A stretch of 64,000 nt of DNA from Leeia speluncae (GTDB lineage: Bacteria > Pseudomonadota > Gammaproteobacteria > Burkholderiales > Leeiaceae), in the NCBI RefSeq assembly GCF_020564625.1, contig NZ_JAJBZT010000001.1, positions 248,001 through 312,000 of the forward strand. Reading direction: 5' to 3'. The notes under the pieces were generated by a model, which saw nothing but the letters and a program-made list of their open reading frames with translations, did not search any database and had not been told where the DNA came from. Position numbers and translations under genes: made by a program. Below, piece after piece: positions 1-64,000 of the stretch (its first letter is position 1; every line of letters begins with the position of its first letter).

Positions 1-1
1 G

Positions 2-460
2 CTACTCTTGGCTGGTGCGTTTAATGAGTCTTCGCTAGAGCAGGCCGCTCGTCAGCATTCTGGCTGGCAGCGTACAGACTTTGCTGGCATGTTGGATCGT
101 CATGGCGTAGCACAGCTATTATCTAAATCAAAAGTTGGTTTAGTTACCCTGCATCCTATCCCGAATTACCTTGATGCCTTGCCGATTAAACTGTTTGAAT
201 ACATGGCCGCTGGGATTCCTGTGATTTCGTCCGATTTTCCTTTGTGGCGCGAGATTGTTGACGATGCTGGATGCGGGTTATGCGTGGATCCTCTCGATCC
301 ACAAGCCACAGCAGAAGCGATTCGTACGCTGTTATCAAATGATGAAGCAGCAAAAGCGATGGGGGCTTCTGGGCGCCGTGCAGTAGAAGGCAAATATCAG
401 TGGGCAAATGAGGCTCGTAAATTAGTGGCGCTATATGCTGGTTTTGAGGGCGCGCATTAA
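2..460 (+). CDS. Glycosyltransferase family 4, C-terminal part (5' end outside window)
   Basis: The reading frame is open to the left edge, so only about the last 152 residues are present. What remains is the C-terminal nucleotide-sugar-binding Rossmann half of a GT-B glycosyltransferase. The stretch LPIKLFEYMAAGIPVISS is the family-4 donor-binding region with its conserved Glu, followed by the usual helical tail. It probably adds a sugar to a surface polysaccharide or O-antigen unit at the cytoplasmic face of the inner membrane. Its TAA stop shares one base with the ATG of the next glycosyltransferase (TAATG), so the two are translationally coupled. An internal TTG at position 8 could be mistaken for a start, but the homology-like sequence continues upstream of it. 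Substrate unknown. Confidence 0.85.
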   Translation, partial: LLLAGAFNESSLEQAARQHSGWQRTDFAGMLDRHGVAQLLSKSKVGLVTLHPIPNYLDALPIKLFEYMAAGIPVISSDFPLWREIVDDAGCGLCVDPLDPQATAEAIRTLLSNDEAAKAMGASGRRAVEGKYQWANEARKLVALYAGFEGAH

Positions 461-1686
461 TGAAGATTTTGTATATTAACCACTATGCGGGTTCCCCAAA
501 GCATGGCATGGAGTTTCGCCCATATTATTTGGCGAGAGAGTGGATTCGTGCAGGGCACGAAGTACACATGCTTGCAGCAGATTATTCTCATCTGAGACAA
601 ATTAACCCAACGATCCACTCGAAAGTGGCTGACGAACTCGTGGATGGGATTACCTATACGTGGTGCAAAACGCCGCCATATGAAGGGAATGGCGTTTCTC
701 GCGTAAAGAATATCTTCACTTTCTTGTGGCGTGCCTGGCGACAATCCGGGCGCTATCAAAATGACTATCGTCCTGATGTGGTCATCGCTTCTTCTACTTA
801 CCCGTTAGATACGTTGTTAGCAGCGAGAATCGCCAAAAAGACCGGCGCGAAGTTTCTTTACGAAGTACATGATCTATGGCCGTTAACGCCAGTAGAAGTT
901 GGTGGGATGTCACCAAAGCACCCGTTTATTCGCCTACTGCAATGGGCTGAGGACTATGGTTACCGTACTGCGGATAAAGTTGTCTCGATGCTGCCTTGCG
1001 CCAAAGCCTATATGATGGAGCATGGCATGGCTGCAGACAAATACGTGGTAATTCCGAACGGGGTAGTGGTGTCCGAATGGACATCGCAAACCCAAACCAT
1101 CCCCGCATTGCATGATCTACAGATTATCGCTTTACGTGAGCAAGGGCATTTTTTGATCGGATATGCTGGTGGGCATGGCCTCGCTAATGCGCTGGATGTA
1201 CTACTAGACGCAATGGTGGCACTAAAAGATTTACCCGTGAGTGTGGTCTTGGTGGGAGAAGGGCCGGACAAAGCTAAACTTATCGAGGAAGCCAAAGCAA
1301 AAGGGTTGCGAAATGTACATTTCCTTTCTGGTATTCCCAAAGGTGCAGTGCCGAATTTCCTATCTAAACTAGATGCACTTTATATTGGCTGGCGTCAGTT
1401 GCCGATTTATCGGTTTGGGATTAACCCAAATAAATTATTTGATTACATGATGTCGGCAAAACCCGTGATTCACTCTGTCACGGCGGGCAATGACATGGTG
1501 GCAGAGGCGGAGTGTGGCATTAGCGTCCCGGCAGAGGATGTTCCTGCCATTGCAAATGCAATTCGCCAAATGATGAATACCCCACCAGCGCAGCGCGAGC
1601 GTATGGGTGCTGCAGGTAAACGTTTTGTGCTAGAAAAGCACGATTATGAAATTCTCGCAGCCCGCTTTGTGGCTGCAATGAAATAG
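460..1686 (+). CDS. Glycosyltransferase family 4 (WbuB-like)
   Basis: A 408-residue GT-B glycosyltransferase. The N-terminal domain begins [13 protein letters not shown] and has the Gly-rich acceptor-side loop with [11 protein letters not shown]. The C-terminal domain carries [18 protein letters not shown], a VGEGPDK strand and [14 protein letters not shown], which matches the GT4 donor site. This N-terminal style is typical of WbuB-type enzymes that add amino sugars to undecaprenyl-linked O-antigen or capsule units. The start codon overlaps the stop of the preceding gene by one base. An aminotransferase, initiating transferase and dehydratase follow, so it belongs to a polysaccharide operon. 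The sugar it transfers cannot be told from sequence. Confidence 0.85.
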
Positions 1687-1694
1687 GTGAAAAA

Positions 1695-2867
1695 ATGACT
1701 GAACAAAAGTTCTTACCATTTGCCTTGCCAGAGATCGGCGAAGAAGAAATTAACGAGGTAGTAGACGCATTACGCTCTGGCTGGGTGACTACTGGTCCAA
1801 AGACAAAACAATTCGAGGCAAATTTTGCGGCATTTATTGGTGACGATGTGGAAGCAATTGCCGTTAACTCTGCAACCGCGGGTCTGCATCTAGCATTAGA
1901 GGCGGTAGGTGTCTCTGCCGGTGATGAAGTGATCGTTCCAACGTATACGTTCACTGCGACTGCCGAAGTGGTGCGATATTTAGGTGCGCACCCTGTGTGT
2001 GTGGATATTGATCCTGTCACGATGAATATTTCGCCGGCCGCTATTCGTGCGGCAGTGACGGAAAAAACCAAAGCAATTGTGCCTGTTCACTTCGCTGGTT
2101 TAGCATGCGATATGGAAGCTATCTTGGCGATTGCCAAAGAGTTTGGTCTAAAAGTGGTGGAAGATGCAGCACATGCGTTACCAACGACTTACCAAGGCCA
2201 AATGGTGGGTACGCTCGGTTCAGACATCACGGTATTTAGTTTTTACGCCAACAAAACCATGACAACCGGAGAAGGTGGAATGGTGGTATCACGCCATAAA
2301 GACCTAATCGCACGTTGTAAAGTGATGCGTTTGCATGGCATCAGCCGAGATGCGTTTGATCGTTACGTATCAAAAACACCCGCTTGGTTTTACGAAGTTG
2401 TTGCTCCAGGCTTTAAATACAATATGCCAGATATCGCCGCGGCAGTAGGGATTCATCAGCTTAAACGCTTGCCAGACTTTCAGGTAAAGCGCGAGCAAAT
2501 GGCCGCAAGGTATGACCGCGAGCTTGCGGGGTTACCACTGATTTTACCTGCACGCCCAACCGCATCTGGTGATGTGCATGCATGGCATTTGTACCCGGTA
2601 CGTTTAACGGCCGAAGCGGGTATTGCAAGAGATGATTTCATTGTCAAAATGGCGGAAGCAGGAATTGGTACTTCGGTGCATTTTATTCCGCTACATTTAC
2701 ACCCTGTCTGGCGTGATGGTTATCAATTGTCGCCTGCGCAATTCCCTGTTGCGCAAGCCGCATTTGAAGCAGAAGTGACGCTGCCACTCTACACTCGCAT
2801 GACAGATGATGATCAAACACGCGTTATTCAGACGGTAAAATCGATCTTAGGCCATTCGAATGCTTAA
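1695..2867 (+). CDS. DegT/DnrJ/EryC1/StrS family sugar aminotransferase
   Basis: A 390-residue PLP-dependent fold-type I aminotransferase acting on nucleotide-linked keto sugars. [13 protein letters not shown] near residue 30, [15 protein letters not shown] near 68, VVEDAAHA near 155 and [16 protein letters not shown] near 182-197 are family signatures; the Lys of the last motif should form the Schiff base. It would put an amino group on the 4-keto sugar made by the CapD-type dehydratase encoded at 3478, as PglE does after PglF in the bacillosamine-type route. No dedicated N-acetyltransferase is visible in the window. The gene starts 8 bases after the upstream stop and overlaps the downstream sugar transferase by 8 bases. 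Confidence 0.9.
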
Positions 2868-3453
2868 GCGGTGTTTCGATTTTCTGGCTGCGGTATTTGG
2901 ATTGCTAGTGCTGTCACCTGTCTTTATTGTGGTGGCGCTATGGATACGTGCAGACTCACCAGGCCCTATTTTCTTTAGACAAGAACGGGTAGGGCGATTT
3001 GGTGAGACATTTCGTATTCATAAATTTCGTACGATGCGAGTAGATGCCGAACGTGCTGGCTTACAAATTACGGTTGGCCAAGATAATCGTATCACCAAAA
3101 GTGGTGAATTTTTGCGTCACTACAAGCTAGATGAACTTCCACAGTTAATTGATGTACTGGTTGGGAGTATGAGTTTAGTCGGCCCTCGCCCTGAAGTGCC
3201 AAGGTATGTCGCGGTATATCCTGAAGACGTACGCAAGATCGTGTTGTCTGTGCGACCAGGTATTACCGATTTGGCCAGTATCGAATATCGCCATGAAAAT
3301 GCACTATTAGGTGCGTCTAGCAACCCAGAAAAAACGTATATTGAAGAGGTTATGCCTGCGAAATTGGCATTGAACTGCCAGTACGTTAAAACGCAGAGTT
3401 TGTGGCTAGATATCCGTCTGATTCTAAAAACATTGCAAGCGATATTGCACTAA
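2860..3453 (+). CDS. Initiating sugar-phosphate transferase (PglC/WcaJ-type, short form)
   Basis: A 197-residue monotopic phosphoglycosyltransferase that moves a sugar-1-phosphate from a UDP-sugar to undecaprenyl phosphate. One N-terminal hydrophobic hairpin (residues about 4-28) is followed by the catalytic block: [50 protein letters not shown] and [13 protein letters not shown]. The Asp-Glu pair in KLDELPQL is the expected catalytic dyad. It lacks the N-terminal multi-pass region of full WcaJ proteins, so it is the minimal PglC-like form. The start lies inside the 3' end of the aminotransferase gene. Together with the dehydratase and aminotransferase it probably loads a 2,4-diamino- or 4-amino-6-deoxy sugar as the first residue (inference). 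Confidence 0.9.
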
Positions 3454-3477
3454 CCTCAAATTGGATTAGGATCCTAC

Positions 3478-5331
3478 ATGCATCCGATGATCGATAGTCT
3501 AAGTCGTTCACAAAGACTTTGGATATTAGTAGCGATGGATGCGCTACTACTACCGCTCGCCTTATTATCTGCCATTATCTTGCGTTTTGGCGGTTGGCCG
3601 AATGATTTACACCAATATTGGCCGCTATTACCAATTGCTCCAATGGTCGCGATCCCTGTGTTTATCAAGATGGGACTCTACCGTGCAGTTGTCCGCTATA
3701 TGGATGAGAAGGTGATGATTACCGTATTTAGTGGCGTATCGTTATCGGTATTGCTGCTTGTCGCGGTAGTGGCATTTGGGCGTTTTGTTCATATGCCACG
3801 TAGTGCCATAGTTATTTATTGGATTTTAGCCATGGCCTATATTGGGGCGACTCGTTATCTCGCACGTGGTTTATTACGCACTTTAGAAAATCAGAAATTG
3901 GATCGTGTGCCAGTGGCTATTTTTGGCGCAGGACGTGCGGGTTCTCAATTAGCAATGGCATTAGAGGCCGATAGACATTATCAACCAGTGATCTTTTTTG
4001 ATCATGACAGACAATTGCATGGGCACATTATTGCCGGTGTTCGTGTTTGTGATCCTGAAAATGCAGCCTCTTTGATTGCTGAGTTAAAAGTTCAGCAGGT
4101 ATTGCTCGCTATCCCATCCTTATCGCGTTCTAGAAAGCGTGAAATCTTGAATCTGTTTGAACCCCTTCATGTGCAAATGAAGACGGTACCAGATATGAAA
4201 GATTTAGTAGAAGGTAAAGTAGGCCTATCTGATATTCGCGAAGTTACCATCGAAGAATTGCTGGGTAGGGAAGTGGTCGAGCCAATTGCCGCGCTTATGC
4301 AATCGAATCTAACAAATAAAGTAGTAATGGTGACCGGCGCAGGGGGGTCTATTGGCTCGGAGTTGTGTCGCCAAATTTTGATGCAACGACCAAAGCAGCT
4401 CATCTTACTAGAAGTCACTGAATTTGCTTTATATCAGATTGATCAAGAGCTAAGACGCTTAGAGCAGCATCGTTCACAACCAGTGGAAATTCACGGCCTA
4501 TTGGGGTCTGTGGTGGATAGTGAGCGAGTGCGTTCTATTTGCCAAAGCTATGGCGTTCAAACTCTTTTCCATGCAGCAGCATATAAACATGTCCCTATTG
4601 TAGAAGCGAACCCATTTGAAGGGCTTAGAAACAATTTCTTTGGTACTTATCACACAGCAAAAGCCGCTAGCGAAAGTGGGGTTGAGCGCTTTATTTTGAT
4701 TTCTACCGATAAAGCGGTTCGACCAACCAACATCATGGGGGCAACGAAACGACTAGCGGAGTTATCCCTACAAGCATTAGCAAGCAAGCAACCGAATACG
4801 GTTTTCAGTATGGTGCGATTCGGCAACGTATTAGGCTCCAGCGGATCGGTCGTACCGTTATTTAAAGAGCAGATCCGTAAAGGCGGTCCGATTACGCTAA
4901 CGCATGCAGATATTACACGCTACTTTATGACCATCCCTGAGGCTGCTCAGCTTGTTATTCAGGCGGGTGCAATGGCTGATGGTGGGGAAGTCTTTTTGCT
5001 AGACATGGGTGAGCCAGTCAAGATTATCGACTTGGCCAGAAAAATGGTTCACTTATCTGGTCTAGAAGTAAAAGATGCGGCGCACCCAACCGGGGACATT
5101 GAAATCTTGCTGACTGGATTACGTCCCGGAGAAAAGCTCTATGAGGAGTTATTGGTAGACGATGACGCGACTGCAACCGCTCATCCTCGTATTATGAAAG
5201 CCAATGAGCCTGCATGGACCGAAGAAGATTTGCATCAAGTATCCGTAGCGCTTGAAGAAATTATTCGAGCGAAGGATGTTGAGGGGCTGAAAAACGTCCT
5301 GAAAAAGCACGTTTCTGGATTTAATTCATAA
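3478..5331 (+). CDS. Membrane-bound nucleotide-sugar 4,6-dehydratase (CapD/WbpM/PglF family)
   Basis: A 617-residue protein of the large-form CapD/WbpM family. It has about four N-terminal membrane segments (residues 10-125), a first Rossmann domain with FGAGRAGSQLAMALE (about 148-162), and a second catalytic SDR domain with TGAGGSIGSELCRQ (about 285) and LISTDKAVRPTNIMGATKR (about 405). The MxxxK arrangement (MGATK) is the Ser-Met-Lys variant known for WbpM rather than the usual Tyr-x3-Lys. The expected reaction is UDP-GlcNAc to the UDP-4-keto-6-deoxy sugar, which feeds the aminotransferase encoded at 1695. It lies 24 bases after the sugar transferase and is the last gene of the polysaccharide block. 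Confidence 0.92.
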   Translation: MHPMIDSLSRSQRLWILVAMDALLLPLALLSAIILRFGGWPNDLHQYWPLLPIAPMVAIPVFIKMGLYRAVVRYMDEKVMITVFSGVSLSVLLLVAVVAFGRFVHMPRSAIVIYWILAMAYIGATRYLARGLLRTLENQKLDRVPVAIFGAGRAGSQLAMALEADRHYQPVIFFDHDRQLHGHIIAGVRVCDPENAASLIAELKVQQVLLAIPSLSRSRKREILNLFEPLHVQMKTVPDMKDLVEGKVGLSDIREVTIEELLGREVVEPIAALMQSNLTNKVVMVTGAGGSIGSELCRQILMQRPKQLILLEVTEFALYQIDQELRRLEQHRSQPVEIHGLLGSVVDSERVRSICQSYGVQTLFHAAAYKHVPIVEANPFEGLRNNFFGTYHTAKAASESGVERFILISTDKAVRPTNIMGATKRLAELSLQALASKQPNTVFSMVRFGNVLGSSGSVVPLFKEQIRKGGPITLTHADITRYFMTIPEAAQLVIQAGAMADGGEVFLLDMGEPVKIIDLARKMVHLSGLEVKDAAHPTGDIEILLTGLRPGEKLYEELLVDDDATATAHPRIMKANEPAWTEEDLHQVSVALEEIIRAKDVEGLKNVLKKHVSGFNS

Positions 5332-5357
5332 AAATGCATCTTTTTTCAAAAAAACAC

Positions 5358-5386
5358 TTGCAAGACTAGAATGGTTGTGGAATAAT
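5358..5386 (+). promoter_or_regulatory. Putative sigma-70 promoter of the tRNA-Leu gene
   Basis: TTGCAA (5358-5363) and AATAAT (5381-5386) are separated by exactly 17 bases and lie about 50 bases before the tRNA. No other start signal stands out between the capD-like stop codon and the tRNA. Confidence 0.55.
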
Positions 5387-5436
5387 TCGAATCTCTGCTG
5401 CTGAGCAAGAAAACAAAAGCAGCAAGACAGTTTACC

Positions 5437-5521
5437 GGGGGGTTGGCGGAATTGGTAGACGCACTGGATTTAGGTTCCAGCGCCGCGAGGTGTGAGAGTT
5501 CGAGTCTCTCATCCCCCACCA
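5437..5521 (+). tRNA. tRNA-Leu (anticodon UAG)
   Basis: An 85-base tRNA including an encoded CCA. The acceptor stem GGGGGGT pairs with ATCCCCC through one G-U pair. The D arm contains GGAATTGGTAGACGC, typical of class II tRNA-Leu. The anticodon stem-loop is CTGGA-TTTAGGT-TCCAG, giving anticodon TAG (reads CUN codons). The short variable arm CGCCGCGAGGTG and the T arm GAGAG-TTCGAGT-CTCTC complete it. A terminator follows 3 bases downstream, so it is a single-gene transcription unit. Confidence 0.96.
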
Positions 5522-5524
5522 GAC

Positions 5525-5556
5525 AAAAGCCGTGTGATGATTCACACGGCTTTTTT
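5525..5556 (+). terminator. Intrinsic terminator after tRNA-Leu
   Basis: Stem GCCGTGTGA (5529-5537) with TCACACGGC (5542-5550), a 4-base loop and a run of six T; an A-run precedes the stem. Confidence 0.88.
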
Positions 5557-5636
5557 CATTTCAGCTTGCTACATAATAGCGATTCAGTAACAATTCCATT
5601 CCAGATAATTTAATTAAACCTTTCTTGGATGCAAAT

Positions 5637-6314
5637 ATGCGTTTGTTCCTTGCAGAAGATGATTTAATTCTTGCCGACGCACTAAAAAGCGGTTTAACAA
5701 AAAGTGGTTTTGAAGTCAGTTGGGAGACGGATGGCGGGGTGGCAGAACGTCGTTTGGTCAACGGTGACTTTGATGTGGCCATTTTAGATATTGGATTGCC
5801 AACCGTAGATGGCTTAACGCTACTACGCCGTGTTCGTATGCTTAAGCCGGCTATTCCTATCGTCTTATTAACTGCACTTGATGGTCTTGATAATCGGGTG
5901 GCAGGTTTGGATGCTGGTGCTGACGATTATTTGACTAAGCCATTCGAGTTTCAAGAGTTGGAAGCTAGATTGCGGGCGTTGTTGAGAAGAAGTCAGATTC
6001 TGCCTCCATCTGTGCAGCAATTGGGAAAGTTAAAGCTAGATCGATCTGCGCAGCGTGTTTGGTATGATAATCAGCCATTAGATTTGTCCGCTAGAGAGTT
6101 GGCGGTGTTAGATATCCTCATTTCTCAAAAAGATAAGGTAGTGACCAAAGAGCAAATTGCATCTGAGCTCAGCGATGATCAATCTACTGATATGGGCTTA
6201 AATGCGGTTGAGGTCTATATTCACCGTCTAAGAAAGAAATTAGAGCCCTTCAGAGTAACGATTAGAACGGTTCGTGGGCTTGGGTATTTGCTGGAATACC
6301 AGGATGCCCTGTAA
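5637..6314 (+). CDS. OmpR-family response regulator (QseB/PmrA/TctD type)
   Basis: A 225-residue two-domain response regulator. The receiver domain has the acidic pair at AEDD (residues 6-9), the phospho-acceptor Asp in AILDIGLP (about 49), Thr in LLTALDG and Lys in DDYLTKPFEFQEL. The winged-helix DNA-binding domain covers about residues 125-222 (LSARELAVLDIL through VRGLGYLLEY). ATG 5637 is preferred over an in-frame TTG four codons upstream because the receiver domain begins there and a GGA lies 7 bases before it. Its stop overlaps the start of the sensor kinase by one base. Target genes are unknown. Confidence 0.9.
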   Translation: MRLFLAEDDLILADALKSGLTKSGFEVSWETDGGVAERRLVNGDFDVAILDIGLPTVDGLTLLRRVRMLKPAIPIVLLTALDGLDNRVAGLDAGADDYLTKPFEFQELEARLRALLRRSQILPPSVQQLGKLKLDRSAQRVWYDNQPLDLSARELAVLDILISQKDKVVTKEQIASELSDDQSTDMGLNAVEVYIHRLRKKLEPFRVTIRTVRGLGYLLEYQDAL

Positions 6315-7738
6315 TGCGTAATCACGTCCTGCCTAAGCCAAAACAAAAGCAGTCTCATTTATCACTCCGCCGGCAGCTTCTATTGTGGTTGTTGCTGCCG
6401 CAATTGGTTTTGTGGTTCGCGGCGGCGGGTGTTTCCTACCATGTGGCATTAAGATTTGCTAACTCAGCGATTGATCATAGTCTTTGGCAATCAACCAAAG
6501 CCTTGGCTAGGCAGGTGAAGCCGCTTGGTGGTGGTTTGTTTATCGATTTTCCAAAAGCTGCGCAACAAATTTTAGAAGAAGATCCGGACGATATGGTGTT
6601 CTATATGGTGAGCACGCCGCCGGGTAAGTTTATTTTGGGTAACCGAAACCTGCCTGCCGTACCAAAAGGGCAGGTGATTATTAAAAATCAGCCGTTTTTC
6701 TATGATGGTTTATTGGCTGGAAAAACGCCGGTTCGTGTTGCTGCTTTATTTGTGGATTATGGAACCCCAGAGCGAGTGCAGTTACTCTTGGTGCAAGTTG
6801 CTAAAGGGGTGAATGCAAGGGAGCAACTTGCACGCGAGATTCTCTATGCGACAGCATTGCCATTGTCATTGTTGATGGTGGCTACCAGTGTCTTAGTTTG
6901 GTGGGGGGTTAGTCGTGGATTGAGTCCATTGAGACGGTTGCGTCGATTGGTTGAAAACCGTAGTGGCAAAGATCTTGCGCCCATTGAATTGGATAGCGCG
7001 CCTTCGGAGGTGCGCTCCTTAGCAGAGGCTTTGAATACGTTGTTGGATGAAGTTAACCATAGTATTGCTTCTCAAAGACGCTTTATTGGCGATGCAGCTC
7101 ATCAATTACGTACTCCGCTAGCGGGATTGAAGTCGCAAACCGAACTTGCAATGGATGAGGATAGTATTGATAAGCTTCGCGAGCGGCTAAGGCTTGTGCA
7201 TACGAGTGCGACGAGATGTATTCACTTGGTTAACCAGTTGCTTACATTGGCTAGATCAGAACCCGATCAGGAAAAAGCATTATTACGTGCACCGGTTGAT
7301 CTAACTCGATTGGTTAAAGAAACAACTGCCGAGGTCGTTCCACGGGCGATTCATGCCGGCGTAGATTTGGGTTGTGAGGCAGATATACCTCCGCTAAGAA
7401 TTGCAGGTAACTCTGCTTTGCTACGGGAAATGTTGGTTAACCTAATCGACAATGCGATTACCTATACAGGCAAGGATGGTGCAGTGACGGTTAGATTGCA
7501 TTCGACAGCCAGGTTTGCGAAGTTAGAAGTTGAGGATAATGGCCCGGGCATTACCGATGAAGATAAAGAGCGTGTATTTGAACGATTTTATCGCGTCTCA
7601 CAAGCTGGTGCAGGATGTGGGTTAGGGTTGGCGATTGTCAGAGAGATTGCGGGGCGTCATGGGGCGTCTGTCGATTTGCTAGATGTTGAGCCACATGGCT
7701 TGAGGGTGATGATTCAATTGCCGTTAGAAATTGAATAG
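6314..7738 (+). CDS. Sensor histidine kinase (QseC/TctE-like)
   Basis: A 474-residue inner-membrane sensor kinase. TM1 (about residues 21-45) is followed by a periplasmic domain of about 120 residues of the two-component sensor N-terminal type and TM2 (about 172-195). A HAMP-like linker SRGLSPLRRLRRLVE comes next. The dimerisation box RRFIGDAAHQLRTPLAGLKSQ carries the phospho-His, and the ATPase domain has an N box (LLREMLVNLIDNAITYT), a G1 box (EDNGPGI) and a G2 box (GLGLAIVREIAGRHG). It is the obvious partner of the upstream regulator, with a one-base start/stop overlap. The periplasmic signal cannot be inferred. Confidence 0.9.
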   Translation: MRNHVLPKPKQKQSHLSLRRQLLLWLLLPQLVLWFAAAGVSYHVALRFANSAIDHSLWQSTKALARQVKPLGGGLFIDFPKAAQQILEEDPDDMVFYMVSTPPGKFILGNRNLPAVPKGQVIIKNQPFFYDGLLAGKTPVRVAALFVDYGTPERVQLLLVQVAKGVNAREQLAREILYATALPLSLLMVATSVLVWWGVSRGLSPLRRLRRLVENRSGKDLAPIELDSAPSEVRSLAEALNTLLDEVNHSIASQRRFIGDAAHQLRTPLAGLKSQTELAMDEDSIDKLRERLRLVHTSATRCIHLVNQLLTLARSEPDQEKALLRAPVDLTRLVKETTAEVVPRAIHAGVDLGCEADIPPLRIAGNSALLREMLVNLIDNAITYTGKDGAVTVRLHSTARFAKLEVEDNGPGITDEDKERVFERFYRVSQAGAGCGLGLAIVREIAGRHGASVDLLDVEPHGLRVMIQLPLEIE

Positions 7739-7760
7739 TTGTGTGTAGACTGAAACAATA

Positions 7761-7787
7761 AAAAAACCAGCTTTGTGCTGGTTTTTT
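7761..7787. terminator. Bidirectional terminator between convergent genes
   Basis: AAAAAACCAGC (7761-7771), a 5-base loop and GCTGGTTTTTTT (7777-7788). The A-run and T-run flank the stem, so it can stop transcription of both the sensor kinase (plus) and pbpG (minus). Confidence 0.8.
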
Positions 7788-7806
7788 TATTGTGATTCTT
7801 CTCTGC

Positions 7807-8913
7807 TTAGGTGGTTGGCTGCAAGATCTTGCCTTGTGCCACAGCAGAACGGTGTAAGTTGCCAGGATGGCTTTCTAGCCATTTTTTCACGCGTTGAGCA
7901 TCACCAACTCGTGTCATTTTCCCTTGTGAGTCTAGTAAAACAATCACAACGGGTTCTCTATCAATTCTGGCTTTCATTACTAAGCATTTACCCGCTTCAT
8001 TGGTAAAGCCTGTTTTAGACAGGTCAATATCCCAGTCGCCATTTTTTACTAGTGGGTTTGTATTACCAAACTGACGTTGATTTCCGCCTGCTAATGGGGT
8101 GAAGGTGTATTTATCCGTTGTACTAAATTGGCGGATAAGTGGGTATTTTGATGCTGCAGCCACTAATTTGGCTAAGTCTTCAGCAGTAGAGTAATTGCCA
8201 TTACTCAAGCCGCTTGAATCGGCATAATGAGTATGGGTCATCCCTAGGCTCATCGCTTTACGATTCATGCGTGCAACAAATGCTGCAGTGCCACCAGGGT
8301 AAGTTCTTGCCAATGCTGCTGCCGCTCGGTTTTCAGACGCCATTAGTGCTAAGCGTAAAAAATCTTCACGTGTGCCTGTTACCCCAACAGGCATGTGAGA
8401 GGTGCTGTGACGAAGGTAGTCAACGTCTGCATCTTCAATCGTCAATGGCATATCTAATGCGAGTTTTGCATCTAACAGTACCGTAGCGGTCATTAACTTG
8501 GTTAGTGATGCGATAGGTACTGGCATTTGTGCATTTTTTGCAAAAATAACATCACCAGTTTCAGCATGTTGAACCATTACCGCATTGGATTTGATGTCGT
8601 CTAATGCAACATCTCCAATTGAAGCTACTGGTTTTACATTATGAATGCTTGTTGGTAATGTATTTTCAGGTAAAGCGGCAGAACGAATGGTGACGTTTTT
8701 CTTCGTTATGATCGTGCTGGCAGGTTTTTTCAATGGCTGTTTCACGCGCTGCACTTCTGCGGGGCGTGTTTTGCTGGTTTTCTTATGTGGGTCAGTTTTC
8801 TCAACTGTTTTTTCTTTGGCGATTGAGGCTGAGCTCAAGCCAATACCTAAGAAAACAACGCTAAGCGTGCTAACAATGGTCTTCAGCGTAGGGATCCGCA
8901 TTTTCTTATTCAC
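7807..8913 (-). CDS. pbpG: D-alanyl-D-alanine endopeptidase PbpG (PBP7/8-like, peptidase S11)
   Basis: A 368-residue penicillin-binding protein of the S11 family, expected in the periplasm, where PBP7-type enzymes cleave D-Ala-mDAP cross-links. Hydrophobic residues about 10-30 ending SSASIA form a signal peptide. A Lys/Pro-rich linker (about 35-75) precedes the catalytic domain. The three active-site motifs are present: SxxK (SLTK), SxN (SEN, inside MASENRAAAALA) and KTG (SKTGFT). The SENRAA context and lack of a C-terminal amphipathic anchor favour endopeptidase PbpG over DacA-type carboxypeptidases. The GTG at 8913 gives a positively charged n-region; the alternative start is ATG at 8901. 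Confidence 0.85.
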   Translation of the reverse strand: MNKKMRIPTLKTIVSTLSVVFLGIGLSSASIAKEKTVEKTDPHKKTSKTRPAEVQRVKQPLKKPASTIITKKNVTIRSAALPENTLPTSIHNVKPVASIGDVALDDIKSNAVMVQHAETGDVIFAKNAQMPVPIASLTKLMTATVLLDAKLALDMPLTIEDADVDYLRHSTSHMPVGVTGTREDFLRLALMASENRAAAALARTYPGGTAAFVARMNRKAMSLGMTHTHYADSSGLSNGNYSTAEDLAKLVAAASKYPLIRQFSTTDKYTFTPLAGGNQRQFGNTNPLVKNGDWDIDLSKTGFTNEAGKCLVMKARIDREPVVIVLLDSQGKMTRVGDAQRVKKWLESHPGNLHRSAVAQGKILQPTT

Positions 8914-8942
8914 TATCTTTGTTACTGGTCAGTTGCACCATA

Positions 8943-8958
8943 TGCCGACATATCGGCA
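8943..8958. promoter_or_regulatory. Perfect inverted repeat upstream of pbpG
   Basis: TGCCGA, four bases, TCGGCA form a 16-base near-palindrome about 30 bases upstream of the pbpG start. It could be an operator or a 5'-leader hairpin; no T-run follows on either strand. Confidence 0.35.
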
Positions 8959-9007
8959 GCGCTATGTTAAATATTAGGGTGCTTTTGAAAAAATTTAAAC
9001 AAAATTA

Positions 9008-9038
9008 GAGATTTACACAAGCATTGTGATGTAAATCT
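9008..9038 (-). terminator. Putative terminator of the ABC exporter gene
   Basis: AGATTTACA (9008-9016 region) pairs with TGTAAATCT (9030-9038), immediately after the stop codon on the minus strand. An AT-rich tract follows with TTTTG and TTT runs. The stem is AT-rich, so strength is uncertain. Confidence 0.4.
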
Positions 9039-10841
9039 TTAACTTAAATCAGTATTTTTGTTTTCCTGTTGCAATGCCCACATCCGAGCATAGACGCCTT
9101 GGCTCGAAAGTAGTTGTTGATGATTGCCTCTTTCGATGATTTTGCCGTGATCCATTACCAAAATTTCATCTGCATGAATGATGGTTGATAAGCGGTGGGC
9201 AATGATCAATGTCGTTCTATTGGTTGTAATTTGTCTTAATTCTTGTTGAATGGCTTGTTCTGTTCTAGTGTCTAGTGCAGATGTTGCTTCATCCAAAATC
9301 AAGATTGGTGGATTTTTCAGAATGGTTCTTGCTATTGCAACCCTTTGTTTTTCGCCACCAGATAATTTTAAGCCTCGCTCACCAACGGTGGTTTGATACC
9401 CATCAGGAAGTGATAATACAAACTCATGAATATGGGCCGCTTTTGCCGCCTCAATTACTTCGCTTTCGGTTGCATCCGGGCGTCCATAAGCGATGTTGTA
9501 ATAGATGCTGTCATTAAATAGCACGGTATCTTGTGGGACGATACCAATATGCTTTCTAAGGCTCTCTTGAGATAACGAGCGAATATCTTTGCCGTTGACT
9601 TGAATTTCGCCATTTGTCACATCGTAGAAGCGATAAAGTAGGCGAGCTAGCGTCGATTTGCCTGCGCCACTCGTGCCAACAACTGCTACGGTGTGGCCAG
9701 CAGGGATCGCAAATTCAATTTTATCTAAGATGGGGCGTTTGCTATCGTAGTGAAAATCTACATTTGTGAACGCGACTGACGCGGTTTGAGTGGCCAGTGT
9801 TTCTGCGCTTGCTTTGTCTTTGATCTCTGGTTGAAGTTTGAGTAAATCAAACATCTTTTCCATGTCTGCCAGCGAGTGCTTAATTTCTCTATATACAAAG
9901 CCTAGGAAGTTAAGCGGTATATAAAGCTGCAACATGAAAGCGTTAACCAACACTAAATCGCCTACCGTCATTTTTTGAGTGGCTACGCCATTGGCCGCGA
10001 GCCACATTAGTGCGGTCACCCCTGCGGCAATAATGCCTGCTTGGCCTGCATTTAACATCGCAAGAGAGGTTTGATTTTTAACCGCTGCAGTTTCCCAAGT
10101 AGTTAGGTTTTTGTCGTAACGGCCGGATTCGTAACGCTCGTTGCCAAAATACTTAACGGTTTCGTAATTAATGAGCGAATCGATAGCTTTGTTGTTGGCT
10201 TGCGAGTCCATGTCATTCATGGTTCTTCTAAAGACCATGCGCCATTCGGTCACGGCGAGCGTAAATGCAATATAAATGCCTAAAGAGACAAATGTCACAA
10301 TCGCAAACCATGCATCATACTTTTTCAGTAGCACACCGGCCACGAGCACAATTTCTACTAAGGTAGGAATGATATTAAAGAGCATGAAATTTAAGAGGAA
10401 GGAGATTCCTTTGGTTCCTCTTTCGATATCACGACTCATCCCTCCTGTTTGTCTTTCTAGGTGAAAGCGAAGGCTTAAGCGATGGAGGTGTTCAAAAACT
10501 TGTAGGGCGACTCTTCTGATGGCCCCTTGCGTTACTTTTGCAAAAATGGCATCACGCAATTCGCCCATGCTACTCGCCGCAAAGCGAAGTAAGCCATACA
10601 GTGCAATCAAGCTAAGAGGAACGGCTAATTGCGCAGCTGTATTGGTTTGGCCATTATCAAAGTAGTCCACCACTTCTTTTAAGACGAGCGGAACAGCTAC
10701 GTTCGCTACTTTTGCCAAGATCAAAAATAGCAGAGCAAAGATGACGCGCCCACGATATTGCCAAACGTACGGTAATAGCGCTTTGATGGTTGCCCAATCA
10801 TCACGACGTGAAGGGGCGGGGCCGGTGTGGCGAATTCTCAT
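9039..10841 (-). CDS. ABC transporter, fused permease/ATPase, Atm1/HMT1 (ABCB7-like) family
   Basis: A 600-residue half-transporter. Six membrane helices lie in residues about 35-310. The nucleotide-binding domain (about 350-585) has Walker A GTSGAGKST, signature LSGGEKQRVAIART and Walker B ILILDEATSALD, with a downstream switch His in LIIAHRLSTI. The opening WATIKALLPYVWQYRGRVIFA and the TM region with RDIERGTKGISFLLNF match the bacterial Atm1 group. Its characterised members export glutathione-conjugated metals or persulfides from the cytoplasm. It would act as a homodimer in the inner membrane. apaG lies 23 bases upstream on the same strand and the two are probably co-transcribed. Metal specificity is not readable from sequence. 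Confidence 0.88.
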   Translation of the reverse strand: MRIRHTGPAPSRRDDWATIKALLPYVWQYRGRVIFALLFLILAKVANVAVPLVLKEVVDYFDNGQTNTAAQLAVPLSLIALYGLLRFAASSMGELRDAIFAKVTQGAIRRVALQVFEHLHRLSLRFHLERQTGGMSRDIERGTKGISFLLNFMLFNIIPTLVEIVLVAGVLLKKYDAWFAIVTFVSLGIYIAFTLAVTEWRMVFRRTMNDMDSQANNKAIDSLINYETVKYFGNERYESGRYDKNLTTWETAAVKNQTSLAMLNAGQAGIIAAGVTALMWLAANGVATQKMTVGDLVLVNAFMLQLYIPLNFLGFVYREIKHSLADMEKMFDLLKLQPEIKDKASAETLATQTASVAFTNVDFHYDSKRPILDKIEFAIPAGHTVAVVGTSGAGKSTLARLLYRFYDVTNGEIQVNGKDIRSLSQESLRKHIGIVPQDTVLFNDSIYYNIAYGRPDATESEVIEAAKAAHIHEFVLSLPDGYQTTVGERGLKLSGGEKQRVAIARTILKNPPILILDEATSALDTRTEQAIQQELRQITTNRTTLIIAHRLSTIIHADEILVMDHGKIIERGNHQQLLSSQGVYARMWALQQENKNTDLS

Positions 10842-10864
10842 GGTGGCGGTCTAACTTAAAATGA

Positions 10865-11263
10865 TCAGTGCAGGGTGCGGGGGATGCTAAGGGTAAACAC
10901 AGGGATGCGCGCATCAAATTGATGGCCGTCATCTGCATGCATTTGATAGCTGCCTTCCATGGTGCCGACTTCCGTTTCTAGCACACAGCCACTGTTGTAT
11001 TCGAACTTTTGACCTGGCAAAAGATGCGGTTGCTCGCCAACAACGCCAAGTCCTTTGACTTCTTCCACTTTTCTATTGCTATCAGTGATGATCCAGTGTC
11101 TAGAGATGAGTTTGGCCGCGACGGTACCTTTGTTTTCGATCGAAATAAAGTAAGCGAAAACATAGCGCTGGCTGTCTGGGTCGGATTGTTCTTCAATGTA
11201 CACCGGTTTCGCGGTGACTTCGATGTCGTAATCCTTTTCCATTGTAGGGTCTTTTATGGTCAT
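10865..11263 (-). CDS. apaG: ApaG protein (single FN3-like domain)
   Basis: A 132-residue ApaG family protein: a small immunoglobulin/FN3-like beta sandwich named for its link to apaH and CorD-type cobalt/magnesium phenotypes; biochemical role unsettled. Diagnostic stretches are YVFAYFISIENKGTVAAKLISRHW, ITDSNRKVEEVKGLGVVGEQP, LPGQKFEYNSGC and GTMEGSYQMHADDG. ATG 11263 gives the family's usual length; a second Met seven codons later is possible. It is upstream of the Atm1-like exporter on the same strand. The divergent rpe gene starts 187 bases away. Confidence 0.92.
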   Translation of the reverse strand: MTIKDPTMEKDYDIEVTAKPVYIEEQSDPDSQRYVFAYFISIENKGTVAAKLISRHWIITDSNRKVEEVKGLGVVGEQPHLLPGQKFEYNSGCVLETEVGTMEGSYQMHADDGHQFDARIPVFTLSIPRTLH

Positions 11264-11382
11264 GGGAATTCTGAAAAGAGAATCAAAATCAATCGGTTAT
11301 TATGCCATATTTCATGCGGCTTCTGCTGTTAAAAACAATGAAAAACCTGATGGATTTACCGTTGTTTTTCGGGGGGCTTTTT

Positions 11383-11412
11383 TTGTCTCATGTTGGGTCG
11401 AAGTGCTAGAAT
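11383..11412 (+). promoter_or_regulatory. Putative sigma-70 promoter of rpe
   Basis: TTGTCT (11383-11388), 18 bases, TAGAAT (11407-11412). It lies 38 bases before the rpe start. Confidence 0.4.
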
Positions 11413-11450
11413 GTCGATTCTCGTAGATTTTATTCGGAAGACAGATTCTC

Positions 11451-12134
11451 ATGCCCCCGTTTCGTATTGCTCCCAGTATTTTATCTGCCAACCTAGCGCG
11501 TTTAGGTGAAGAGGTTGTGAATGTCGTAGACGCTGGCGCGGATATTATTCACTTTGATGTAATGGACAACCATTATGTGCCGAATCTGACCTTTGGCCCT
11601 GTCGTCTGTGAAGCGATTCGTCCATTAACGAGCGCAATCATTGATGTGCATTTAATGGTTAAGCCGGTGGATGCGTTGATCCCTGCCTTTGCAAAAGCGG
11701 GTGCCAATATTATTACCTTTCATCCAGAGTCGAGCGAGCATATTGATCGTTCTTTGGCATTAATTCGTGAGCATGGCTGTAAGGCTGGTTTGGTGTTTAA
11801 CCCTGCAACCCCATTACATTTAATGGATCATGTGATGGATAAGCTCGACATGGTCTTGTTAATGAGCGTGAACCCAGGGTTTGGTGGTCAGAAATTTATC
11901 CCTGAAGCTCTCAATAAACTGCGTACCGCTCGCCACAAAATTGATGAATATACAGCCAAAACAGGTAAAGAAATTTGGCTGGAAATTGATGGCGGTGTGA
12001 AGGTAGATAACATTGCAGAAATTGCAGCGGCTGGTGCGGATACTTTTGTTGCTGGTTCGGCTATTTATGGTACGCCTGACTACAAAGCAACGATTGATGC
12101 GATGCGTGCCGAATTGGCTAAGGTTAAACGCTAA
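11451..12134 (+). CDS. rpe: Ribulose-phosphate 3-epimerase
   Basis: A 227-residue TIM-barrel enzyme interconverting ribulose-5-phosphate and xylulose-5-phosphate in the cytosolic pentose phosphate pathway. Clear motifs: [16 protein letters not shown] at the N-terminus, [17 protein letters not shown] (catalytic Asp and metal-ligand His), [21 protein letters not shown] (phosphate-binding loop) and EIDGGV (second catalytic Asp). Full family length. First gene of a plus-strand run (rpe, SDR, gph, trp genes); an rpe-gph-trpE order is a known arrangement in proteobacteria. Confidence 0.96.
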
Positions 12135-12182
12135 TTCTTAGGCGGCTAAACTGATTATTTTGACTACTTCAAAGAGCTAACC

Positions 12183-12902
12183 ATGATTCGATGCTTGTTG
12201 ACCGGAGATTCAAAAGGGCTTGGGTACGCATTGGCAACAGTCATGGTTAGCCAACACATTGAAGTAATCGGGTGTGCAAGGCACGCGCCCCCCGTTTCTG
12301 ATTGGGTGCATTGGCCAATCGACTTGTCTGATCCTGCCCAGTCTGCAGCCACTTTTCAGCAGCGTTTGGCCGAATTATCTTGGGATGATGTGACTGAAGT
12401 CTGGCTAATTCATAATGCCGGGACGGTGCAGCCTATTGATTGTGTTAATCGATTGCCCATTCATGAAACGATAGCTGCTTTTCAAATTAACCTCGTTACA
12501 CCAGTTGTACTGACAACTGTTTTCTTGCAGGTGGTAGAGAAGCTTTCTATTCCAATCAAAGTACTAAATATTACCTCGGGTGCGGCGCAAAAGGCCTATC
12601 CCGGTTGGTCTGTATATGGGGCGACTAAGGCCGGGTTAGACCATTTTGTTCGGGTGGCGGGGGTAGAGGATAGACCAAACGTCAAAGTGGCAGCGGTTGC
12701 CCCTGGCGTATTAGATACCAATATGCAGTCGGAAATTAGAGCGACTTCAAAAGAAGCCTTCCCTTTGCTAGACCGCTTTATTCAACTGCATGAATCGGGC
12801 GAACTGACGGACCCCAACGTTGTTGCTAAACAGCTAGTGGAATACTTACAAACAGATACGATTCAACACGGTGAAATTACCGATGTGAGAAATTGGGTTT
12901 GA
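12183..12902 (+). CDS. Short-chain dehydrogenase/reductase (sepiapterin/benzil reductase-like)
   Basis: A 239-residue classical SDR. The cofactor loop is LTGDSKGLGYALA (TGxxxGxG), the structural NAG motif appears as HNAGTVQPI, the catalytic Ser is in NITSGAAQKAYPG and the YxxxK pair is YGATK. The Arg in GCARHAP at the end of beta-2 suggests NADPH use. Substrate unknown; the closest-looking groups are sepiapterin-reductase and YueD-type diketone reductases. It sits between rpe and gph, 48 bases after rpe and 39 before gph. Confidence 0.85.
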   Translation: MIRCLLTGDSKGLGYALATVMVSQHIEVIGCARHAPPVSDWVHWPIDLSDPAQSAATFQQRLAELSWDDVTEVWLIHNAGTVQPIDCVNRLPIHETIAAFQINLVTPVVLTTVFLQVVEKLSIPIKVLNITSGAAQKAYPGWSVYGATKAGLDHFVRVAGVEDRPNVKVAAVAPGVLDTNMQSEIRATSKEAFPLLDRFIQLHESGELTDPNVVAKQLVEYLQTDTIQHGEITDVRNWV

Positions 12903-12941
12903 TACAGACTAAGATAATCGTTTTTTTATAGAGGATGTTTG

Positions 12942-13610
12942 ATGGCATTTCCATACAAAGCAGTCGCTTTTGATTTGGATGGTACCTTGGTTGATTCAAT
13001 TGCGGATTTGGCCGCTGCAGCAAATGCAGTTCGTCTGGCATTAAATTTACCTGTATTGCCGCAAGATACCGTTGAGAGCTTTGTTGGGGATGGTGCCGCA
13101 TCCTTAGTGGCAAGAGTGCTGGCAGGAAGTAAAGCCGCAGAGCCGGATGAAGCTTCTGTATTGCAAAAAGAAGGAATGGCGCTGTTTAATCGTTTTTATC
13201 TAGAAAAATTAACGATTAAAACCAAGCCGTATACAACCGTTGTTGATACCTTGCGCACATTCAAATCAGGAAAAATTGGCCTTGCCTGTGTGACCAACAA
13301 ACCCGCTCGCTTTACCTTGCCACTGCTTGAGCAATTGGGATTGGCTGAATTCTTTGATGTGGTGATTGCGGGTGACTCACTACCGCAAAAGAAACCGCAT
13401 GCCTTACCATTGACACACACAGCTGAGGTGCTCAATGTAAAACCCGCTGAAATGTTGATGGTGGGGGATTCGGAGAATGATGTGTTATCTGCCAAAGCGG
13501 CTGGTTGTCCAGTTGCCGCTGTTAGCTATGGTTATGCAGCAGATGCAAATGCATTGGGTGCAGATTTAATCATTCATCAGATGGATGCGTTGTTAGCACT
13601 TTCTTCTTAA
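12942..13610 (+). CDS. gph: Phosphoglycolate phosphatase (HAD superfamily)
   Basis: A 222-residue HAD hydrolase that dephosphorylates 2-phosphoglycolate, a by-product of DNA repair. The nucleophile motif is FDLDGTLVDS (residues 9-18), the cap region follows, motif II is CVTNKP, the Lys motif lies around PQKKPHALPL and motif IV is MVGDSENDVLSAKAAG. ATG 12942 is chosen over the in-frame TTG one codon earlier because GAGG lies 7 bases upstream. Position before trpE and after rpe agrees with Gph rather than another HAD phosphatase. Confidence 0.9.
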   Translation: MAFPYKAVAFDLDGTLVDSIADLAAAANAVRLALNLPVLPQDTVESFVGDGAASLVARVLAGSKAAEPDEASVLQKEGMALFNRFYLEKLTIKTKPYTTVVDTLRTFKSGKIGLACVTNKPARFTLPLLEQLGLAEFFDVVIAGDSLPQKKPHALPLTHTAEVLNVKPAEMLMVGDSENDVLSAKAAGCPVAAVSYGYAADANALGADLIIHQMDALLALSS

Positions 13611-13657
13611 TCTTTATCTGGATTGATGAGGATTCTCGTAATAATCTCAATTTAGAC

Positions 13658-13686
13658 TTGTGCAGGGCGAAAAAATCGGCAAGAAT
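13658..13686 (+). promoter_or_regulatory. Putative trp operon promoter
   Basis: TTGTGC (13658-13663), 17 bases, AAGAAT (13681-13686), about 80 bases before the candidate leader peptide. The -10 match is 4 of 6, so this is a weak call. Confidence 0.35.
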
Positions 13687-13767
13687 AGTCATCGTTGCAT
13701 GAAATTTCTTTTTTTAAAGATTTTTTCGCAGAATATTTCAATATTACTCAAGGTATTTCAATTCATC

Positions 13768-13821
13768 ATGGCTTTCTTCTCTAGTGAAATGTGGCTCGAA
13801 TGGCGATGGCGGCACGCGTAA
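13768..13821 (+). CDS. trpL: Putative trp leader peptide (17 codons, three Trp)
   Basis: A short ORF, ATG 13768 to TAA 13821, encodes a 17-residue peptide whose second half is MWLEWRWRHA: three TGG codons within six codons (13792, 13801, 13807). Trp is rare in proteins, so this clustering just upstream of trpE is the hallmark of a ribosome-mediated attenuation leader peptide. A weak AAGG lies at 13750-13753, further from the ATG than usual. A clear terminator hairpin with a U-run is not visible between this ORF and trpE. Control could therefore act by alternative pairing with the trpE start region instead of classic termination. Confidence is in the leader peptide, not in the exact mechanism. 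Confidence 0.72.
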   Translation: MAFFSSEMWLEWRWRHA

Positions 13822-13907
13822 GCGCTTCCCCATTGTTTTGATTCAACCTTTTTCTTACTGGAGAGAAATATGCTCAGTCGTGATGCATTTCAGGCGCTTG
13901 CTCGCCA
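13801..13907 (+). promoter_or_regulatory. Possible long-range pairing around the trpE start
   Basis: TGGCGA (13801-13806, inside the Trp codons) and AAGCGC (13820-13825) are complementary, in nested order, to TCGCCA (13902-13907) and GCGCTT (13894-13899) in the first trpE codons. Pairing would enclose the trpE ribosome-binding site GGAGAG and its ATG. A ribosome stalled on the Trp codons would prevent it. This is inference from complementarity only. Confidence 0.3.
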
Positions 13908-15369
13908 AGGCTACAACCGTATCCCTGTTACCGTCGATCTACTTGCCGATCTAGACACCCCACTATCTGTTTATCTAAAACTAGCGAATAAGCCGTATTC
14001 TTACTTATTAGAGTCTGTCGTAGGTGGCGAGCGTTTTGGACGCTATTCCTTCATCGGTTTGCCGTGCGAAACCAGATTGGTGGTTAAACTCAATCAAGTG
14101 GAGGTTCATCGTGGGGTGGATGTGGTGGAAACCTTCGAGGGTGATCCCCTCGAATTTGTGCAAGCTTACCAGCAACGCTTTAATGCGGCGCCTTTACCGG
14201 AACTACCACGCTTTAATGGTGGTTTAGTCGGCTATTTTGGTTATGAAACTATTCGCTACTGCGAAAAACGACTCGCGGAATTAAATAAGCCGGGTCATCT
14301 CGGCACGCCAGATATCTTATTGCTTCAGTCTGAGCAGCTCGCTGTTGTAGACAATCTAACGGGTAAACTTCACTTAGTGGTCTATGCAGACCCGAACATC
14401 CCAAATAGCTACGACATGGCCTTGGTTCGCTTAACTGAGCTCGCTCTGATGTTAAGAGAGCCTGCTGCACTGCCGTTGCAAGGTAAAACAACCGTTCAAC
14501 AAGCGATATCTGCTTTTGGTGAGTCTGCTTTTAAAGAAGCGGTTAATGCGGCGAAAGAATACATCTTTGATGGCGATGCTATGCAGGTGGTATTGGCACA
14601 GCGCATGGATATGCCATTCCCTGAAAACCCACTTTCTCTTTATCGTGCATTGCGCTCGTTAAACCCTTCTCCGTATATGTTCTATTACGATATGGGTGAT
14701 TTCCATATTGTTGGCGCATCGCCAGAAATTTTAGTTCGCAGAGAAGGTGATAATGTTTTGGTGAGACCAATTGCGGGCACTCGTCCACGTGGCAAAAACC
14801 ATGAACACGATATTGCATTAGAAAAAGAACTGCTAGCCGACCCGAAAGAATGCGCTGAACACCTCATGCTAATTGATTTGGGGCGTAACGATGTGGGTCG
14901 TATCGCTGAAGTTGGGTCGGTTGCATTGACTGACAAAATGGTTGTCGAGCGTTATTCGCATGTGATGCATATTGTGTCTAGTGTGGAAGGTAAACTCAAA
15001 GACGGCATTGGTAATATGGACGTCTTAAGAGCAACTTTCCCTGCGGGAACTGTTTCGGGGGCACCAAAAGTTCGCGCACTTGAAATTATTAATGAATTAG
15101 AACCAACTGCACGTGGCATATATTCTGGTGCCGTTGGTTATTTGGGTTTTTCTGGCGATATGGATTTAGCCATTGCGTTAAGGACGGCCATTATTAAAGA
15201 CAAAACCTTATATGTTCAGGCGGGGGCCGGCATTGTTGCCGATTCTAATCCGGATTCTGAATGGCAAGAAACCTTAAATAAAGCGCGTGCAGTGCTAAGA
15301 GCTGCAGAGATGGTCCAACAAGGATTAGATGTGGAACGTTTAAATCTGTGGGGACGTCAGCCCAACTAA
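13870..15369 (+). CDS. trpE: Anthranilate synthase component I
   Basis: A 499-residue chorismate-using enzyme; with TrpG it makes anthranilate, the first step of tryptophan synthesis. The N-terminal regulatory half has the LLESV feedback region ([22 protein letters not shown]). The catalytic half shows [79 protein letters not shown] and [23 protein letters not shown] is more like TrpE than PabB. GGAGAG lies 5-6 bases before the ATG. A Trp-rich leader ORF ends 48 bases upstream. trpG follows after 57 bases. Confidence 0.96.
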
Positions 15370-15426
15370 CTGTGGTTAGGCATGATGCAAAACGCTATTT
15401 AAACGAATCCAAAAAGGACACTTACC

Positions 15427-15996
15427 ATGCTGTTGATGATTGATAACTACGATAGTTTTACCTACAACATTGTTCAGTACTTTGGCGAACTTGGCCAAGA
15501 GGTGAAAGTATTTCGTAATGACGAAATTACCTTAGAAGAAATTGCTGCGCTAAAGCCAGATCACTTAGTGATTTCCCCTGGCCCATGTACGCCAAATGAA
15601 GCCGGTGTTTCGGTTGCTGCCATTAAACAATTTGCCGGTGTTATTCCTATTCTTGGTGTTTGCTTGGGGCATCAGTCTATTGGGCAAGCATTTGGCGGCA
15701 ATATTATTCATGCAAAACAATTAATGCATGGAAAAACCTCTCCTGTTATGCACAACAGTAATAGCGTGTTTACTGGCTTACCTAACCCGGTGACATGTAC
15801 TCGCTATCATTCTCTGGTGATTGAGCGCGAAACAATTCCGGATTGCCTAGAGATTACGGCGTGGACCGAAGATGGTGAAATTATGGGAGTGCGCCATAAA
15901 ACCCTGAATATTCACGGCGTGCAATTTCACCCTGAGTCGATATTGACGGAATGTGGTCATGCAATGTTAAAGAATTTCTTGGATGGTGCAGCGTAA
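15427..15996 (+). CDS. trpG: Anthranilate synthase component II (glutamine amidotransferase)
   Basis: A 189-residue class I glutamine amidotransferase that supplies ammonia to TrpE. Motifs: [15 protein letters not shown] at the N-terminus, [11 protein letters not shown] (oxyanion region), nucleophile Cys in [15 protein letters not shown], and His/Glu of the triad in [10 protein letters not shown]. Located between trpE and trpD. A protein like this often also serves PabB in folate synthesis; no pabB is visible here, so a dual role is possible. Confidence 0.94.
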
Positions 15997-16050
15997 TTTA
16001 TTGCGGATTACCGAATATTTTTAGCATCTAACTATTCATCGGAGTACCTA

Positions 16051-17094
16051 ATGATTACGCCACAAGAAGCCCTAGTAAGAGTAATTGAGAATCGTGAAAT
16101 TTTTCATGATGAAATGCTGCATTTGATGCGCATGATTATGCAAGGTGAAATGTCGCCTACCGTGATGGCAGGGTTAATTGTAGGCTTGCGTGTCAAAAAA
16201 GAAACCGTGGGTGAGATTACCGCTGCTGCTGAAGTGATGCGTGAGTTTGCGACAAAGGTAACGGTCGCGAATCATGATCGATTGGTCGATATTGTGGGCA
16301 CGGGTGGCGATGCTTCACATACCTTTAATATTTCTACTAGTAGCATGTTTGTAGCGGCAGCTGCAGGAGCGCGAGTCGCTAAGCACGGCGGGCGTTCGGT
16401 TTCATCTAGTTCTGGTAGTGCGGACGTTTTAGAAGCACTCGGCGTCAATTTAGCATTGACGCCAGCGCAAGTGGCGGAGTGTATTGATAAAACCGGTATT
16501 GGTTTTATGTTTGCACCGAATCATCACAGTGCAATGAAACATGCCGCTCCTGTGCGTAAAGAATTAGGTGTGCGTACCTTATTTAATATTTTAGGCCCAC
16601 TCACTAACCCAGCGGGCGCCAAAAACCAATTGCTAGGCGTGTTTCACCCTGATTTGGTGGGTATTTTGGTTCGTGTATTACAGCGTTTAGGCAGTGATCA
16701 TGTGCTGGTTGTACATGGCAAACCGCAAGATGGCGGTACGATTGGCCTAGATGAAATTACCTTAACTGGCGAATCGCTAGTGGGCGAACTAGTGAATGGG
16801 CAAGTGAAAGAATATACCTTGCACCCAGAAATGCTGGGACTACCTGTATATAAACTAGAACAGTTTAGAGTAGGTAACCCTGCTGAATCTCAAGCTCGGC
16901 TATTGGCTGCGCTAGAAGGTACAGACATTCCTGCGAGAGATATCGTGCTAGCCAATGCGGGGGCCGCGCTGGTATCTGCAGGTGTTGCAGATAGCTTGGT
17001 GGCGGGTGTGGCGTTGGCTAGAGAAGCCATTGCGAGTGGTGCTGCAAGAGCAAAACTAGATGAGTTTGTTCAATTTACCAAGCAGTTTGCTTAA
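16051..17094 (+). CDS. trpD: Anthranilate phosphoribosyltransferase
   Basis: A 347-residue enzyme transferring phosphoribose from PRPP to anthranilate. The GTGGD PRPP loop is present ([17 protein letters not shown]), as are [58 protein letters not shown] and [16 protein letters not shown]. Family-normal length. It lies 54 bases after trpG and 63 before trpC; the trpEGDC order is typical of beta- and gammaproteobacteria in which trpFBA lies elsewhere. Confidence 0.96.
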
Positions 17095-17157
17095 TTATTT
17101 GAATGTAAATTTGAAGGCACAGAAAGTATTTCTTATGTCTTCAAGCGGAGTTGCATG

Positions 17158-17949
17158 ATGTCTTCTGATATTTTAAAGAAAATCTTGGCAGTGAAAGTAG
17201 AAGAGGTAGCGGCTAGCAAATTGGCTACTTCAGTTGAAGAAATGGCCGCTAACATTGCTGCGGCACCTGCACCTCGTGACTTTGTTGCCGCCATTCGGGC
17301 AAAGCATCAGGCAAAGCAGTCTGCTGTCATTGCAGAAATTAAGAAGGCTAGTCCAAGTAAAGGGCTAATCCGAGAAGATTTTCAACCGGCTGAAATCGCG
17401 GCTCAATATGAAAAAGGTGGTGCTGCATGCTTGTCTGTACTGACCGATAAACAGTTTTTTCAAGGCGATGAAGCGTATTTAAAAGCAGCGCGTGCTGCTT
17501 GCCAACTTCCTGTGTTACGTAAAGACTTTATGATTGACACATGGCAGGTAGATGAGGCACGTGCAATGGGCGCGGATTGTATTTTGCTGATTGCTGCAGC
17601 CTTGTCTCTGGAAGAAATGCAAACCTTAGAAACACGTGCATTTGAATTCGGCTTGTCTGTTTTAGTAGAAGTTCATAATGGTGATGAACTAACTGAAGCC
17701 TTAAAACTCAAAACCCCTTTGATTGGCATTAATAATCGCGATCTACGATCGTTTAATGTCACCTTGGATACAACGCTAGGTTTATTGGATCGCATCCCTT
17801 CTGATCGTATTGTGGTGACTGAAAGTGGTATTTTAAAGCCTGAAGACGTTACGTTGATGAGATCAAACCAAGTACATACTTTCTTGGTGGGTGAGGCGTT
17901 TATGCGTCAGCCTGATCCTGGTTTAGCGCTGTCTGAATTTTTTGCTTAA
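17158..17949 (+). CDS. trpC: Indole-3-glycerol phosphate synthase
   Basis: A 263-residue TIM-barrel enzyme that ring-closes CdRP to indole-3-glycerol phosphate. Motifs: [16 protein letters not shown] (catalytic Glu-Lys-Lys region), [58 protein letters not shown] and VTESGI. Two adjacent ATGs are possible (17155, 17158); the second sits 7 bases after GGAG and is preferred. It is a single-domain TrpC with no fused TrpF. Confidence 0.95.
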
Positions 17950-17967
17950 TATTTGATTGAAGGTTGG

Positions 17968-19176
17968 ATGAAGTTTTTCTCTATTAAATCTACCTACCCA
18001 ATAATGTTAGCAAGCTGCCTGAGTTTCTTGATGGCAGCTTGTTCAACACCGAGTGTACCTCCGTCTGTTACACCAGTCCCTGAAACACCAGCTTCAAAAC
18101 CTGCCCCTGCTATCAAAAAGCCTAGTGTCGTTTGGACGAAAATAAGCGACAACCAATTGCCAACCGATTGGCAAATGGAATCAACGCTACAAGCTTGGCA
18201 ATTGGGTTGTAAGTCATTGTCGCTCCAGGAAAAGTGGAAAGCACTATGCGCTGTTAATGTGGCAGAGCTAGAGAAACCGGATTGGTGGAAAGCAAATTTT
18301 GATATTTTCCAAGTGAGTGATGGAGAGGGTAAAGATAGTGGCATGCTGACAGGCTATTACGAGCCTTTTCTAAATGGTGCTACGCAACGCTCTGCAAAAT
18401 TTGCCTATCCAGTTTACGGTGTGCCAACTGATCTGCTCACCTTAGATATGGCTACTGTGTATCCAGATTTAAAAGGTGCCCGTATTCGTGCGCGGCTTGA
18501 TGGACGAAAAGTTGTCCCATACTGGTCTAGGGAAGAGATTGAACTTGGAAAATTACCCGCGAATACACCTGTGTTGGCATGGGTAGATGACCCTGTTGCG
18601 CTCTTTTTCTTGCAAGTGCAAGGCTCTGGGCGGATTAAGTTAGCAGATGGCAAACAATTACGACTAGGTTATGCCGATCAAAATGGCTACACCTATCAGT
18701 CTATCGGTCGTGAGTTAATTAAAAGAGGCGAGCTTACGCTAGATCAGGCATCGATGCAGGGGATTCAAGCTTGGGCAAAGCGCAATCCCGATAAGCTGCA
18801 AGAGCTCTTAAATACAAACCCTAGCTATGTCTTCTTTCGGCAACTGCCGACTAGTAATGAAGGGCCGATTGGTAGTTTAAACGTGCCCCTCACTGCTGGT
18901 TATAGTATTGCGGTGGATGTACGCAGTGTGCCATTAGGGACACCTGTTTTGATCGATACCGTCATTCCGAATGAAAAAGCACCGGTGAAGCGCTTGGTCA
19001 TGGCGCAAGATACTGGCGGGGCAATTAAAGGTGCTGTCCGTGCAGATCTGTTCACCGGGCTTGGCGATGCTGCAGGACAAGTGGCGGGCAAAATGCGTCA
19101 ACCACTGAAATACTGGGTGTTTTGGCCAAAATCTGCTGCCCTACCGGATGGCGTCGTTACGACTCCTGCAAATTAA
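17968..19176 (+). CDS. mltA: Membrane-bound lytic murein transglycosylase A (lipoprotein)
   Basis: A 402-residue peptidoglycan-cleaving enzyme expected at the periplasmic face of the outer membrane. The signal peptide ends in a lipobox-like FLMAAC, so the mature N-terminus would be lipid-modified Cys (about residue 24), followed by a Pro/Ser-rich linker. The MltA core contains GMLTGYYEPFLNG, VAWVDDPVALFFLQVQGSGRIKL, QNGYTYQSIGRELI and the C-terminal 3D domain AQDTGGAIKGAVRADLFTG with the catalytic Asp. ATG 17968 is chosen over TTG 17953 because GAAGG lies just before it and the signal peptide begins there. It follows trpC by 18 bases and probably rides on the trp transcript. Its last 20 bases overlap the convergent LysR gene. 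Confidence 0.9.
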   Translation: MKFFSIKSTYPIMLASCLSFLMAACSTPSVPPSVTPVPETPASKPAPAIKKPSVVWTKISDNQLPTDWQMESTLQAWQLGCKSLSLQEKWKALCAVNVAELEKPDWWKANFDIFQVSDGEGKDSGMLTGYYEPFLNGATQRSAKFAYPVYGVPTDLLTLDMATVYPDLKGARIRARLDGRKVVPYWSREEIELGKLPANTPVLAWVDDPVALFFLQVQGSGRIKLADGKQLRLGYADQNGYTYQSIGRELIKRGELTLDQASMQGIQAWAKRNPDKLQELLNTNPSYVFFRQLPTSNEGPIGSLNVPLTAGYSIAVDVRSVPLGTPVLIDTVIPNEKAPVKRLVMAQDTGGAIKGAVRADLFTGLGDAAGQVAGKMRQPLKYWVFWPKSAALPDGVVTTPAN

Positions 19177-20071
19177 GTAATTCCGTTTGGTAAGTGGCTG
19201 CTTGACTAAGTAGCCACTGACTAAATGCCTGCAAGGCGGGGTAATCTTTTTTATTCTCTGGGTAGACAAGGTAATAGCCAAGCTCACTTTTTAGTGGGCG
19301 GTTGCAAGGAATGGCTAAGGTGCCGCTATTTAGCTCTTCTTGAATTAAAAATCTTGGCACCAATGCCATGCCTAATTTTGCCTTCGCGGCTTCCACTAAC
19401 ATCGAAAATAATTCGAATCTAGGTCCTGCCATCGAATGTTGACGGTGGAGACCCATCGTACTAAACCATTTTCGCCAAGCATCATGTCTTGAAGATTGGT
19501 GTAGTAACGGTAGCGTGCATACCGCGTCGTCCTCTGTTAATCCTGATAGCAAATCTGGGTGACAGACGGGAACGGTTTCTTCTCCAAATAAATACTCTGC
19601 TTTTGCCCCTGGCCAAATATCGCTGCCAAAGTGAATCGCTGCATCAAATGGTGTATCTGTGAATAAGAATGGTTCAGCTCTCGTGGTGATGTTTAATGTG
19701 ATGTCAGGGTAGTTTTGATTAAATGCGGAAAGCCTAGGGATTAACCATCTAGTCGTGAACGTTGGTATGGCGGCTAACTCGATTACACTGCCTCTACCTT
19801 CATGCGCCATCACAGATAGGGTCTGCTGCTCTAAACTTTCTAGACTTTCTTGCACTTGTGCGGCGTAACTCTTACCTGCATCGGTTAACTCTACATGTCG
19901 TTTTACCCGACGAAATAATTTAATTTCTAAGAACTGTTCTAATGAGGCGATTTGTTTGCAAATCGCACTCTGAGTAAGACTCAGTTCTTCTGCTGCACGC
20001 GTAAAGCTCTGGTATTTTGCTGCCGCTTCAAATGCGAGTAAGGATTCAATCGAGGGGATTTTTCTTCTCAT
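19157..20071 (-). CDS. LysR-type transcriptional regulator (GcvA-like subgroup)
   Basis: A 304-residue LysR protein. The N-terminal helix-turn-helix is IPSIESLLAFEAAAKYQSFTRAAEELSLTQSAICKQIASLE (written here as a region, residues about 5-45). The effector domain contains AAIHFGSDIWPGAKAEYLFGEETVPVCHP, typical of the GcvA/AmpR-like group. That subgroup label does not prove control of glycine cleavage, and no gcv gene is in the window. Convergent with mltA, sharing 20 bases at the 3' ends. The divergent side holds a 60-codon ORF and a candidate RNA gene, which are the best local target candidates. Confidence 0.85.
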   Translation of the reverse strand: MRRKIPSIESLLAFEAAAKYQSFTRAAEELSLTQSAICKQIASLEQFLEIKLFRRVKRHVELTDAGKSYAAQVQESLESLEQQTLSVMAHEGRGSVIELAAIPTFTTRWLIPRLSAFNQNYPDITLNITTRAEPFLFTDTPFDAAIHFGSDIWPGAKAEYLFGEETVPVCHPDLLSGLTEDDAVCTLPLLHQSSRHDAWRKWFSTMGLHRQHSMAGPRFELFSMLVEAAKAKLGMALVPRFLIQEELNSGTLAIPCNRPLKSELGYYLVYPENKKDYPALQAFSQWLLSQAATYQTELLNLQES

Positions 20072-20155
20072 GGCCTGTGCTTTATTAATTGTTCCATTTG
20101 CTCACAATGTACTGAATTTTTATCTCTTGAGCTTGGCGTTGAAAGTCTTAAAATC

Positions 20156-20175
20156 AGCAACCTATACACGTTGCT
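20156..20175. promoter_or_regulatory. Inverted repeat in the LysR divergent region
   Basis: AGCAAC, 8 bases, GTTGCT, located 85 bases upstream of the LysR start and 92 before the 60-codon ORF. It could be an operator for the LysR protein, although it lacks the standard T-N11-A core. Confidence 0.3.
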
Positions 20176-20266
20176 CCACTATTTATAACAAGATTATTAA
20201 TTAACATCGGAAATATTGGAATAACTAAATTGAGACTAGTTGCGTAAGAAGGATAAAGAGGGGAAT

Positions 20267-20449
20267 ATGGAAGTGCTTGAGCAAATGTTAGAGCAAGGTA
20301 CGAAAGACACAACGGCTTTGCTACAAATGGACTCACTAAATGGTGCAAGTTTATTTTCTGTAAGCGAGCCATCATCGTTTGTTGCTGCAGCGAGTGGGCC
20401 GGTAGATCACCCAGAAACGCGTGATGTAGCAATTTTAGGTTATGATTAA
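20267..20449 (+). CDS. Small protein of unknown function (60 residues)
   Basis: An ORF of 60 codons with a strong ribosome-binding site (AGAGGGG 5-7 bases before ATG 20267). The protein is acidic, begins MEVLEQMLEQGTKDTTALL, is rich in Leu, Ser and Ala, and ends VAILGYD; it has no Cys, no membrane segment and no signal peptide. I do not recognise a family. The N-terminal half looks helical and the C-terminal half low-complexity (SEPSSFVAAASGPVD). Being divergent from a LysR gene and upstream of a terminated RNA region suggests regulated expression. It could be a small regulatory protein or a modified-peptide precursor, but no maturation enzyme is adjacent. Call rests on the Shine-Dalgarno and spacing only. 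Confidence 0.5.
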   Translation: MEVLEQMLEQGTKDTTALLQMDSLNGASLFSVSEPSSFVAAASGPVDHPETRDVAILGYD

Positions 20450-20499
20450 ATTAGTGGTAAATCGGTAAGATCGAGGAATCGTTGTGAAGCGTGCAACAA

Positions 20500-20646
20500 G
20501 AATAGTTTGTCATGCTATCTTATTGATTTAACGCTTGAAAATTTTCTCTGGAGCAGATATTGTCTGCGACCAGAATCAAAAAAGTTTCATCGTGTAGGTA
20601 CGCGCCCCACCAATATGGACTGCAACCATCGTGGGGCGTTTTTTTT
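20500..20646 (+). ncRNA. Candidate structured RNA or 3'-UTR RNA ending in a strong terminator
   Basis: No ORF fits 20450-20665. The plus strand can fold CTGG-A-GCAGA (20548-20557), loop TATTG, TCTGC-GA-CCAG (20563-20573), followed 30 bases later by the terminator at 20603-20646. Either it is the processed 3' end of the 60-codon ORF transcript or an independent small RNA with its own start near 20500. The 5' boundary given is a guess; no convincing promoter was found. Confidence 0.35.
20603..20646 (+). terminator. Strong intrinsic terminator
   Basis: CGCCCCAC (20603-20610) pairs with GTGGGGCG (20631-20638). An inner ATGG/CCAT pairing lies in the loop, and a run of eight T (20639-20646) follows. 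It ends a plus-strand transcript between the small ORF and convergent ttcA. Confidence 0.88.
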
Positions 20647-20665
20647 GGGGATAGCGTAAGCTAGC

Positions 20666-21625
20666 TTATTCACCAAGCTCTAGTTTTTGAGGCGCAAACA
20701 AACGTGAAAGTTCGTTTGTTGGTGCGATTTCTTCTTCATCAAATAGCATGTCGCCACCTTCTGGCAAGATTCCATCTGATTTCAGATCTTTAAAGTTAAA
20801 CAAGTTGTGATCGTTCAAGTGTGAAGGAATCACATTAGATAGCGCACTGAACATGGTTTCAATACGGCCAGGATGCTTTTTATCCCAATCTCTTAACATG
20901 TCACCAACAACTTGACGCTGCAAGTTGGGTTGAGATCCACATAAGTTACATGGAATGATAGGGAATTGTTTTAACTTTGCGTAACGAATCAAATCTTTCT
21001 CGCGTACATAAGCGAGTGGACGAATGACCATGTGCTCGCCATTGTCTGAAACCAGTTTAGGCGGCATGCCTTTTAGTTTTGCACCGTAAAAGAAGTTCAA
21101 GAAGAACGTCGCAAGGATGTCATCACGGTGATGGCCTAAGGCAATTTTTGTACAGCCTTCTTCTGATGCCACGCGATAAAGAATACCGCGACGTAGGCGA
21201 GAGCAAAGGCTACAGGTGGTTTTTCCTTCTGGTACCACGCGTTTTACAATGCTGTAGGTGTCTTGTTCGATGATACGGTATGGTACACCGACTGACTTTA
21301 AGTAGGCCGGTAGAACATCTTCAGGGAAACCTGGTTGTTTCTGATCTAGGTTGACCGCGAGTAATTCAAACTTCACCGGTGCAACACGTTGTAGGCTCAT
21401 CAGAATATCTAGCATGCCGTAGCTATCTTTTCCGCCTGATAAGCACACCATGATCTTGTCGCCTTCTTCGATCATGTTGTAATCATTAATCGCATCACCA
21501 ACGGCATGGCGCAAACGCTTGGTCAGTTTGTTCATCTCATAGCGTTCTTTTTTGGACATTTCGTCCTCAAGTGCCTCTGATGAAGTTGGGTTGCTATCTG
21601 TAATGATTTGATCTGCGGAAGACAT
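20666..21625 (-). CDS. ttcA: tRNA 2-thiocytidine(32) synthetase TtcA
   Basis: A 319-residue ATP-dependent tRNA thiolase that makes s2C32, using an oxygen-sensitive Fe-S cluster. The PP-loop is [13 protein letters not shown]; Cys pairs for the cluster are in [12 protein letters not shown] and [33 protein letters not shown] is also a TtcA signature. N-terminal extension of about 25 residues is normal for this family. Minus strand, downstream of the ydcH-like gene after a hairpin. Confidence 0.95.
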
Positions 21626-21737
21626 GTTTCGCTAAACCTAGGTATAAAACGAGTAAGGTCGCGGATTATCTCATATTGAGTTTGAAAAATACAGCAAGGC
21701 TTTGATTTGAATAGTATTTGTGGTGATAGGGTTATGT

Positions 21738-21766
21738 GCTGCCATCAGGAGAGAGGAGATGGCAGC
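21738..21766. other. Hairpin between the ydcH-like gene and ttcA
   Basis: GCTGCCATC (21738-21746) pairs with GATGGCAGC (21758-21766), 9 perfect pairs, without a U-run on either strand. It may limit read-through or protect an mRNA end. Confidence 0.4.
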
Positions 21767-21781
21767 CAACGATTGTAATGC

Positions 21782-22024
21782 TTACTGAACTGCTTTTAGT
21801 AAACCGTACAATTTGTCTTTCAGTTGAAGACGTTCTTTTTTCAGATCTTCTAAAGCCACTTCAGATAAAGCGTCTAGACCATCTTCCGCACGACAGACCG
21901 ATTTATCTACTGATTCATATTCTTCAAACAATTTCGCAAAATGCGCATTGCTTGTTTTCAATACATGAATTTGATCACGTAGTTCTGGGAATTCACTAGT
22001 CAATGGATGATGTTCAACGTGCAT
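21782..22024 (-). CDS. YdcH/DUF465 family small protein
   Basis: An 80-residue helical protein of the DUF465 (YdcH, also called SlyX-like) family. It is highly charged, with the diagnostic HHPLTSEFPELRDQIHVLKTSNAHFAKLFEEY region and a second helix EDLKKERLQLKDKLYGLL. It probably forms a coiled-coil hairpin in the cytosol. Function in bacteria is unsettled. Minus strand; ttcA lies 156 bases downstream. Confidence 0.85.
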   Translation of the reverse strand: MHVEHHPLTSEFPELRDQIHVLKTSNAHFAKLFEEYESVDKSVCRAEDGLDALSEVALEDLKKERLQLKDKLYGLLKAVQ

Positions 22025-22271
22025 TTATATTTTCCTTGTTTTGTTTAACTACGCTTTCAGTCTAGGCATTTGCGGATTTTCGCGATTTGATGTTGATCAA
22101 TTTGTAAAGAGTTAACTGCTATGCATTCGTAATGAAACGTTAAGATTATTGCAGATGGTGATATGCTGTCGTGCGTTTTTCGTAACAATTGTTTGGTATG
22201 TTTGCGAAGCCAAAAATTAATTAGCAGGCAAAAAAATAAAAACGTAGTTCATTCTATGCAGGGAGGCTCTA

Positions 22272-23906
22272 ATGCTGAAACGGTTGCGGTTACAAACACG
22301 TATTTTATGCGTGTTGGTGTTGATGAATTTGCTAACGATTATTGCTTTTGGAAGCTATGCACTGTTTGCAAAATTCAACGATCTTCGAAGTGAAATGAAT
22401 GCAAGGTTAGTGGCGGCGGCACATGCTGTGCCTCTAATTCTTGGCGATGATTTTTTGCATCGTGTGCGCGATCCAAAAGGGGTGCCGCAAGCTGAGTATT
22501 TGCAGGTAGTAAACAAGCTAGGCAACTATGCGCGAGATGTTGGTTTGAAATTTGCATACACCATGGAAGTGAAAGACGGGAAGGTCTATTACTTAAATGA
22601 TGGCGCAACGAAAGAAGACACGGACAAAGACAACTATGCAAAGCATTTAGAAGCGTATGAGGATGCTAGCCCAATGGTCGTTGAGGCAGATAAATCTGGT
22701 GCCGCACAGTTTGATGAGTACACCGATAAGTTTGGTACATTTCGCTCTGTTTTCTTACCGATGAAGACGAGTGCGGGTGAAGGGTATGTGGTCGGGATCG
22801 ATGTAACCGTCGATCATATTCATGGCATTTTGATGAGTAGCCTTTGGAAAATCCTAGGTATGGGGGCGGTTTTGCTCTGCTTGGCAGGATTATTCTCACT
22901 TTGGTTCTCCAAAGTATTGGCTGCTACGGTCAATCATTTAACCGCTGAAATTGGATTAATTGCTACTCAGCGAGATTTAACCCAGCCACTGACAGTGAAG
23001 GCCGAAGATGAAATTGGGTTGATGGCCAAAGGTTTGTCTAGTCTGATTCTACAAATTCGCCAAACCTTACAGCATGTAAAAGCGAGTGCGCAGCAAAATG
23101 CGAGTACCGCCGGTTCATTTGCGAGTGCTGCAGACTCGATGAAGCATCAGGTTCAGGCTGGGGCAGCTAGGCTTCAGGATGTATCTGGATATGCGAGTAC
23201 CATTCGCGACCGGTCTGAAATGGCGGTTAGCCAAGCAGATGCTGCGGTGAAAGAGATTCAAGATGCCAATTCACGCCTACAAGGGGTGAGCACGACATTA
23301 GATGAAATGGCGAATGCGGTTGCGTCTAGCGCATCTTCTAGTGATCAGTTAGTGGCTGAACTTCATCGCCTAACCGGAGAGACCACGAACATTAGTAGTG
23401 TGCTTGCGGATATCAGCCGTATTTCTAAACAGACGAACTTGTTAGCATTAAATGCGGCAATTGAATCGGCTAGAGCCGGTGAACAGGGTAGAGGATTTGC
23501 CGTAGTCGCTGATGAGGTACGTAAATTAGCCCTGCAAACAGATGAGGCGTTAGAGCAAACCAACGCAGTGATTGAACGAATTGTTCAATCCATTGATATG
23601 GTTTCTTCCCGCATCAATGCGGCAGCCTCTGATAGCCAATCACTTGTAGATAGAAGCAAAGGCGCTAAGGTTGCTATGGAAGAAATGTCTTCCTTAATGT
23701 TGAGTGCTGGTGTAGTGGTGAATCAAACACGTTCTGGTTCGCAAGATATTCATGAGGCCGTGCATGCGATTAGCGTGCAGTTAAATGAGTTACAGAGTGT
23801 GTTGTCTGGTGGTGAGCAGGATGCTACCAATATTCAGCAAAAGGCAAGAGAACTTGGTGTGACGTCAGACGCGCTGATTGTGCAGGTGAATGAGTTTAAA
23901 GCCTAA
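22272..23906 (+). CDS. Methyl-accepting chemotaxis protein
   Basis: A 544-residue transmembrane chemoreceptor. TM1 (residues about 10-32), a periplasmic sensor domain of about 150 residues (about 35-185), TM2 (about 192-215), HAMP (about 216-268), then the cytoplasmic signalling domain. Its hairpin tip reads [37 protein letters not shown] (residues about 378-415). The ligand-binding module resembles single CACHE sensors in length, but the ligand is not identifiable. There is no C-terminal NWETF-type CheR/CheB docking pentapeptide. GGGAGG precedes the ATG. Stand-alone gene closed by a terminator at 23941. Confidence 0.92.
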
Positions 23907-23940
23907 CCTAGTTGGTTAAACGTGAGCGTTCCAAGACAAA

Positions 23941-23967
23941 TTGCCCCGCACTTGCGGGGCAATTTTA
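23941..23967. terminator. Bidirectional terminator (chemoreceptor / MFS)
   Basis: TTGCCCCGC (23941-23949), loop ACTT, GCGGGGCAA (23954-23962), then TTTTA. It lies between convergent genes. Confidence 0.8.
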
Positions 23968-23980
23968 TTGATGACTAGTG

Positions 23981-25249
23981 TTAAGCGGTGATTTGTTTTT
24001 GTTTGTTGATTTGTAATACGGCTAGTGCTGCAACTAATCCTAAAGCCCCTGCCAGCATGGTGGCTAAGGTGTATGTCCCAAGACTATTGCGTAACACGCC
24101 ACCCATTAGCGCTGAAAATGCTGCACCTAACTGATGTCCAGCGACAATCCAGCCAAATACCACAGGTGCTTTTTCTTTGCCAAAGACATCGGTAGTTAAG
24201 CGGACGGTTGGCGGTACGGTTGCTACCCAGTCTAATCCATAGAAAAAGGCAAAAATAGGCAGTCCAAAGTATTCAATACCGAAGGCGGTGGGCAAGAAAA
24301 TCAGTGCTAAGCCGCGTAAGCCATAATACCAAAATAGTAGTACACGATTATTCCACCGATCAGATAACCAGCCAGAGAGTGTGGTGCCGATTAAATCTAG
24401 CGCGCCCATAGCCGCTAAGATGGAAGCCGCTTTTACTTCAGAAAAGCCATAATCGCCACACATCGCAATAAAGTGTGTGCCAATATAACCATTGGTGGTG
24501 GCGCCACAAACAAAGAAGCTAAAGAATAGTAACCAGAAGTCTTTGCTATGAGAGGCCATCTTTAAGGTGGCTAAAGCATTTTGAATTGGATTGAGCTTTG
24601 GCTTGCCATCATCCTTTTTAAGTTCTTCATCGCCATAAAGTGGCAAATCTAGCGACAATGGTTTTTCTGGTAAGAAGAAATAGACTAGCGGCAATAAAAT
24701 GGCCGCCCCAATAGCGATAGTTAGTACCACAGGGCGCCAACCATAATGCGTCACAATGCTGGCTAATAAAGGTAAGAAAATTAATTGCCCTGTGGCTGAG
24801 CTAGCGGTTAATAAGCCCATTGCAAATCCACGACGCTGGCTAAACCACTGACTAACAATGGTCGCCCCCAAGGTGGTAGAGGTAACCCCTGTTGCGCAGC
24901 CAACAATAAAGCCCCAAATCAGCCACATTTGCCAGGCAGCATTCATGAAAGACGATACCCCAACGGATATGGCTAACAGCATTAGCGCAAAGATGACCGT
25001 TTTGCGAATGCCAAAATGTTGCATTGCTGCAGCAGAGAATGGGCCAATGAGTCCAAATAAGGCGAGGTTAATCGCTAATGCAGTTGAAATTGTGGTGCGT
25101 GACCAACCAAAGGTTTGCTCTAAGGGGATCATCATCACACTTGGGGCTGCCCGAGTGCCTGCGGTAATTAGCATAACGAGAAACGTGATGCCTAATACTA
25201 TCCATGCGTAATGGAATCTGGGTTTGGCCCAGTTTGAGAGCGATCGCAT
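23981..25249 (-). CDS. MFS transporter (OFA/MCT-like, 12 TM)
   Basis: A 422-residue major facilitator with twelve hydrophobic segments and a cytoplasmic loop rich in charged residues in the middle (GDEELKKDDGKPK). RFHYAWIVLGITFLVMLITAG, the GIRKT loop after TM2, WFSQRRGFAMGLLTASSATGQ and the TM7-8 linker place it with the oxalate/formate antiporter or monocarboxylate-like families. Substrate unknown. It is divergent from a TetR gene. A perfect palindrome sits between them at 25295-25316, so it is probably the repressed target. Confidence 0.88.
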   Translation of the reverse strand: MRSLSNWAKPRFHYAWIVLGITFLVMLITAGTRAAPSVMMIPLEQTFGWSRTTISTALAINLALFGLIGPFSAAAMQHFGIRKTVIFALMLLAISVGVSSFMNAAWQMWLIWGFIVGCATGVTSTTLGATIVSQWFSQRRGFAMGLLTASSATGQLIFLPLLASIVTHYGWRPVVLTIAIGAAILLPLVYFFLPEKPLSLDLPLYGDEELKKDDGKPKLNPIQNALATLKMASHSKDFWLLFFSFFVCGATTNGYIGTHFIAMCGDYGFSEVKAASILAAMGALDLIGTTLSGWLSDRWNNRVLLFWYYGLRGLALIFLPTAFGIEYFGLPIFAFFYGLDWVATVPPTVRLTTDVFGKEKAPVVFGWIVAGHQLGAAFSALMGGVLRNSLGTYTLATMLAGALGLVAALAVLQINKQKQITA

Positions 25250-25294
25250 ATGAATCCCTGATTGATTGTATGGGTATTGGTCTTTTTATTTTTG

Positions 25295-25316
25295 AATGTT
25301 ACTATCTGGTAACATT
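25295..25316. promoter_or_regulatory. Probable TetR operator (22-base palindrome)
   Basis: AATGTTAC, six bases, GTAACATT; perfect 8+8 symmetry in the gap between the divergent MFS and TetR genes. A further half-site GTAACAT covers 25340-25346 over the tetR start codon. A possible -10 TATTAT at 25323 lies just downstream, so binding would block tetR transcription too. Confidence 0.7.
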
Positions 25317-25344
25317 TGCTTATATTATGTGACTGGTTAGTAAC

Positions 25345-25986
25345 ATGTCAAACGCTATTTCTGATATTTCTCTCAATGAATCCGCACCCAAAAAAGCCAG
25401 AAGGCCGGTAGTAAAGGCGGAAGAGGCGCAAGATAGAATCTTAAAAGCTGTGGATGAGCTTTTTTATCTGGAAGGGGCTAGATCGGTTAGTGTGGACGCC
25501 GTTGTAAAACGGGCTGACCTGAACAAAATGACGGTGTATCGCCAATTTGAAGGAAAAGAATCGCTACTCACCTTTTTTCTGCAGCGCAGAGAAAAGCTCT
25601 TCTGGGGCTATATTGACAAAGCTGTTGCCAAAGCAGACCTTCCTGGTGCGCAGTTGCTACAAATCTTTAAAGACCTTGCCGTTCGCGTGGTGAGATCGGG
25701 TTATCGAGGATGTCCATTTGTGAATATCGCTGTGGAGTTTCCTGACCGTCATTCGTTTGCACGTGTGTTTGTCGAGCAAAATAAAAAGGCTGTTTTTCAA
25801 CGTTTTCTTGCGTTGGCCACGGCGGCCAATGCGGCACAACCTAAACGCTTGGCAACCAGTTTATCTATTATGCTAGAAGGGGTGTACGCCGCTAGTCAGA
25901 CATACTCAGAAGAGCATGAAGTGTTTGATTGCTTGATAGATTCGGTCACGTTGTTACTGCAAGCTGAGAAGGTGGTGCTAGCCTAA
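25345..25986 (+). CDS. TetR/AcrR family transcriptional regulator
   Basis: A 213-residue TetR protein. The helix-turn-helix spans residues about 25-72 (AQDRILKAVDELFYLEGARSVSVDAVVKRADLNKMTVYRQF, described as a region), followed by a ligand-binding helical domain with GYRGCPFVNIAVEFPD, a motif frequent in regulators of small-molecule efflux or catabolism genes. It is divergent from the MFS gene, with a palindromic operator between. Its last four bases overlap the 3' end of the convergent glycosylase gene. Confidence 0.9.
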   Translation: MSNAISDISLNESAPKKARRPVVKAEEAQDRILKAVDELFYLEGARSVSVDAVVKRADLNKMTVYRQFEGKESLLTFFLQRREKLFWGYIDKAVAKADLPGAQLLQIFKDLAVRVVRSGYRGCPFVNIAVEFPDRHSFARVFVEQNKKAVFQRFLALATAANAAQPKRLATSLSIMLEGVYAASQTYSEEHEVFDCLIDSVTLLLQAEKVVLA

Positions 25987-26465
25987 AGGTAATCCTTAAT
26001 CGCTAACCATGCAGCTAACTTTTCTTTAAATGGTAGCGTGTAAGCAGGGCTGGTCGAAGGTAAGACTAAATGGGCTAACCCCTCAGGTAATTGGCTTGCT
26101 GCTTTTCCAGCCGTTTTGCCATTAAATACAACTAGTTTAAGTGCTGGAAGTGTTTCAATGAGTCCACCGAGGGAGTTATGTGTCGCCTCCCGAATGTCAT
26201 TATCTAAGCTGCCTTTACGTTGCGCCTTCGCGACGACATCCCATAGCCCAATTTGTGCAGATAATAGAGCGGAAAGTCTTTCTGGATAATTAGTCGGTAA
26301 GATTTCAGGGAGAATGATTTCAGCGATGATCGGCCAAAAATGATTCCTAGGGTGGGCGTAATATTGTTGCTGGGAAAGGGAAATGGCGCCGGGTAGGCTA
26401 CCCAGCACAAGTACTTTAGTATTGCGCTGGGTGACGGGTGGAAAGCATTCACTAAACTCAGTCAT
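25983..26465 (-). CDS. DNA-deoxyinosine (hypoxanthine) glycosylase, UDG family 6
   Basis: A 160-residue uracil-DNA-glycosylase-fold protein. VLVLGSLPGAISLSQQQYYAHPRNHFWPII is the family-6 (HDG/Mug-like) active-site region: GSLPG as motif 1 and the N in NHFW. The C-terminal VLPSTSPAY replaces the usual HPSP motif, as in the deoxyinosine glycosylases. It would remove hypoxanthine from DNA after adenine deamination. Minus strand, 17 bases after ylqF and convergent with tetR. Confidence 0.85.
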   Translation of the reverse strand: MTEFSECFPPVTQRNTKVLVLGSLPGAISLSQQQYYAHPRNHFWPIIAEIILPEILPTNYPERLSALLSAQIGLWDVVAKAQRKGSLDNDIREATHNSLGGLIETLPALKLVVFNGKTAGKAASQLPEGLAHLVLPSTSPAYTLPFKEKLAAWLAIKDYL

Positions 26466-26482
26466 AAAGCCGTTAATCTAGC

Positions 26483-27391
26483 TTATTGCTGTTCGCTATC
26501 TTCTTCTTTCTCTTCTTCTAATTCTGGCTCTGGTGGGGTTGCTAACATTTCTTCCACTTCAGCAAGTGTTTCTAGAGAAATTTTGCCTAAGGTGCCACTG
26601 CGATAATCGGTTAGCAGCGTCATGGCGGCTTTTTCGATATCTAACTCGCCGCCTTTAATACGGAAAGCACGACGCTTAGCAATGTGCTCGAGCAACCCTA
26701 CACCATCTTCGACGCCATCAATCCCCTTATAGCGGGCTACGAGCAAGTCTGAATAATGTAGTAACAGATAATCCCCGAGGTAAGCCGCTACTTCGTCTTC
26801 ATAGTAGGCGTTACGACCAATCGTATGGCTGGCCGCTAGTTTAAAACCATCAATTGCGTAGCTAATCTTTGGCCATAACATTCCCGGCGTATCGGTAATC
26901 ATCATCCGTTCATTGATGTCTAGGCGCTGCTGTGATTTGGTTACCGCCGGTTCATCGCCTACTGCTGCGACTTTTTTCTTTAGTAGGGCGTTCATCAACG
27001 TAGATTTACCCACGTTAGGGATGCCCATAATCATCATGCGTAGCGGTTTTTCAAAGGTGCCACGATGTGGGGCTACTTTGACACATAAATCGGGAATACG
27101 AGCGACGTCGGCTGGTTTTTTACAAGAGATGGCCACCGCTTTGGTTTGCGGTTGCTTGTTATAAAAGTCTAACCATTCTTTTGTTACTTTAGGGTCTGCG
27201 ACATCTGCTTTATTTAGTAAGAGTAAAGCAGGGCGTTGGCGATGCCTTCTGATTTCTTCCAGCATTGGGTTACGGCTAGCATGCGGCATTCTGGCATCGA
27301 CTACCTCAATCACCATATCTGTTTTTTCCATGGTTTCGGCCGCTTTTTTGCGCGCCGCATTCATGTGACCGGGGAACCATTGGATTGCCAT
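26483..27391 (-). CDS. ylqF: Ribosome biogenesis GTPase YlqF (RbgA)
   Basis: A 302-residue circularly permuted GTPase assisting 50S subunit assembly. The N-terminus IQWFPGHMNAARK is diagnostic. Motifs come in permuted order: G4 LLNKAD (about 58), G5-like SCKK, then G1 GIPNVGKSTLMNAL (about 122), G2 and G3 DTPGMLWPK (about 165). The C-terminal RNA-binding domain ends in an acidic tail (EPELEEEKEEDSEQQ) that is longer than in Bacillus RbgA. Upstream of the glycosylase gene on the same strand. Confidence 0.93.
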   Translation of the reverse strand: MAIQWFPGHMNAARKKAAETMEKTDMVIEVVDARMPHASRNPMLEEIRRHRQRPALLLLNKADVADPKVTKEWLDFYNKQPQTKAVAISCKKPADVARIPDLCVKVAPHRGTFEKPLRMMIMGIPNVGKSTLMNALLKKKVAAVGDEPAVTKSQQRLDINERMMITDTPGMLWPKISYAIDGFKLAASHTIGRNAYYEDEVAAYLGDYLLLHYSDLLVARYKGIDGVEDGVGLLEHIAKRRAFRIKGGELDIEKAAMTLLTDYRSGTLGKISLETLAEVEEMLATPPEPELEEEKEEDSEQQ

Positions 27392-27460
27392 GCTTGGTAC
27401 TCTTTGCTTGAAATATTGAAGAACAATTAAAAACGATTACCGCTATTGTACCTTATTCAA

Positions 27461-29182
27461 TCAGGTTTCGATGATTTCGCGTATTTTCACGGGTTGAGTG
27501 TTGGCATATTCATGAGCAATTTCAATTGCTTTGGCTAAATCTGGCTGCACATTTTGTGCTGATAACAAATCGACTAACCCTGCATCTTCTAATAATTTGT
27601 GCATAGCTGAGTTTGCGCCACATAGCATTAGCCTCTGATGTTTGGCTGCTAACTTATGGTGTAATAATTCCAGTGTTAGAAGCCCCGTGGTATCTAATAA
27701 AACAATCCGATGCAGTTGCAAAATAATGGTATGGACTTCCTCTGGTGCTAGATGCAGCAGTTCGTCTAATTTATCTGCAGAACCAAAAAATAGCGCTCCT
27801 TCTACTCTGTACGCATTGACTCCTTGCGGCAGTGTTTTGCCTGCTATCGACTGGCTTTCAAATAACTTGGCATGTGCCGGTGTTAATTGATTAAGCGAGG
27901 TTTGGGCTGACATACGCGTAACAAAGAATAACCCAGCTAGTAAAAGCCCAATTTGTACTGCCACTGTTAAATCAAATAAAACAGTTAAAGCAAACGTTAG
28001 TGCTAAAACGGCGGTGTCTCGTTTCGGATAGTGTTTTGCTTTTCTGATATCCCAATCGCCCATTTTAATCGCGACAGAGACGAGAATCGCAGCTAAACCT
28101 GCCATGGGGATGTAACTTGCCAATGGTGCGGCGACCAATAGCACAAGTAATAAAGCCAAGGCATGAATTATCCCTGCAAAAGGGGTTTTGCCCCCGTTTT
28201 GGATATTCGTGGCTGTCCGGGCGATAGCGCCCGTTGCCGCAATGCCACCAAAAAACGGGACAACCATATTCGCAATGCCTTGAGCGATTAACTCTTGATT
28301 GGCATCGTGTTTTTCGTTGGTTAAATTATCCGCCACGACGGCGCACAGTAACGATTCAATTGCGCCTAATAATGCAATCGTCAGGGCGGGAGACAGCAGA
28401 TCGGAAAGATGATCCCAATCGATCGCAAGCCCGCTAGGCATTGGCATTTGCTGAGGAATACCGCCAAACTTACTGCCAATCGTTTCAAAGTGGGCAATGC
28501 CTTGCTGATTCAGAAACAAGGTGGCAATCGCACTGAGTACCAAGGCGACAAACGGCGCGGGTAATATGCGCCCCCATTTTTTAGGCCAAAGCAAAATAAG
28601 ACATAGGCAACCTGTCGCAAGTAACATGGTTGGGGTGTGAATGGTGTATCGAGACTCCCAAAGCGTTTGAATCGCCGGAAAGAAATGAGAAGGCATTTTC
28701 TCGATGGATAGCCCAAAAAAATCTTTTAGTTGAGTCAGGAAAATTAAAACAGCGATGCCATTGGTAAACCCCGTGATTAATGGCATGGGGAAAAATTTAA
28801 TCACTTGCCCTAAATGTAGTAATCCCATTAGGACTAATAACACCCCCGCCATGACTGTGCATATGAGTAGGTTGGTGATGCCGTATTTCGCCCCAATGGT
28901 CGCCAAAATCACAATATAAGCGCCCGTAGGGCCGCCAATACAGAGCTTTGTCCCGCCAAGGGCCGAAATGATAAATCCAGCAAAGATCGCGGTGATTAAA
29001 CCCGATTGAGGAGGGACACCACTCGCAATCGCAAATGCCATTGCTAAGGGGAGAGCAACAATCCCGACGGTAAGCCCAGCAAATAGATCCGCAGAAAATA
29101 GGCTGGTGTTGTAGTCCTTTAGAGAATCTAACAGCTTAGGATGGAAGCGAAAGTGGTAGTGGTATTGCACAATTGCCCCCAT
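27461..29182 (-). CDS. SulP family inorganic anion transporter with STAS domain
   Basis: A 573-residue SLC26/SulP protein: about 14 membrane spans (residues 25-425) followed by a cytoplasmic STAS domain (about 440-560; IILQLHRIVLLDTTGLLTLELLHHKL). The N-terminal signature DLFAGLTVGIVALPLAMAFAIASGVPP and TKLCIGGPTGAYIVIL are clear. Substrates of the family include sulfate, bicarbonate and dicarboxylates; none can be assigned. No carbonic-anhydrase gene is adjacent. It lies 127 bases downstream of dut but a large hairpin intervenes, so it is probably separately transcribed. Confidence 0.9.
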   Translation of the reverse strand: MGAIVQYHYHFRFHPKLLDSLKDYNTSLFSADLFAGLTVGIVALPLAMAFAIASGVPPQSGLITAIFAGFIISALGGTKLCIGGPTGAYIVILATIGAKYGITNLLICTVMAGVLLVLMGLLHLGQVIKFFPMPLITGFTNGIAVLIFLTQLKDFFGLSIEKMPSHFFPAIQTLWESRYTIHTPTMLLATGCLCLILLWPKKWGRILPAPFVALVLSAIATLFLNQQGIAHFETIGSKFGGIPQQMPMPSGLAIDWDHLSDLLSPALTIALLGAIESLLCAVVADNLTNEKHDANQELIAQGIANMVVPFFGGIAATGAIARTATNIQNGGKTPFAGIIHALALLLVLLVAAPLASYIPMAGLAAILVSVAIKMGDWDIRKAKHYPKRDTAVLALTFALTVLFDLTVAVQIGLLLAGLFFVTRMSAQTSLNQLTPAHAKLFESQSIAGKTLPQGVNAYRVEGALFFGSADKLDELLHLAPEEVHTIILQLHRIVLLDTTGLLTLELLHHKLAAKHQRLMLCGANSAMHKLLEDAGLVDLLSAQNVQPDLAKAIEIAHEYANTQPVKIREIIET

Positions 29183-29238
29183 CTAATGAGGTAACAGTCA
29201 TGCTTTTATTATGGATGATCTAAAAAAATTTGCAGATC

Positions 29239-29279
29239 GTGATGCCATTTTCCTTGTGCAAAGGAGTTCATGGCATCAC
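29239..29279 (-). terminator. Long hairpin after dut, probable terminator
   Basis: GTGATGCCAT (29239-29248) pairs with ATGGCATCAC (29270-29279). A nested TCCTT/AAGGA hairpin lies inside. On the minus strand an ATTTTTTTA tract follows 9 bases later. It separates dut from the SulP gene. Confidence 0.55.
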
Positions 29280-29308
29280 TAAATCGATTGCTTCGTGATG
29301 CGACAGAT

Positions 29309-29761
29309 TTAGGCTTTGCCTGTGCTGCCAAATCCACCTTCGCCACGGTCGCTACTATCAAATTCTTCTACGATATTAAAGCCAACTTGCACCACTGGCA
29401 CGATGATTAACTGTGCTAAACGGTCTAGCGGGTTTAGGGTGAAAGCCGTTTTGCCACGGTTCCAAGTAGAAATGAATAACTGACCTTGGTAATCAGAATC
29501 GATTAATCCAACTAAGTTACCTAACACAATTCCACTTTTGTGGCCAAGACCGGAGCGAGGCAAAATCATCGCCGCCAAACTTGGGTCCGCAATATGGATC
29601 GCAATCCCCGTTGGGATTAACTCTGTTTGGCCGGGTTCGATAACCAAAGGCTTTTCAATCGCCGCACGTAGATCTAAGCCCGCTGCGCCAGGTGTCGCAT
29701 ATTCAGGCAGGTTATCTCTTAATCGTTCGTCTAAGATTTTTAGGTCAATTTGGCGATTCAT
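29309..29761 (-). CDS. dut: dUTP diphosphatase (dUTPase)
   Basis: A 150-residue homotrimeric dUTPase hydrolysing dUTP to dUMP and pyrophosphate. All five motifs are visible: AAGLDLRA (1), [11 protein letters not shown] (2), [13 protein letters not shown] (3), [14 protein letters not shown] (4) and [12 protein letters not shown] (5). Its start overlaps the end of pdxJ by 4 bases. Part of the minus-strand coaBC-pdxJ-dut group; coaBC next to dut is a common bacterial arrangement. Confidence 0.96.
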
Positions 29762-30489
29762 GCCGGATCCTTGCTATGTGATTCAGTCAAATAACGTTTA
29801 ATGGTTGTTTCAAGCCCCAAATAGAGTGCATCGCAAATTAGTGCGTGCCCAATAGAGACTTCTAATAATTGAGGAATGCGCTGCTGGAAAAAGCGAAGGT
29901 TATCTAGGTTCAAATCATGTCCAGCATTTAAACCTAGGCCACACTTCTCTGCAGCCACTGCGGCTGCGTAGTAGGGAGCAATCGCCGCTTCTTTGTCTTC
30001 AGAAAATTGGCTTGCATAGGCTTCTGTATAGAGTTCAATTCTATCTGTGCCCGTTGCTTTTGCCCCTTCAACCATGTCGATAATGGGATCAACAAAAATG
30101 GAGGTGCGAATGCCTGCCGCTTTAAATTTAGCGATGACTTCTTTTAAAAAGTCAGCATGTTTAATCGTATCCCAACCAGCGTTCGATGTTAGTGCTTCAG
30201 GTGCATCTGGGACGAGGGTCACTTGGGCTGGTTTTACAGCCAACACCACCTCTATAAAGTCTGGTGTCGGGTTGCCTTCAATATTCAGTTCTGTCGCAAT
30301 ATTCTCTTTTAAGATGGCGAGATCATCATAACGAACATGGCGCTGATCCGGTCTTGGGTGAACAGTAATACCTTGCGCACCAAAGCGTTCGCAATCTAGT
30401 GCGACTTGCAATAAGTTTGGTTGATTGTGTCCACGTGAGTTACGCACTAGCGCAACTTTATTTAGGTTGACTGACAAATGGGTAGTCAT
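29758..30489 (-). CDS. pdxJ: Pyridoxine 5'-phosphate synthase
   Basis: A 243-residue TIM-barrel enzyme joining 3-amino-2-oxopropyl phosphate and deoxyxylulose-5-phosphate, the last ring-forming step of DXP-dependent vitamin B6 synthesis. Motifs: [42 protein letters not shown] (catalytic His region), [28 protein letters not shown] and [13 protein letters not shown]. Insertion between coaBC and dut is less common than its usual recO-pdxJ-acpS setting. The stop overlaps the dut start. Confidence 0.95.
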
Positions 30490-30537
30490 AACTAGCTTTC
30501 TATTTTTCTTTGCAATTGCAATTCAAGCAAATACTAC

Positions 30538-31764
30538 TTAGGCGTTTTGATCTATATGTTTAATCACCGGTGTAGGCGGCTCTGCACGCATCATTTTGCC
30601 AATGTGTTGAACTAGCAAACGTGCTTGAGATAACTTGTCTGATTTTGGAAGCGGGTGCCGTCCTTTGTCATCTAATAAGATCAGTTCATTACTATCGCTA
30701 TTAAATGCGGTTTGTACTAAGTTGGCGGCTAATAGCGGCAAACGTTTCTTCCTGCGTTTCTGCTCTGCAAAATCCAGTAGATTTTGGCTTTCTGCGGCAA
30801 AACCGACGCAGAATGGCGGTCTTGGCAAGCTTGCTACATTGGCTAAAATATCTGGGTTCGGTGCCAAATCTACCTGAAGGATGTTTGCATCTTTTTTGAG
30901 CTTATGCTCAAACTGTTGCAGCGGATGGTAATCGGCAACCGCTGCTACACCAATGAATACATCTTGCACGCTGATCGAGCCATTCACTGCGTTTAACATA
31001 TCATTTGCACTTTCTACATCGATACGTTTCACGCCATAAGGTGTTGGGAGTGATACTGGCCCTGCAATTAACGTTACTTCTGCGCCCGCATCACGCGCTG
31101 CTCTGGCCAGTGAAAAGCCCATTTTTCCAGAGCTTTGATTAGTAATGCCTCTCACGGCATCAATCCGTTCAAACGTTGGGCCTGCAGTAATCATCACCTT
31201 CATGCCACGTAGTGGCTTTGGCTGGAAATGCCCGTCTAGGACTTCCATTAATACTTCTGGCTCCAGCATGCGTCCCATACCGGTTTCGCCACAGGCTTGC
31301 TCGCCACTATCTGGGCCTAGAATAATGACGCCATCTTGGCGCAATTGTTTGACGTTACGTTGTGTAGCTGGGTTTTCCCACATTTGGCGATTCATTGCAG
31401 GCGCAATAATGAGCGGACATTCTCTCGCTAAGCACAGTGTAGAGAGTAGATCGTCTGCGCTACCGTTTACTAGTTTCGCCATGAAGTCTGCGGTTGCAGG
31501 GGCAACCAAAATGGCATCTGCTTCACGGGATAAATCAATGTGTGCCATCCCATTGGGTACGCGGGTGTCCCACAAATCTGTAAATACATGTCTGCCGGAA
31601 AGCGCCTGAAACGTATGTGGCGTCACAAACTGGCTACCGCCTTCGGTCAAGACGACCCTCACGCCGACATTCGCTTTGACTAATAGTCGAGTTAATTCAG
31701 CTGCTTTATAAGCTGCCACACCGCCGGTGACACCTAGCACCAAATGTTTAATTGCAAAAGCCAT
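30538..31764 (-). CDS. coaBC: Bifunctional phosphopantothenoylcysteine decarboxylase / phosphopantothenate-cysteine ligase
   Basis: A 408-residue two-domain coenzyme A enzyme (formerly Dfp). CoaC part: FMN-binding LGVTGGVAAYKAAELTRLL, active-site His in TPHTF, APATADFMAKL, PAMNRQMWENPA (the PxMNxxMW motif) and the Cys loop GEQACGETGMGRM. CoaB part from about residue 188: MITAGPTFERIDAVRGITNQSSGKMG, AAVADYHP and HKLKKDANILQVDLAPNPDIL. First gene of the coaBC-pdxJ-dut unit; divergent from radC. Confidence 0.95.
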   Translation of the reverse strand: MAFAIKHLVLGVTGGVAAYKAAELTRLLVKANVGVRVVLTEGGSQFVTPHTFQALSGRHVFTDLWDTRVPNGMAHIDLSREADAILVAPATADFMAKLVNGSADDLLSTLCLARECPLIIAPAMNRQMWENPATQRNVKQLRQDGVIILGPDSGEQACGETGMGRMLEPEVLMEVLDGHFQPKPLRGMKVMITAGPTFERIDAVRGITNQSSGKMGFSLARAARDAGAEVTLIAGPVSLPTPYGVKRIDVESANDMLNAVNGSISVQDVFIGVAAVADYHPLQQFEHKLKKDANILQVDLAPNPDILANVASLPRPPFCVGFAAESQNLLDFAEQKRRKKRLPLLAANLVQTAFNSDSNELILLDDKGRHPLPKSDKLSQARLLVQHIGKMMRAEPPTPVIKHIDQNA

Positions 31765-31903
31765 TCAATAAATCCAAGTGTTAGCAGAGAAGACGGTGCA
31801 AAAAATAGATGCGTCACGCTTCTTTACTAAGTATGAGTTGAGCACTGCTGCATTATGACATTTTTCGAGAAATCATGCGGAACGCGCAATCAAAAAAGCT
31901 AGT

Positions 31904-31933
31904 TTGATGCAGTTTGCATAAAGAGGTTAAAAT
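31904..31933 (+). promoter_or_regulatory. Putative sigma-70 promoter of radC
   Basis: TTGATG (31904-31909), 17-18 bases, TTAAAAT (31927-31933), 32 bases before the radC start. Confidence 0.5.
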
Positions 31934-31964
31934 AGTTATTTGTCATTATGATTGAGTGGCACAT

Positions 31965-32639
31965 ATGCGCATTACAGATTGGCCAGTAGAAGATCGGCCG
32001 CGTGAAAAATTATTACAAAAAGGTGCCACTTCGCTCTCGGATGCTGAACTCTTGGCTATTTTCCTTCGTGTCGGCATCCAAGGGGTGAGTGCGGTGGATT
32101 TGGCTAGACAATTACTCAGCCATTTTAAAACGCTACACGGGCTTTTCTCTGCTTCTAAAGATGACCTAAGTCAGATCAAAGGAATGGGGTTAGCTAAGTA
32201 TGCACAGCTACAGTCTATTTTAGAAATGGCTAAACGGGCTCTTGCAGAAGAGATTCAAGCAAAACCAGCAATTAGTTCACCAGCAGATGCTAAGCAATAT
32301 TTAGTGATGCGCTTGGGGGCCTTAAGGTATGAATCGATTGTTGGTATTTTTCTAGATACACAAAATCGCGTGATAGAAATAGATGAACTCGCGAGAGGCA
32401 CCATTAACCAAAGCCATTTATATCCAAGAGAAGTGGTAAAAAGAGCACTATCTTTAGAAGCATCGGGTTTAATTTTGGCCCATAATCATCCATCTGGTGA
32501 GCTTACTGCTAGCCAAGCAGACCATGATTTGACCAAATCTCTGCATAAAACCCTGTCTTCACTAGAGATTCGACTCTTAGATCACATCATTGTTGGCGCA
32601 AACCGCACACTTTCTTTCGCAGAATCGGGTTGGTTGTAA
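31965..32639 (+). CDS. radC: RadC family protein (JAB1/MPN domain)
   Basis: A 224-residue RadC protein. The N-terminal helix-hairpin-helix region (about 30-75; SDAELLAIFLRVGIQG and LSQIKGMGLAKYAQLQ) precedes a JAB metalloprotease-like domain with LILAHNHPSGELTASQADHDLT (HxHx10D zinc site). Despite its name, a DNA-repair role is doubtful in the family; natural-transformation and mobile-element versions are known. ATG 31965 is preferred over GTG 31956, since GAGTGG lies just before it. Divergent from coaBC. Confidence 0.92.
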   Translation: MRITDWPVEDRPREKLLQKGATSLSDAELLAIFLRVGIQGVSAVDLARQLLSHFKTLHGLFSASKDDLSQIKGMGLAKYAQLQSILEMAKRALAEEIQAKPAISSPADAKQYLVMRLGALRYESIVGIFLDTQNRVIEIDELARGTINQSHLYPREVVKRALSLEASGLILAHNHPSGELTASQADHDLTKSLHKTLSSLEIRLLDHIIVGANRTLSFAESGWL

Positions 32640-32698
32640 ATAACCCGATGAAATATTTTCAAAAGTAGCGTACAATCTCGTTTTTGCTTTTCTGCGGC

Positions 32699-32727
32699 TT
32701 GAGCTAAACGAACAAGTATGGTATAAA
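32699..32727 (+). promoter_or_regulatory. Sigma-70 promoter of rpmB-rpmG
   Basis: TTGAGC (32699-32704), exactly 17 bases, TATAAA (32722-32727), 56 bases before the rpmB start. Good match and spacing for a ribosomal protein promoter. Confidence 0.65.
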
Positions 32728-32782
32728 TCTTGTTTTTGCAAATCCGCTGTTTATTATTAAGTTTTTTGACTGGAGTCAGGCC

Positions 32783-33016
32783 ATGGCGCGTGTATGTCAG
32801 GTCACCGGCAAAGCGCCGATGACAGGGAACAATGTTTCCCATGCCAATAACAAAACAAAACGTCGTTTTCTTCCTAACCTGCAATATCGTCGTTTCTGGG
32901 TAGAAAGCGAGAATCGCTGGGTGCGTCTGCGTGTTTCTAATGCAGGTTTGCGTCTGATCGATAAAAAAGGTATCGAAGTTGTTTTAGCTGATCTGCGTGC
33001 AGCAGGCGCTCTGTAA
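32783..33016 (+). CDS. rpmB: Large-subunit ribosomal protein bL28
   Basis: A 77-residue protein matching bL28: [33 protein letters not shown], then [28 protein letters not shown]. It is of the zinc-free type, with only one Cys at the N-terminus. GGAG lies 10 bases before the ATG. First gene of the rpmB-rpmG operon. Confidence 0.97.
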
Positions 33017-33082
33017 GCAACTTTAGAGATGTGCGAAGTGGCAGGTTTTTCCCGCCGGTCGCCAAGATTGAAAGGTTAAATC

Positions 33083-33238
33083 ATGCGTGAAAAAATCAAG
33101 CTAGAGTCCTCAGCAGGGACTGGCCATTTCTACACCACTACAAAGAACAAACGTACCATGCCAGAAAAAATGGAGATCAAAAAATTTGATCCTGTTGTTC
33201 GTAAGCATGTTATGTACAAAGAAACCAAACTGAAATAA
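33083..33238 (+). CDS. rpmG: Large-subunit ribosomal protein bL33
   Basis: A 51-residue protein: [36 protein letters not shown], ending [10 protein letters not shown]. This is the C-minus (zinc-free) form of bL33. ATG 33083 follows AAAGG with 5-8 bases spacing. It lies 66 bases after rpmB; a terminator begins 27 bases after its stop. Too short for common ORF length cut-offs, so easily missed. Confidence 0.97.
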
Positions 33239-33259
33239 TCAGTTAGTTTTCTTGTTCGG

Positions 33260-33289
33260 AAAAAAGCCTTCCTAGTGAAGGCTTTTTTT
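33260..33289 (+). terminator. Intrinsic terminator of rpmB-rpmG
   Basis: GCCTTC (33266-33271), loop CTAGT, GAAGGC (33277-33282), run of seven T; preceded by six A. Confidence 0.9.
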
Positions 33290-33439
33290 ACGCCTGTATT
33301 TCATGCAGTCGTATTTTAAATTTTCCAATTATTTTGCTAATTAGCGTCAATTTGAAATAATTGGCTGTCATTCTTTGCTTGTAAACTACTTTGTAAACAT
33401 CTATAACAAAGTATCTAATCAATCAATTGAGGACAAAAG

Positions 33440-35236
33440 ATGAGAGAGTTAACTCAACAAGAGGATGGCTTTCTCGCTTCTTTAATTGATTTATTTCCTA
33501 TCGGTATTGCGGTGTTAGACCGTGATCTACGCTTGGTCTATATCAACCAACGTCAAGCAAACATCAATAAACTCCCTTTAAATCAGCAAATTGGCCACTT
33601 AATTGAGGAATTTATTCCTTTACTCGCACCAGTGATTCGTCCCTTGCTTTCTCAAGTAGTTGAAACAGGCGTTCCGATTGTTGATCAAGAGGTAATTGGA
33701 CAAACTGACGCAACTGGCTATCAGCCGCATAGAATTGTTTCTTATTATCCATGGCAAGATGAGACGGGGGTTCGCGGTGTCATTGCATTTGTTCGAGACA
33801 GTGAAACCGACCCACTCGTTGAGCATGTCTTAAGGGCTGGGGAGCAGCGCTTACTAAATGTGCTCAATAATTTGGCAATTTTTGTCGGTGTAATGAGTAT
33901 TGATGGCACATTGCTAGATGTCAATCGTGCACCACTCCAATCAGCTGGTGTAGATGCATCTGAAGTGTGCGGGCGTAAATTGTGGGACTGTTATTGGTGG
34001 CAACATGATCCATTGCTTGTGAAGCGAATTGAATCTCATTGTAATGAGGTGGCAAAGGGGAGATCTTTCCGCTTTGATGTAGAAGTTAGAAAAAAGTCTG
34101 GCCAATTGGTGTGGATAGACTTTATGTTGGCACCGCTAATAAATTCAGATGGGGTGATTACTCATATTATTCCATCTGCCATCGATATTGATCAGCGGCA
34201 TCGGTCTGAATTGGCATTAAAGGAATCTGAAGAGCGTTATCGTTCTCTGGTGGATTCTTCTGATGATGCGATTATTAGTAAATCTTTACAAAGTCTAATT
34301 ACTAGCTGGAATCCTGCAGCTGAGCGCTTGTTTGGATATGCTGCAGAGGAAGTAATTGGAAAGCACATTACTTGTCTTTTTCCGCCTGATAAGGTGGATG
34401 AAGAGAAAGATATTATGGCTAGGCTGGTTTCGGGTGAGCGGGTACGGCATTACGAGACCGAGCGTATTCATAAAAATGGAACAAAGCTTTATTTATCGGT
34501 AACAGTATCTCCTATTTTTAACGCGAATGGGGCGGTTGTCGGTGCTTGTAAAATTGCCCGAGATATCTCGCTCGAAAAGGCGCATAGAGAAGCGAGGGAA
34601 GCTGCTTTAGCTGAGAAGACCGCGTTACTTCATGAAGTGCATCATCGCGTTAAAAATAATCTGCAGATTGTTTCTAGTCTGTTAAACCTTCAAGCACGTA
34701 AGTCTCCTCCTCATATCAAATCTGCACTGGCGGAGAGCCAGGGCCGAATAAAGGCGATGGCCTTAGTTCACCAGTTGCTATACGAAGCCAATAATATGGC
34801 CGAGATTGACTTAAATGATTATTTGCGCCGATTAGTGAGTTTAATGAGCGGGACGTATAGTGCCAGCGAGAATGGTATTCATATTCGGTTTAATGCCTCT
34901 CGTGAACCTGTGGTGCTTGAATTGCAAAGAACAATTCCCTGCGCATTAGTCGTGAACGAAATGATTTTAAATGCCATTAAACATGCATTTATTAATCATC
35001 CCAAACCCGAAATTATTATTGATTTACGTTGTCTAGATAACGGTAAGACACAATTAGACATTATAGATAACGGCATTGGGTTACCTGAACATTTTGCACT
35101 GAGTTCGGGCGACACATTAGGTATTCAGTTAATCCCTATGTTTGTGCAGCAACTAGGTGGGGAAATTCAAATTCCAAAAGTAGAAAAGGGAACGTGTTTT
35201 CGAATTGAGTTTGAACAAGATGGAGTAAGCTCGTGA
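33440..35236 (+). CDS. Soluble PAS-domain sensor histidine kinase (HisKA_2 type)
   Basis: A 598-residue cytosolic kinase without membrane segments. Three PAS-like domains: about 8-120 (IGIAVLDRDLRLVYINQRQANIN), 135-255 (NNLAIFVGVMSIDGTLLDVNRAPLQ) and 262-385 (DDAIISKSLQSLITSWNPAAERLFGY). The HisKA_2 dimerisation helix has LLHEVHHRVKNNLQIVSSLL; the His before RVKNN is the phosphorylation site. The ATPase domain shows VVNEMILNAIKHAF and DNGIGLP. The second PAS has Trp-rich KLWDCYWWQHDP, a feature seen in some photo- and redox-sensing PAS domains, but cofactor binding is not provable. It overlaps the next gene by 4 bases, so the REC-GGDEF-EAL protein is its likely phosphotransfer partner. Confidence 0.9.
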   Translation: MRELTQQEDGFLASLIDLFPIGIAVLDRDLRLVYINQRQANINKLPLNQQIGHLIEEFIPLLAPVIRPLLSQVVETGVPIVDQEVIGQTDATGYQPHRIVSYYPWQDETGVRGVIAFVRDSETDPLVEHVLRAGEQRLLNVLNNLAIFVGVMSIDGTLLDVNRAPLQSAGVDASEVCGRKLWDCYWWQHDPLLVKRIESHCNEVAKGRSFRFDVEVRKKSGQLVWIDFMLAPLINSDGVITHIIPSAIDIDQRHRSELALKESEERYRSLVDSSDDAIISKSLQSLITSWNPAAERLFGYAAEEVIGKHITCLFPPDKVDEEKDIMARLVSGERVRHYETERIHKNGTKLYLSVTVSPIFNANGAVVGACKIARDISLEKAHREAREAALAEKTALLHEVHHRVKNNLQIVSSLLNLQARKSPPHIKSALAESQGRIKAMALVHQLLYEANNMAEIDLNDYLRRLVSLMSGTYSASENGIHIRFNASREPVVLELQRTIPCALVVNEMILNAIKHAFINHPKPEIIIDLRCLDNGKTQLDIIDNGIGLPEHFALSSGDTLGIQLIPMFVQQLGGEIQIPKVEKGTCFRIEFEQDGVSS

Positions 35237-37692
35237 GCAAACGAACAGAGACGATCCTGATTGTAGAAGATGAACCGGTGGTTGCATTGGATCTTCGCAT
35301 GACGCTAGAGGAATTAGGGTATAGCGTTTGTGGCATCTATGCAAGTGCGGATGCAGCCATCATGGCGGTTGAAAGAATGAGTCCATCTATGGTGTTGATG
35401 GATATTCATATTCAGGGGGATAAGGACGGTGTAGAAGCGGCTCAGATTATTTATGAGCGATGGCATTTACCGATTGTGTTCTTAACTGCCTTTGCTGATG
35501 AAGAAACGATTGGACGTGCGGCGGCGATAAAACCATTTGGATACTTACTAAAACCATTCGAGCGAAAAGAATTGTCTGCCATTATCCAAGTGGCTAGACA
35601 TCGCCACGAGGCAGAAACGGCACTTGCAGAATCTGAAGAACGTTTAGCGATTGCGCTAGAGGCGGCAGAACTAGCCTCTTGGGATTGGAATACAACGAAT
35701 CAACGTTTGCGTGGTGATGAACGCTTTTGGAAAGTATGGGGGCTGACTTTTTCTTCGGTAAATCTGACCTTAGATGATTTACTGAAGAGAGTGCATCCGG
35801 ACGATATTTCTAGTCTGCAAAGCTTAATGCGTTTGCCTGGCTTTTTTAGTTGTATTTTCCGGGTGGCGAAAAACGAAACGGAATATGCTTGGGTAGAAAT
35901 GCATGGGCGTTTGCGTCAATTATCTAGTAATGAAGTACAGATTATTGGTGCTGTGCGCGATGTGACCCTCAGAAAGCAAATGGAAGATCGTCTTCGTCAA
36001 GCAAGTGTGGTGTTTAATTCGACGCCGGAAGGTATTTTGATTCTGAATGAAGAGGGAAAGGTGGTTAGCCTTAACCCTGCATTTAGTCAGTTAACCGGAT
36101 TTCAAGAGGACGATGTCATCGGAAAATGTCCTGACAATTTCCTCATTTTCCGTCGCAATGAAGATTTGACCTATCACGCGTTGGCGAATTCAGCAGAGGG
36201 CTTTATCTCTCAAGAACTTCCGTGCCGTCGTAAAGATGGCAGCATGTTCCCGACGTTACAACATATTTGCGTCGTCAAAGATGAGTCTGGTAGCACGCAA
36301 CAGTTTGTACATCTTATTTCTGATATTAGTGCCATTCGTGAAGCAGAAAGCCGTTTGGCTCATTTGGCATTCCATGACCCATTAACCGGGTTAGGTAATC
36401 GCTACATGCTGATGGAGCGACTAGAAGAGGAAATTCATAAGGCAAAATTGCATGATGCGAAGATCGCCGTATTATTTTTAGACTTAGATGGCTTTAAATT
36501 AATTAACGATACTTTGGGGCATCATGTGGGCGATCGGGTCATTCAGATGGTGGCGACACGTATCACCAACCAGCTAAGACGTCATGATGAGGTGATTCGT
36601 TTAGGTGGAGATGAGTTTGTCGTCATTCTGCCTGGCGTGGCCGGTTTAGAGGATGCTGAAAAAATTGCGACAAAATTGCTGGCTGATTTAATTGAAGCCC
36701 CGTTTGAGATTGAAAACCATAAATACCGACTGGGTGCGAGTGTTGGTGTGGCGTTATATCCGGATCATGGTACTTCGGTTGCTCAATTACTGAGTGCTTC
36801 AGATAGTGCTATGTATGAGGCAAAGCGTGTCGGTAAAGGCAGAGTGTGTCTTTATACCGAAAACTTGATCGAGCAGGTTCGTTCGAGAATGTACATCGAA
36901 CAATGTTTGCTTGATGCGCTATCTGATGGGCAATTTGAAATTTATTACCAGCCCGTAGTGAATTTATTAATAGGGCAACTCACCGGATTCGAAGCATTAA
37001 TTCGCTGGAATCATCCAACGCTAGGTGTCGTGTCTCCAGATTATTTTATTGGAATAGCCGAAGAAAATGGCTTGATTGATAAGATTGGCGCTTGGGTGAT
37101 GCAAACGGCGGTCGCGCAACTAAAGCGCTGGCAAGCTGTTATGCCAGAGAAAATTTTTATGGCGGTGAATGTATCGCCAAGACAACTGAATGATCTTACC
37201 TTTGTTAGCAAGGTTCAAGAACTAGTAGAGGTGAATGGACTTGAACCTGGGCAACTGGAGCTAGAAGTGACTGAGTCGATGATTCAGGACTTCAATAAAA
37301 GTAAACAGGTCATTGAGGACTTACGGCATTTAGGCGTAAATGTCGCGATTGATGATTTTGGCACAGGCTATTCGTCCTTATCGTTGCTGAAGCATGTGCC
37401 AATCACCCGTGTGAAAATTGATAAATCGTTTATTTCTGCCTTGCCTGGGTCTTCAAAAGATTTGGGAATGATTTATGCCATGCTGCAAATGAGTGGTTGC
37501 TTGGGGCTGCATATTACAGCAGAAGGCATTGAAACTGTTGAGCAGGCTAGACTATTACGTGAGATGGGTTGCACCGCTGTGCAAGGTTATTGGTTTGGAC
37601 GGCCGCAGCCCGCAACTAAATACGATGAGGATTGGTTGAAAAAGGCCTGCTTAGTCGGTGGAGTGGAAGTACCGAAGGTCTATATTGCTTGA
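35233..37692 (+). CDS. Response regulator with PAS-PAS-GGDEF-EAL output (c-di-GMP enzyme)
   Basis: An 819-residue protein starting at GTG 35233, which overlaps the kinase stop (GTGA). REC domain about 5-120 with acidic EDEP and phospho-Asp in MVLMDIHIQGDKDG, Thr in FLTAFAD and Lys in LKPFER. PAS domains follow at about 135-250 and 257-375. The GGDEF domain has RLGGDEFVVILPG near 456-468. The EAL domain (about 550-805) has GFEALIRWNHP at 587 and DDFGTGYSSLSLL with metal ligands. Both c-di-GMP motifs look intact, so it may make and break the messenger. The kinase upstream should set its state. It ends with a duplicated stop-region 12-mer. Confidence 0.92.
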   Translation: MSKRTETILIVEDEPVVALDLRMTLEELGYSVCGIYASADAAIMAVERMSPSMVLMDIHIQGDKDGVEAAQIIYERWHLPIVFLTAFADEETIGRAAAIKPFGYLLKPFERKELSAIIQVARHRHEAETALAESEERLAIALEAAELASWDWNTTNQRLRGDERFWKVWGLTFSSVNLTLDDLLKRVHPDDISSLQSLMRLPGFFSCIFRVAKNETEYAWVEMHGRLRQLSSNEVQIIGAVRDVTLRKQMEDRLRQASVVFNSTPEGILILNEEGKVVSLNPAFSQLTGFQEDDVIGKCPDNFLIFRRNEDLTYHALANSAEGFISQELPCRRKDGSMFPTLQHICVVKDESGSTQQFVHLISDISAIREAESRLAHLAFHDPLTGLGNRYMLMERLEEEIHKAKLHDAKIAVLFLDLDGFKLINDTLGHHVGDRVIQMVATRITNQLRRHDEVIRLGGDEFVVILPGVAGLEDAEKIATKLLADLIEAPFEIENHKYRLGASVGVALYPDHGTSVAQLLSASDSAMYEAKRVGKGRVCLYTENLIEQVRSRMYIEQCLLDALSDGQFEIYYQPVVNLLIGQLTGFEALIRWNHPTLGVVSPDYFIGIAEENGLIDKIGAWVMQTAVAQLKRWQAVMPEKIFMAVNVSPRQLNDLTFVSKVQELVEVNGLEPGQLELEVTESMIQDFNKSKQVIEDLRHLGVNVAIDDFGTGYSSLSLLKHVPITRVKIDKSFISALPGSSKDLGMIYAMLQMSGCLGLHITAEGIETVEQARLLREMGCTAVQGYWFGRPQPATKYDEDWLKKACLVGGVEVPKVYIA

Positions 37693-37708
37693 TGTATATA
37701 TTGCTTGA
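37681..37708 (+). repeat. 12-base direct repeat across the stop codon of the REC-GGDEF-EAL gene
   Basis: TATATTGCTTGA occurs at 37681-37692 (last codons plus TGA) and again at 37697-37708, after the stop. Confidence 0.85.
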
Positions 37709-37717
37709 GGTGAAAAC

Positions 37718-37741
37718 GGGCGGTACATGGAGGTATCGCCC
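37718..37741. terminator. Hairpin between convergent genes, probable alr terminator
   Basis: GGGCGGTAC (37718-37726), loop ATGGAG, GTATCGCCC (37733-37741). On the minus strand GTTTTC follows, fitting a weak terminator for alr. Confidence 0.5.
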
Positions 37742-37763
37742 ATTCTGCGGCTAATTCGACGAA

Positions 37764-38843
37764 TTATTTTCCACTATATCTAAAATGCGCACGTTTCACG
37801 TTGCACAAGATTTCATAAGGGATAGTGCCAGCAGATTCCGCCACGGTACTCACTGGAATGAGATCTCCCCATAGTTCTACGCGGCTGCCAATCCCTGCAT
37901 TGGGTACGTTGGTTAAGTCTACCGTTAGCATATCCATGGATACGCGGCCAATTAGCCTACTCATATGGCCATCAATCATTACCGGTGTGCCTGTTTTGGC
38001 GAGTCTCGGGTAGCCATCTGCATAACCGCAAGAAACAACCCCGACTTTCGTTGGTGTTTCGGTAATGAATCTTGCGCCATAACCTATAGGTTCACCAGCA
38101 GGCAGTTCTCTCACACCAATCACCCCTGCCGTTAATTGCATCACCGGTTTTAGTTGTGCCGCGAGTGGTTGTGGCTCTGAGAATGGCGTTGCGCCATACA
38201 GCATAATACCCGGACGAGCCCATTGGCGATAAGCGTCAGACCATGCCAAGATGGCAGGGGAGTTACAAATACTGCTGTCGCCTTCAAGCCCTTCTGTATT
38301 GAGCTCGAATGTGCGGATCTGCTTGGTGGTTGCATCTACATTCGGTTCATCCGCACGCGCAAAGTGGGTCATTTTTGTTAGCTTGCTGACTTTGCCCGAT
38401 GCCTCGAGTGCTTGCCAAACGGCTCGGTATTCCGATGGGTGAATACCAACGCGATGCATGCCGGAATCCATTTTCAACCAGACATTAATCGGGGCTTTTA
38501 AGTTGCTTGCATTCAAAATGGCATCTACTTGCCAGCGGTGATGAACAGCCGTCCAGAAATCATATTGGTTAATGAGCGCTAGTTCGGCTGGTTCAAAAAA
38601 GCCTTCCAGTAACAAAATGGGCTTGGTGATGCCTGCTTGTCTTAGCTGAATGGCTTCTTCAATTGCTGCTACTGCAAAGCCATCTGCTTCTTCGTGTAGC
38701 GCTTCTGCACAAGCAATCGCACCATGGCCATACGCATTGGCTTTGATGGTGGCTAGTGCATTCCCACCATGATGAGATTTAGCTAAGCGATAGTTGTGGA
38801 CTAAATGATCGAGACGAATGTCTGCAAAGGTTGGTCTGCTCAT
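37764..38843 (-). CDS. alr: Alanine racemase (probably the catabolic DadX-type)
   Basis: A 359-residue fold-type III PLP enzyme interconverting L- and D-alanine. The PLP-Lys motif is ATIKANAYGHGAI (residues about 31-43). The C-terminal half has EPIGYGARFITE with the catalytic Tyr, and VSMDMLTVDLTNVP. Placement downstream of dadA on the same strand suggests the catabolic racemase of L-alanine use, feeding D-Ala to DadA. Whether the genome has a second biosynthetic alr cannot be seen, so I use the general symbol. A stable hairpin lies between dadA and this gene. Confidence 0.93.
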   Translation of the reverse strand: MSRPTFADIRLDHLVHNYRLAKSHHGGNALATIKANAYGHGAIACAEALHEEADGFAVAAIEEAIQLRQAGITKPILLLEGFFEPAELALINQYDFWTAVHHRWQVDAILNASNLKAPINVWLKMDSGMHRVGIHPSEYRAVWQALEASGKVSKLTKMTHFARADEPNVDATTKQIRTFELNTEGLEGDSSICNSPAILAWSDAYRQWARPGIMLYGATPFSEPQPLAAQLKPVMQLTAGVIGVRELPAGEPIGYGARFITETPTKVGVVSCGYADGYPRLAKTGTPVMIDGHMSRLIGRVSMDMLTVDLTNVPNAGIGSRVELWGDLIPVSTVAESAGTIPYEILCNVKRAHFRYSGK

Positions 38844-38928
38844 AGATAGCTCTTGAATAACCGTTCTGGAAAATGAAACCGCTAGGATTGGGCGTCAGAT
38901 TGCAAGTGTTGGTGAGAGTTGAACCGAC

Positions 38929-38961
38929 CCGCACCAGCTCCCCCCCAGGATGCTGGTGCGG
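38929..38961. other. Stable intercistronic hairpin dadA-alr
   Basis: CCGCACCAGC (38929-38938) pairs with GCTGGTGCGG (38952-38961), 10 GC-rich pairs, with no U-run on either strand. It sits 14 bases after the dadA stop and 86 before alr. It likely marks an mRNA processing or stability element giving unequal dadA/alr levels. Confidence 0.55.
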
Positions 38962-38974
38962 TGGTGCAAGATGA

Positions 38975-40273
38975 TCAGCCTTTGGCTGTAATCAACGCGG
39001 TACGGGCACGGGCTGGTTTTACTTCAGCGCCGTACCTGGCCATTGTTAGGCCGTCTGTCCGGATATCGGTTGCTTTCATTGCCAACATATCTGCCAGCAG
39101 TTTTCCAGAACCACAACCCATTGTCCAGCCAAGTGTACCATGACCTGTGTTTAATGAGAGATTCGCGTAACGCGTACCTCCGATAATTGGCGTGCCATCT
39201 GGTGTCATCGGACGTAGGCCAGTCCAGAAGGTGGCGGCTGGAATATCGCCGCCTTTTGGATATAAGCTGCCTACTACTAATTCTAGTGTTTCACGGCGGC
39301 GTGGATTCAAGGTTAAATCAAAACCTGCCAATTCTGCCATACCACCTACACGGATGCGGTCATCAAAACGAGTCACCGCAACTTTATAGGTCTCGTCCAA
39401 GATGGTTGAAACAGGGGATGCGTCTGCATTTGTGATAGGGATGGTGAGTGAGTAACCTTTTAATGGATACACTGGAATCGCCATATCAATTTGTTTCAAG
39501 AATGGGCGAGAGTAACTACCTAGCGCAACCACGTAGTGATCGGCGGTGAGTGTCTCATTGCCACATTTTACTCCTTTGATTTCGTCACCTTCGGTGATAA
39601 GTGCATCAATAGCGGTGTTGTAGCGGAATTTAACGCCAAGTTTTTCTGCTTCTTTAGCAAGTTCAGTCGTAAAGATTTGGCAATCGCCGGTTTCATCATT
39701 TGGTAAACGTAGGCCACCAACTACTTGGTCTTTTGCTAGTGCAGGTTCGATGCGCGCACAACCTTCACGATCGAGTAATTCGTAGGCAACACCGCAACGC
39801 TCAAGTACTGCAACATCTTTGCCTACAGCATCCATTTGATACTGATGGCGGAATAACTGCAGTGTACCTTTACTGCGACCTTCATATTGAATGCCAATAT
39901 CCTTGCGTAGATCACGGATGACATCGCGGCTATATTCAGATAAACGCATCATGCGTTCTTTGTTGATGTCGTAGCTTTCTGCATTGCAGTTTTTCAGCAT
40001 GTCGATCATCCACTTCCATTGGTAAAGTGAACCATCGGGTTTGATTGCCAGTGGTGCATGGCGCTGAAATAGCCATTTGAGTGCTTTAAGCGGAATACCT
40101 GGGGCTGCCCATGGCGTAGAGTAGCCTGGAGAAATTTGACCTGCATTACCGAAGCTGGTTTCTAATCCCGGGCCTTCTTGACGATCGACAACGGTAACTT
40201 CCATCCCGTTTTTAGCCAAGAAATATGCGGTACTAACACCGATAACGCCACTACCTAGTACGAGGACTTTCAT
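38975..40273 (-). CDS. dadA: D-amino acid dehydrogenase small subunit
   Basis: A 432-residue FAD-dependent membrane-associated dehydrogenase oxidising D-alanine to pyruvate and passing electrons to the respiratory chain. [20 protein letters not shown] is the FAD Rossmann loop, [27 protein letters not shown] is diagnostic of DadA, and [15 protein letters not shown] with [11 protein letters not shown] closes the FAD site. ATG 40273 is preferred over a start 21 bases upstream because GGAGAGAG precedes it and the FAD motif begins there. Forms an operon with alr; a divergent Lrp-type gene probably regulates it, as Lrp controls dadAX in enterobacteria. Confidence 0.94.
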
Positions 40274-40471
40274 TGCTCTCTCCAGCGCTGACATGCAGCA
40301 AAAACTTCGAATGCGTCGCTTGCGAGGAATGGTTGCAATCTAAGCTTTGCAGAATTTGAAGAATCTGCCAACCATTCCGAACCCTTATCTTTCTGAAAAA
40401 GTTTGATCATTTTTCTAAAAAGATTTTTTACGAAGTATATTTAATAAAAAGCAGTTTTTTTAACTATTTAA

Positions 40472-40499
40472 TTGAATCTATTTAGTGTAGATTTATAAA
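40472..40499 (+). promoter_or_regulatory. Putative sigma-70 promoter of the lrp-like gene
   Basis: TTGAAT (40472-40477), 16 bases, TATAAA (40494-40499), 30 bases before the GTG start. The divergent region 40295-40529 is strongly AT-rich, as Lrp-bound regions often are. Confidence 0.55.
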
Positions 40500-40529
40500 A
40501 AATTATCATTTTTTAGTGATGGAAATATT

Positions 40530-41018
40530 GTGCGTACTAAACATCAGACGATTAGAGAGTTAGATCGCTTAGACCGGAAGATTCTGCGTGTCTTGCAGCA
40601 AGATGGCCGGATTGCGATGACAGATCTTGCGGAAAAGGTGGGTTTATCGACCACACCTTGTAATGAGCGAGTGAAGCGCATGGAGAGAGATGGCGTTATT
40701 GAAGGATATTTTGCGAGGCTGAACCCTAAGGCACTAGGGGCAAATTTGCTAGTCTTTGTGGAAATCCGTTTGGCGTCTAAATCTGGTGATTTGTTTGAAG
40801 AGTTTAAACGTGAAGTCTTGAAGTTGCCGAATGTAATGGAATGCCATTTAGTGTCGGGTGACTTTGACTACCTGATTAAGGCGCGCATTGGGGAGATGAC
40901 CCAATACCGTAAACTATTGGGTGATATTTTGTTAAAGCTCCCCGGTGCGACGGAATCTAAGAGTTATGTCGTGATGGAAGAGGTGAAAGAAAGCCTCGCC
41001 CTGCCTATTATGGATTAA
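40530..41018 (+). CDS. Lrp/AsnC family transcriptional regulator
   Basis: A 162-residue feast/famine regulator. N-terminal helix-turn-helix LDRLDRKILRVLQQDGRIAMTDLAEKVGLSTTPCNERVKRME (described as a region), then the RAM ligand-binding domain with FVEIRLASKS, VMECHLVSGDFDYLIKARIGEM and LLKLPGATESKSYVVMEEVKE. Length and PCNERVKRME resemble global Lrp and BkdR more than AsnC. GTG start with a GGAAA upstream. It is divergent from dadA, so it is likely the alanine-responsive activator of dadA-alr (inference by analogy). Confidence 0.92.
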   Translation: MRTKHQTIRELDRLDRKILRVLQQDGRIAMTDLAEKVGLSTTPCNERVKRMERDGVIEGYFARLNPKALGANLLVFVEIRLASKSGDLFEEFKREVLKLPNVMECHLVSGDFDYLIKARIGEMTQYRKLLGDILLKLPGATESKSYVVMEEVKESLALPIMD

Positions 41019-41097
41019 GTAGGTTTTTTCTCTGTTTTTTGGTTCAATCTTGTTTCTTGCATGGATTTTGCTTTATCTCTAATAAGGAGATGGATGC

Positions 41098-41673
41098 GTG
41101 AAACCCAGCATATTGATTGTAAATGACACCAATCGGCCGATGGATGCAGCAAGACATGCATTAGAAGCGGCCGGTTATGAGGTGATTGATGAAGTCGACT
41201 CTGCAAAAGCGTTATTGCATGCAGTGTCTATTCGCATGCCTGATGTGGTGATCATTGATACGAACTCTCCCTCTCGCGATACCCTCGAACAATTGTCGGT
41301 GATGCATACAGAAGCGCCACGACCAGTCGTGATGTTTTCTAATGAAGCAGATCGCGACACTATTCGCAAAGCCGTTGCAGCAGGCGTGTCTGCTTATATT
41401 GTAGATGGATTATCTACTGAGCGGCTTGCACCCATTTTAGAAGTGGCGAAAGCACAATTTGAGCAAAAACATGAGATGGCCGTTCGGCTTGCTAACGCTG
41501 AACAGCAATTAGCTGATCGAAAGTTAATTGAAAAGGCAAAGGGTATTCTCATGGCGAGAAAAGGGCTGAGTGAGCAAGAGGCCTTTGAACAATTGCGCAG
41601 TTTGTCGATGAAGCAGGGACAAAAATTAGTCGATTTGGCGCGTCAGTTGGTATCGATGGCGGATTTGTTATGA
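41098..41673 (+). CDS. nasT: NasT-type response regulator with ANTAR RNA-binding domain
   Basis: A 191-residue antiterminator. Pseudo- or true receiver domain about 4-120 (ILIVNDTNRPMD; Asp in VVIIDTNSPS), then a coiled-coil linker and the C-terminal ANTAR domain (about 130-188: LADRKLIEKAKGILMARKGLSEQEAFEQLRSLSM as a region) that binds tandem hexaloop RNA hairpins. GTG 41098 lies 8 bases after AAGGAG. It precedes nasS and the nas structural genes. In Azotobacter, Paracoccus and Pseudomonas, NasT stops leader termination when nitrate frees it from NasS. Two candidate target RNAs lie just downstream in this window. Confidence 0.93.
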   Translation: MKPSILIVNDTNRPMDAARHALEAAGYEVIDEVDSAKALLHAVSIRMPDVVIIDTNSPSRDTLEQLSVMHTEAPRPVVMFSNEADRDTIRKAVAAGVSAYIVDGLSTERLAPILEVAKAQFEQKHEMAVRLANAEQQLADRKLIEKAKGILMARKGLSEQEAFEQLRSLSMKQGQKLVDLARQLVSMADLL

Positions 41674-41781
41674 GTGAATGGATCTGCTTTTTTGCACAAT
41701 TGCAGTGCGCGCTATGTCGTTTATGCACTATACCGAGTCGTAATTTACTAGTGGTCATACGTATTTATGCGGTTTCTGGCT

Positions 41782-41797
41782 TGGCACGGGAATTGCT
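41782..41797 (+). promoter_or_regulatory. Sigma-54 (-24/-12) promoter of nasS
   Basis: TGGCACGGGAATTGCT (41782-41797) matches the RpoN consensus TGGCACG-N4-TTGCW at every fixed position, with GG and GC ten bases apart. Transcription would begin near 41808, leaving a leader of about 190 bases before nasS. Confidence 0.85.
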
Positions 41798-41836
41798 TTT
41801 AATCTCTTCAGACAGGAGAGAGTCTCGGACAAGCTC

Positions 41837-41863
41837 TGCACCATGGCTTCCCCCCATGGTGCA
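41837..41863 (+). other. Strong hairpin in the nasS leader
   Basis: TGCACCATGG (41837-41846), loop CTTCCCC, CCATGGTGCA (41854-41863): 10 perfect pairs without a U-run. It occupies the place where the first ANTAR hairpin would be expected but lacks an A1/G4 hexaloop. The arms also resemble NtrC half-sites (TGCACCA and TGGTGCA). Confidence 0.6.
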
Positions 41864-41883
41864 TGAGCAGTCTGGTTTTGCTA

Positions 41884-41903
41884 GCAGTGCAATGAGGTGC
41901 TGC
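41884..41903 (+). promoter_or_regulatory. ANTAR-type hexaloop hairpin in the nasS leader
   Basis: GCAGTGC (41884-41890), hexaloop AATGAG, GTGCTGC (41897-41903): seven pairs with two G-U. The loop has A at position 1 and G at position 4, the two bases required in ANTAR-bound hexaloops. Its loop nearly equals that of the second nasA-leader hairpin (AATGAA). Confidence 0.6.
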
Positions 41904-41937
41904 GCATGGATGTTTACATTCACAATGAATACCAAAG

Positions 41938-41975
41938 AAGGTGATAAGTGCCGTGAGCGCTTGTCACCTTTTTTT
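41938..41975 (+). terminator. Leader terminator before nasS
   Basis: AAGGTGATAAGTGC (41938-41951), loop CGTGA, GCGCTTGTCACCTT (41957-41970): 14 pairs, then seven T in all. It lies between the sigma-54 start and the nasS ATG, so it must be overridden for nasS expression. Confidence 0.88.
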
Positions 41976-41998
41976 ATGCCGGAAAGGCGTGGTGAGCC

Positions 41999-43111
41999 AT
42001 GGTAGATAATGTTTCTGTGATGCGAAGTAAATCGAACCTAGAATTAGAAAAAACGGAATTGGTGATTGGCTATATTCCGTTAACCGATTGTGCACCATTG
42101 GTCACTGCTGTGAAGTTGGGGCTTGATCAAAAGCATGGATTGAAGATTCGATTGCAATCTGGCTCTTCATGGGCATCCATCAGAGATCGTTTAATTATTG
42201 GTGAATTGGATGCCGCACATATTCTGTATGGCATGGTCTATGGCATTCACCTAGGCATTGGCGGTATTCAGCAAAAAATGTCTGTCTTAATGACGCTGAA
42301 TCAAAATGGGCAGGGGATTACGCTTTCTAAGCAATTGCTTGGTTTAGGCATTCATGACGGCGCTAGCTTGGCTGAGTATATCCATGCGCATCCTCGCGAG
42401 TTACGTTTTGCGCAAACATTCCCAACCGGTACCCACGCGATGTGGTTGTATACCTGGCTAGCCAGTTTAGGTGTCGATCCACTCAATGAGGTGGAGTTAG
42501 TGGTTTTACCACCGCCTGAAATGGGGAATCACATGCTGTCGGGCCAAATCCATGGTTTTTGCGCGGGAGAACCGTGGAATGCCAGAGCCATACGAGACGG
42601 TGTTGGTTTTTCGGTGGTGGCGTCACAAGATATTTGGCCAAACCATCCTGAAAAGGTGCTGGGTACGACAAAAGAGTTTGTGAGTAAATTTCCAAATACC
42701 GCTCAGGCCTTAGTCGAGTGCATTTTAGAGGCGTGTCGATATATTGACGAACCCGCGCACTGTGAAGAGGTGGTGCGTTGGATGGTGGAAGATGGTTATG
42801 TTAACGCCACAATGGCGGATATTCTGCCGCGCTTTTTAGGTGTTTATGAAAATGGTTTAGGTGGATGTACGGTGACAAAGCATCCGATTCGTTTTCATGA
42901 TGAAGGTAGTGTGAATTTTCCGTATTTATCGGATGGCGCTTGGTTTGTAGATCAATTTAAGCGCTGGGGAATGTTTAGTAAGAATAAAGATGCCTTAGCG
43001 GTTGCCGCTGAAGTGAGTGAAATTGCGCTTTATAAAAGAGCGGCGCAATCCATGGGGGTTGCGTTACCGGACTCTGAAATGAGATCGGTGAATGTGGTAA
43101 ATGGCAGTTAA
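41999..43111 (+). CDS. nasS: NasS nitrate/nitrite sensor (NrtA/CmpA-like, cytosolic)
   Basis: A 370-residue periplasmic-binding-protein fold of the NrtA/CmpA/NasS group with no signal peptide, so it acts in the cytosol. Key stretches: ELVIGYIPLTDCAPLVTAVKLGLDQKHGL, GELDAAHILYGMVYGI, FPTGTHAMWLYTWLASLGVDP and GFCAGEPWNARAI. NasS binds NasT when nitrate is absent and releases it when nitrate or nitrite binds. Here a sigma-54 promoter, a candidate ANTAR hairpin and a terminator separate it from nasT, so its level is probably raised by the very NasT it inhibits. The lack of ABC permease genes nearby supports NasS over a transporter component. Confidence 0.92.
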   Translation: MVDNVSVMRSKSNLELEKTELVIGYIPLTDCAPLVTAVKLGLDQKHGLKIRLQSGSSWASIRDRLIIGELDAAHILYGMVYGIHLGIGGIQQKMSVLMTLNQNGQGITLSKQLLGLGIHDGASLAEYIHAHPRELRFAQTFPTGTHAMWLYTWLASLGVDPLNEVELVVLPPPEMGNHMLSGQIHGFCAGEPWNARAIRDGVGFSVVASQDIWPNHPEKVLGTTKEFVSKFPNTAQALVECILEACRYIDEPAHCEEVVRWMVEDGYVNATMADILPRFLGVYENGLGGCTVTKHPIRFHDEGSVNFPYLSDGAWFVDQFKRWGMFSKNKDALAVAAEVSEIALYKRAAQSMGVALPDSEMRSVNVVNGS

Positions 43112-43268
43112 GACCGCTGCTATTAGTTGTATTGCACCATGAATATGCACCAGCTTTGTCGAGAATGCACAAATTCGGAGCGGATTTAGTCAGTTAGTTA
43201 AATGCATGTTTCTGAGTGTTTTGTATAAAAGTTAATTAATTCAATAAGTTAGGTGTTTTTATAAAAGC

Positions 43269-43284
43269 TGGCACAGTTAATGCT
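43269..43284 (+). promoter_or_regulatory. Sigma-54 (-24/-12) promoter of the nasA operon
   Basis: TGGCACAGTTAATGCT (43269-43284): GG and GC are separated by ten bases and all but one core position match the RpoN consensus. Start of transcription would be near 43295. TGCAC half-sites cluster about 110 bases upstream (43135-43180), a reasonable place for NtrC binding. Confidence 0.78.
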
Positions 43285-43316
43285 TAAGTAAAAGTACTGA
43301 CGACTTCGAGAGAAGT

Positions 43317-43341
43317 TTGTTAGCGCCAACGACGGCAACAA
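43317..43341 (+). promoter_or_regulatory. ANTAR hexaloop hairpin P1 in the nasA leader
   Basis: TTGTT, bulge AGC, GCC (to 43327), hexaloop AACGAC (43328-43333), GGC-AACAA. The loop has A1 and G4. It is the first of two tandem hexaloops that form the known NasR/NasT RNA target type. Confidence 0.7.
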
Positions 43342-43354
43342 TTTGAATTTGAAA

Positions 43355-43385
43355 GTCTGATTGATCAATGAAGATCAATTAAGAC
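43355..43385 (+). promoter_or_regulatory. ANTAR hexaloop hairpin P2 in the nasA leader
   Basis: GTCTGATTGATC (43355-43366), hexaloop AATGAA (43367-43372), GATCAATTAAGAC (43373-43385) with one bulged A; A1 and G4 are present. It lies 14 bases after P1 and 9 bases before the terminator stem. Confidence 0.75.
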
Positions 43386-43394
43386 AATAAGGAC

Positions 43395-43449
43395 AAAGGC
43401 GTCCATTTGTTTCAGGAGGAGAGAACTGAAGCGAATGGACGCCTTTTTT
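43395..43449 (+). terminator. Leader terminator before nasA
   Basis: AAAGGCGTCCATTTGTTTCAG (43395-43415) pairs with the complementary arm 43426-43446 over about 21 positions with two G-U pairs. The loop is ten bases; six T follow at 43444-43449. It lies wholly between the sigma-54 start and the nasA ATG, so operon expression requires antitermination. Confidence 0.92.
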
Positions 43450-43494
43450 ATTTGGCTTCTTTTTCGTGCAGTTTCAACTAAAGGATGGACGAAC

Positions 43495-44706
43495 ATGGAT
43501 AAAAGATTCTGGCAGGCTGGACATACACCCACCTTACTGATGGCTTTTCTATATTTCGATTTAAGCTTTATGGTTTGGTATCTACTAGGTCCATTACAGC
43601 TTCAAATTGCTGCAGATCTTCATCTAAACCCACAGCAGCGTGGTTTGATGGTGGCAACACCGATTTTGGCGGGTGCTGTCCTACGCTTATTTATGGGTGT
43701 TTTGGTTGACCGAATCAAGCCAAAAATGGCGGGTGCCGTAGGCCAAGTCATTGTGATTGCTGCGTTACTAGGTGCTTGGATTCTAGGTATTCACTCCCTT
43801 CAACAGGCTTTGATTTTAGGGGTGTTTCTAGGTGTAGCAGGCGCGTCTTTTGCAGTTGCATTGCCGCTAGCATCTCGCTGGTATCCTGCTGAACACCAAG
43901 GCACTGCAATGGGTATTGCTGGTGCGGGTAACTCTGGCACGGTATTGGCGGCGCTGTTTGCACCTGCTTTGGCAATGTTGGCTGGCTGGGGCAATGTGTT
44001 TGGTTTTGCGGTGATTCCGTTGGCAATTACCTTTGTGCTTTATATGGTGTTTGCGAAGGATGCGCCTGGTGAAGCACCGAAGAAAACCCTGAATGACTAC
44101 CTAAAAGTACTTGGTGACAAAGATTCATGGTGGTTCATGTTCTTCTATCTGATTACTTTCGGTGGTTTCTCTGGTTTCGCTAGTGGCTTGCCTGCTTACT
44201 TCCACGACCAATTTGGTTTCGATCCGAAAACTGCCGGCTTATATACCGCTGCTTGTGTGTTTGCTGGTTCTGTGATGCGTCCTTTAGGTGGCACATTAGC
44301 AGACCGCATTGGTGGTGTGAAAGCGCTACTGATTGTTTATACCGCTGCTTCTCTTTTAATTGCTGCCGCTGGTTTTGGTTTTGGTGGCGCAGGTACCGCT
44401 GTGACCTTGTTCGTACTAGCGATGTTGTTCCTAGGCATGGGTAACGGTTCTGTTTTCCAACTTGTTCCTCAACGTTTCCGCAAAGACATTGGTGTGATGA
44501 CTGGCCTGATTGGTATGGCAGGCGGTGTGGGTGGCTTCTTGTTGGCTGCAGGCCTAGGCGCGGTGAAGCAAGCAACTGGTGGTTACTCGGTTGGTTTGTG
44601 GTTATTCGCAAGTTTGGGACTAATTGCCTGGATTGGATTAAGCAGCGTGAAACAACGTTGGAGAACCACATGGGGTTCTGCAGCAGTGACTACTGCTAAG
44701 GTCTAA
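43495..44706 (+). CDS. nasA: Nitrate/nitrite transporter, NarK/NasA (NNP) family
   Basis: A 403-residue MFS transporter with 12 membrane helices importing nitrate. Two nitrate signatures are present: GIAGAGNSGTVLAALFAP in TM5 and GMGNGSVFQLVPQRF plus GMAGGVGGFLLAAGLG in TM10-11. The conserved Arg residues are in GAVLRLFMGVL and SVMRPLGG. ATG 43495 follows AAAGGA. An in-frame ATG at 43435 lies inside the terminator stem and would add 20 residues unlike the family, so it is rejected. First structural gene of the nas operon, under sigma-54 and NasT control by its leader. Confidence 0.95.
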   Translation: MDKRFWQAGHTPTLLMAFLYFDLSFMVWYLLGPLQLQIAADLHLNPQQRGLMVATPILAGAVLRLFMGVLVDRIKPKMAGAVGQVIVIAALLGAWILGIHSLQQALILGVFLGVAGASFAVALPLASRWYPAEHQGTAMGIAGAGNSGTVLAALFAPALAMLAGWGNVFGFAVIPLAITFVLYMVFAKDAPGEAPKKTLNDYLKVLGDKDSWWFMFFYLITFGGFSGFASGLPAYFHDQFGFDPKTAGLYTAACVFAGSVMRPLGGTLADRIGGVKALLIVYTAASLLIAAAGFGFGGAGTAVTLFVLAMLFLGMGNGSVFQLVPQRFRKDIGVMTGLIGMAGGVGGFLLAAGLGAVKQATGGYSVGLWLFASLGLIAWIGLSSVKQRWRTTWGSAAVTTAKV

Positions 44707-44710
44707 GACC

Positions 44711-46378
44711 ATGCTACCGGTCATCCAGTGGTTTGCTGAAAGTCGTGCGGGTTTAAAAGACCGCAACGAAGATGCCTGGATGGTAGTGGAGCCTGAGGCG
44801 CCACTACCAAAAGATAAAGGTGTTCTTGTCTTGCTTGCTGATGGTGTCAGTGATTGTGCCGATGGTGCAGAAGCTGCAACCAGTACAGTGAGACAAATGG
44901 CCGCTGATTACTACGCGTTGCCAGACACTTTAGATGTAGTGCCAGCGCTAGAGAGACTAATTAATGCGCAAAACCAGCGCTTAAGAATGTCTCCTATCAA
45001 ACCACTGATGACCACTTTGTGCGGTGTCATCTTAAGAGGACAACGGTTGACCGTTGTGAACTTGGGAGACACCCGTTGTTACCGTATCCGTAATGGTGCG
45101 ATTACCCAGTTATCGGTGGATCACAGTTGGGATCAGCCAGGTTTACAGCATGTGTTAAAGCGTGCACTGGGATTGGACTCTCAAGTTATTCCTGATTTTG
45201 TTGAGTCAGAGTTGTTAGTTGGTGATCGCTACGTATTGGTTTGCGATGGGGTATGGGAGCCGTTAGGCGATGCTCGCATGCAAGAAATCTTAAGCCACTT
45301 TCCCGATGCGAAAGGGGCTGCCCAATCGCTAGTGCGTAACGCCTTGCAGATGGGGTCTACCGACAACGTTTCTGCGATTGTGGTGGATGTAGAAGGCTTA
45401 CCGGCTAGATCTCTTGGTGATGAGTTGGTTGGCTTAGGTGGTTTACCTGTCCCTGCACGATTGAATGCGGGTGAAAAAATTGATGGCCTGACAGTGAAAT
45501 CACTGTGGCGTGAATCGCGTAACTGCCTGTTGTACCGCGTAGAAGACGAAACGGGTCAGCCTTGGTTGATGAAAACCTTGCCTCCCATTTCTGCTGGTGA
45601 TGTGCAAGCAGAACGTGCGTTGCTGACAGAAGAATGGATTCTACGGCGTTTGGGAAGCCATTACTTCCCTGAGTTGTGCGTAAGAACTGAACGTCGTCAC
45701 TTGTATTTGTTGATGAAAGAGTATCAGGGGAGCTCCTTGGCGGAATCTCCTGAAAACCAGCAGGGCTGGAGTATTCCTGATGTGATCCAACAAGGGATCC
45801 GGATGGGGAAGGCGCTTGGTATCTTGCATCGTCGCAATATTTTGCATCGCGATGTCAAACCAGAGAATCTGCATTGGGGCGTAGATAAGCGTTTACGGTT
45901 GCTCGATTTTGGTGCGGCGTGTTGCCCTGGTGTGACGGAAGATCGCCCTGACAATATGCCGGGGACCCCTAGTTTTATGGCGCCAGAGTTATTGGCTGGT
46001 GAATTAGCTACCGCACAGTCTGATTTGTACGCAGCCGGTGTAACGCTTTACTGGTTATTAACTCACCATTACCCATATGGCGAAATTGAACCGTTTCAAA
46101 AGCCAGTGTTTGGAGAGCCAGTGTCACCAGCGCGATACCGTCCAGATACACCTGCATGGTTAGAAAGTGTGTTGCTAAAAGCGGTGGCAACCACCCCAGA
46201 AAGACGTTTCGAAACCGCAGAAGAATTTGTCATTGCATTAGAAAGAGGTGAAAGCCTTTCTCTGATGCCAAAACGGTTGCCGCTTATGCAGCGACAACCA
46301 TTAAGAGTTTGGCAGTCCATCGCATTGGGATCACTTTTACTGAACCTCTTGCTTTTATACACCTTGTTTTTGCAGTAA
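44711..46378 (+). CDS. PP2C phosphatase fused to a Ser/Thr kinase, membrane-anchored (nitrate operon)
   Basis: A 555-residue bifunctional signalling protein. The N-terminal PP2C domain (about 5-235) has GLKDRNEDAW, LLADGVSDCADGAEAA, VVNLGDTRCYRIRNG, VCDGVWEPL and GSTDNVSAIVVDV. The kinase domain (about 258-520) has HRRNILHRDVKPENLHWG, the DFG motif in LRLLDFGAACC and GTPSFMAPELLAG. A single C-terminal membrane helix (about 530-552) tethers both domains on the cytosolic side. The glycine loop is atypical. Orthologous position: P. aeruginosa PA1782 lies between nasA and nirB. Its substrate is unknown; NasA or the reductases are candidates. It is 4 bases after nasA. Confidence 0.9.
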   Translation: MLPVIQWFAESRAGLKDRNEDAWMVVEPEAPLPKDKGVLVLLADGVSDCADGAEAATSTVRQMAADYYALPDTLDVVPALERLINAQNQRLRMSPIKPLMTTLCGVILRGQRLTVVNLGDTRCYRIRNGAITQLSVDHSWDQPGLQHVLKRALGLDSQVIPDFVESELLVGDRYVLVCDGVWEPLGDARMQEILSHFPDAKGAAQSLVRNALQMGSTDNVSAIVVDVEGLPARSLGDELVGLGGLPVPARLNAGEKIDGLTVKSLWRESRNCLLYRVEDETGQPWLMKTLPPISAGDVQAERALLTEEWILRRLGSHYFPELCVRTERRHLYLLMKEYQGSSLAESPENQQGWSIPDVIQQGIRMGKALGILHRRNILHRDVKPENLHWGVDKRLRLLDFGAACCPGVTEDRPDNMPGTPSFMAPELLAGELATAQSDLYAAGVTLYWLLTHHYPYGEIEPFQKPVFGEPVSPARYRPDTPAWLESVLLKAVATTPERRFETAEEFVIALERGESLSLMPKRLPLMQRQPLRVWQSIALGSLLLNLLLLYTLFLQ

Positions 46379-46412
46379 TTGCCGTAGTTAGAACAGAGTC
46401 AAAGGAACCGAG

Positions 46413-48851
46413 ATGAGCAAATCTAAACTGGTACTAGTTGGTAACGGGATGGCGGGGGTGAGAACCCTTGAAGAGTTATTTGCTTTAGCGCCAAACCAAT
46501 TTGAAGTCACTGTATTTGGTAGCGAACCCCACCCAAACTACAACCGCATTTTGCTTTCCCCTGTGTTGGCTGGTGAACAAACCATTGAACAAATCATTTT
46601 AAATGAAGTGTCTTGGTATGAAGAAAACGGTATTACGCTACACATGAACAAGACAGTGACAGATATCGACCGTGAGAATAAGCGCGTGATCGCGTCTGAT
46701 GGTACGGTTGCTGACTATGATTATCTGATTCTTGCTACGGGTTCTAATCCATTTATCTTGCCTGTGCCAGGAAAAGAACTAGCAGGCGTGATTAGCTATC
46801 GTGATATCAAAGATACGCACGAGATGATTGATGCAGCAACTAAATACAAGGATGCTGTCGTGATTGGTGGCGGCCTGCTTGGGTTGGAAGCAGCAAACGG
46901 CCTAAAACTTCGCGGCATGAACGTTACCGTTATTCACCTAGGCGATTGGCTTCTAGAGCGTCAGCTAGATAAAACTGCCGGTAAATTACTAGAAGCATCA
47001 TTAGTCGATCGTGGCCTTAATTTCCGTCTTGGTGCACAAACTCAGGCGCTAATTGGTGATGAATCTGGCCGTGTGAAAGCGCTTCAACTAGCGTCTGGCG
47101 AAGAAATTCCAGCGCAGTTAGTGGTGATGGCGGTGGGTATTCGCCCTAACTTCGAATTAGCAGCCAAAGCAGGTCTTGAGTGTGATCGTGGCGTGAAAGT
47201 CGATGATGCACTTCGTACATCTGACCCAGCCATTTTCGCGATTGGTGAATGCGCAAACCACCGTGGTATTGCTTATGGTTTGGTTGCACCGCTGTATGAA
47301 ATGGCAAAAGTAGCTGCGAACCATCTATCAGGGATTGGCGAAGCGGCGTATCAAGGTTCGGTGCTGTCTACCAAGCTAAAAGTCACCGGTATTGATCTAT
47401 TCTCTGCTGGTAATTTCTCTGGTGGGGAAGGCACGGAAGACATCATCTTGTCTGATCCTGCTGCCGGTGTTTATAAGCGCCTAGTCATTCAAAATGAAAA
47501 ACTAGTCGGTGCTTGCCTATATGGCGATACAGCGGATGGTAGCTGGTACTTCAAGCTACTGCGTGAAGGCCGTGAAATTGCCGATATTCGTGATCATTTG
47601 ATGTTTGGTGAGCAAAGCAATCTAGGTGATACCGGTCACCAAGGGCAAAACCGTGCGATGGCCATGCAAGATAGCGATGAAGTTTGCGGCTGTAATGGCG
47701 TTTGCAAAGGCACCATTGTGAAGGCGATCAAAGAAAAAGGTCTGTTCACGCTGGATGATGTGAAGAAAAACACCAAAGCAGCTAGCTCATGCGGTTCTTG
47801 CTCCGGCTTAGTTGAGCAAATCCTAATGAACACTTTGGGTTCTGATTTCCAAGAAACACCAAAAACCAAAGCAGTTTGCGGCTGTACAGATCATTCTCAT
47901 GCAGAAGTCCGCCAAGCGATTCGTGATCAGCATCTGATTACCATTCCATCGGCAATGAAAGCCATGGGATGGAGAACATCAAACGGTTGTAGCACTTGCC
48001 GTCCAGCGCTGAACTACTACCTCATTTCCACTTGGCCAAAAGAGGCGGTGGATGATCCGCAATCTCGTTTCATTAATGAACGTGCGCACGCCAACATCCA
48101 AAAAGATGGCACTTTCTCGGTGATCCCTCAAATGAAGGGTGGGGTAACCAATCCTTCTGAACTGCGCAAAATTGCAGATGTGGCAGATAAATACCATATC
48201 CCAATGGTGAAAGTGACTGGTGGTCAGCGTATCGATTTACTAGGTGTGAAAAAAGAAGATCTAGTAAGCGTTTGGAAAGATCTGGGTATGAATTCAGGCC
48301 ATGCTTACGGTAAATCTATCCGTACCGTTAAAACATGTGTGGGGTCTGAATTCTGCCGTTTTGGTACCCAAAACAGTACGCAAATGGGGATCGATCTCGA
48401 AACCATGTTGGCCAATATGTGGAGCCCTCACAAGGTGAAACTGGCGGTATCTGGTTGCCCACGTAACTGTGCAGAAGCGGGTATTAAAGACGTTGGTGTG
48501 ATTGCGGTGGATTCTGGCTGGGAGCTTTACATTGGCGGTAACGGCGGTATCAAAACCGAAGTGGCGCAATTCTTGTGCAAAGTAAAAACTGCAGAAGAGG
48601 TGAAAGAGTTTAGCGGTGCTTTCTTGCAGCTTTACCGTGAAGAGGCATTCTATCTAGACCGCACGGTTCACTATCTACATCGCGTGGGCATGGACTACAT
48701 CAAAGAACGCGTGGTGGACGATAGCGAAAACCGTAAAGCCCTGTACGACCGGTTGTTATTCGCACTAGACGGTTTGCAAGATCCTTGGAAAGCGCGGATT
48801 GAAGGGGCACGTAAGGAAGAATATACCCCGATTATCCCAATGCCTGCCTAA
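46413..48851 (+). CDS. nirB: Assimilatory nitrite reductase [NAD(P)H], large subunit
   Basis: An 812-residue flavo-siroheme protein reducing nitrite to ammonium in the cytosol. The FAD/NAD oxidoreductase half (about 1-400) has LVVLVGNGMAGVRT-like and VVIGGGLLGLEAANGL loops. Two BFD-like [2Fe-2S] units follow (CGCNGVCKGTIV ... SSCGSCSGLV and VCGCTDHSH ... GCSTCRPALNYY). The sulfite/nitrite reductase half has TCVGSEFCRFGTQN and SGCPRNCAEAGIKD, supplying the Cys ligands of the [4Fe-4S]-siroheme. Siroheme depends on CobA encoded at the end of the operon. It lies 34 bases after the kinase gene. Confidence 0.96.
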   Translation: MSKSKLVLVGNGMAGVRTLEELFALAPNQFEVTVFGSEPHPNYNRILLSPVLAGEQTIEQIILNEVSWYEENGITLHMNKTVTDIDRENKRVIASDGTVADYDYLILATGSNPFILPVPGKELAGVISYRDIKDTHEMIDAATKYKDAVVIGGGLLGLEAANGLKLRGMNVTVIHLGDWLLERQLDKTAGKLLEASLVDRGLNFRLGAQTQALIGDESGRVKALQLASGEEIPAQLVVMAVGIRPNFELAAKAGLECDRGVKVDDALRTSDPAIFAIGECANHRGIAYGLVAPLYEMAKVAANHLSGIGEAAYQGSVLSTKLKVTGIDLFSAGNFSGGEGTEDIILSDPAAGVYKRLVIQNEKLVGACLYGDTADGSWYFKLLREGREIADIRDHLMFGEQSNLGDTGHQGQNRAMAMQDSDEVCGCNGVCKGTIVKAIKEKGLFTLDDVKKNTKAASSCGSCSGLVEQILMNTLGSDFQETPKTKAVCGCTDHSHAEVRQAIRDQHLITIPSAMKAMGWRTSNGCSTCRPALNYYLISTWPKEAVDDPQSRFINERAHANIQKDGTFSVIPQMKGGVTNPSELRKIADVADKYHIPMVKVTGGQRIDLLGVKKEDLVSVWKDLGMNSGHAYGKSIRTVKTCVGSEFCRFGTQNSTQMGIDLETMLANMWSPHKVKLAVSGCPRNCAEAGIKDVGVIAVDSGWELYIGGNGGIKTEVAQFLCKVKTAEEVKEFSGAFLQLYREEAFYLDRTVHYLHRVGMDYIKERVVDDSENRKALYDRLLFALDGLQDPWKARIEGARKEEYTPIIPMPA

Positions 48852-48891
48852 GCAAGTATTGAAAAGCAATTTCACCAAAATAAGCATACAA

Positions 48892-48915
48892 CCCTCTATC
48901 TGATTCGATAGAGGG
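48892..48915 (+). other. Intercistronic hairpin nirB-nirD
   Basis: CCCTCTATC (48892-48900), loop TGATTC, GATAGAGGG (48907-48915), just before the nirD ribosome-binding site AAGGAG; no U-run. Likely an mRNA-stability or translation element. The loop does not have the ANTAR A1/G4 pattern. Confidence 0.6.
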
Positions 48916-48928
48916 AAGGAGTAAAAAA

Positions 48929-49252
48929 ATGAGCGAATGGTTCAAAATTTGTTTGGTAACAGAAATCCCGGTGTTGGGCGCACGCGTGGTGCAAATCAAT
49001 GGTCATGACGATATTGCAGTGTTTAGAACAGAGAACGATAAAGTCTTTGCCTTAACAGACAAATGCCCGCATAAAGGCGGCCCGTTGTCTCAAGGCATTG
49101 TGTATGGCGAAAACGTTGCCTGCCCACTTCATAACTGGCATATCCAGTTAGAAACAGGTGAAGCATGTAAGCCAGACGAAGGTTGTACCGGTAAGCACCC
49201 TCTAAAAGTAGAGGGTGGCATGGTGTACTTGAAGTCTCCTTTGTCTCGTTAA
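48929..49252 (+). CDS. nirD: Nitrite reductase [NAD(P)H], small subunit (Rieske-type)
   Basis: A 107-residue Rieske-fold protein that completes the NirBD complex. The cluster motifs DKCPHKGGPLSQG and ACPLHNWHIQLETG supply Cys-x-His and Cys-x2-His, so the [2Fe-2S] site is intact; many NirD proteins have lost these ligands. AAGGAG precedes the ATG by 8 bases. It follows nirB after a 77-base gap with a hairpin. Confidence 0.93.
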   Translation: MSEWFKICLVTEIPVLGARVVQINGHDDIAVFRTENDKVFALTDKCPHKGGPLSQGIVYGENVACPLHNWHIQLETGEACKPDEGCTGKHPLKVEGGMVYLKSPLSR

Positions 49253-49273
49253 GCGTTTGCTGGGGTGAGTCGT

Positions 49274-51991
49274 ATGAATCAACGCACAGAATTTGAAACC
49301 CGTTCAACCTGTTGCTACTGCGGTGTGGGTTGCGGCATGGTGATCCGTTCGGATGGTGAGAAAATCATCAGTGTAGAGGGAGATGCGTCTCATCCTGCTA
49401 ACCTTGGCAGGTTATGTACCAAAGGCCGCACGCTGCCATTAACCATGGCCAATGATGGTCGTGCGCTTTACCCAGCGCTTCGAGCCTCTCGCGACGAAGC
49501 TCGCCAGCGCGTTAGCTGGGATGTTGCGCTAGATACCGCGGTAAATCGTTTTGCCGATATTATCGAAGCACACGGTCCTGACAGCGTTGCTTTTTACTTG
49601 TCTGGTCAATTGCTGACCGAAGACTATTACGTCTTCAATAAATTGGCTAAAGGCTTAATTGGTACAGCGAATATCGATACCAATTCTCGTCTCTGTATGT
49701 CGAGTGCGGTGATGGGCTATAAAAAAGCCTTTGGTGCCGATGCTCCTCCAGGCAACTACGAAGACCTGGAATTAGCCGATTTGCTCATTATTGCCGGTAG
49801 CAATATGGCTTACGCGCACCCAGTGCTTTTCCGCCGTATCGAAGCCGCAAAACAAGCCCATCCAGAAAAACGCTGGATTGTGATTGACCCAAGACGTACC
49901 GACACTGCCGCAATGGCCGATTTGCACCTTGCGATTAACCCAGGTACGGATGTGGCACTGTTTAACGGTATGCTGCATCTACTGTTATGGGATGGTTACG
50001 CAGATCGTCGGTATATCGATGCTAGCACCACCGGTTTTGACGACGTAAAAGCATTGGTTCGCGACTACACACCAAAGCTGGTAGCGGATATTTGTGGCAT
50101 TGCCGAACAAGATTTAATTCTTGCCGCGAAGTGGTTTGGCGAATCAAAAAATGTCACTTCTTTGTACTGCATGGGGTTAAATCAGTCTGTTCAAGGCACA
50201 GATAAAAATCTTGCCTTAATCAACCTACATTTGGCGACTGCTCAAATTGGACGACCAGGCGCAGGCCCATTCTCCTTAACTGGCCAACCAAACGCGATGG
50301 GCGGGCGGGAGGTTGGCGGTATGGCAACGATGCTGGCAGCGCATCGTGATTTACAAAATCCCGAGCACCGTGCAGAGATGGCCAAGTTCTGGGCATCTGA
50401 TGTTATTCCTTCCCAACCAGGGCTTTCTGCAGTTGGTTTATTTGATGCGGTGAAATCCGGCAAGGTCAAAGCGGTTTGGATTGCCTGTACCAACCCGGTT
50501 CACTCTATGCCTGATCAACAGTTAGTCGAAGCCGCCCTAAAGAATGCTGAGTTTGTTGTTCTACAAGAAGCCTTTACGACTACCGATACTGCACCATTTG
50601 CTGATTTGTTATTGCCAGCCACCAGCTGGGGAGAAAAAGAAGGATCGGTTACTAATTCAGAGCGACGCATTTCTCGTGTACGTCCAGCCATTGCGGCACC
50701 AGGAGAAACTAAAGGAGATTGGTGGATTGCCACTCAATTTGCCAAACGCCTAGAAGCTAGACTTAGCCCGCTTTCCACTGGTCGCTTTGAATATGAAAAC
50801 ACAGAAGCAATCTTTGCTGAACATTGCCTGACTACCGAAGGTAGAGATCTTGATATCTCTGGTCTTTCATACGAAATTTTGGAAGCAAAAGGCCCGCAAC
50901 TGTGGCCATTCCCTAAAGGGGCGACAGAAGGACTGGCCAGAAGATATACCGACGGTCAATTTGAAACTGCAGACGGTAAAGCCAAATTCCATGCAGTAAG
51001 ACACTTGGGTACCGCAGACAAAACTAGCGCCCGTTTCCCATTTCACCTGCTAACTGGCCGTTTGCGTGATCAATGGCACGGAATGAGTAGGACGGGGCGT
51101 GTTAGCCAATTGCTGGAACACGTTGCATCCGCCGCTGTTAGCATGAATCCAAGCGATATGGAACGCCGTGGTATTAAAGCTGGCCAGTTATTAAAAGTAT
51201 CCAATACGCGTGGTGCGATTCTTTTGCCGGTTGAAGCATCTGATGAACTGGCTTCAGGCTCAATATTTATCCCTATGCACTGGAATACTCGCTTTTGGAG
51301 CGAAGCAGGGGTAAATCGCTTAACAACAGCCAAAGTGGATCCTATTTCCTTTCAGCCAGAATTAAAGCACGCAGCCGTTCGTGTGGAAGTTGTGGATCTA
51401 CCATGGCAATGTGTTGCTGCCAGAATGGGGCCAACAGAAATCTATCTCGATAACCTTGGGCCTTTACTAAAAAAAGTAAAGTTTGCCACCGTTACACTCA
51501 TTGGCCGTGAAACGCCTGCAGTGCTGGTGCAGTTTGCTGATGAAAAAGCGCCAGAAGGGTTCATCGAAGCGTTAGATGCCGCCTTGTCATTAGAGGCATC
51601 AGAAGCAACGCAAGACTATGTTGACCAGGCAAAGCAAATTTATAAACGTGGACGTTGGGAAAATAGCCAGCTGACAGGCTTCCGCCTTGCGGGGGAAACC
51701 AAAGCAGCCGGTTGGTTAGGCGAGTGTGTGAAACAAGGCGGGGGATGGAGTTGGCCAAGATTGCAAGCATTTGCGCCTCGCGCTACTCCGCCAAATGGCG
51801 CTTTAACTGTCTCTAAGACCATTTGTAATTGCGTTGGTGTAACAGACACTGCAATCAAAGCGGCTATTGAAGGTGGTGCAGATTTCCAAACGCTGCAAAA
51901 AGAATTGAAGTGCGGTACGCAATGTGGCTCTTGTGTGCCAGAAATTAAACGCATGTTTTTGACTCAGCCAGCTACACCTGTTGTGGTTTGA
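49274..51991 (+). CDS. nasC: Assimilatory nitrate reductase catalytic subunit
   Basis: A 905-residue molybdopterin (bis-MGD) enzyme reducing nitrate to nitrite in the cytosol; no Tat signal. The N-terminal [4Fe-4S] site is STCCYCGVGCGMVI with Cys in LCTKGRT. MGD-binding stretches include SRLCMSSAVMGYKKAFGAD, IIAGSNMAYAHPV, WIVIDPRRTDTA and the C-terminal LLTGRLRDQWHGMSRTG. A C-terminal BFD-like [2Fe-2S] domain (about 845-895: ICNCVGVTD ... CGTQCGSCVPEI) is fused, as in Klebsiella NasA. No separate NADH flavoprotein subunit is in the operon, so electrons come from an unlinked partner or ferredoxin/flavodoxin. ATG 49274 is preferred to GTG 49265. Confidence 0.94.
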   Translation: MNQRTEFETRSTCCYCGVGCGMVIRSDGEKIISVEGDASHPANLGRLCTKGRTLPLTMANDGRALYPALRASRDEARQRVSWDVALDTAVNRFADIIEAHGPDSVAFYLSGQLLTEDYYVFNKLAKGLIGTANIDTNSRLCMSSAVMGYKKAFGADAPPGNYEDLELADLLIIAGSNMAYAHPVLFRRIEAAKQAHPEKRWIVIDPRRTDTAAMADLHLAINPGTDVALFNGMLHLLLWDGYADRRYIDASTTGFDDVKALVRDYTPKLVADICGIAEQDLILAAKWFGESKNVTSLYCMGLNQSVQGTDKNLALINLHLATAQIGRPGAGPFSLTGQPNAMGGREVGGMATMLAAHRDLQNPEHRAEMAKFWASDVIPSQPGLSAVGLFDAVKSGKVKAVWIACTNPVHSMPDQQLVEAALKNAEFVVLQEAFTTTDTAPFADLLLPATSWGEKEGSVTNSERRISRVRPAIAAPGETKGDWWIATQFAKRLEARLSPLSTGRFEYENTEAIFAEHCLTTEGRDLDISGLSYEILEAKGPQLWPFPKGATEGLARRYTDGQFETADGKAKFHAVRHLGTADKTSARFPFHLLTGRLRDQWHGMSRTGRVSQLLEHVASAAVSMNPSDMERRGIKAGQLLKVSNTRGAILLPVEASDELASGSIFIPMHWNTRFWSEAGVNRLTTAKVDPISFQPELKHAAVRVEVVDLPWQCVAARMGPTEIYLDNLGPLLKKVKFATVTLIGRETPAVLVQFADEKAPEGFIEALDAALSLEASEATQDYVDQAKQIYKRGRWENSQLTGFRLAGETKAAGWLGECVKQGGGWSWPRLQAFAPRATPPNGALTVSKTICNCVGVTDTAIKAAIEGGADFQTLQKELKCGTQCGSCVPEIKRMFLTQPATPVVV

Positions 51992-52011
51992 CTTCACGTA
52001 AAGGACAAAAA

Positions 52012-52767
52012 ATGAATCAAGGTTCCGTCGTATTAATTGGTGCTGGTCCTGGTGATTTAGACTTACTAACGCTAAAAGCAGTCAAAGCCCTCGCGAAAGC
52101 AGATATTGTGATGTTAGATGATTTAGTGAATCCAGAAATCATCCAGTTCGCACCACAGGCGAAAGTCATCAAAGTGGGTAAGCGCGGTGGTTGCCGTTCT
52201 ACACCACAGCCTTTTATTTTGCGACTCATGCGCCGCTATGCAAAGCAAGGTAAACAAGTCGCACGTGTCAAAGGCGGCGACCCGATGATTTTTGGTCGTG
52301 CCGGTGAAGAGATCCAATATCTTCAAGTCGAGGGCATTGCCGTTAGCGTGATTAATGGCATTTCATCTGCCTTGGCTGCTTCTGCTAGCTTAAATACATC
52401 GCTTACACAGCGTGGCATGGCAAATGGCGTGACCTTCATCACCGCACATTTACAAGACGATAGCGAACCAGATTGGCAGGCATTGGCTAGGTCTGGCTGT
52501 ACCTTGGCTATTTATATGGGCTTACAGCGTGTAGCCAGTATTTGTGCAGAACTCAGCCAACACTTACCAAAAGATACGCCGGCTGTGGCCGTTTCATCTG
52601 TGAGCACCGCCAAACAACAGCAACTGGTTAGTTCTATTTCTAACTTACCCCAGTTAATTCAAGAAACTGGTTTTCCTGGGCCTGCGATCATTTTAGTCGG
52701 CGAAGCAATGGGGCTGGTGAATGCAAGCTTTGCAGAAATGGAAACCCTTCACCAAGCGGCTATGTAA
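52012..52767 (+). CDS. cobA: Uroporphyrinogen-III C-methyltransferase
   Basis: A 251-residue SAM-dependent methyltransferase making precorrin-2, the first step to siroheme needed by NirB. Motifs: LIGAGPGDLDLLTLKAVKAL, DDLVNPEI, GKRGG, ARVKGGDPMIFGRAGEE, INGISSALAASASLNTSLTQRG and YMGLQRV. It lacks the CysG dehydrogenase/chelatase part, so those steps need another protein. ATG 52012 follows AAAGGA; a strong terminator closes the operon 35 bases after the stop. Confidence 0.93.
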   Translation: MNQGSVVLIGAGPGDLDLLTLKAVKALAKADIVMLDDLVNPEIIQFAPQAKVIKVGKRGGCRSTPQPFILRLMRRYAKQGKQVARVKGGDPMIFGRAGEEIQYLQVEGIAVSVINGISSALAASASLNTSLTQRGMANGVTFITAHLQDDSEPDWQALARSGCTLAIYMGLQRVASICAELSQHLPKDTPAVAVSSVSTAKQQQLVSSISNLPQLIQETGFPGPAIILVGEAMGLVNASFAEMETLHQAAM

Positions 52768-52802
52768 TTTCCCAATACGATGTTGCCCACATCGTTGTCT
52801 TT

Positions 52803-52828
52803 AGCGGGGTTCTCCCCGCTATTTTTTT
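52803..52828 (+). terminator. Intrinsic terminator at the end of the nas operon
   Basis: AGCGGGG (52803-52809), loop TTCT, CCCCGCT (52814-52820), then seven T. Confidence 0.92.
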
Positions 52829-53047
52829 GTTCAAATCATCAAGCTTTGATCTATAACAAAATTTAAACATCAAAAATAGTAATAACACTAATCATCAAAG
52901 CAGATCGACCTGATAGACTAATCGCTTGTGATTTATCGAGCTTGCGTAGTAGGTCTTTGCATTTATCTAAGTCACATTAGTTGTCCTTTTTTTAGGAAAC
53001 AATTCTTATTCACGAAATTCTGGCATAGGATCAACAGGAACGCGCAG

Positions 53048-56000
53048 ATGAAGCAACAGGTCAGAGACCGATTTATTTATTTAGTCATTACTAGTTATCT
53101 AGTCTTGGCGCTTGGCTGGATTTTATTATCCGATGCTGTGTTACTCGTGTTTACTGATCCTCAATCATTGATGCAATTTTCGACCGTAAAAGGCATCTTT
53201 TTTGTTGTCGTTTCTGCTGCCTCTTTTTATCTTGCTTTAAGGGCTGTGCCCAATACGGGGACTGCCGCAGGCATTTCAGATGAAACACGGGGCTGGCAAG
53301 CGCTTTTACTCAACGCAGTCACACCGACCTATCTATCACGTTTTCGTGTCTACGCCTTATCTATCTTGCTAACCCTCATTATGTATTGGGTTCGGCTTTT
53401 GTTGCCCGGGGATGTGCATAGTCATCCAATGCTGATTCTCTATATGCTTCCCATTATTCTAGCGGCCATTTTTGGTGGCTTTGGACCGGGGATAGCATCT
53501 ACATCCGTTGCTGTTGGATTGCTCATTGTGCCAATGCTCATGCACATGAAACCTTCAGAGTTACCTCCACAATACAGCCTCCAAATTGCCTTTTTATTAG
53601 TCAATGGCACGGCGATTAGTGCCTTAACGGGCTTGCTTCGTGAAGCTCTTAAAAGGCTTGAAATTAATCGTCACATTTTAGAATCAATCGTTGCGGGTTC
53701 AAAAGACGCCATCCTAGTGAAGAATAAGGAAGGTAAGTATGCGCTGGTGAATCAGGCTGCAGCAACAACGATTGGAAAACCCTCCGCCGATATTATTGGC
53801 AAGTTCGATTTTGAAATATTTGATCAAGATACCGCTGCCAGAATGGGCCGGAATGATGCAGAAATGTATGCCCTAGGACAGGTAATCTTAAAAGAAGAAA
53901 TCGTACGCACGCTTAGTGGCAACATGGCTCATTTTTCATCTGTGATTGGCCCTTTAAAAGATGATCAGGGGAATGTGACCGGCTTATTTGGCATTTGTAG
54001 AGATGTCACAAAAGAAAAAGCGGCAGAAAAATTATTGCAAGAACGCGAGCAACGTTTATCTCGGGTGATTGACGGCTCAGAGCAAGGCTACTGGGAGTGG
54101 AATATACAGAGTGGCGAAATTGAAGTTAGCACCCGCTGGATGGCCATGCTTGGTTATACTCCCAATGCCTTAGTGATTGATCAACAAATGTGGTTAGACC
54201 TTATCCATCCAGATGATGCATCCATGGTTAAGAAGGCTTTTTCAGATCATCTTAATGGCTACTCTCAAGGGGTATTAACTGAGTATCGAATCAGAAAAGT
54301 GGATGATTCGTGGCTCTGGATAGTCACAAGAGGCAAGGTCGTAGAGTTTGATGAACTAGGCAAACCGCTATTAATGTCAGGTACAAATGCCGACATTACG
54401 CAGCGAAAAGCCGCAGAACAAGCCTTAAGAGAAGTAGCAGTCGTCTTTGATAGTAGCCATGAAGGTATTTTGGTAACGAACCAAGATCGCATCATTACCA
54501 AAGTAAACCAAGCTTTTACACGTATTACGGGTTATCAACCAGGCGAGGTCATCGGTCAAAAGCCAAAGCTGCTAGCCTCCGGCCGCCAAAATGCACTTTT
54601 CTACCGAGAACTTTGGGAGTCTCTTAAAAAAAATGGGTTCTGGCGCGGTGAACTATGGAACCGCCGTAAATCTGGAGAGATTTATCCAGAGTTACTTTCC
54701 ATTTCTGTGGTCAAAGACGAAGAAGGAAAGATTAAAAACTACGTGGGTTTCTTCATTGATATTTCAGAACGGAAAATGCATGAAGAAGAACTCGAGCGGG
54801 TGGCAAAATACGATAAATTAACGGGTGTGCCAAACCGCCAACTGTTATCTGATCGTTTTACCGACTCTGTCTTACGATCAGCAAAACAAGGGCATACATG
54901 CGCGGTTTGTTTCTTGGATTTAGATGACTTCCGACAAATTAACGAATGTTATGGCAACCAAGTTGGTGATCATTTACTTGTTGGTGTCACTGCCAATCTA
55001 AATAAGGTATTACGTGCAAATGATACGCTGGCACGTTTGGGTGGCGATGAGTTTGTGCTAGTGCTCTCTGATATTAGCTCGCAAAAAGAATGTGCCTGGA
55101 TGCTAGAACGCATTCAATCAGCCATTGCGCAACCCGTGATTATCGGTGATTTAGTATTAACTATTACAGCAAGCATTGGCGTGAGTCTATATCCTGAAGA
55201 TAATGTCGATCCGGACACTTTACTAAGGCATGCCGACCAAGCCATGTTTATGGCAAAAGAGGCAGGTAAGAATCGCTACCAATTGTTTGATCCAGAAAGC
55301 GACCGCAAGGCCCAAGCGCAAAAACTCATTCAGCAGCAAATGTTAGAAGCGCTAAATAATGAAGAGTTTGAGTTGTTTTACCAGCCAAAAGTAAACCTTC
55401 AATCAAAAGCGATTATTGGCATGGAAGCATTAATTCGTTGGCGCCATCCACTAAAAGGGATTATAAGTCCCGCTGAATTTTTGCCGCACATTCAAGGACA
55501 TGATTTAGAGGTGACGTTTGGTAATTGGGTGTTAAAAACCGCTGTCAATCAAATGGCTAGTTGGCGCTTAATCGGGCTAGATTTACAAGTGAGTGTCAAT
55601 ATTAGTGCAAGACACTTACTCTACCCCGGGTTTCACGACAAACTAATGAGCCTACTTACCCAATATGGAGATATCCTCCCCCAACGTTTGGAGCTTGAAA
55701 TTCTAGAATCAGCTGCGATTGAAGATATGGAACAAGCAATTGTTGTTGTTGGAGATTGTCGTCGATTGGGCGTTCGATTTGCGCTAGATGATTTTGGCAC
55801 CGGCTACTCGTCATTGTCTTACCTACGTCGTCTGCCCGTAGATATTCTAAAAATCGACCAAAGCTTCGTTCGCGATATGCTAACAGATCCCGATGATATG
55901 CGGATTGTCGAAGGAGTTATTCAGCTCGCTTCTGTTTTCCATAAAGAGGTGATCGCAGAAGGGGTAGAAACCGTCGCTCATGGTAATTTACTAGAGAGAA

Positions 56001-56107
56001 TGGGTTGTCACCTTGCTCAAGGCTATGGCATCGCAAAACCAATGCCAACTGAAATGGTTGCCGAGTGGTGTCAAGATTGGAATCAACGCTACATGATGTT
56101 TAGCTAA
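53048..56107 (+). CDS. Membrane-anchored PAS-GGDEF-EAL protein with DUF4118-like sensor
   Basis: A 1019-residue c-di-GMP enzyme. Two N-terminal membrane helices (about 10-32 and 47-65) are followed by a four-helix block (about 100-200; MLPIILAAIFGGFGPGIASTSVAVGLL) like KdpD-type DUF4118. Three PAS domains follow (about 215-330, 345-455, 465-580; PAS/PAC with LGYTPN and ITGYQPGEV). GGDEF motif RLGGDEFVLVL is near 665 and EAL motif GMEALIRWRHP at 793 with DDFGTGYSSLSYL. Both active sites look intact. ATG 53048 has CAGGAA upstream; a GTG 120 bases earlier would add a non-conserved tail. Signal unknown; it is a single gene after the nas terminator. Confidence 0.9.
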   Translation: MKQQVRDRFIYLVITSYLVLALGWILLSDAVLLVFTDPQSLMQFSTVKGIFFVVVSAASFYLALRAVPNTGTAAGISDETRGWQALLLNAVTPTYLSRFRVYALSILLTLIMYWVRLLLPGDVHSHPMLILYMLPIILAAIFGGFGPGIASTSVAVGLLIVPMLMHMKPSELPPQYSLQIAFLLVNGTAISALTGLLREALKRLEINRHILESIVAGSKDAILVKNKEGKYALVNQAAATTIGKPSADIIGKFDFEIFDQDTAARMGRNDAEMYALGQVILKEEIVRTLSGNMAHFSSVIGPLKDDQGNVTGLFGICRDVTKEKAAEKLLQEREQRLSRVIDGSEQGYWEWNIQSGEIEVSTRWMAMLGYTPNALVIDQQMWLDLIHPDDASMVKKAFSDHLNGYSQGVLTEYRIRKVDDSWLWIVTRGKVVEFDELGKPLLMSGTNADITQRKAAEQALREVAVVFDSSHEGILVTNQDRIITKVNQAFTRITGYQPGEVIGQKPKLLASGRQNALFYRELWESLKKNGFWRGELWNRRKSGEIYPELLSISVVKDEEGKIKNYVGFFIDISERKMHEEELERVAKYDKLTGVPNRQLLSDRFTDSVLRSAKQGHTCAVCFLDLDDFRQINECYGNQVGDHLLVGVTANLNKVLRANDTLARLGGDEFVLVLSDISSQKECAWMLERIQSAIAQPVIIGDLVLTITASIGVSLYPEDNVDPDTLLRHADQAMFMAKEAGKNRYQLFDPESDRKAQAQKLIQQQMLEALNNEEFELFYQPKVNLQSKAIIGMEALIRWRHPLKGIISPAEFLPHIQGHDLEVTFGNWVLKTAVNQMASWRLIGLDLQVSVNISARHLLYPGFHDKLMSLLTQYGDILPQRLELEILESAAIEDMEQAIVVVGDCRRLGVRFALDDFGTGYSSLSYLRRLPVDILKIDQSFVRDMLTDPDDMRIVEGVIQLASVFHKEVIAEGVETVAHGNLLERMGCHLAQGYGIAKPMPTEMVAEWCQDWNQRYMMFS

Positions 56108-56217
56108 GCAACACCGCTACATTTCATGTTAGTTGTTAATCTAGGTAAAACCGCAGTCAGTTTCTTTTTGCTTCGCTAAGCTATCTACATTTCTTGTATT
56201 TGATGTGTAGATAGCCC

Positions 56218-57561
56218 GTGATTAACCAGTTAATTCAACAGGCACAGCAATTTGTGAAAGAAGAGGCTTGGACACAAGCTTCAGCGGCTTTGCAAAAACT
56301 GATCCTGTTTTTCCCCAATGAAATTAGCCTGCAGGTAGAGTTAGCATGGGTAGCAGAACAACTCAATGATCTAACACTAGCAAAGGCGGCTTATCTTGCC
56401 GCGCTTAAATTACAATCATCCGCTGAGTTATGGATTAATCTGGGTCGTATTTATCTTCAAGAGGCAAACACGGCAGAAGCTACTACGGCCTATCTTTCAG
56501 CGATTCAGCACACGCCAGATTCTGCCTTGGCATGGACACATTTAGGGGCTGCTTATCAATACTCAGGGCAATCTCAAAAAGCAGAAGAAGCCTTAAGTAA
56601 AGCAATTAAGCTTTCCCCATCACCATCTGCTGCAGAATACAACTTAGGGTATTTATATTTGCAAATGGGGGCGTGGGAAAAAGGATGGCCCTTATTAGAA
56701 GCAAGAGACTGGTATAAGCCGTTTGAACAGCATTTTACATTTCCTAAATGGCAGCAATGCTCACTAGAGGGGAAACGTTTACTGATTGTGCCAGAAGCTG
56801 GGCATGGCGATCTAATTCAATTCATTCGGTTTATACAGCAAGCAGATGCGCTTGGCGTTAAGCAAATCGATATCTTATGTCATCCAGCATTAGTGACATT
56901 ATTCCGTATTTGCTTTCCATCTTCTAACATCCTAGATCTTTCATTACCCGTACCGAAAGAAGGTTGGGACTACTGGGTGCCTGCAATTAGCCTAGCAAAG
57001 CATTTCAATATATTGCCGGATACTCCCAATTTAAATCGTCCCTATCTATTTCCCATTGCCTCTAAACAAGCTATCCCACATGCACCACTGAAAAAGAATG
57101 AAAAGCGAAAAGTAGGCTTAGCATGGCGTGGTAACCCATTATTTGAAAATGATCGCTTCCGTTCGATTCATGATTTTCAGCAAATGAAACAACTTGCCGA
57201 GCTTAAAAATGTCACATGGTGCTGTCTACAGCATGATGTCCGTGAAGAAGAGAAACAATGCTTTCACGCGTTAGGGTTGGATATTGACTATCCCATGATT
57301 CATGATTTCTTGGATATGGCTAATCAAATGGTGGGATTAGATGTGGTTGTGTCTGTCGATACGGCTGCGGCACATTTGGCTGGGGCAATGGGAAAGCAGA
57401 CGTACTTGATGCTACCTGCTTATAAAACCGATTGGCGGTGGTTGTTAGGGCGAGAAAGCACGCCCTGGTATCAACAGATGCATCTAATTCGACAATCAAG
57501 CGTGGGAGATTGGGAAGGGGTGATACAGGTATTAAGAAATAAACTCTTTTCGATACCCTAA
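56218..57561 (+). CDS. TPR protein with glycosyltransferase family 9-like C-terminal domain
   Basis: A 447-residue protein starting at GTG 56218. The N-terminal half (about 1-165) holds about four tetratricopeptide repeats (LAWTHLGAAYQYSGQSQKAEEALSKAIKL and similar). The C-terminal half resembles the heptosyltransferase-like GT9 fold found behind TPR arrays: VPEAGHGDLIQFIRFIQQ, KVGLAWRGNPLFENDR and VVSVDTAAAHLAGAMGKQTYLMLP. No signal peptide. Such TPR-GT proteins often modify flagellin or surface structures, but no substrate is adjacent. It lies 110 bases after the c-di-GMP enzyme. Function is inferred only from folds. Confidence 0.8.
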   Translation: MINQLIQQAQQFVKEEAWTQASAALQKLILFFPNEISLQVELAWVAEQLNDLTLAKAAYLAALKLQSSAELWINLGRIYLQEANTAEATTAYLSAIQHTPDSALAWTHLGAAYQYSGQSQKAEEALSKAIKLSPSPSAAEYNLGYLYLQMGAWEKGWPLLEARDWYKPFEQHFTFPKWQQCSLEGKRLLIVPEAGHGDLIQFIRFIQQADALGVKQIDILCHPALVTLFRICFPSSNILDLSLPVPKEGWDYWVPAISLAKHFNILPDTPNLNRPYLFPIASKQAIPHAPLKKNEKRKVGLAWRGNPLFENDRFRSIHDFQQMKQLAELKNVTWCCLQHDVREEEKQCFHALGLDIDYPMIHDFLDMANQMVGLDVVVSVDTAAAHLAGAMGKQTYLMLPAYKTDWRWLLGRESTPWYQQMHLIRQSSVGDWEGVIQVLRNKLFSIP

Positions 57562-57721
57562 AAAGACAAAAAGGGGCTGATTCTTCATCAGTCCCTCGTC
57601 TTCTCAATACAGGGCCATCGGTGCCCGATCTTCTCTTTGGTGTAACTCTACTACATTATATATTGCTTAAATATTATGCATCATCAAGTTGGAAGATGAT
57701 GTTGACAACAGTGGGTATTGC

Positions 57722-57874
57722 TTAGAAATTGCTGTACTGGCTATCCCATTTTTTCATGCGATATTCTAGTTCATAAATGTCTTCAGCCTTTGCTAGATAA
57801 GCATCACGCGCTTCTCTTTCAGAAACTTCATCAGATTTTAAGATCCAGTTAATAAATGCGATTACTTGTAACAT
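57722..57874 (-). CDS. DUF3563-like microprotein (50 residues)
   Basis: ATG 57874 lies 7 bases after AAGGAG. The 50-residue protein starts MLQVIAFINWILKSDE and continues as a charged amphipathic helix with REARDAYLAKAEDIYELEYRMKKWD. This pattern (hydrophobic start, then a YLA-A-D-LE-R helix) resembles the DUF3563 family of short proteobacterial proteins of unknown role. An in-frame TTG at 57940 is rejected because it falls inside the -35 box of the promoter. Possibly membrane-peripheral. Family assignment is from memory of the motif and needs a profile search. Confidence 0.72.
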   Translation of the reverse strand: MLQVIAFINWILKSDEVSEREARDAYLAKAEDIYELEYRMKKWDSQYSNF

Positions 57875-57911
57875 GATTGGCTCCTTGCCTTGTTTGTTGT
57901 GCGTTGCATCA

Positions 57912-57940
57912 ATTATTTTACTACAGCGATTTTTAGTCAA
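57912..57940 (-). promoter_or_regulatory. Near-consensus sigma-70 promoter of the microprotein gene
   Basis: On the minus strand TTGACT (57940-57935), 17 bases, AATAAT (57917-57912), about 38 bases before the start codon. One of the best sigma-70 matches seen in the window. Confidence 0.7.
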
Positions 57941-58162
57941 TATATATTTTGCAGGCTAATAGTTTGTTGGGTAAATGTAACACTTGGTTGAGTTGTTGAG
58001 CGCTGAATAATTGAAAACTGAAATTTCTTTTTATAAATGCTGTTTTGACATCCTTTTTTACAAAAAGACCTGAACCACATTGGCATACACGAGTCATAAT
58101 TAACAATGAAAAAGATGTATGTCTTCGAGCCGTTAGTTGTTACGCCAAAGGGAGTTTAAATA

Positions 58163-58987
58163 ATGAATCGACGCGATTTTATTGCCGCCACCGCGGTGAC
58201 AGGCTTTGCCGCAGCCGTTACCCCAATTTCAGCCGCTAGCTTAGTGACGACGCCTTCTGATGGTTTAGATGCTGCGTGGACAAATATTTCAGTGGATGGT
58301 TTTTCATTGCCTGTATATGTCGCTAAGCCAGCTGGTAAATCGAATTTGCCAATTATCTTAGTGACATCAGAAATCTTTGGTGTGCATGAGCACATTGCAG
58401 ACGTTGCAAGACGCTTTGCGAAGCAAGGCTATCTAGCCCTTGCGCCTGAGCTGTTTATCCGTCAGGGCGATGTCAAAACCATTAGCGACATTCCAACGCT
58501 GATGAGCACTGTGATTACTAAGGTGCCAGATAATCAAGTGATGCGAGATTTGGATGTCTGCGTGGAATGGGCGCAAGCAAATGGCGGCGACAGCAACCGC
58601 TTGGCGATTACTGGTTTCTGCTGGGGTGGTCGTATTACTTGGCTTTATAGTGCACACAACCCAAAAGTAAAAGCGGGTGTGGCATGGTATGGCAAACTAG
58701 TTGGGCAAATTAGCGAGCTTAACCCTAAGCAGCCAGTAGACATTGCAGCGCAACTCACCGTTCCAGTGCTAGGGCTTTATGGTGGGAAAGACACTGGTAT
58801 TCCATTAGATACCGTTGAACAAATGCAAGGCTTATTAAAAGAAGGAAAGAGTGGTTCCGAGTTTGTGATTTATCCAGATGCCGGCCATGCTTTCCATGCA
58901 GACTATCGTCCAAGTTATTTAGAAAGTGCAGCAAAAGACGGTTGGACACGATGCTTGGCATGGCTAAAAGCACATGGAGCGGCATAA
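58163..58987 (+). CDS. Dienelactone hydrolase family protein, Tat-exported
   Basis: A 274-residue alpha/beta hydrolase. The N-terminus MNRRDFIAATAVTGFAAA is a Tat-like signal (twin Arg, RRDF), with cleavage near AAS about residue 25, so it works in the periplasm. The catalytic Cys sits in ITGFCWGGRI, the Asp in YGGKDTG and the His in DAGHAFHADYRP; Cys-Asp-His is the dienelactone hydrolase triad. VTSEIFGVHEHIADVARRFA is also typical. The natural substrate is unknown; no aromatic-degradation genes lie nearby. The orphan gene at 58993 starts 5 bases after its stop. Confidence 0.9.
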   Translation: MNRRDFIAATAVTGFAAAVTPISAASLVTTPSDGLDAAWTNISVDGFSLPVYVAKPAGKSNLPIILVTSEIFGVHEHIADVARRFAKQGYLALAPELFIRQGDVKTISDIPTLMSTVITKVPDNQVMRDLDVCVEWAQANGGDSNRLAITGFCWGGRITWLYSAHNPKVKAGVAWYGKLVGQISELNPKQPVDIAAQLTVPVLGLYGGKDTGIPLDTVEQMQGLLKEGKSGSEFVIYPDAGHAFHADYRPSYLESAAKDGWTRCLAWLKAHGAA

Positions 58988-58992
58988 GGCGA

Positions 58993-59550
58993 ATGCAAGC
59001 TTATGAATATATGATCGAGATGTGGAGAGACGGCCTAGTTACAGAGGCCGTTTTTTCTGAATGGTTAGCGGCATACCTTAAAGTAAATGAAGCGAACGCG
59101 CCATTATTAAAGCATCTGCAAATCACACTAAATGAGCATGGCCATTTTAATGGTCCGCTATTAAGTAAAGCCTTAGCCGATTTTGCCATTCAACCAGTGT
59201 CATTTTTTGATCGCTTAGCCATACAAATGTATTGCGTGCCATCAGACGCAATTGAAAATGAGTTATTAGCTTGGATCATCCAGCATGCGGGTGATGCGAG
59301 TTGCCCACCTGATATCCGAAGTGCAGCGCTAAGAGCGGAGCATTATTGGCTAGATAATCTAGATCGGCATAAGGCCATTTTAGAAATCCAATCTGCCTTA
59401 GCTAATCACCAGCTACATTTAAAAGCAAAATTAGCCGTAATGAAAGAGGCGTTGGGTGCTGGCATCGCTTTTGATCAGCGTGAAGCGGTGTTTAGAGAAC
59501 CGATGCAAACAAAAGAATGCCTATCCCATCGGATTGGTTGGGAAGGTTAA
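58993..59550 (+). CDS. Conserved-looking protein of unknown function
   Basis: A 185-residue mostly helical, soluble protein beginning MQAYEYMIEMWRDGLVTEAVFSEWLAAYL. It has no signal peptide, no Cys pair and no recognised catalytic motif. Acidic and leucine-rich helices (AENELLAWIIQHAGDASCPPDIRSAALRAEHYW-type region) suggest an alpha-helical repeat-like fold. It starts 5 bases after the dienelactone hydrolase stop with AAGGCG upstream, so the two are one transcription unit. The frame also opens 51 bases earlier inside the hydrolase gene, but that start lacks a Shine-Dalgarno. Function unknown. Confidence 0.75.
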   Translation: MQAYEYMIEMWRDGLVTEAVFSEWLAAYLKVNEANAPLLKHLQITLNEHGHFNGPLLSKALADFAIQPVSFFDRLAIQMYCVPSDAIENELLAWIIQHAGDASCPPDIRSAALRAEHYWLDNLDRHKAILEIQSALANHQLHLKAKLAVMKEALGAGIAFDQREAVFREPMQTKECLSHRIGWEG

Positions 59551-59552
59551 GC

Positions 59553-59581
59553 AACATGGCGCGTTGATCACACGCCATGTT
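59553..59581. terminator. Hairpin between convergent genes (orphan protein / FKBP)
   Basis: AACATGGCG (59553-59561) pairs with CGCCATGTT (59573-59581); only short T-runs follow. Likely bidirectional terminator. Confidence 0.5.
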
Positions 59582-59590
59582 TCGCTTGAT

Positions 59591-59612
59591 TAATTCAAGA
59601 CTAATTCAAGAC
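59591..59612. repeat. Perfect 11-base tandem repeat across the FKBP stop codon
   Basis: TAATTCAAGAC twice in direct succession (59591-59601 and 59602-59612); the FKBP stop codon lies at the junction. Confidence 0.9.
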
Positions 59613-59996
59613 TTTAAGCAGTTCAACTTCAAATGTCAGTGTGGCATTTGGCGGAATTACATTACCGGCACCTGCCGCACCATAAGCAATCGATGGTGGG
59701 CAAACAAGCTTCGCTTTTCCGCCTTCTTTCATCTTGCCTACGCCTTCAGTCCAGCAAGGAATCACTTGGTCTAAAGGAAAGCTGGCGGCTTCCCCACGCT
59801 TGTAAGAGCTATCAAACTCGACGCCATTGGCTAATACACCACGATATTGCACTTTGACCATCGAATTAGCTTTTGGCTGTTTGCCAGAACCATCTTTCAG
59901 CGATTGGTAAATCAAGCCAGAAGGAAACTTCTGTGCAGGTGCGGCAATAGAAAGCAGTGGGAGAGCCAATAGGGTAAGCGCTAAAACACGTTTCAT
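59601..59996 (-). CDS. FKBP-type peptidyl-prolyl cis-trans isomerase, exported
   Basis: A 131-residue FKBP with a Sec signal peptide (MKRVLALTLLALPLLSIAA, cleavage about residue 20), so periplasmic. The FKBP fold shows VKVQYRGVLANGVEFDSSYKRGEAASFPLDQVIPCWTEGV, MKEGGKAKLVCPPSIAYGAAGAGNVIPPNATLTFEVELL. The drug-pocket Tyr, Asp and Ile-Tyr positions (VQYRG, FDSS, IAYG) are kept. Short FkpA/Mip C-domain-like form without the dimerisation domain. Downstream of the parvulin gene but separated by a terminator. Confidence 0.92.
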   Translation of the reverse strand: MKRVLALTLLALPLLSIAAPAQKFPSGLIYQSLKDGSGKQPKANSMVKVQYRGVLANGVEFDSSYKRGEAASFPLDQVIPCWTEGVGKMKEGGKAKLVCPPSIAYGAAGAGNVIPPNATLTFEVELLKVLN

Positions 59997-60021
59997 ACGA
60001 ATTTCCTTAAATTACAAAATA

Positions 60022-60055
60022 AAAGCCAGCACAATGAAAACACTGTACTGGCTTT
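60022..60055 (-). terminator. Terminator of the parvulin gene
   Basis: AAAGCCAG (60022-60029) with CTGGCTTT (60048-60055), an extra ACA/TGT pairing inside. On the minus strand the stem is followed by TATTTTG. It separates the two PPIase genes. Confidence 0.65.
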
Positions 60056-60077
60056 GGTCAAGCTATTGGGCAAAAGC

Positions 60078-60866
60078 TTATTCTACTTTTGCACCTTTCT
60101 TCACATCTTCCAAGAATTTTTGAATTTGTTCTTGTTGAAGTTGTTGTTGAATCTGGCCTTTTGTCTCTTCATAAGAAGGGATTGGTTGTGCTTTGATGTC
60201 ATCTACCTGAATCAAGTGCCAGCCGAATTGGGTCTTGATTGGTGCATCGCTAATTTTGCCTTTTGGCATTTTACGCAATGCATCTGCAAATTCTTTTACA
60301 TAATTGCCTGGTGCTGCATAGTCAAGTTGACCACCATTAACAGCAGAACCTTTATCAATTGAGTATTTCTTCGCTAGCTCAGCAAAGTTAGCGCCTTTTT
60401 TCAACTGAGCAACTAGGTCTTTCGCTTCTTTTTCTGATTTCACCAAAATATGGCGTGCTTTGTAAAGCTTTTCTGCACCAGCAGCTTCTTTTTCCCACTC
60501 TGGTTTTAGCTTGTCGTATTGTGCTTTAACCGCTACTTCAGTAATTGGGTTTTTACCTAGGTAATCTTGAACATAGGCTTGTGCCAATAGATTGATTTTT
60601 GCAACTTCCATTTGTTCAATGAACGCTGGTTGTTTGTCAAAGCCTGCTTCCGTTGCTTTCTGAGATAGGGCAACAGTCATTACCAAGCGGTCTTTAATTG
60701 ATGCACGTAGCTCAGGGGTATCTTGCTGACCACGAGCAACAGCTTCTTTTACCATTGCTTCTAAACGAGCTTCAGGTACAACAACACCGTTTACTTTCAC
60801 GTCTGCAGCGTTGGCAACCGACAAAATGCCTGCTGATAGTGCGACTGCCAATAGGGTTTTACGCAT
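60078..60866 (-). CDS. Parvulin-type peptidyl-prolyl isomerase (PpiC/SurA-like)
   Basis: A 262-residue periplasmic chaperone-isomerase. Signal peptide MRKTLLAVALSAGILSVANA. An N-terminal helical SurA-like region (about 25-125) precedes a single parvulin domain (about 128-225) with YKARHILVKSEKEAKDLVAQLKKGANFAELAKKYS, NGGQLDYAAPGNYVKEFADALRKM and TQFGWHLIQVDD. The C-terminus is Gln-rich (QIQQQLQQEQIQKF). It is the last gene of the minus-strand yciB-yciI-bolA group, a common order in Neisseriales relatives. Confidence 0.93.
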   Translation of the reverse strand: MRKTLLAVALSAGILSVANAADVKVNGVVVPEARLEAMVKEAVARGQQDTPELRASIKDRLVMTVALSQKATEAGFDKQPAFIEQMEVAKINLLAQAYVQDYLGKNPITEVAVKAQYDKLKPEWEKEAAGAEKLYKARHILVKSEKEAKDLVAQLKKGANFAELAKKYSIDKGSAVNGGQLDYAAPGNYVKEFADALRKMPKGKISDAPIKTQFGWHLIQVDDIKAQPIPSYEETKGQIQQQLQQEQIQKFLEDVKKGAKVE

Positions 60867-60963
60867 TATTATTCCACTCCAGGGAAGTTAATTGTTCATC
60901 TGACTTTTATGAAGCGAGTTCAGATATTTCAAACATCAAAAAGCTAAGATTTTCACACCGCAG

Positions 60964-61230
60964 TTATAGTTCCGTCGGTGTATAAGCTGTAATGCTAAGA
61001 GCATGTATTGTAGCTGGAATTAAGTCCTTAAAACAATCTAACACCATACGGTGTCTAGCCAATCTACTTTTTCCTTCAAAAGCAGCAGAGACCACTGTCA
61101 GAAAATAATGCCCACCACCATTACTACCTGCATGACCAATATGTGAGCCGCTATCATCCGTTAAGGTAAAACTCTCTGGCGATAAAACAGCTAATCGATC
61201 TTTAAATAATGTTTCTACTTGATCACTCAA
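60964..61230 (-). CDS. bolA: BolA family protein
   Basis: An 88-residue BolA/YrbA-fold protein; family members pair with monothiol glutaredoxins and affect iron-sulfur handling and morphology. [65 protein letters not shown] is a full match (region). The invariant His in LARHRMV is present. The start overlaps the yciI stop by 4 bases; parvulin follows 97 bases downstream. Confidence 0.93.
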
Positions 61231-61526
61231 GGAAGTACTTTCTTGAACGGTTTAACAGTTACTTTGGCATACACGCCAGCTTCAATATATGGGTCAGTAT
61301 CCGCCCAAGCTTGTGCGTCTGCTAAAGAAGCAAATTCAGCAATCACAACACTCCCTGTAAAGCCAGCTGCACCAGGATCATTGCTATCAATTGCAGGGTT
61401 AGGGCCTGCAACTAATAGGCGATTTTCATCTGCTAATGCTTGTAAACGGGCTAGGTGAGCAGGGCGCACAGATAGTCTTTTTTCAAGACTGTTTTCAATA
61501 TCTTCGCCAACAATGCTATATAACAT
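61227..61526 (-). CDS. yciI: YciI-like protein
   Basis: A 99-residue YciI family protein (ferredoxin-like alpha/beta barrel). [73 protein letters not shown] and [11 protein letters not shown] match the family, with the His-Asp pair seen in YciI enzymes. Role unknown. ATG 61526 has GAAGA upstream and gives the usual length. Between yciB and bolA, with a 4-base overlap into bolA. Confidence 0.92.
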
Positions 61527-61611
61527 GAGGTCTTCTTTCTCAAAATTCAATGTTTCAAAACACTAGTAATAGAAATTTTTACTTTTTTATATCACTAGTT
61601 AACGTAGCCTT

Positions 61612-62172
61612 TTATGCACTTGGCGGTTCTGTTGGCTTCGCTTCTTGAATGTATTTAGCAAGATATAAGCCCTGTGCAATCATAAATACCAGCGTTAATC
61701 CTAGTACGCCAAATAACTTGAAGTTCACCCAAAAAGACTCCGGATAGTTAGATGCCACATACAAATTGGCACCACCCATCACCACAAAGAAAATCGCCCA
61801 AACCAGATTCAGCGATCCCCATACTTTTTCTGGCAGGGAAATCTGCTGCTTCATCATGAGTTCAATGAGGTTTCTGTGGAAAAGATATTTCGCAACAAGA
61901 AGGGCTGCCGCGAATCCCCAGTAAAGAATACTAGGCTTCCACATGATGAAAGATTTGTTATGAAAAAGCAGTGTGGCACCACCCATGACAGTCACTAGGC
62001 CTGTACTAAACCACAGTGCACCGTCTACTTTTTTCTTGCGAAGTGTTAGCCAAATGATTTGCGCAATGGAGGCGGCGATAGTGACACCAGTTGCGATATA
62101 AATATTTTGGTTCGTAAATTTATAGGCAACAAAAAACAGAATAACCGGAAATAAATCAAAAAGAATTTTCAT
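61612..62172 (-). CDS. yciB: Inner-membrane septation protein (YciB/IspZ family)
   Basis: A 186-residue protein with five to six membrane helices: MKILFDLFPVILFFVAYK, a WLTLRKKKVDGALWFSTGLVTVMGGATL segment, FIMWKPSILYWGFAAALL and VWGSLNLVWAIFFVVMGGANLYVA. In Shigella the protein is needed for septation and interacts with cell-envelope growth machinery. Upstream of yciI-bolA-parvulin on the minus strand. Confidence 0.93.
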   Translation of the reverse strand: MKILFDLFPVILFFVAYKFTNQNIYIATGVTIAASIAQIIWLTLRKKKVDGALWFSTGLVTVMGGATLLFHNKSFIMWKPSILYWGFAAALLVAKYLFHRNLIELMMKQQISLPEKVWGSLNLVWAIFFVVMGGANLYVASNYPESFWVNFKLFGVLGLTLVFMIAQGLYLAKYIQEAKPTEPPSA

Positions 62173-62193
62173 TGTATGTATCAGTATGACGAA

Positions 62194-62880
62194 TTAACTA
62201 TCAGCTGTATCTTTAGCAAGGCTGGATTGGGCATAGGGTTCTGCCGCACTGATTGTCCATGGTTCTTTTAATGCGTCAGCTACCCATTCTTGCATACTTG
62301 GGTGAGACAACAAGGTATTTAAATAAGTTTCCGCTTCAGTAGGGAGTTTCACGCCGTAAGTTTTAAACCGGAAAGCAATTGGTGCGTACATCGCATCCGC
62401 AATCGAAAACTGGCCGAATAGCCATGGGCCAGCAGCCCCGTGCTTTTGACGGCAATCCTGCCAGATTGTCACAATACGGTCGATATCTTTTTGGACATCG
62501 TTTGATAAACCTTCGCCCGGATAGCTGCCTTTTACATTCATGGGCATGTGTTGACGCACGGACATAAATCCAGAATGCATTTCTGCACTAACAGATCGTG
62601 CAACTGCGCGTGCAGCACTGTCTTTTGGCCATAAACCTAAAGTTGGAAATTGCTCGGCTAGATATTCGCAAATAGCCAATGAATCATTTACTAATAATGA
62701 GTCATCTTTTAGGAGTGGCACTTTTCCGCTTGGTGACACATTGCGTAGGCTCACCGTACCTTCAGGCGTGTATAACGGAATCATCTGTTCTTTAAAAGGA
62801 ATGCCAAAATGCGCCATGACTAGCCATGGGCGTAATGACCAAGAAGAATAGTTTTTGTTTCCGATATAAAGTGTCAGCAT
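62194..62880 (-). CDS. Glutathione S-transferase family protein
   Basis: A 228-residue GST. Thioredoxin-fold domain residues 1-80 (TLYIGNKNYSSWSLRPWLVMAHFGIPF; candidate catalytic Ser in YSSWSLRPW), SGKVPLL and the gamma-Glu binding ESLAICEYLAE-like stretch (NDSLAICEYLAEQFP), then the all-helical C-terminal domain (about 90-215). Substrate unknown. 21 bases upstream of yciB. Confidence 0.9.
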   Translation of the reverse strand: MLTLYIGNKNYSSWSLRPWLVMAHFGIPFKEQMIPLYTPEGTVSLRNVSPSGKVPLLKDDSLLVNDSLAICEYLAEQFPTLGLWPKDSAARAVARSVSAEMHSGFMSVRQHMPMNVKGSYPGEGLSNDVQKDIDRIVTIWQDCRQKHGAAGPWLFGQFSIADAMYAPIAFRFKTYGVKLPTEAETYLNTLLSHPSMQEWVADALKEPWTISAAEPYAQSSLAKDTADS

Positions 62881-62955
62881 GTAATGGCCTAATTGTGCAA
62901 TCGTCGTATCATTTGTGTTAGCAAAATACTATAACATGCTTAATCGCTTTGCATA

Positions 62956-62988
62956 ACAAAATGGCCTGCATATCGCAGGCCATTTTGT
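62956..62988. terminator. Terminator after dapD (14-base-pair stem)
   Basis: ACAAAATGGCCTGC (62956-62969), loop of five, GCAGGCCATTTTGT (62975-62988). The perfect stem has A/T-rich flanks on both sides. Confidence 0.75.
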
Positions 62989-63019
62989 ATCTCACTTAGT
63001 CAAAAAATTGACGGGTGAA

Positions 63020-63874
63020 TTAGATGCCACGTAGTAATTCGTTAATACCTACTTTACCGCGTGTTTTTGCATCTACTTTCTTCACAATCACTGCGCAGTA
63101 TAGGCTGTATGAACCATCTGCAGATGGAAGGTTGCCACTCACTACGACAGAACCTGCTGGCACACGGCCGTAAGTCACTTCACCCGTTTCACGATCGTAA
63201 ATTTTGGTGCTTTGACCAATGTATACGCCCATAGAAATCACTGCACCTTCTTCAACAATCACGCCTTCAACGATTTCAGAACGTGCGCCAATGAAGCAGT
63301 TGTCTTCAATAATGGTTGGGTTTGCTTGTAGCGGCTCCAAAACACCACCGATACCAACGCCACCAGACAAGTGAACGTTTTTACCGATCTGAGCGCAACT
63401 ACCAACGGTTGCCCATGTGTCTACCATGGTGCCTTCATCCACATAAGCACCGATGTTAACGTAAGAAGGCATCAATACAGCGTTTTTCGCAATGAAAGAA
63501 CCTTTACGCGCTACTGCTGGTGGCACTACACGGTAGCCACCTTGTTTGAAGTCTGCTGTAGAGTAGTCTGCAAACTTGTTATCTACTTTATCGAAATAGC
63601 GGTTATAGCCATCTGACATGACTTCATTGTCGCGAATACGGAATGAAAGTAGCACCGCTTTTTTAACCCACTGATTAACAACCCATTCGCCAGTTGTTTT
63701 TTCTGCTACACGCAAGCTGCCACGGTCTAATTCGCCAACAACTTGTTCAATTGCGCTTTTCAATTCAGGGCTAACAGTCGCTGGGGTGATATTTGCGCGA
63801 TCTTCGAAAGCGGCTTCAATCACTGCTTGCAATGGATGTTGGTGGCTAGGTGTGATTTTTACATCAACAGACAT
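63020..63874 (-). CDS. dapD: 2,3,4,5-tetrahydropyridine-2,6-dicarboxylate N-succinyltransferase
   Basis: A 284-residue left-handed beta-helix enzyme of the succinylase branch of lysine and diaminopimelate synthesis. Hexapeptide repeats run from about residue 110 ([57 protein letters not shown] as a region). [28 protein letters not shown]-type coils and the C-terminal loop with [11 protein letters not shown] close it. ATG 63874 follows GGAG by 7 bases; a start four codons earlier is less likely. Slightly longer than E. coli DapD (274). Confidence 0.94.
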
Positions 63875-63924
63875 GGTTAACTCCAAAAATAATATTGCGC
63901 CATTCTATTTGGCAAAGTGCTTGT

Positions 63925-63999
63925 TCACTCGCTTGAACTAACGACATCGTTTCTCAAGCGTGCATGATTAATCGTGGGGGCTTTGTCTTCAAAGAAGTT
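63925..63999 (-). CDS. Possible C-terminal end of a gene entering from the right edge
   Basis: On the minus strand a frame is open from the window edge for 24 codons, ending ...HARLRNDVVSSSE then TGA at 63927-63925. It would lie 50 bases upstream of dapD. Too short to identify, and chance alone could produce it. Confidence 0.2.
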   Translation of the reverse strand, partial: NFFEDKAPTINHARLRNDVVSSSE

Positions 64000-64000
64000 A

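Follow-up and report, generated by a model that had tools for sequence, protein, structure and literature searches.

A putative sigma-54 promoter and NasT-type antiterminator leader between nasT and nasS of Leeia speluncae, with probable negative feedback on nitrate sensing

The genes of a presumed two-protein nitrate sensor in Leeia speluncae, nasT and nasS, are separated by 325 bp, as read directly from the sequence. We analysed the whole stretch of 64,000 nucleotides around them, referred to here as the window. It is likely, from the arrangement of sites and predicted folds, that the spacer combines an NtrC/sigma-54-type promoter with an ANTAR antiterminator leader, that NasT antiterminates nasS in a negative feedback, and that the arrangement derives from a nasT-nrtA-nrtBC operon. 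The features concerned are listed in Table 1. If this reading is correct, the inhibitor of an RNA-binding regulator is under the regulator's own antitermination switch, which would balance the two-protein sensor and provide a fast shut-off, a logic comparable to that of sigma factors that direct the synthesis of their own anti-sigma factors. The parts are all known; what is new is their arrangement and its recurrence together with the loss of an export signal. The titles and abstract openings searched in PMC describe no NasT leader ahead of nasS.

Table 1. Features of the nasT-nasS region and of the second leader (positions in the window)
Feature	Position	Strand	Remarks
nasT	41098..41673	+	receiver-like + ANTAR RNA-binding protein, 191 aa; Pfam PF00072 + PF03861
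NtrC-like enhancer site TGCACAATTGCAGTGCG	41693..41709	+	1 mismatch to TGCAC-N7-GTGCA
Sigma-54 (-24/-12) promoter TGGCACGGGAATTGCT	41782..41797	+	pattern match; RpoN encoded; probable transcript start ~41808
5' leader element	41809..41874	+	18-nt block CAGACAGGAGAGAGTCTC (41809-41826) and long hairpin (41826-41874)
P1 hexaloop hairpin	41884..41903	+	GCAGTGC-AATGAG-GTGCTGC (A1, G4), 7 pairs
P2 hexaloop hairpin, putative antiterminator half	41930..41943	+	TACC-AAAGAA-GGTG (A1, G4); forms in truncated-leader fold
Intrinsic terminator	41938..41975	+	14 pairs, 41938-41951/41957-41970; loop 41952-41956; T-run 41969-41975
nasS	41999..43111	+	NMT1_2 / NrtA-like protein, 370 aa, without export signal; PF13379
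Second NtrC-like site TGCACCATGAATATGCA	43133..43149	+	
Second sigma-54 site TGGCACAGTTAATGCT	43269..43284	+	1 mismatch
Second NasT-type leader	43355..43445	+	before NarK-nirBD-nasA operon

A preliminary description of this DNA had placed a perfect RpoN site, an A1/G4 hexaloop hairpin (AATGAG) and a 14-pair terminator with a T-run before nasS. All three were recovered: the RpoN site has 0 mismatches to TGGCACN5TTGCW, the hairpin is P1, and the terminator is strongly folded. The NasT-type leader proposed there was also borne out, as a leader with dual hexaloops; the earlier account had given one hexaloop and missed P2. The terminator stem can be extended from 14 to 18 pairs, into the T-run of seven T. 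P2 shares bases with the 5' arm of the terminator, and the computed folds of the two are mutually exclusive. P2 itself is weak, with 4 pairs, one of which is a U-G. The ANTAR motif consists of two hexaloop hairpins with at least 3 bp and with A1 and G4, according to the available text of PMC3369931, and the second hairpin is reported to overlap the terminator stem (PMC8934654, available part). In the nasS leader we found two hexaloop stems of at least 3 pairs with A1 and G4 in both, and by sequence and fold the predicted dual-hexaloop ANTAR antiterminator is complete. A search of Rfam gave no match to the nasS leader at E up to 5. Two further candidates in this region were rejected: an upstream hairpin formed by TGCACCATGG and CCATGGTGCA was ruled out as an NtrC site because of the excessive spacing of its half-sites, and an open reading frame at 41670-42005 was taken as a chance occurrence.

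For the terminator RNA (41928-41976) the computed fold has an energy of -24.8 kcal/mol (z -8.2), which none of 200 shuffles reached. When the RNA ends before the 3' arm of the terminator (41880-41945), both the MFE and the centroid structure consist of P1, P2 and a small hairpin between them; the energy of this fold is ordinary (z -1.1), with 23 of 200 shuffles equal or better. The long hairpin of the 5' leader element, the loop of which is not a hexaloop, has a fold z of -4.97 (0 of 200 shuffles). A search for perfect-stem terminators was too rigid, and a search for the overlap between P2 and terminator was used instead. The resulting strict composite search, for P1, P2, a P2-overlapping terminator and a T-run, was designed after P2 had been observed in the window. 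On both strands of the 64 kb it matched twice, in the nasS leader and in the NarK leader, and neither was reproduced in dinucleotide shuffles (0 of 1,000 for each); two comparison leaders gave 1 of 1,000 (L095) and 0 of 1,000 (L062). Across 80 named loci (1.64 million strand-bases) there were 11 matches, which share the strand of nasT in every case and never fall at a nasT-nasS junction. These counts bear on the possibility that the hairpin and T-run are a plain nasT terminator and the hexaloops are due to chance. A terminator would be nothing unusual downstream of nasT, and the search followed the observation that it was built on. However, A1 and G4 in both P1 and P2 combined with the overlap of P2 and terminator did not arise in the shuffles, the only other match in the window precedes the NarK operon, and sigma-54 and NtrC-like sites stand before the leader, so that we regard a plain terminator as very improbable.

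The sigma-54 pattern by itself is weaker evidence and is near chance genome-wide. The perfect pattern has a single match in the window, that before nasS, and the 48 found in the window when as many as 2 mismatches are allowed correspond to chance level. The whole genome has 9 perfect matches, compared to 5 for a reversed-pattern control; when the 3-kb loci around these 9 matches were examined, the module was found at one, that of nasS. We searched for NtrC-like sites with TGCAC-N7-GTGCA, which we take to be the NtrC site consensus. There are 2 matches in the window against 3.07 expected by chance, and both precede sigma-54 sites, by 89 bp (nasS) and by 136 bp (NarK). One RpoN is encoded in the genome, and one NtrC protein scores above the curated cut-off.

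In the leader of the NarK-nirBD-nasA operon, the P1 loop is AATGAA (43367-43372) and P2 is GGAC-AAAGGC-GTCC (43391-43404), which is overlapped by the terminator. The similarity of this leader to Rfam families is below threshold both for P11 (RF00625; weak, 28.9 bits with a gathering score of 70) and for narK RNA (RF03032; 20 bits of the 43.2 of the gathering score). The weakly P11-like segment is 43257-43443. Rfam annotates P11 as a Pseudomonas sRNA; it may instead be a NasT leader. A fusion of a PP2C phosphatase-like and a protein-kinase-like part, labelled from its sequence, lies between narK and nirB (44711-46378) and is matched in many of the nas clusters surveyed.

NasT is the sole ANTAR protein in this genome (one match in a PF03861 search). 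The nasS reading frame is intact over 370 aa, and its product carries the complete NMT1_2 domain (E 3.6e-89), matches NrtA and CmpC, two nitrate-transport proteins of solved structure, and is the one NasS-like protein in the genome at E up to 1e-30. Its N-terminus is without an export signal, in contrast to 117 relatives called signal-bearing. The best NrtB match in the genome has 33% identity, and none of the three genomes examined from the genus has an NrtB match passing 1e-40. Since NasS lacks an export signal and there is no close NrtB, the protein is unlikely to take part in ABC uptake. What was found is a signal-less protein of the NMT1_2/NrtA-like family, adjoining NasT, with no nitrate ABC permease in the genome, as expected for NasS. 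The NasS described in the available text of PMC3795266 likewise has no signal of the kind carried by NrtA. The same text reports that NasS and NasT of Paracoccus form a 1:1 complex that is dissociated by nitrate, and that the pathway is expressed without inducer in a nasS mutant (PMC3795266).

We propose that, under nitrogen limitation, phosphorylated NtrC (NtrC-P) and RpoN would initiate a transcript near 41808. If no NasT is free, the terminator would form and nasS would not be made, whereas free NasT bound to the hexaloops of P1 and P2 would block the terminator and allow nasS to be read. As NasT would read through the nasS terminator, free NasT would in effect order its own inhibitor. Nitrate-free NasS would then capture NasT, which would close the negative loop and set the NasS:NasT stoichiometry, the ratio being expected to stay constant as long as nitrate is absent. 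With nitrate present, the complex would be open, and NasS would be made alongside the products of the NarK-nirBD operon with its second leader; upon exhaustion of nitrate, stored NasS would switch the system off quickly. Alternatively, nasS may be an ordinary member of the NasT regulon without meaningful feedback, the levels of NasS and NasT depending mainly on protein turnover or on transcripts that continue from nasT into nasS. In several other lineages a signal-less gene heads a row of structural genes behind such a leader (L287-L291), and nasT and nasS of Paracoccus are reported to respond unequally though co-transcribed (PMC5424462, available part). However, transcripts that continue from nasT would encounter this nasS terminator as well and would also need NasT, and more NasS should matter because the Paracoccus complex is 1:1 (PMC3795266, available part). 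We therefore consider the absence of feedback unlikely and retain the negative loop as the probable function.

The comparison with Leeia oryzae DSM 17879 gave a divided result. Its nasT and residue 20 of its nasS are 437 bp apart, with a sigma-54 match between them: TGGCACACCAATTGC stands at the position of the nasS sigma-54 site, and TGGCACGGTTGATGC stands before the NarK gene. A regex search detected no NtrC-like site before the L. oryzae nasS promoter. The 18-nt block CAGACAGGAGAGAGTCTC is identical, and the long hairpin is kept with paired changes (L122, 5577-5920), but the spacer aligns well no further than the upstream hairpin. In the L. oryzae nasS spacer, P1, P2 and terminator were not recognisable by alignment, by search or by eye. 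Beyond the hairpin there is a single A..G.. hexaloop, on a stem of three pairs, which does not overlap the weak hairpin ahead of a T-run; a second hexaloop lies 5' of the hairpin. The NarK leader of L. oryzae has P1, P2 and terminator when read by eye, although the strict search missed it. As P1, P2 and terminator are not recognisable in the L. oryzae nasS spacer, the predicted nasS switch is kept in one of the two nas-bearing Leeia genomes. The NasS proteins of the two species are 59% identical, compared to 91% for NarK, and this fast evolution of NasS could mean a loss of function.

To place the spacer among relatives, genome contigs were scanned with seven NasT proteins, and the best 80 of the 216 confirmed places were used. 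In 79 of these best 80 named places, residue 20 of nasS lies 15-160 bp past nasT and the intervening DNA lacks a sigma-54 match, the exception being L. oryzae. In regarding nasT and nasS as genes that are usually co-transcribed, the preliminary description agrees with the direct linkage at these 79 places and with the reported co-transcription in Paracoccus (PMC5424462, available part). The preliminary description had also suggested a survey of nasT-nasS spacers in related genomes. Its expectation was upheld insofar as abutting genes without a sigma-54 match are the rule in the named relatives, but the combination with a sigma-54 site also occurs in other lineages.

These other lineages were found in a sample of the order comprising 399 genomes, in 182 of which the window NasS found a match with an E-value of 1e-40 or better. 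Among the matches listed, 148 binding-protein places were read, leaving out four fragments (G323, G394, G382, G168), rows below 90 bits, L113, the second L095 copy, repeat loci and, with two exceptions, further copies from the same genome. Export signals were called by pattern with five hand corrections, and a genome was counted as NrtB-bearing if it had a match of more than 300 bits anywhere. Signal-bearing proteins made up 117 of the 148, and 108 of the 117 are in NrtB-bearing genomes. Only one of the 31 signal-less proteins is in such a genome (L064 of G111), and there NrtB is encoded on a different contig, next to a copy that has the signal. This genome (L147/L064, L260) has an abutting nasT-nasS pair plus a separate sigma-54 nrtA gene with NrtB. 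The NrtB match of G268 is weak (E 7.7e-42) and under the 300-bit limit, and G335 has a divergent NrtB (34%) adjoining a second binding protein. Four genomes (G352, G140, G222 and G070; loci L115, L116, L117 and L114, respectively) have NasT but no NasS/NrtA at 1e-40 among the matches listed. In many genomes with nasT-nrtA-nrtBC clusters (for example L079, L082 and L089) the signal-bearing NrtA is the sole NasS-like protein at 1e-40, again among the matches listed. Genomes with NasT and exported NrtA alone have either another sensor or a second role for NrtA. At two loci (L081 of G152 and L121 of G196), the binding protein has a Tat-type signal with no nrtBC downstream.

An upstream sigma-54 match precedes the signal-less gene in 11 cases, namely the window, L. 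oryzae, G218, G335, G208, G163, G343, G127, G345, G372 and G278. A twelfth candidate, L105, was excluded, as its sigma-54 match is 71 bp before the core and its gene is 5' of nasT. Immediately before the spacer there is a nasT in 9 of the 11; in G218 a distance of 1466 bp separates the end of nasT from the core, and in G278 nasT is on another contig. The next gene after the signal-less gene is nirB in G127, G345, G372 and G343, nasA in G163 and narK in G278. None of the nine such genes outside Leeia is accompanied by a close NrtB. Among the sigma-54 leaders, the strict module was detected in 32 of 100 that precede signal-bearing genes and in 3 of 11 that precede signal-less ones, a sensitivity so low that its misses carry little weight. 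A relaxed search for P2 and terminator detected 70 of 100 and 7 of 11, respectively, where single-base shuffles gave expectations of 0.85 and 0.25. Reading by eye, which is softer than the script count, found P1, P2 and terminator in 8 of the 10 leaders besides that of the window: the T-run of G343 is interrupted, in G208 P2 is present without a clear terminator, and L. oryzae has none of the parts. A nasS behind a sigma-54 site and NasT-type leader is thus unusual but not unique to Leeia, and the same promoter and leader are the ordinary ones of nasT-nrtA operons.

The binding-protein trees were calculated without experimentally studied NasS proteins. In a careful tree of 57 binding proteins, the NasS proteins of the two Leeia species form the sister group (98/85) of a further 15 NasS proteins without a signal, 14 of which are encoded by genes abutting nasT. 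The next to join is G152 (100/99), which has a signal and a sigma-54 spacer and no close NrtB. The end branch of the window NasS is long (0.88). A larger quick tree set the Leeia NasS proteins apart from those signal-less NasS proteins; when Leeia and 12 NasS proteins of abutting pairs were constrained together, the likelihood was better by 21.6 units (p-AU 0.771). The placement of NasS is not secure, and long branches may draw fast-evolving signal-less proteins together. The proteins of G057 and G268 behaved similarly, grouping with other signal-less NasS in the careful tree and apart in the quick tree. The loci concerned (L101 of G268 and L103 of G057) are abutting nasT-nasS pairs whose NasT proteins group among NrtA-type NasTs, and the pairs perhaps had an independent origin. 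In a NasT tree of 67 proteins (two short rows of 69 were dropped, and G278 is absent), both Leeia proteins belong to a clade (SH-aLRT 97) in which 20 of the 24 members come from abutting pairs. G218, G335, G208, G163 and the G127/G345/G372 group fall outside it, near the NasTs of nasT-nrtA loci, and G343 falls with four other signal-less systems. Several separate conversions are likely from these scattered positions. The quick tree requires a minimum of 6 changes of signal state, although counts of independent losses are approximate.

The origin of the window arrangement is likely a nasT-leader-nrtA-nrtBC operon. In this history nrtA would have lost its Tat signal and permease partners and become a cytoplasmic sensor, with the leader retained. 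G152 looks like a half-way state with its signal, sigma-54 spacer and lack of a close NrtB. Another outcome of the same history would be that leader and gene are left over from the lost operon for uptake, with nasS in decay and a leader that is now irrelevant. Consistent with such decay are the long end branch of the window NasS, the unrecognisable terminator half in L. oryzae, and G208, in which a decaying twin-arginine signal accompanies the lack of a close NrtB and of a terminator clear to the eye. However, the module in the window is complete, the reading frame and its NMT1_2 domain are intact, and NasS groups with signal-less NasS proteins in the careful tree and the constrained test, if not in the quick tree. 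Without nasS, moreover, NasT would stand in this genome without any NasS-like protein at E up to 1e-30. A relic is an improbable explanation in our view, and we favour conversion into a functional sensor that kept its leader.

In a wider form of this proposal, NasS sensors arose repeatedly from NrtA by loss of the Tat signal and nrtBC. Each newborn sensor would have started in a NasT-to-NasS feedback loop because nrtA already stood behind a NasT-controlled leader. Leeia would have been caught at this stage, while most lineages later lost the leader and became coupled pairs. We put the chances of this general scheme at about even. It would define a route from periplasmic transport protein to cytoplasmic sensor with G152 as an apparent intermediate, leader-keeping signal-less genes in G163, G343, G127, G345 and G372, and abutting signal-less genes elsewhere.

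Among known systems, the gene order of Klebsiella oxytoca is presumably similar, with an ANTAR regulator gene, a leader and a gene of the nitrate-binding-protein family. The nasF product is an exported transport protein, whereas the gene behind the Leeia leader encodes the presumed inhibitor of the regulator. NasR, which acts on the nasF leader, is also reported to have its own nitrate-sensing domain (PMC3369931, available part). Paracoccus denitrificans nasTSABGHC shares with Leeia the two-protein nitrate sensor and the nasT-nasS order; it also has dependence on NtrC and a leader ahead of the structural genes on which an ANTAR protein acts, both of which are predicted for Leeia (PMC3795266 and PMC5424462, as far as their available text goes). 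In contrast to Paracoccus, where nasT and nasS are described as co-transcribed and the leader lies between nasS and nasA, Leeia has an extra promoter and leader between nasT and nasS.

In Pseudomonas aeruginosa, AmiR is an ANTAR antiterminator acting on the amiE leader (PMC3369931), and the inhibitor gene amiC lies within the amiEBCRS operon (PMC3795266), according to the available parts of these papers. By analogy, AmiR-AmiC is a precedent for an inhibitor gene under the leader of its ANTAR regulator. However, amiC is inside the structural operon, whereas nasS of Leeia has a separate promoter and leader, and a second leader serves the structural genes. In the nasT-[leader]-nrtA-nrtB-nrtC clusters of the order, a sigma-54 site and leader have the same position between nasT and the binding-protein gene; there, nrtA encodes a protein with a Tat-type signal, and nrtB-nrtC come next, whereas the window nasS has neither. 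The EutV leaders of Enterococcus faecalis (PMC3369931, PMC8934654) resemble the Leeia nasS leader in their A1/G4 hairpins P1 and P2 and in the mutual exclusion of P2 and terminator, but they respond to another signal and control other genes.
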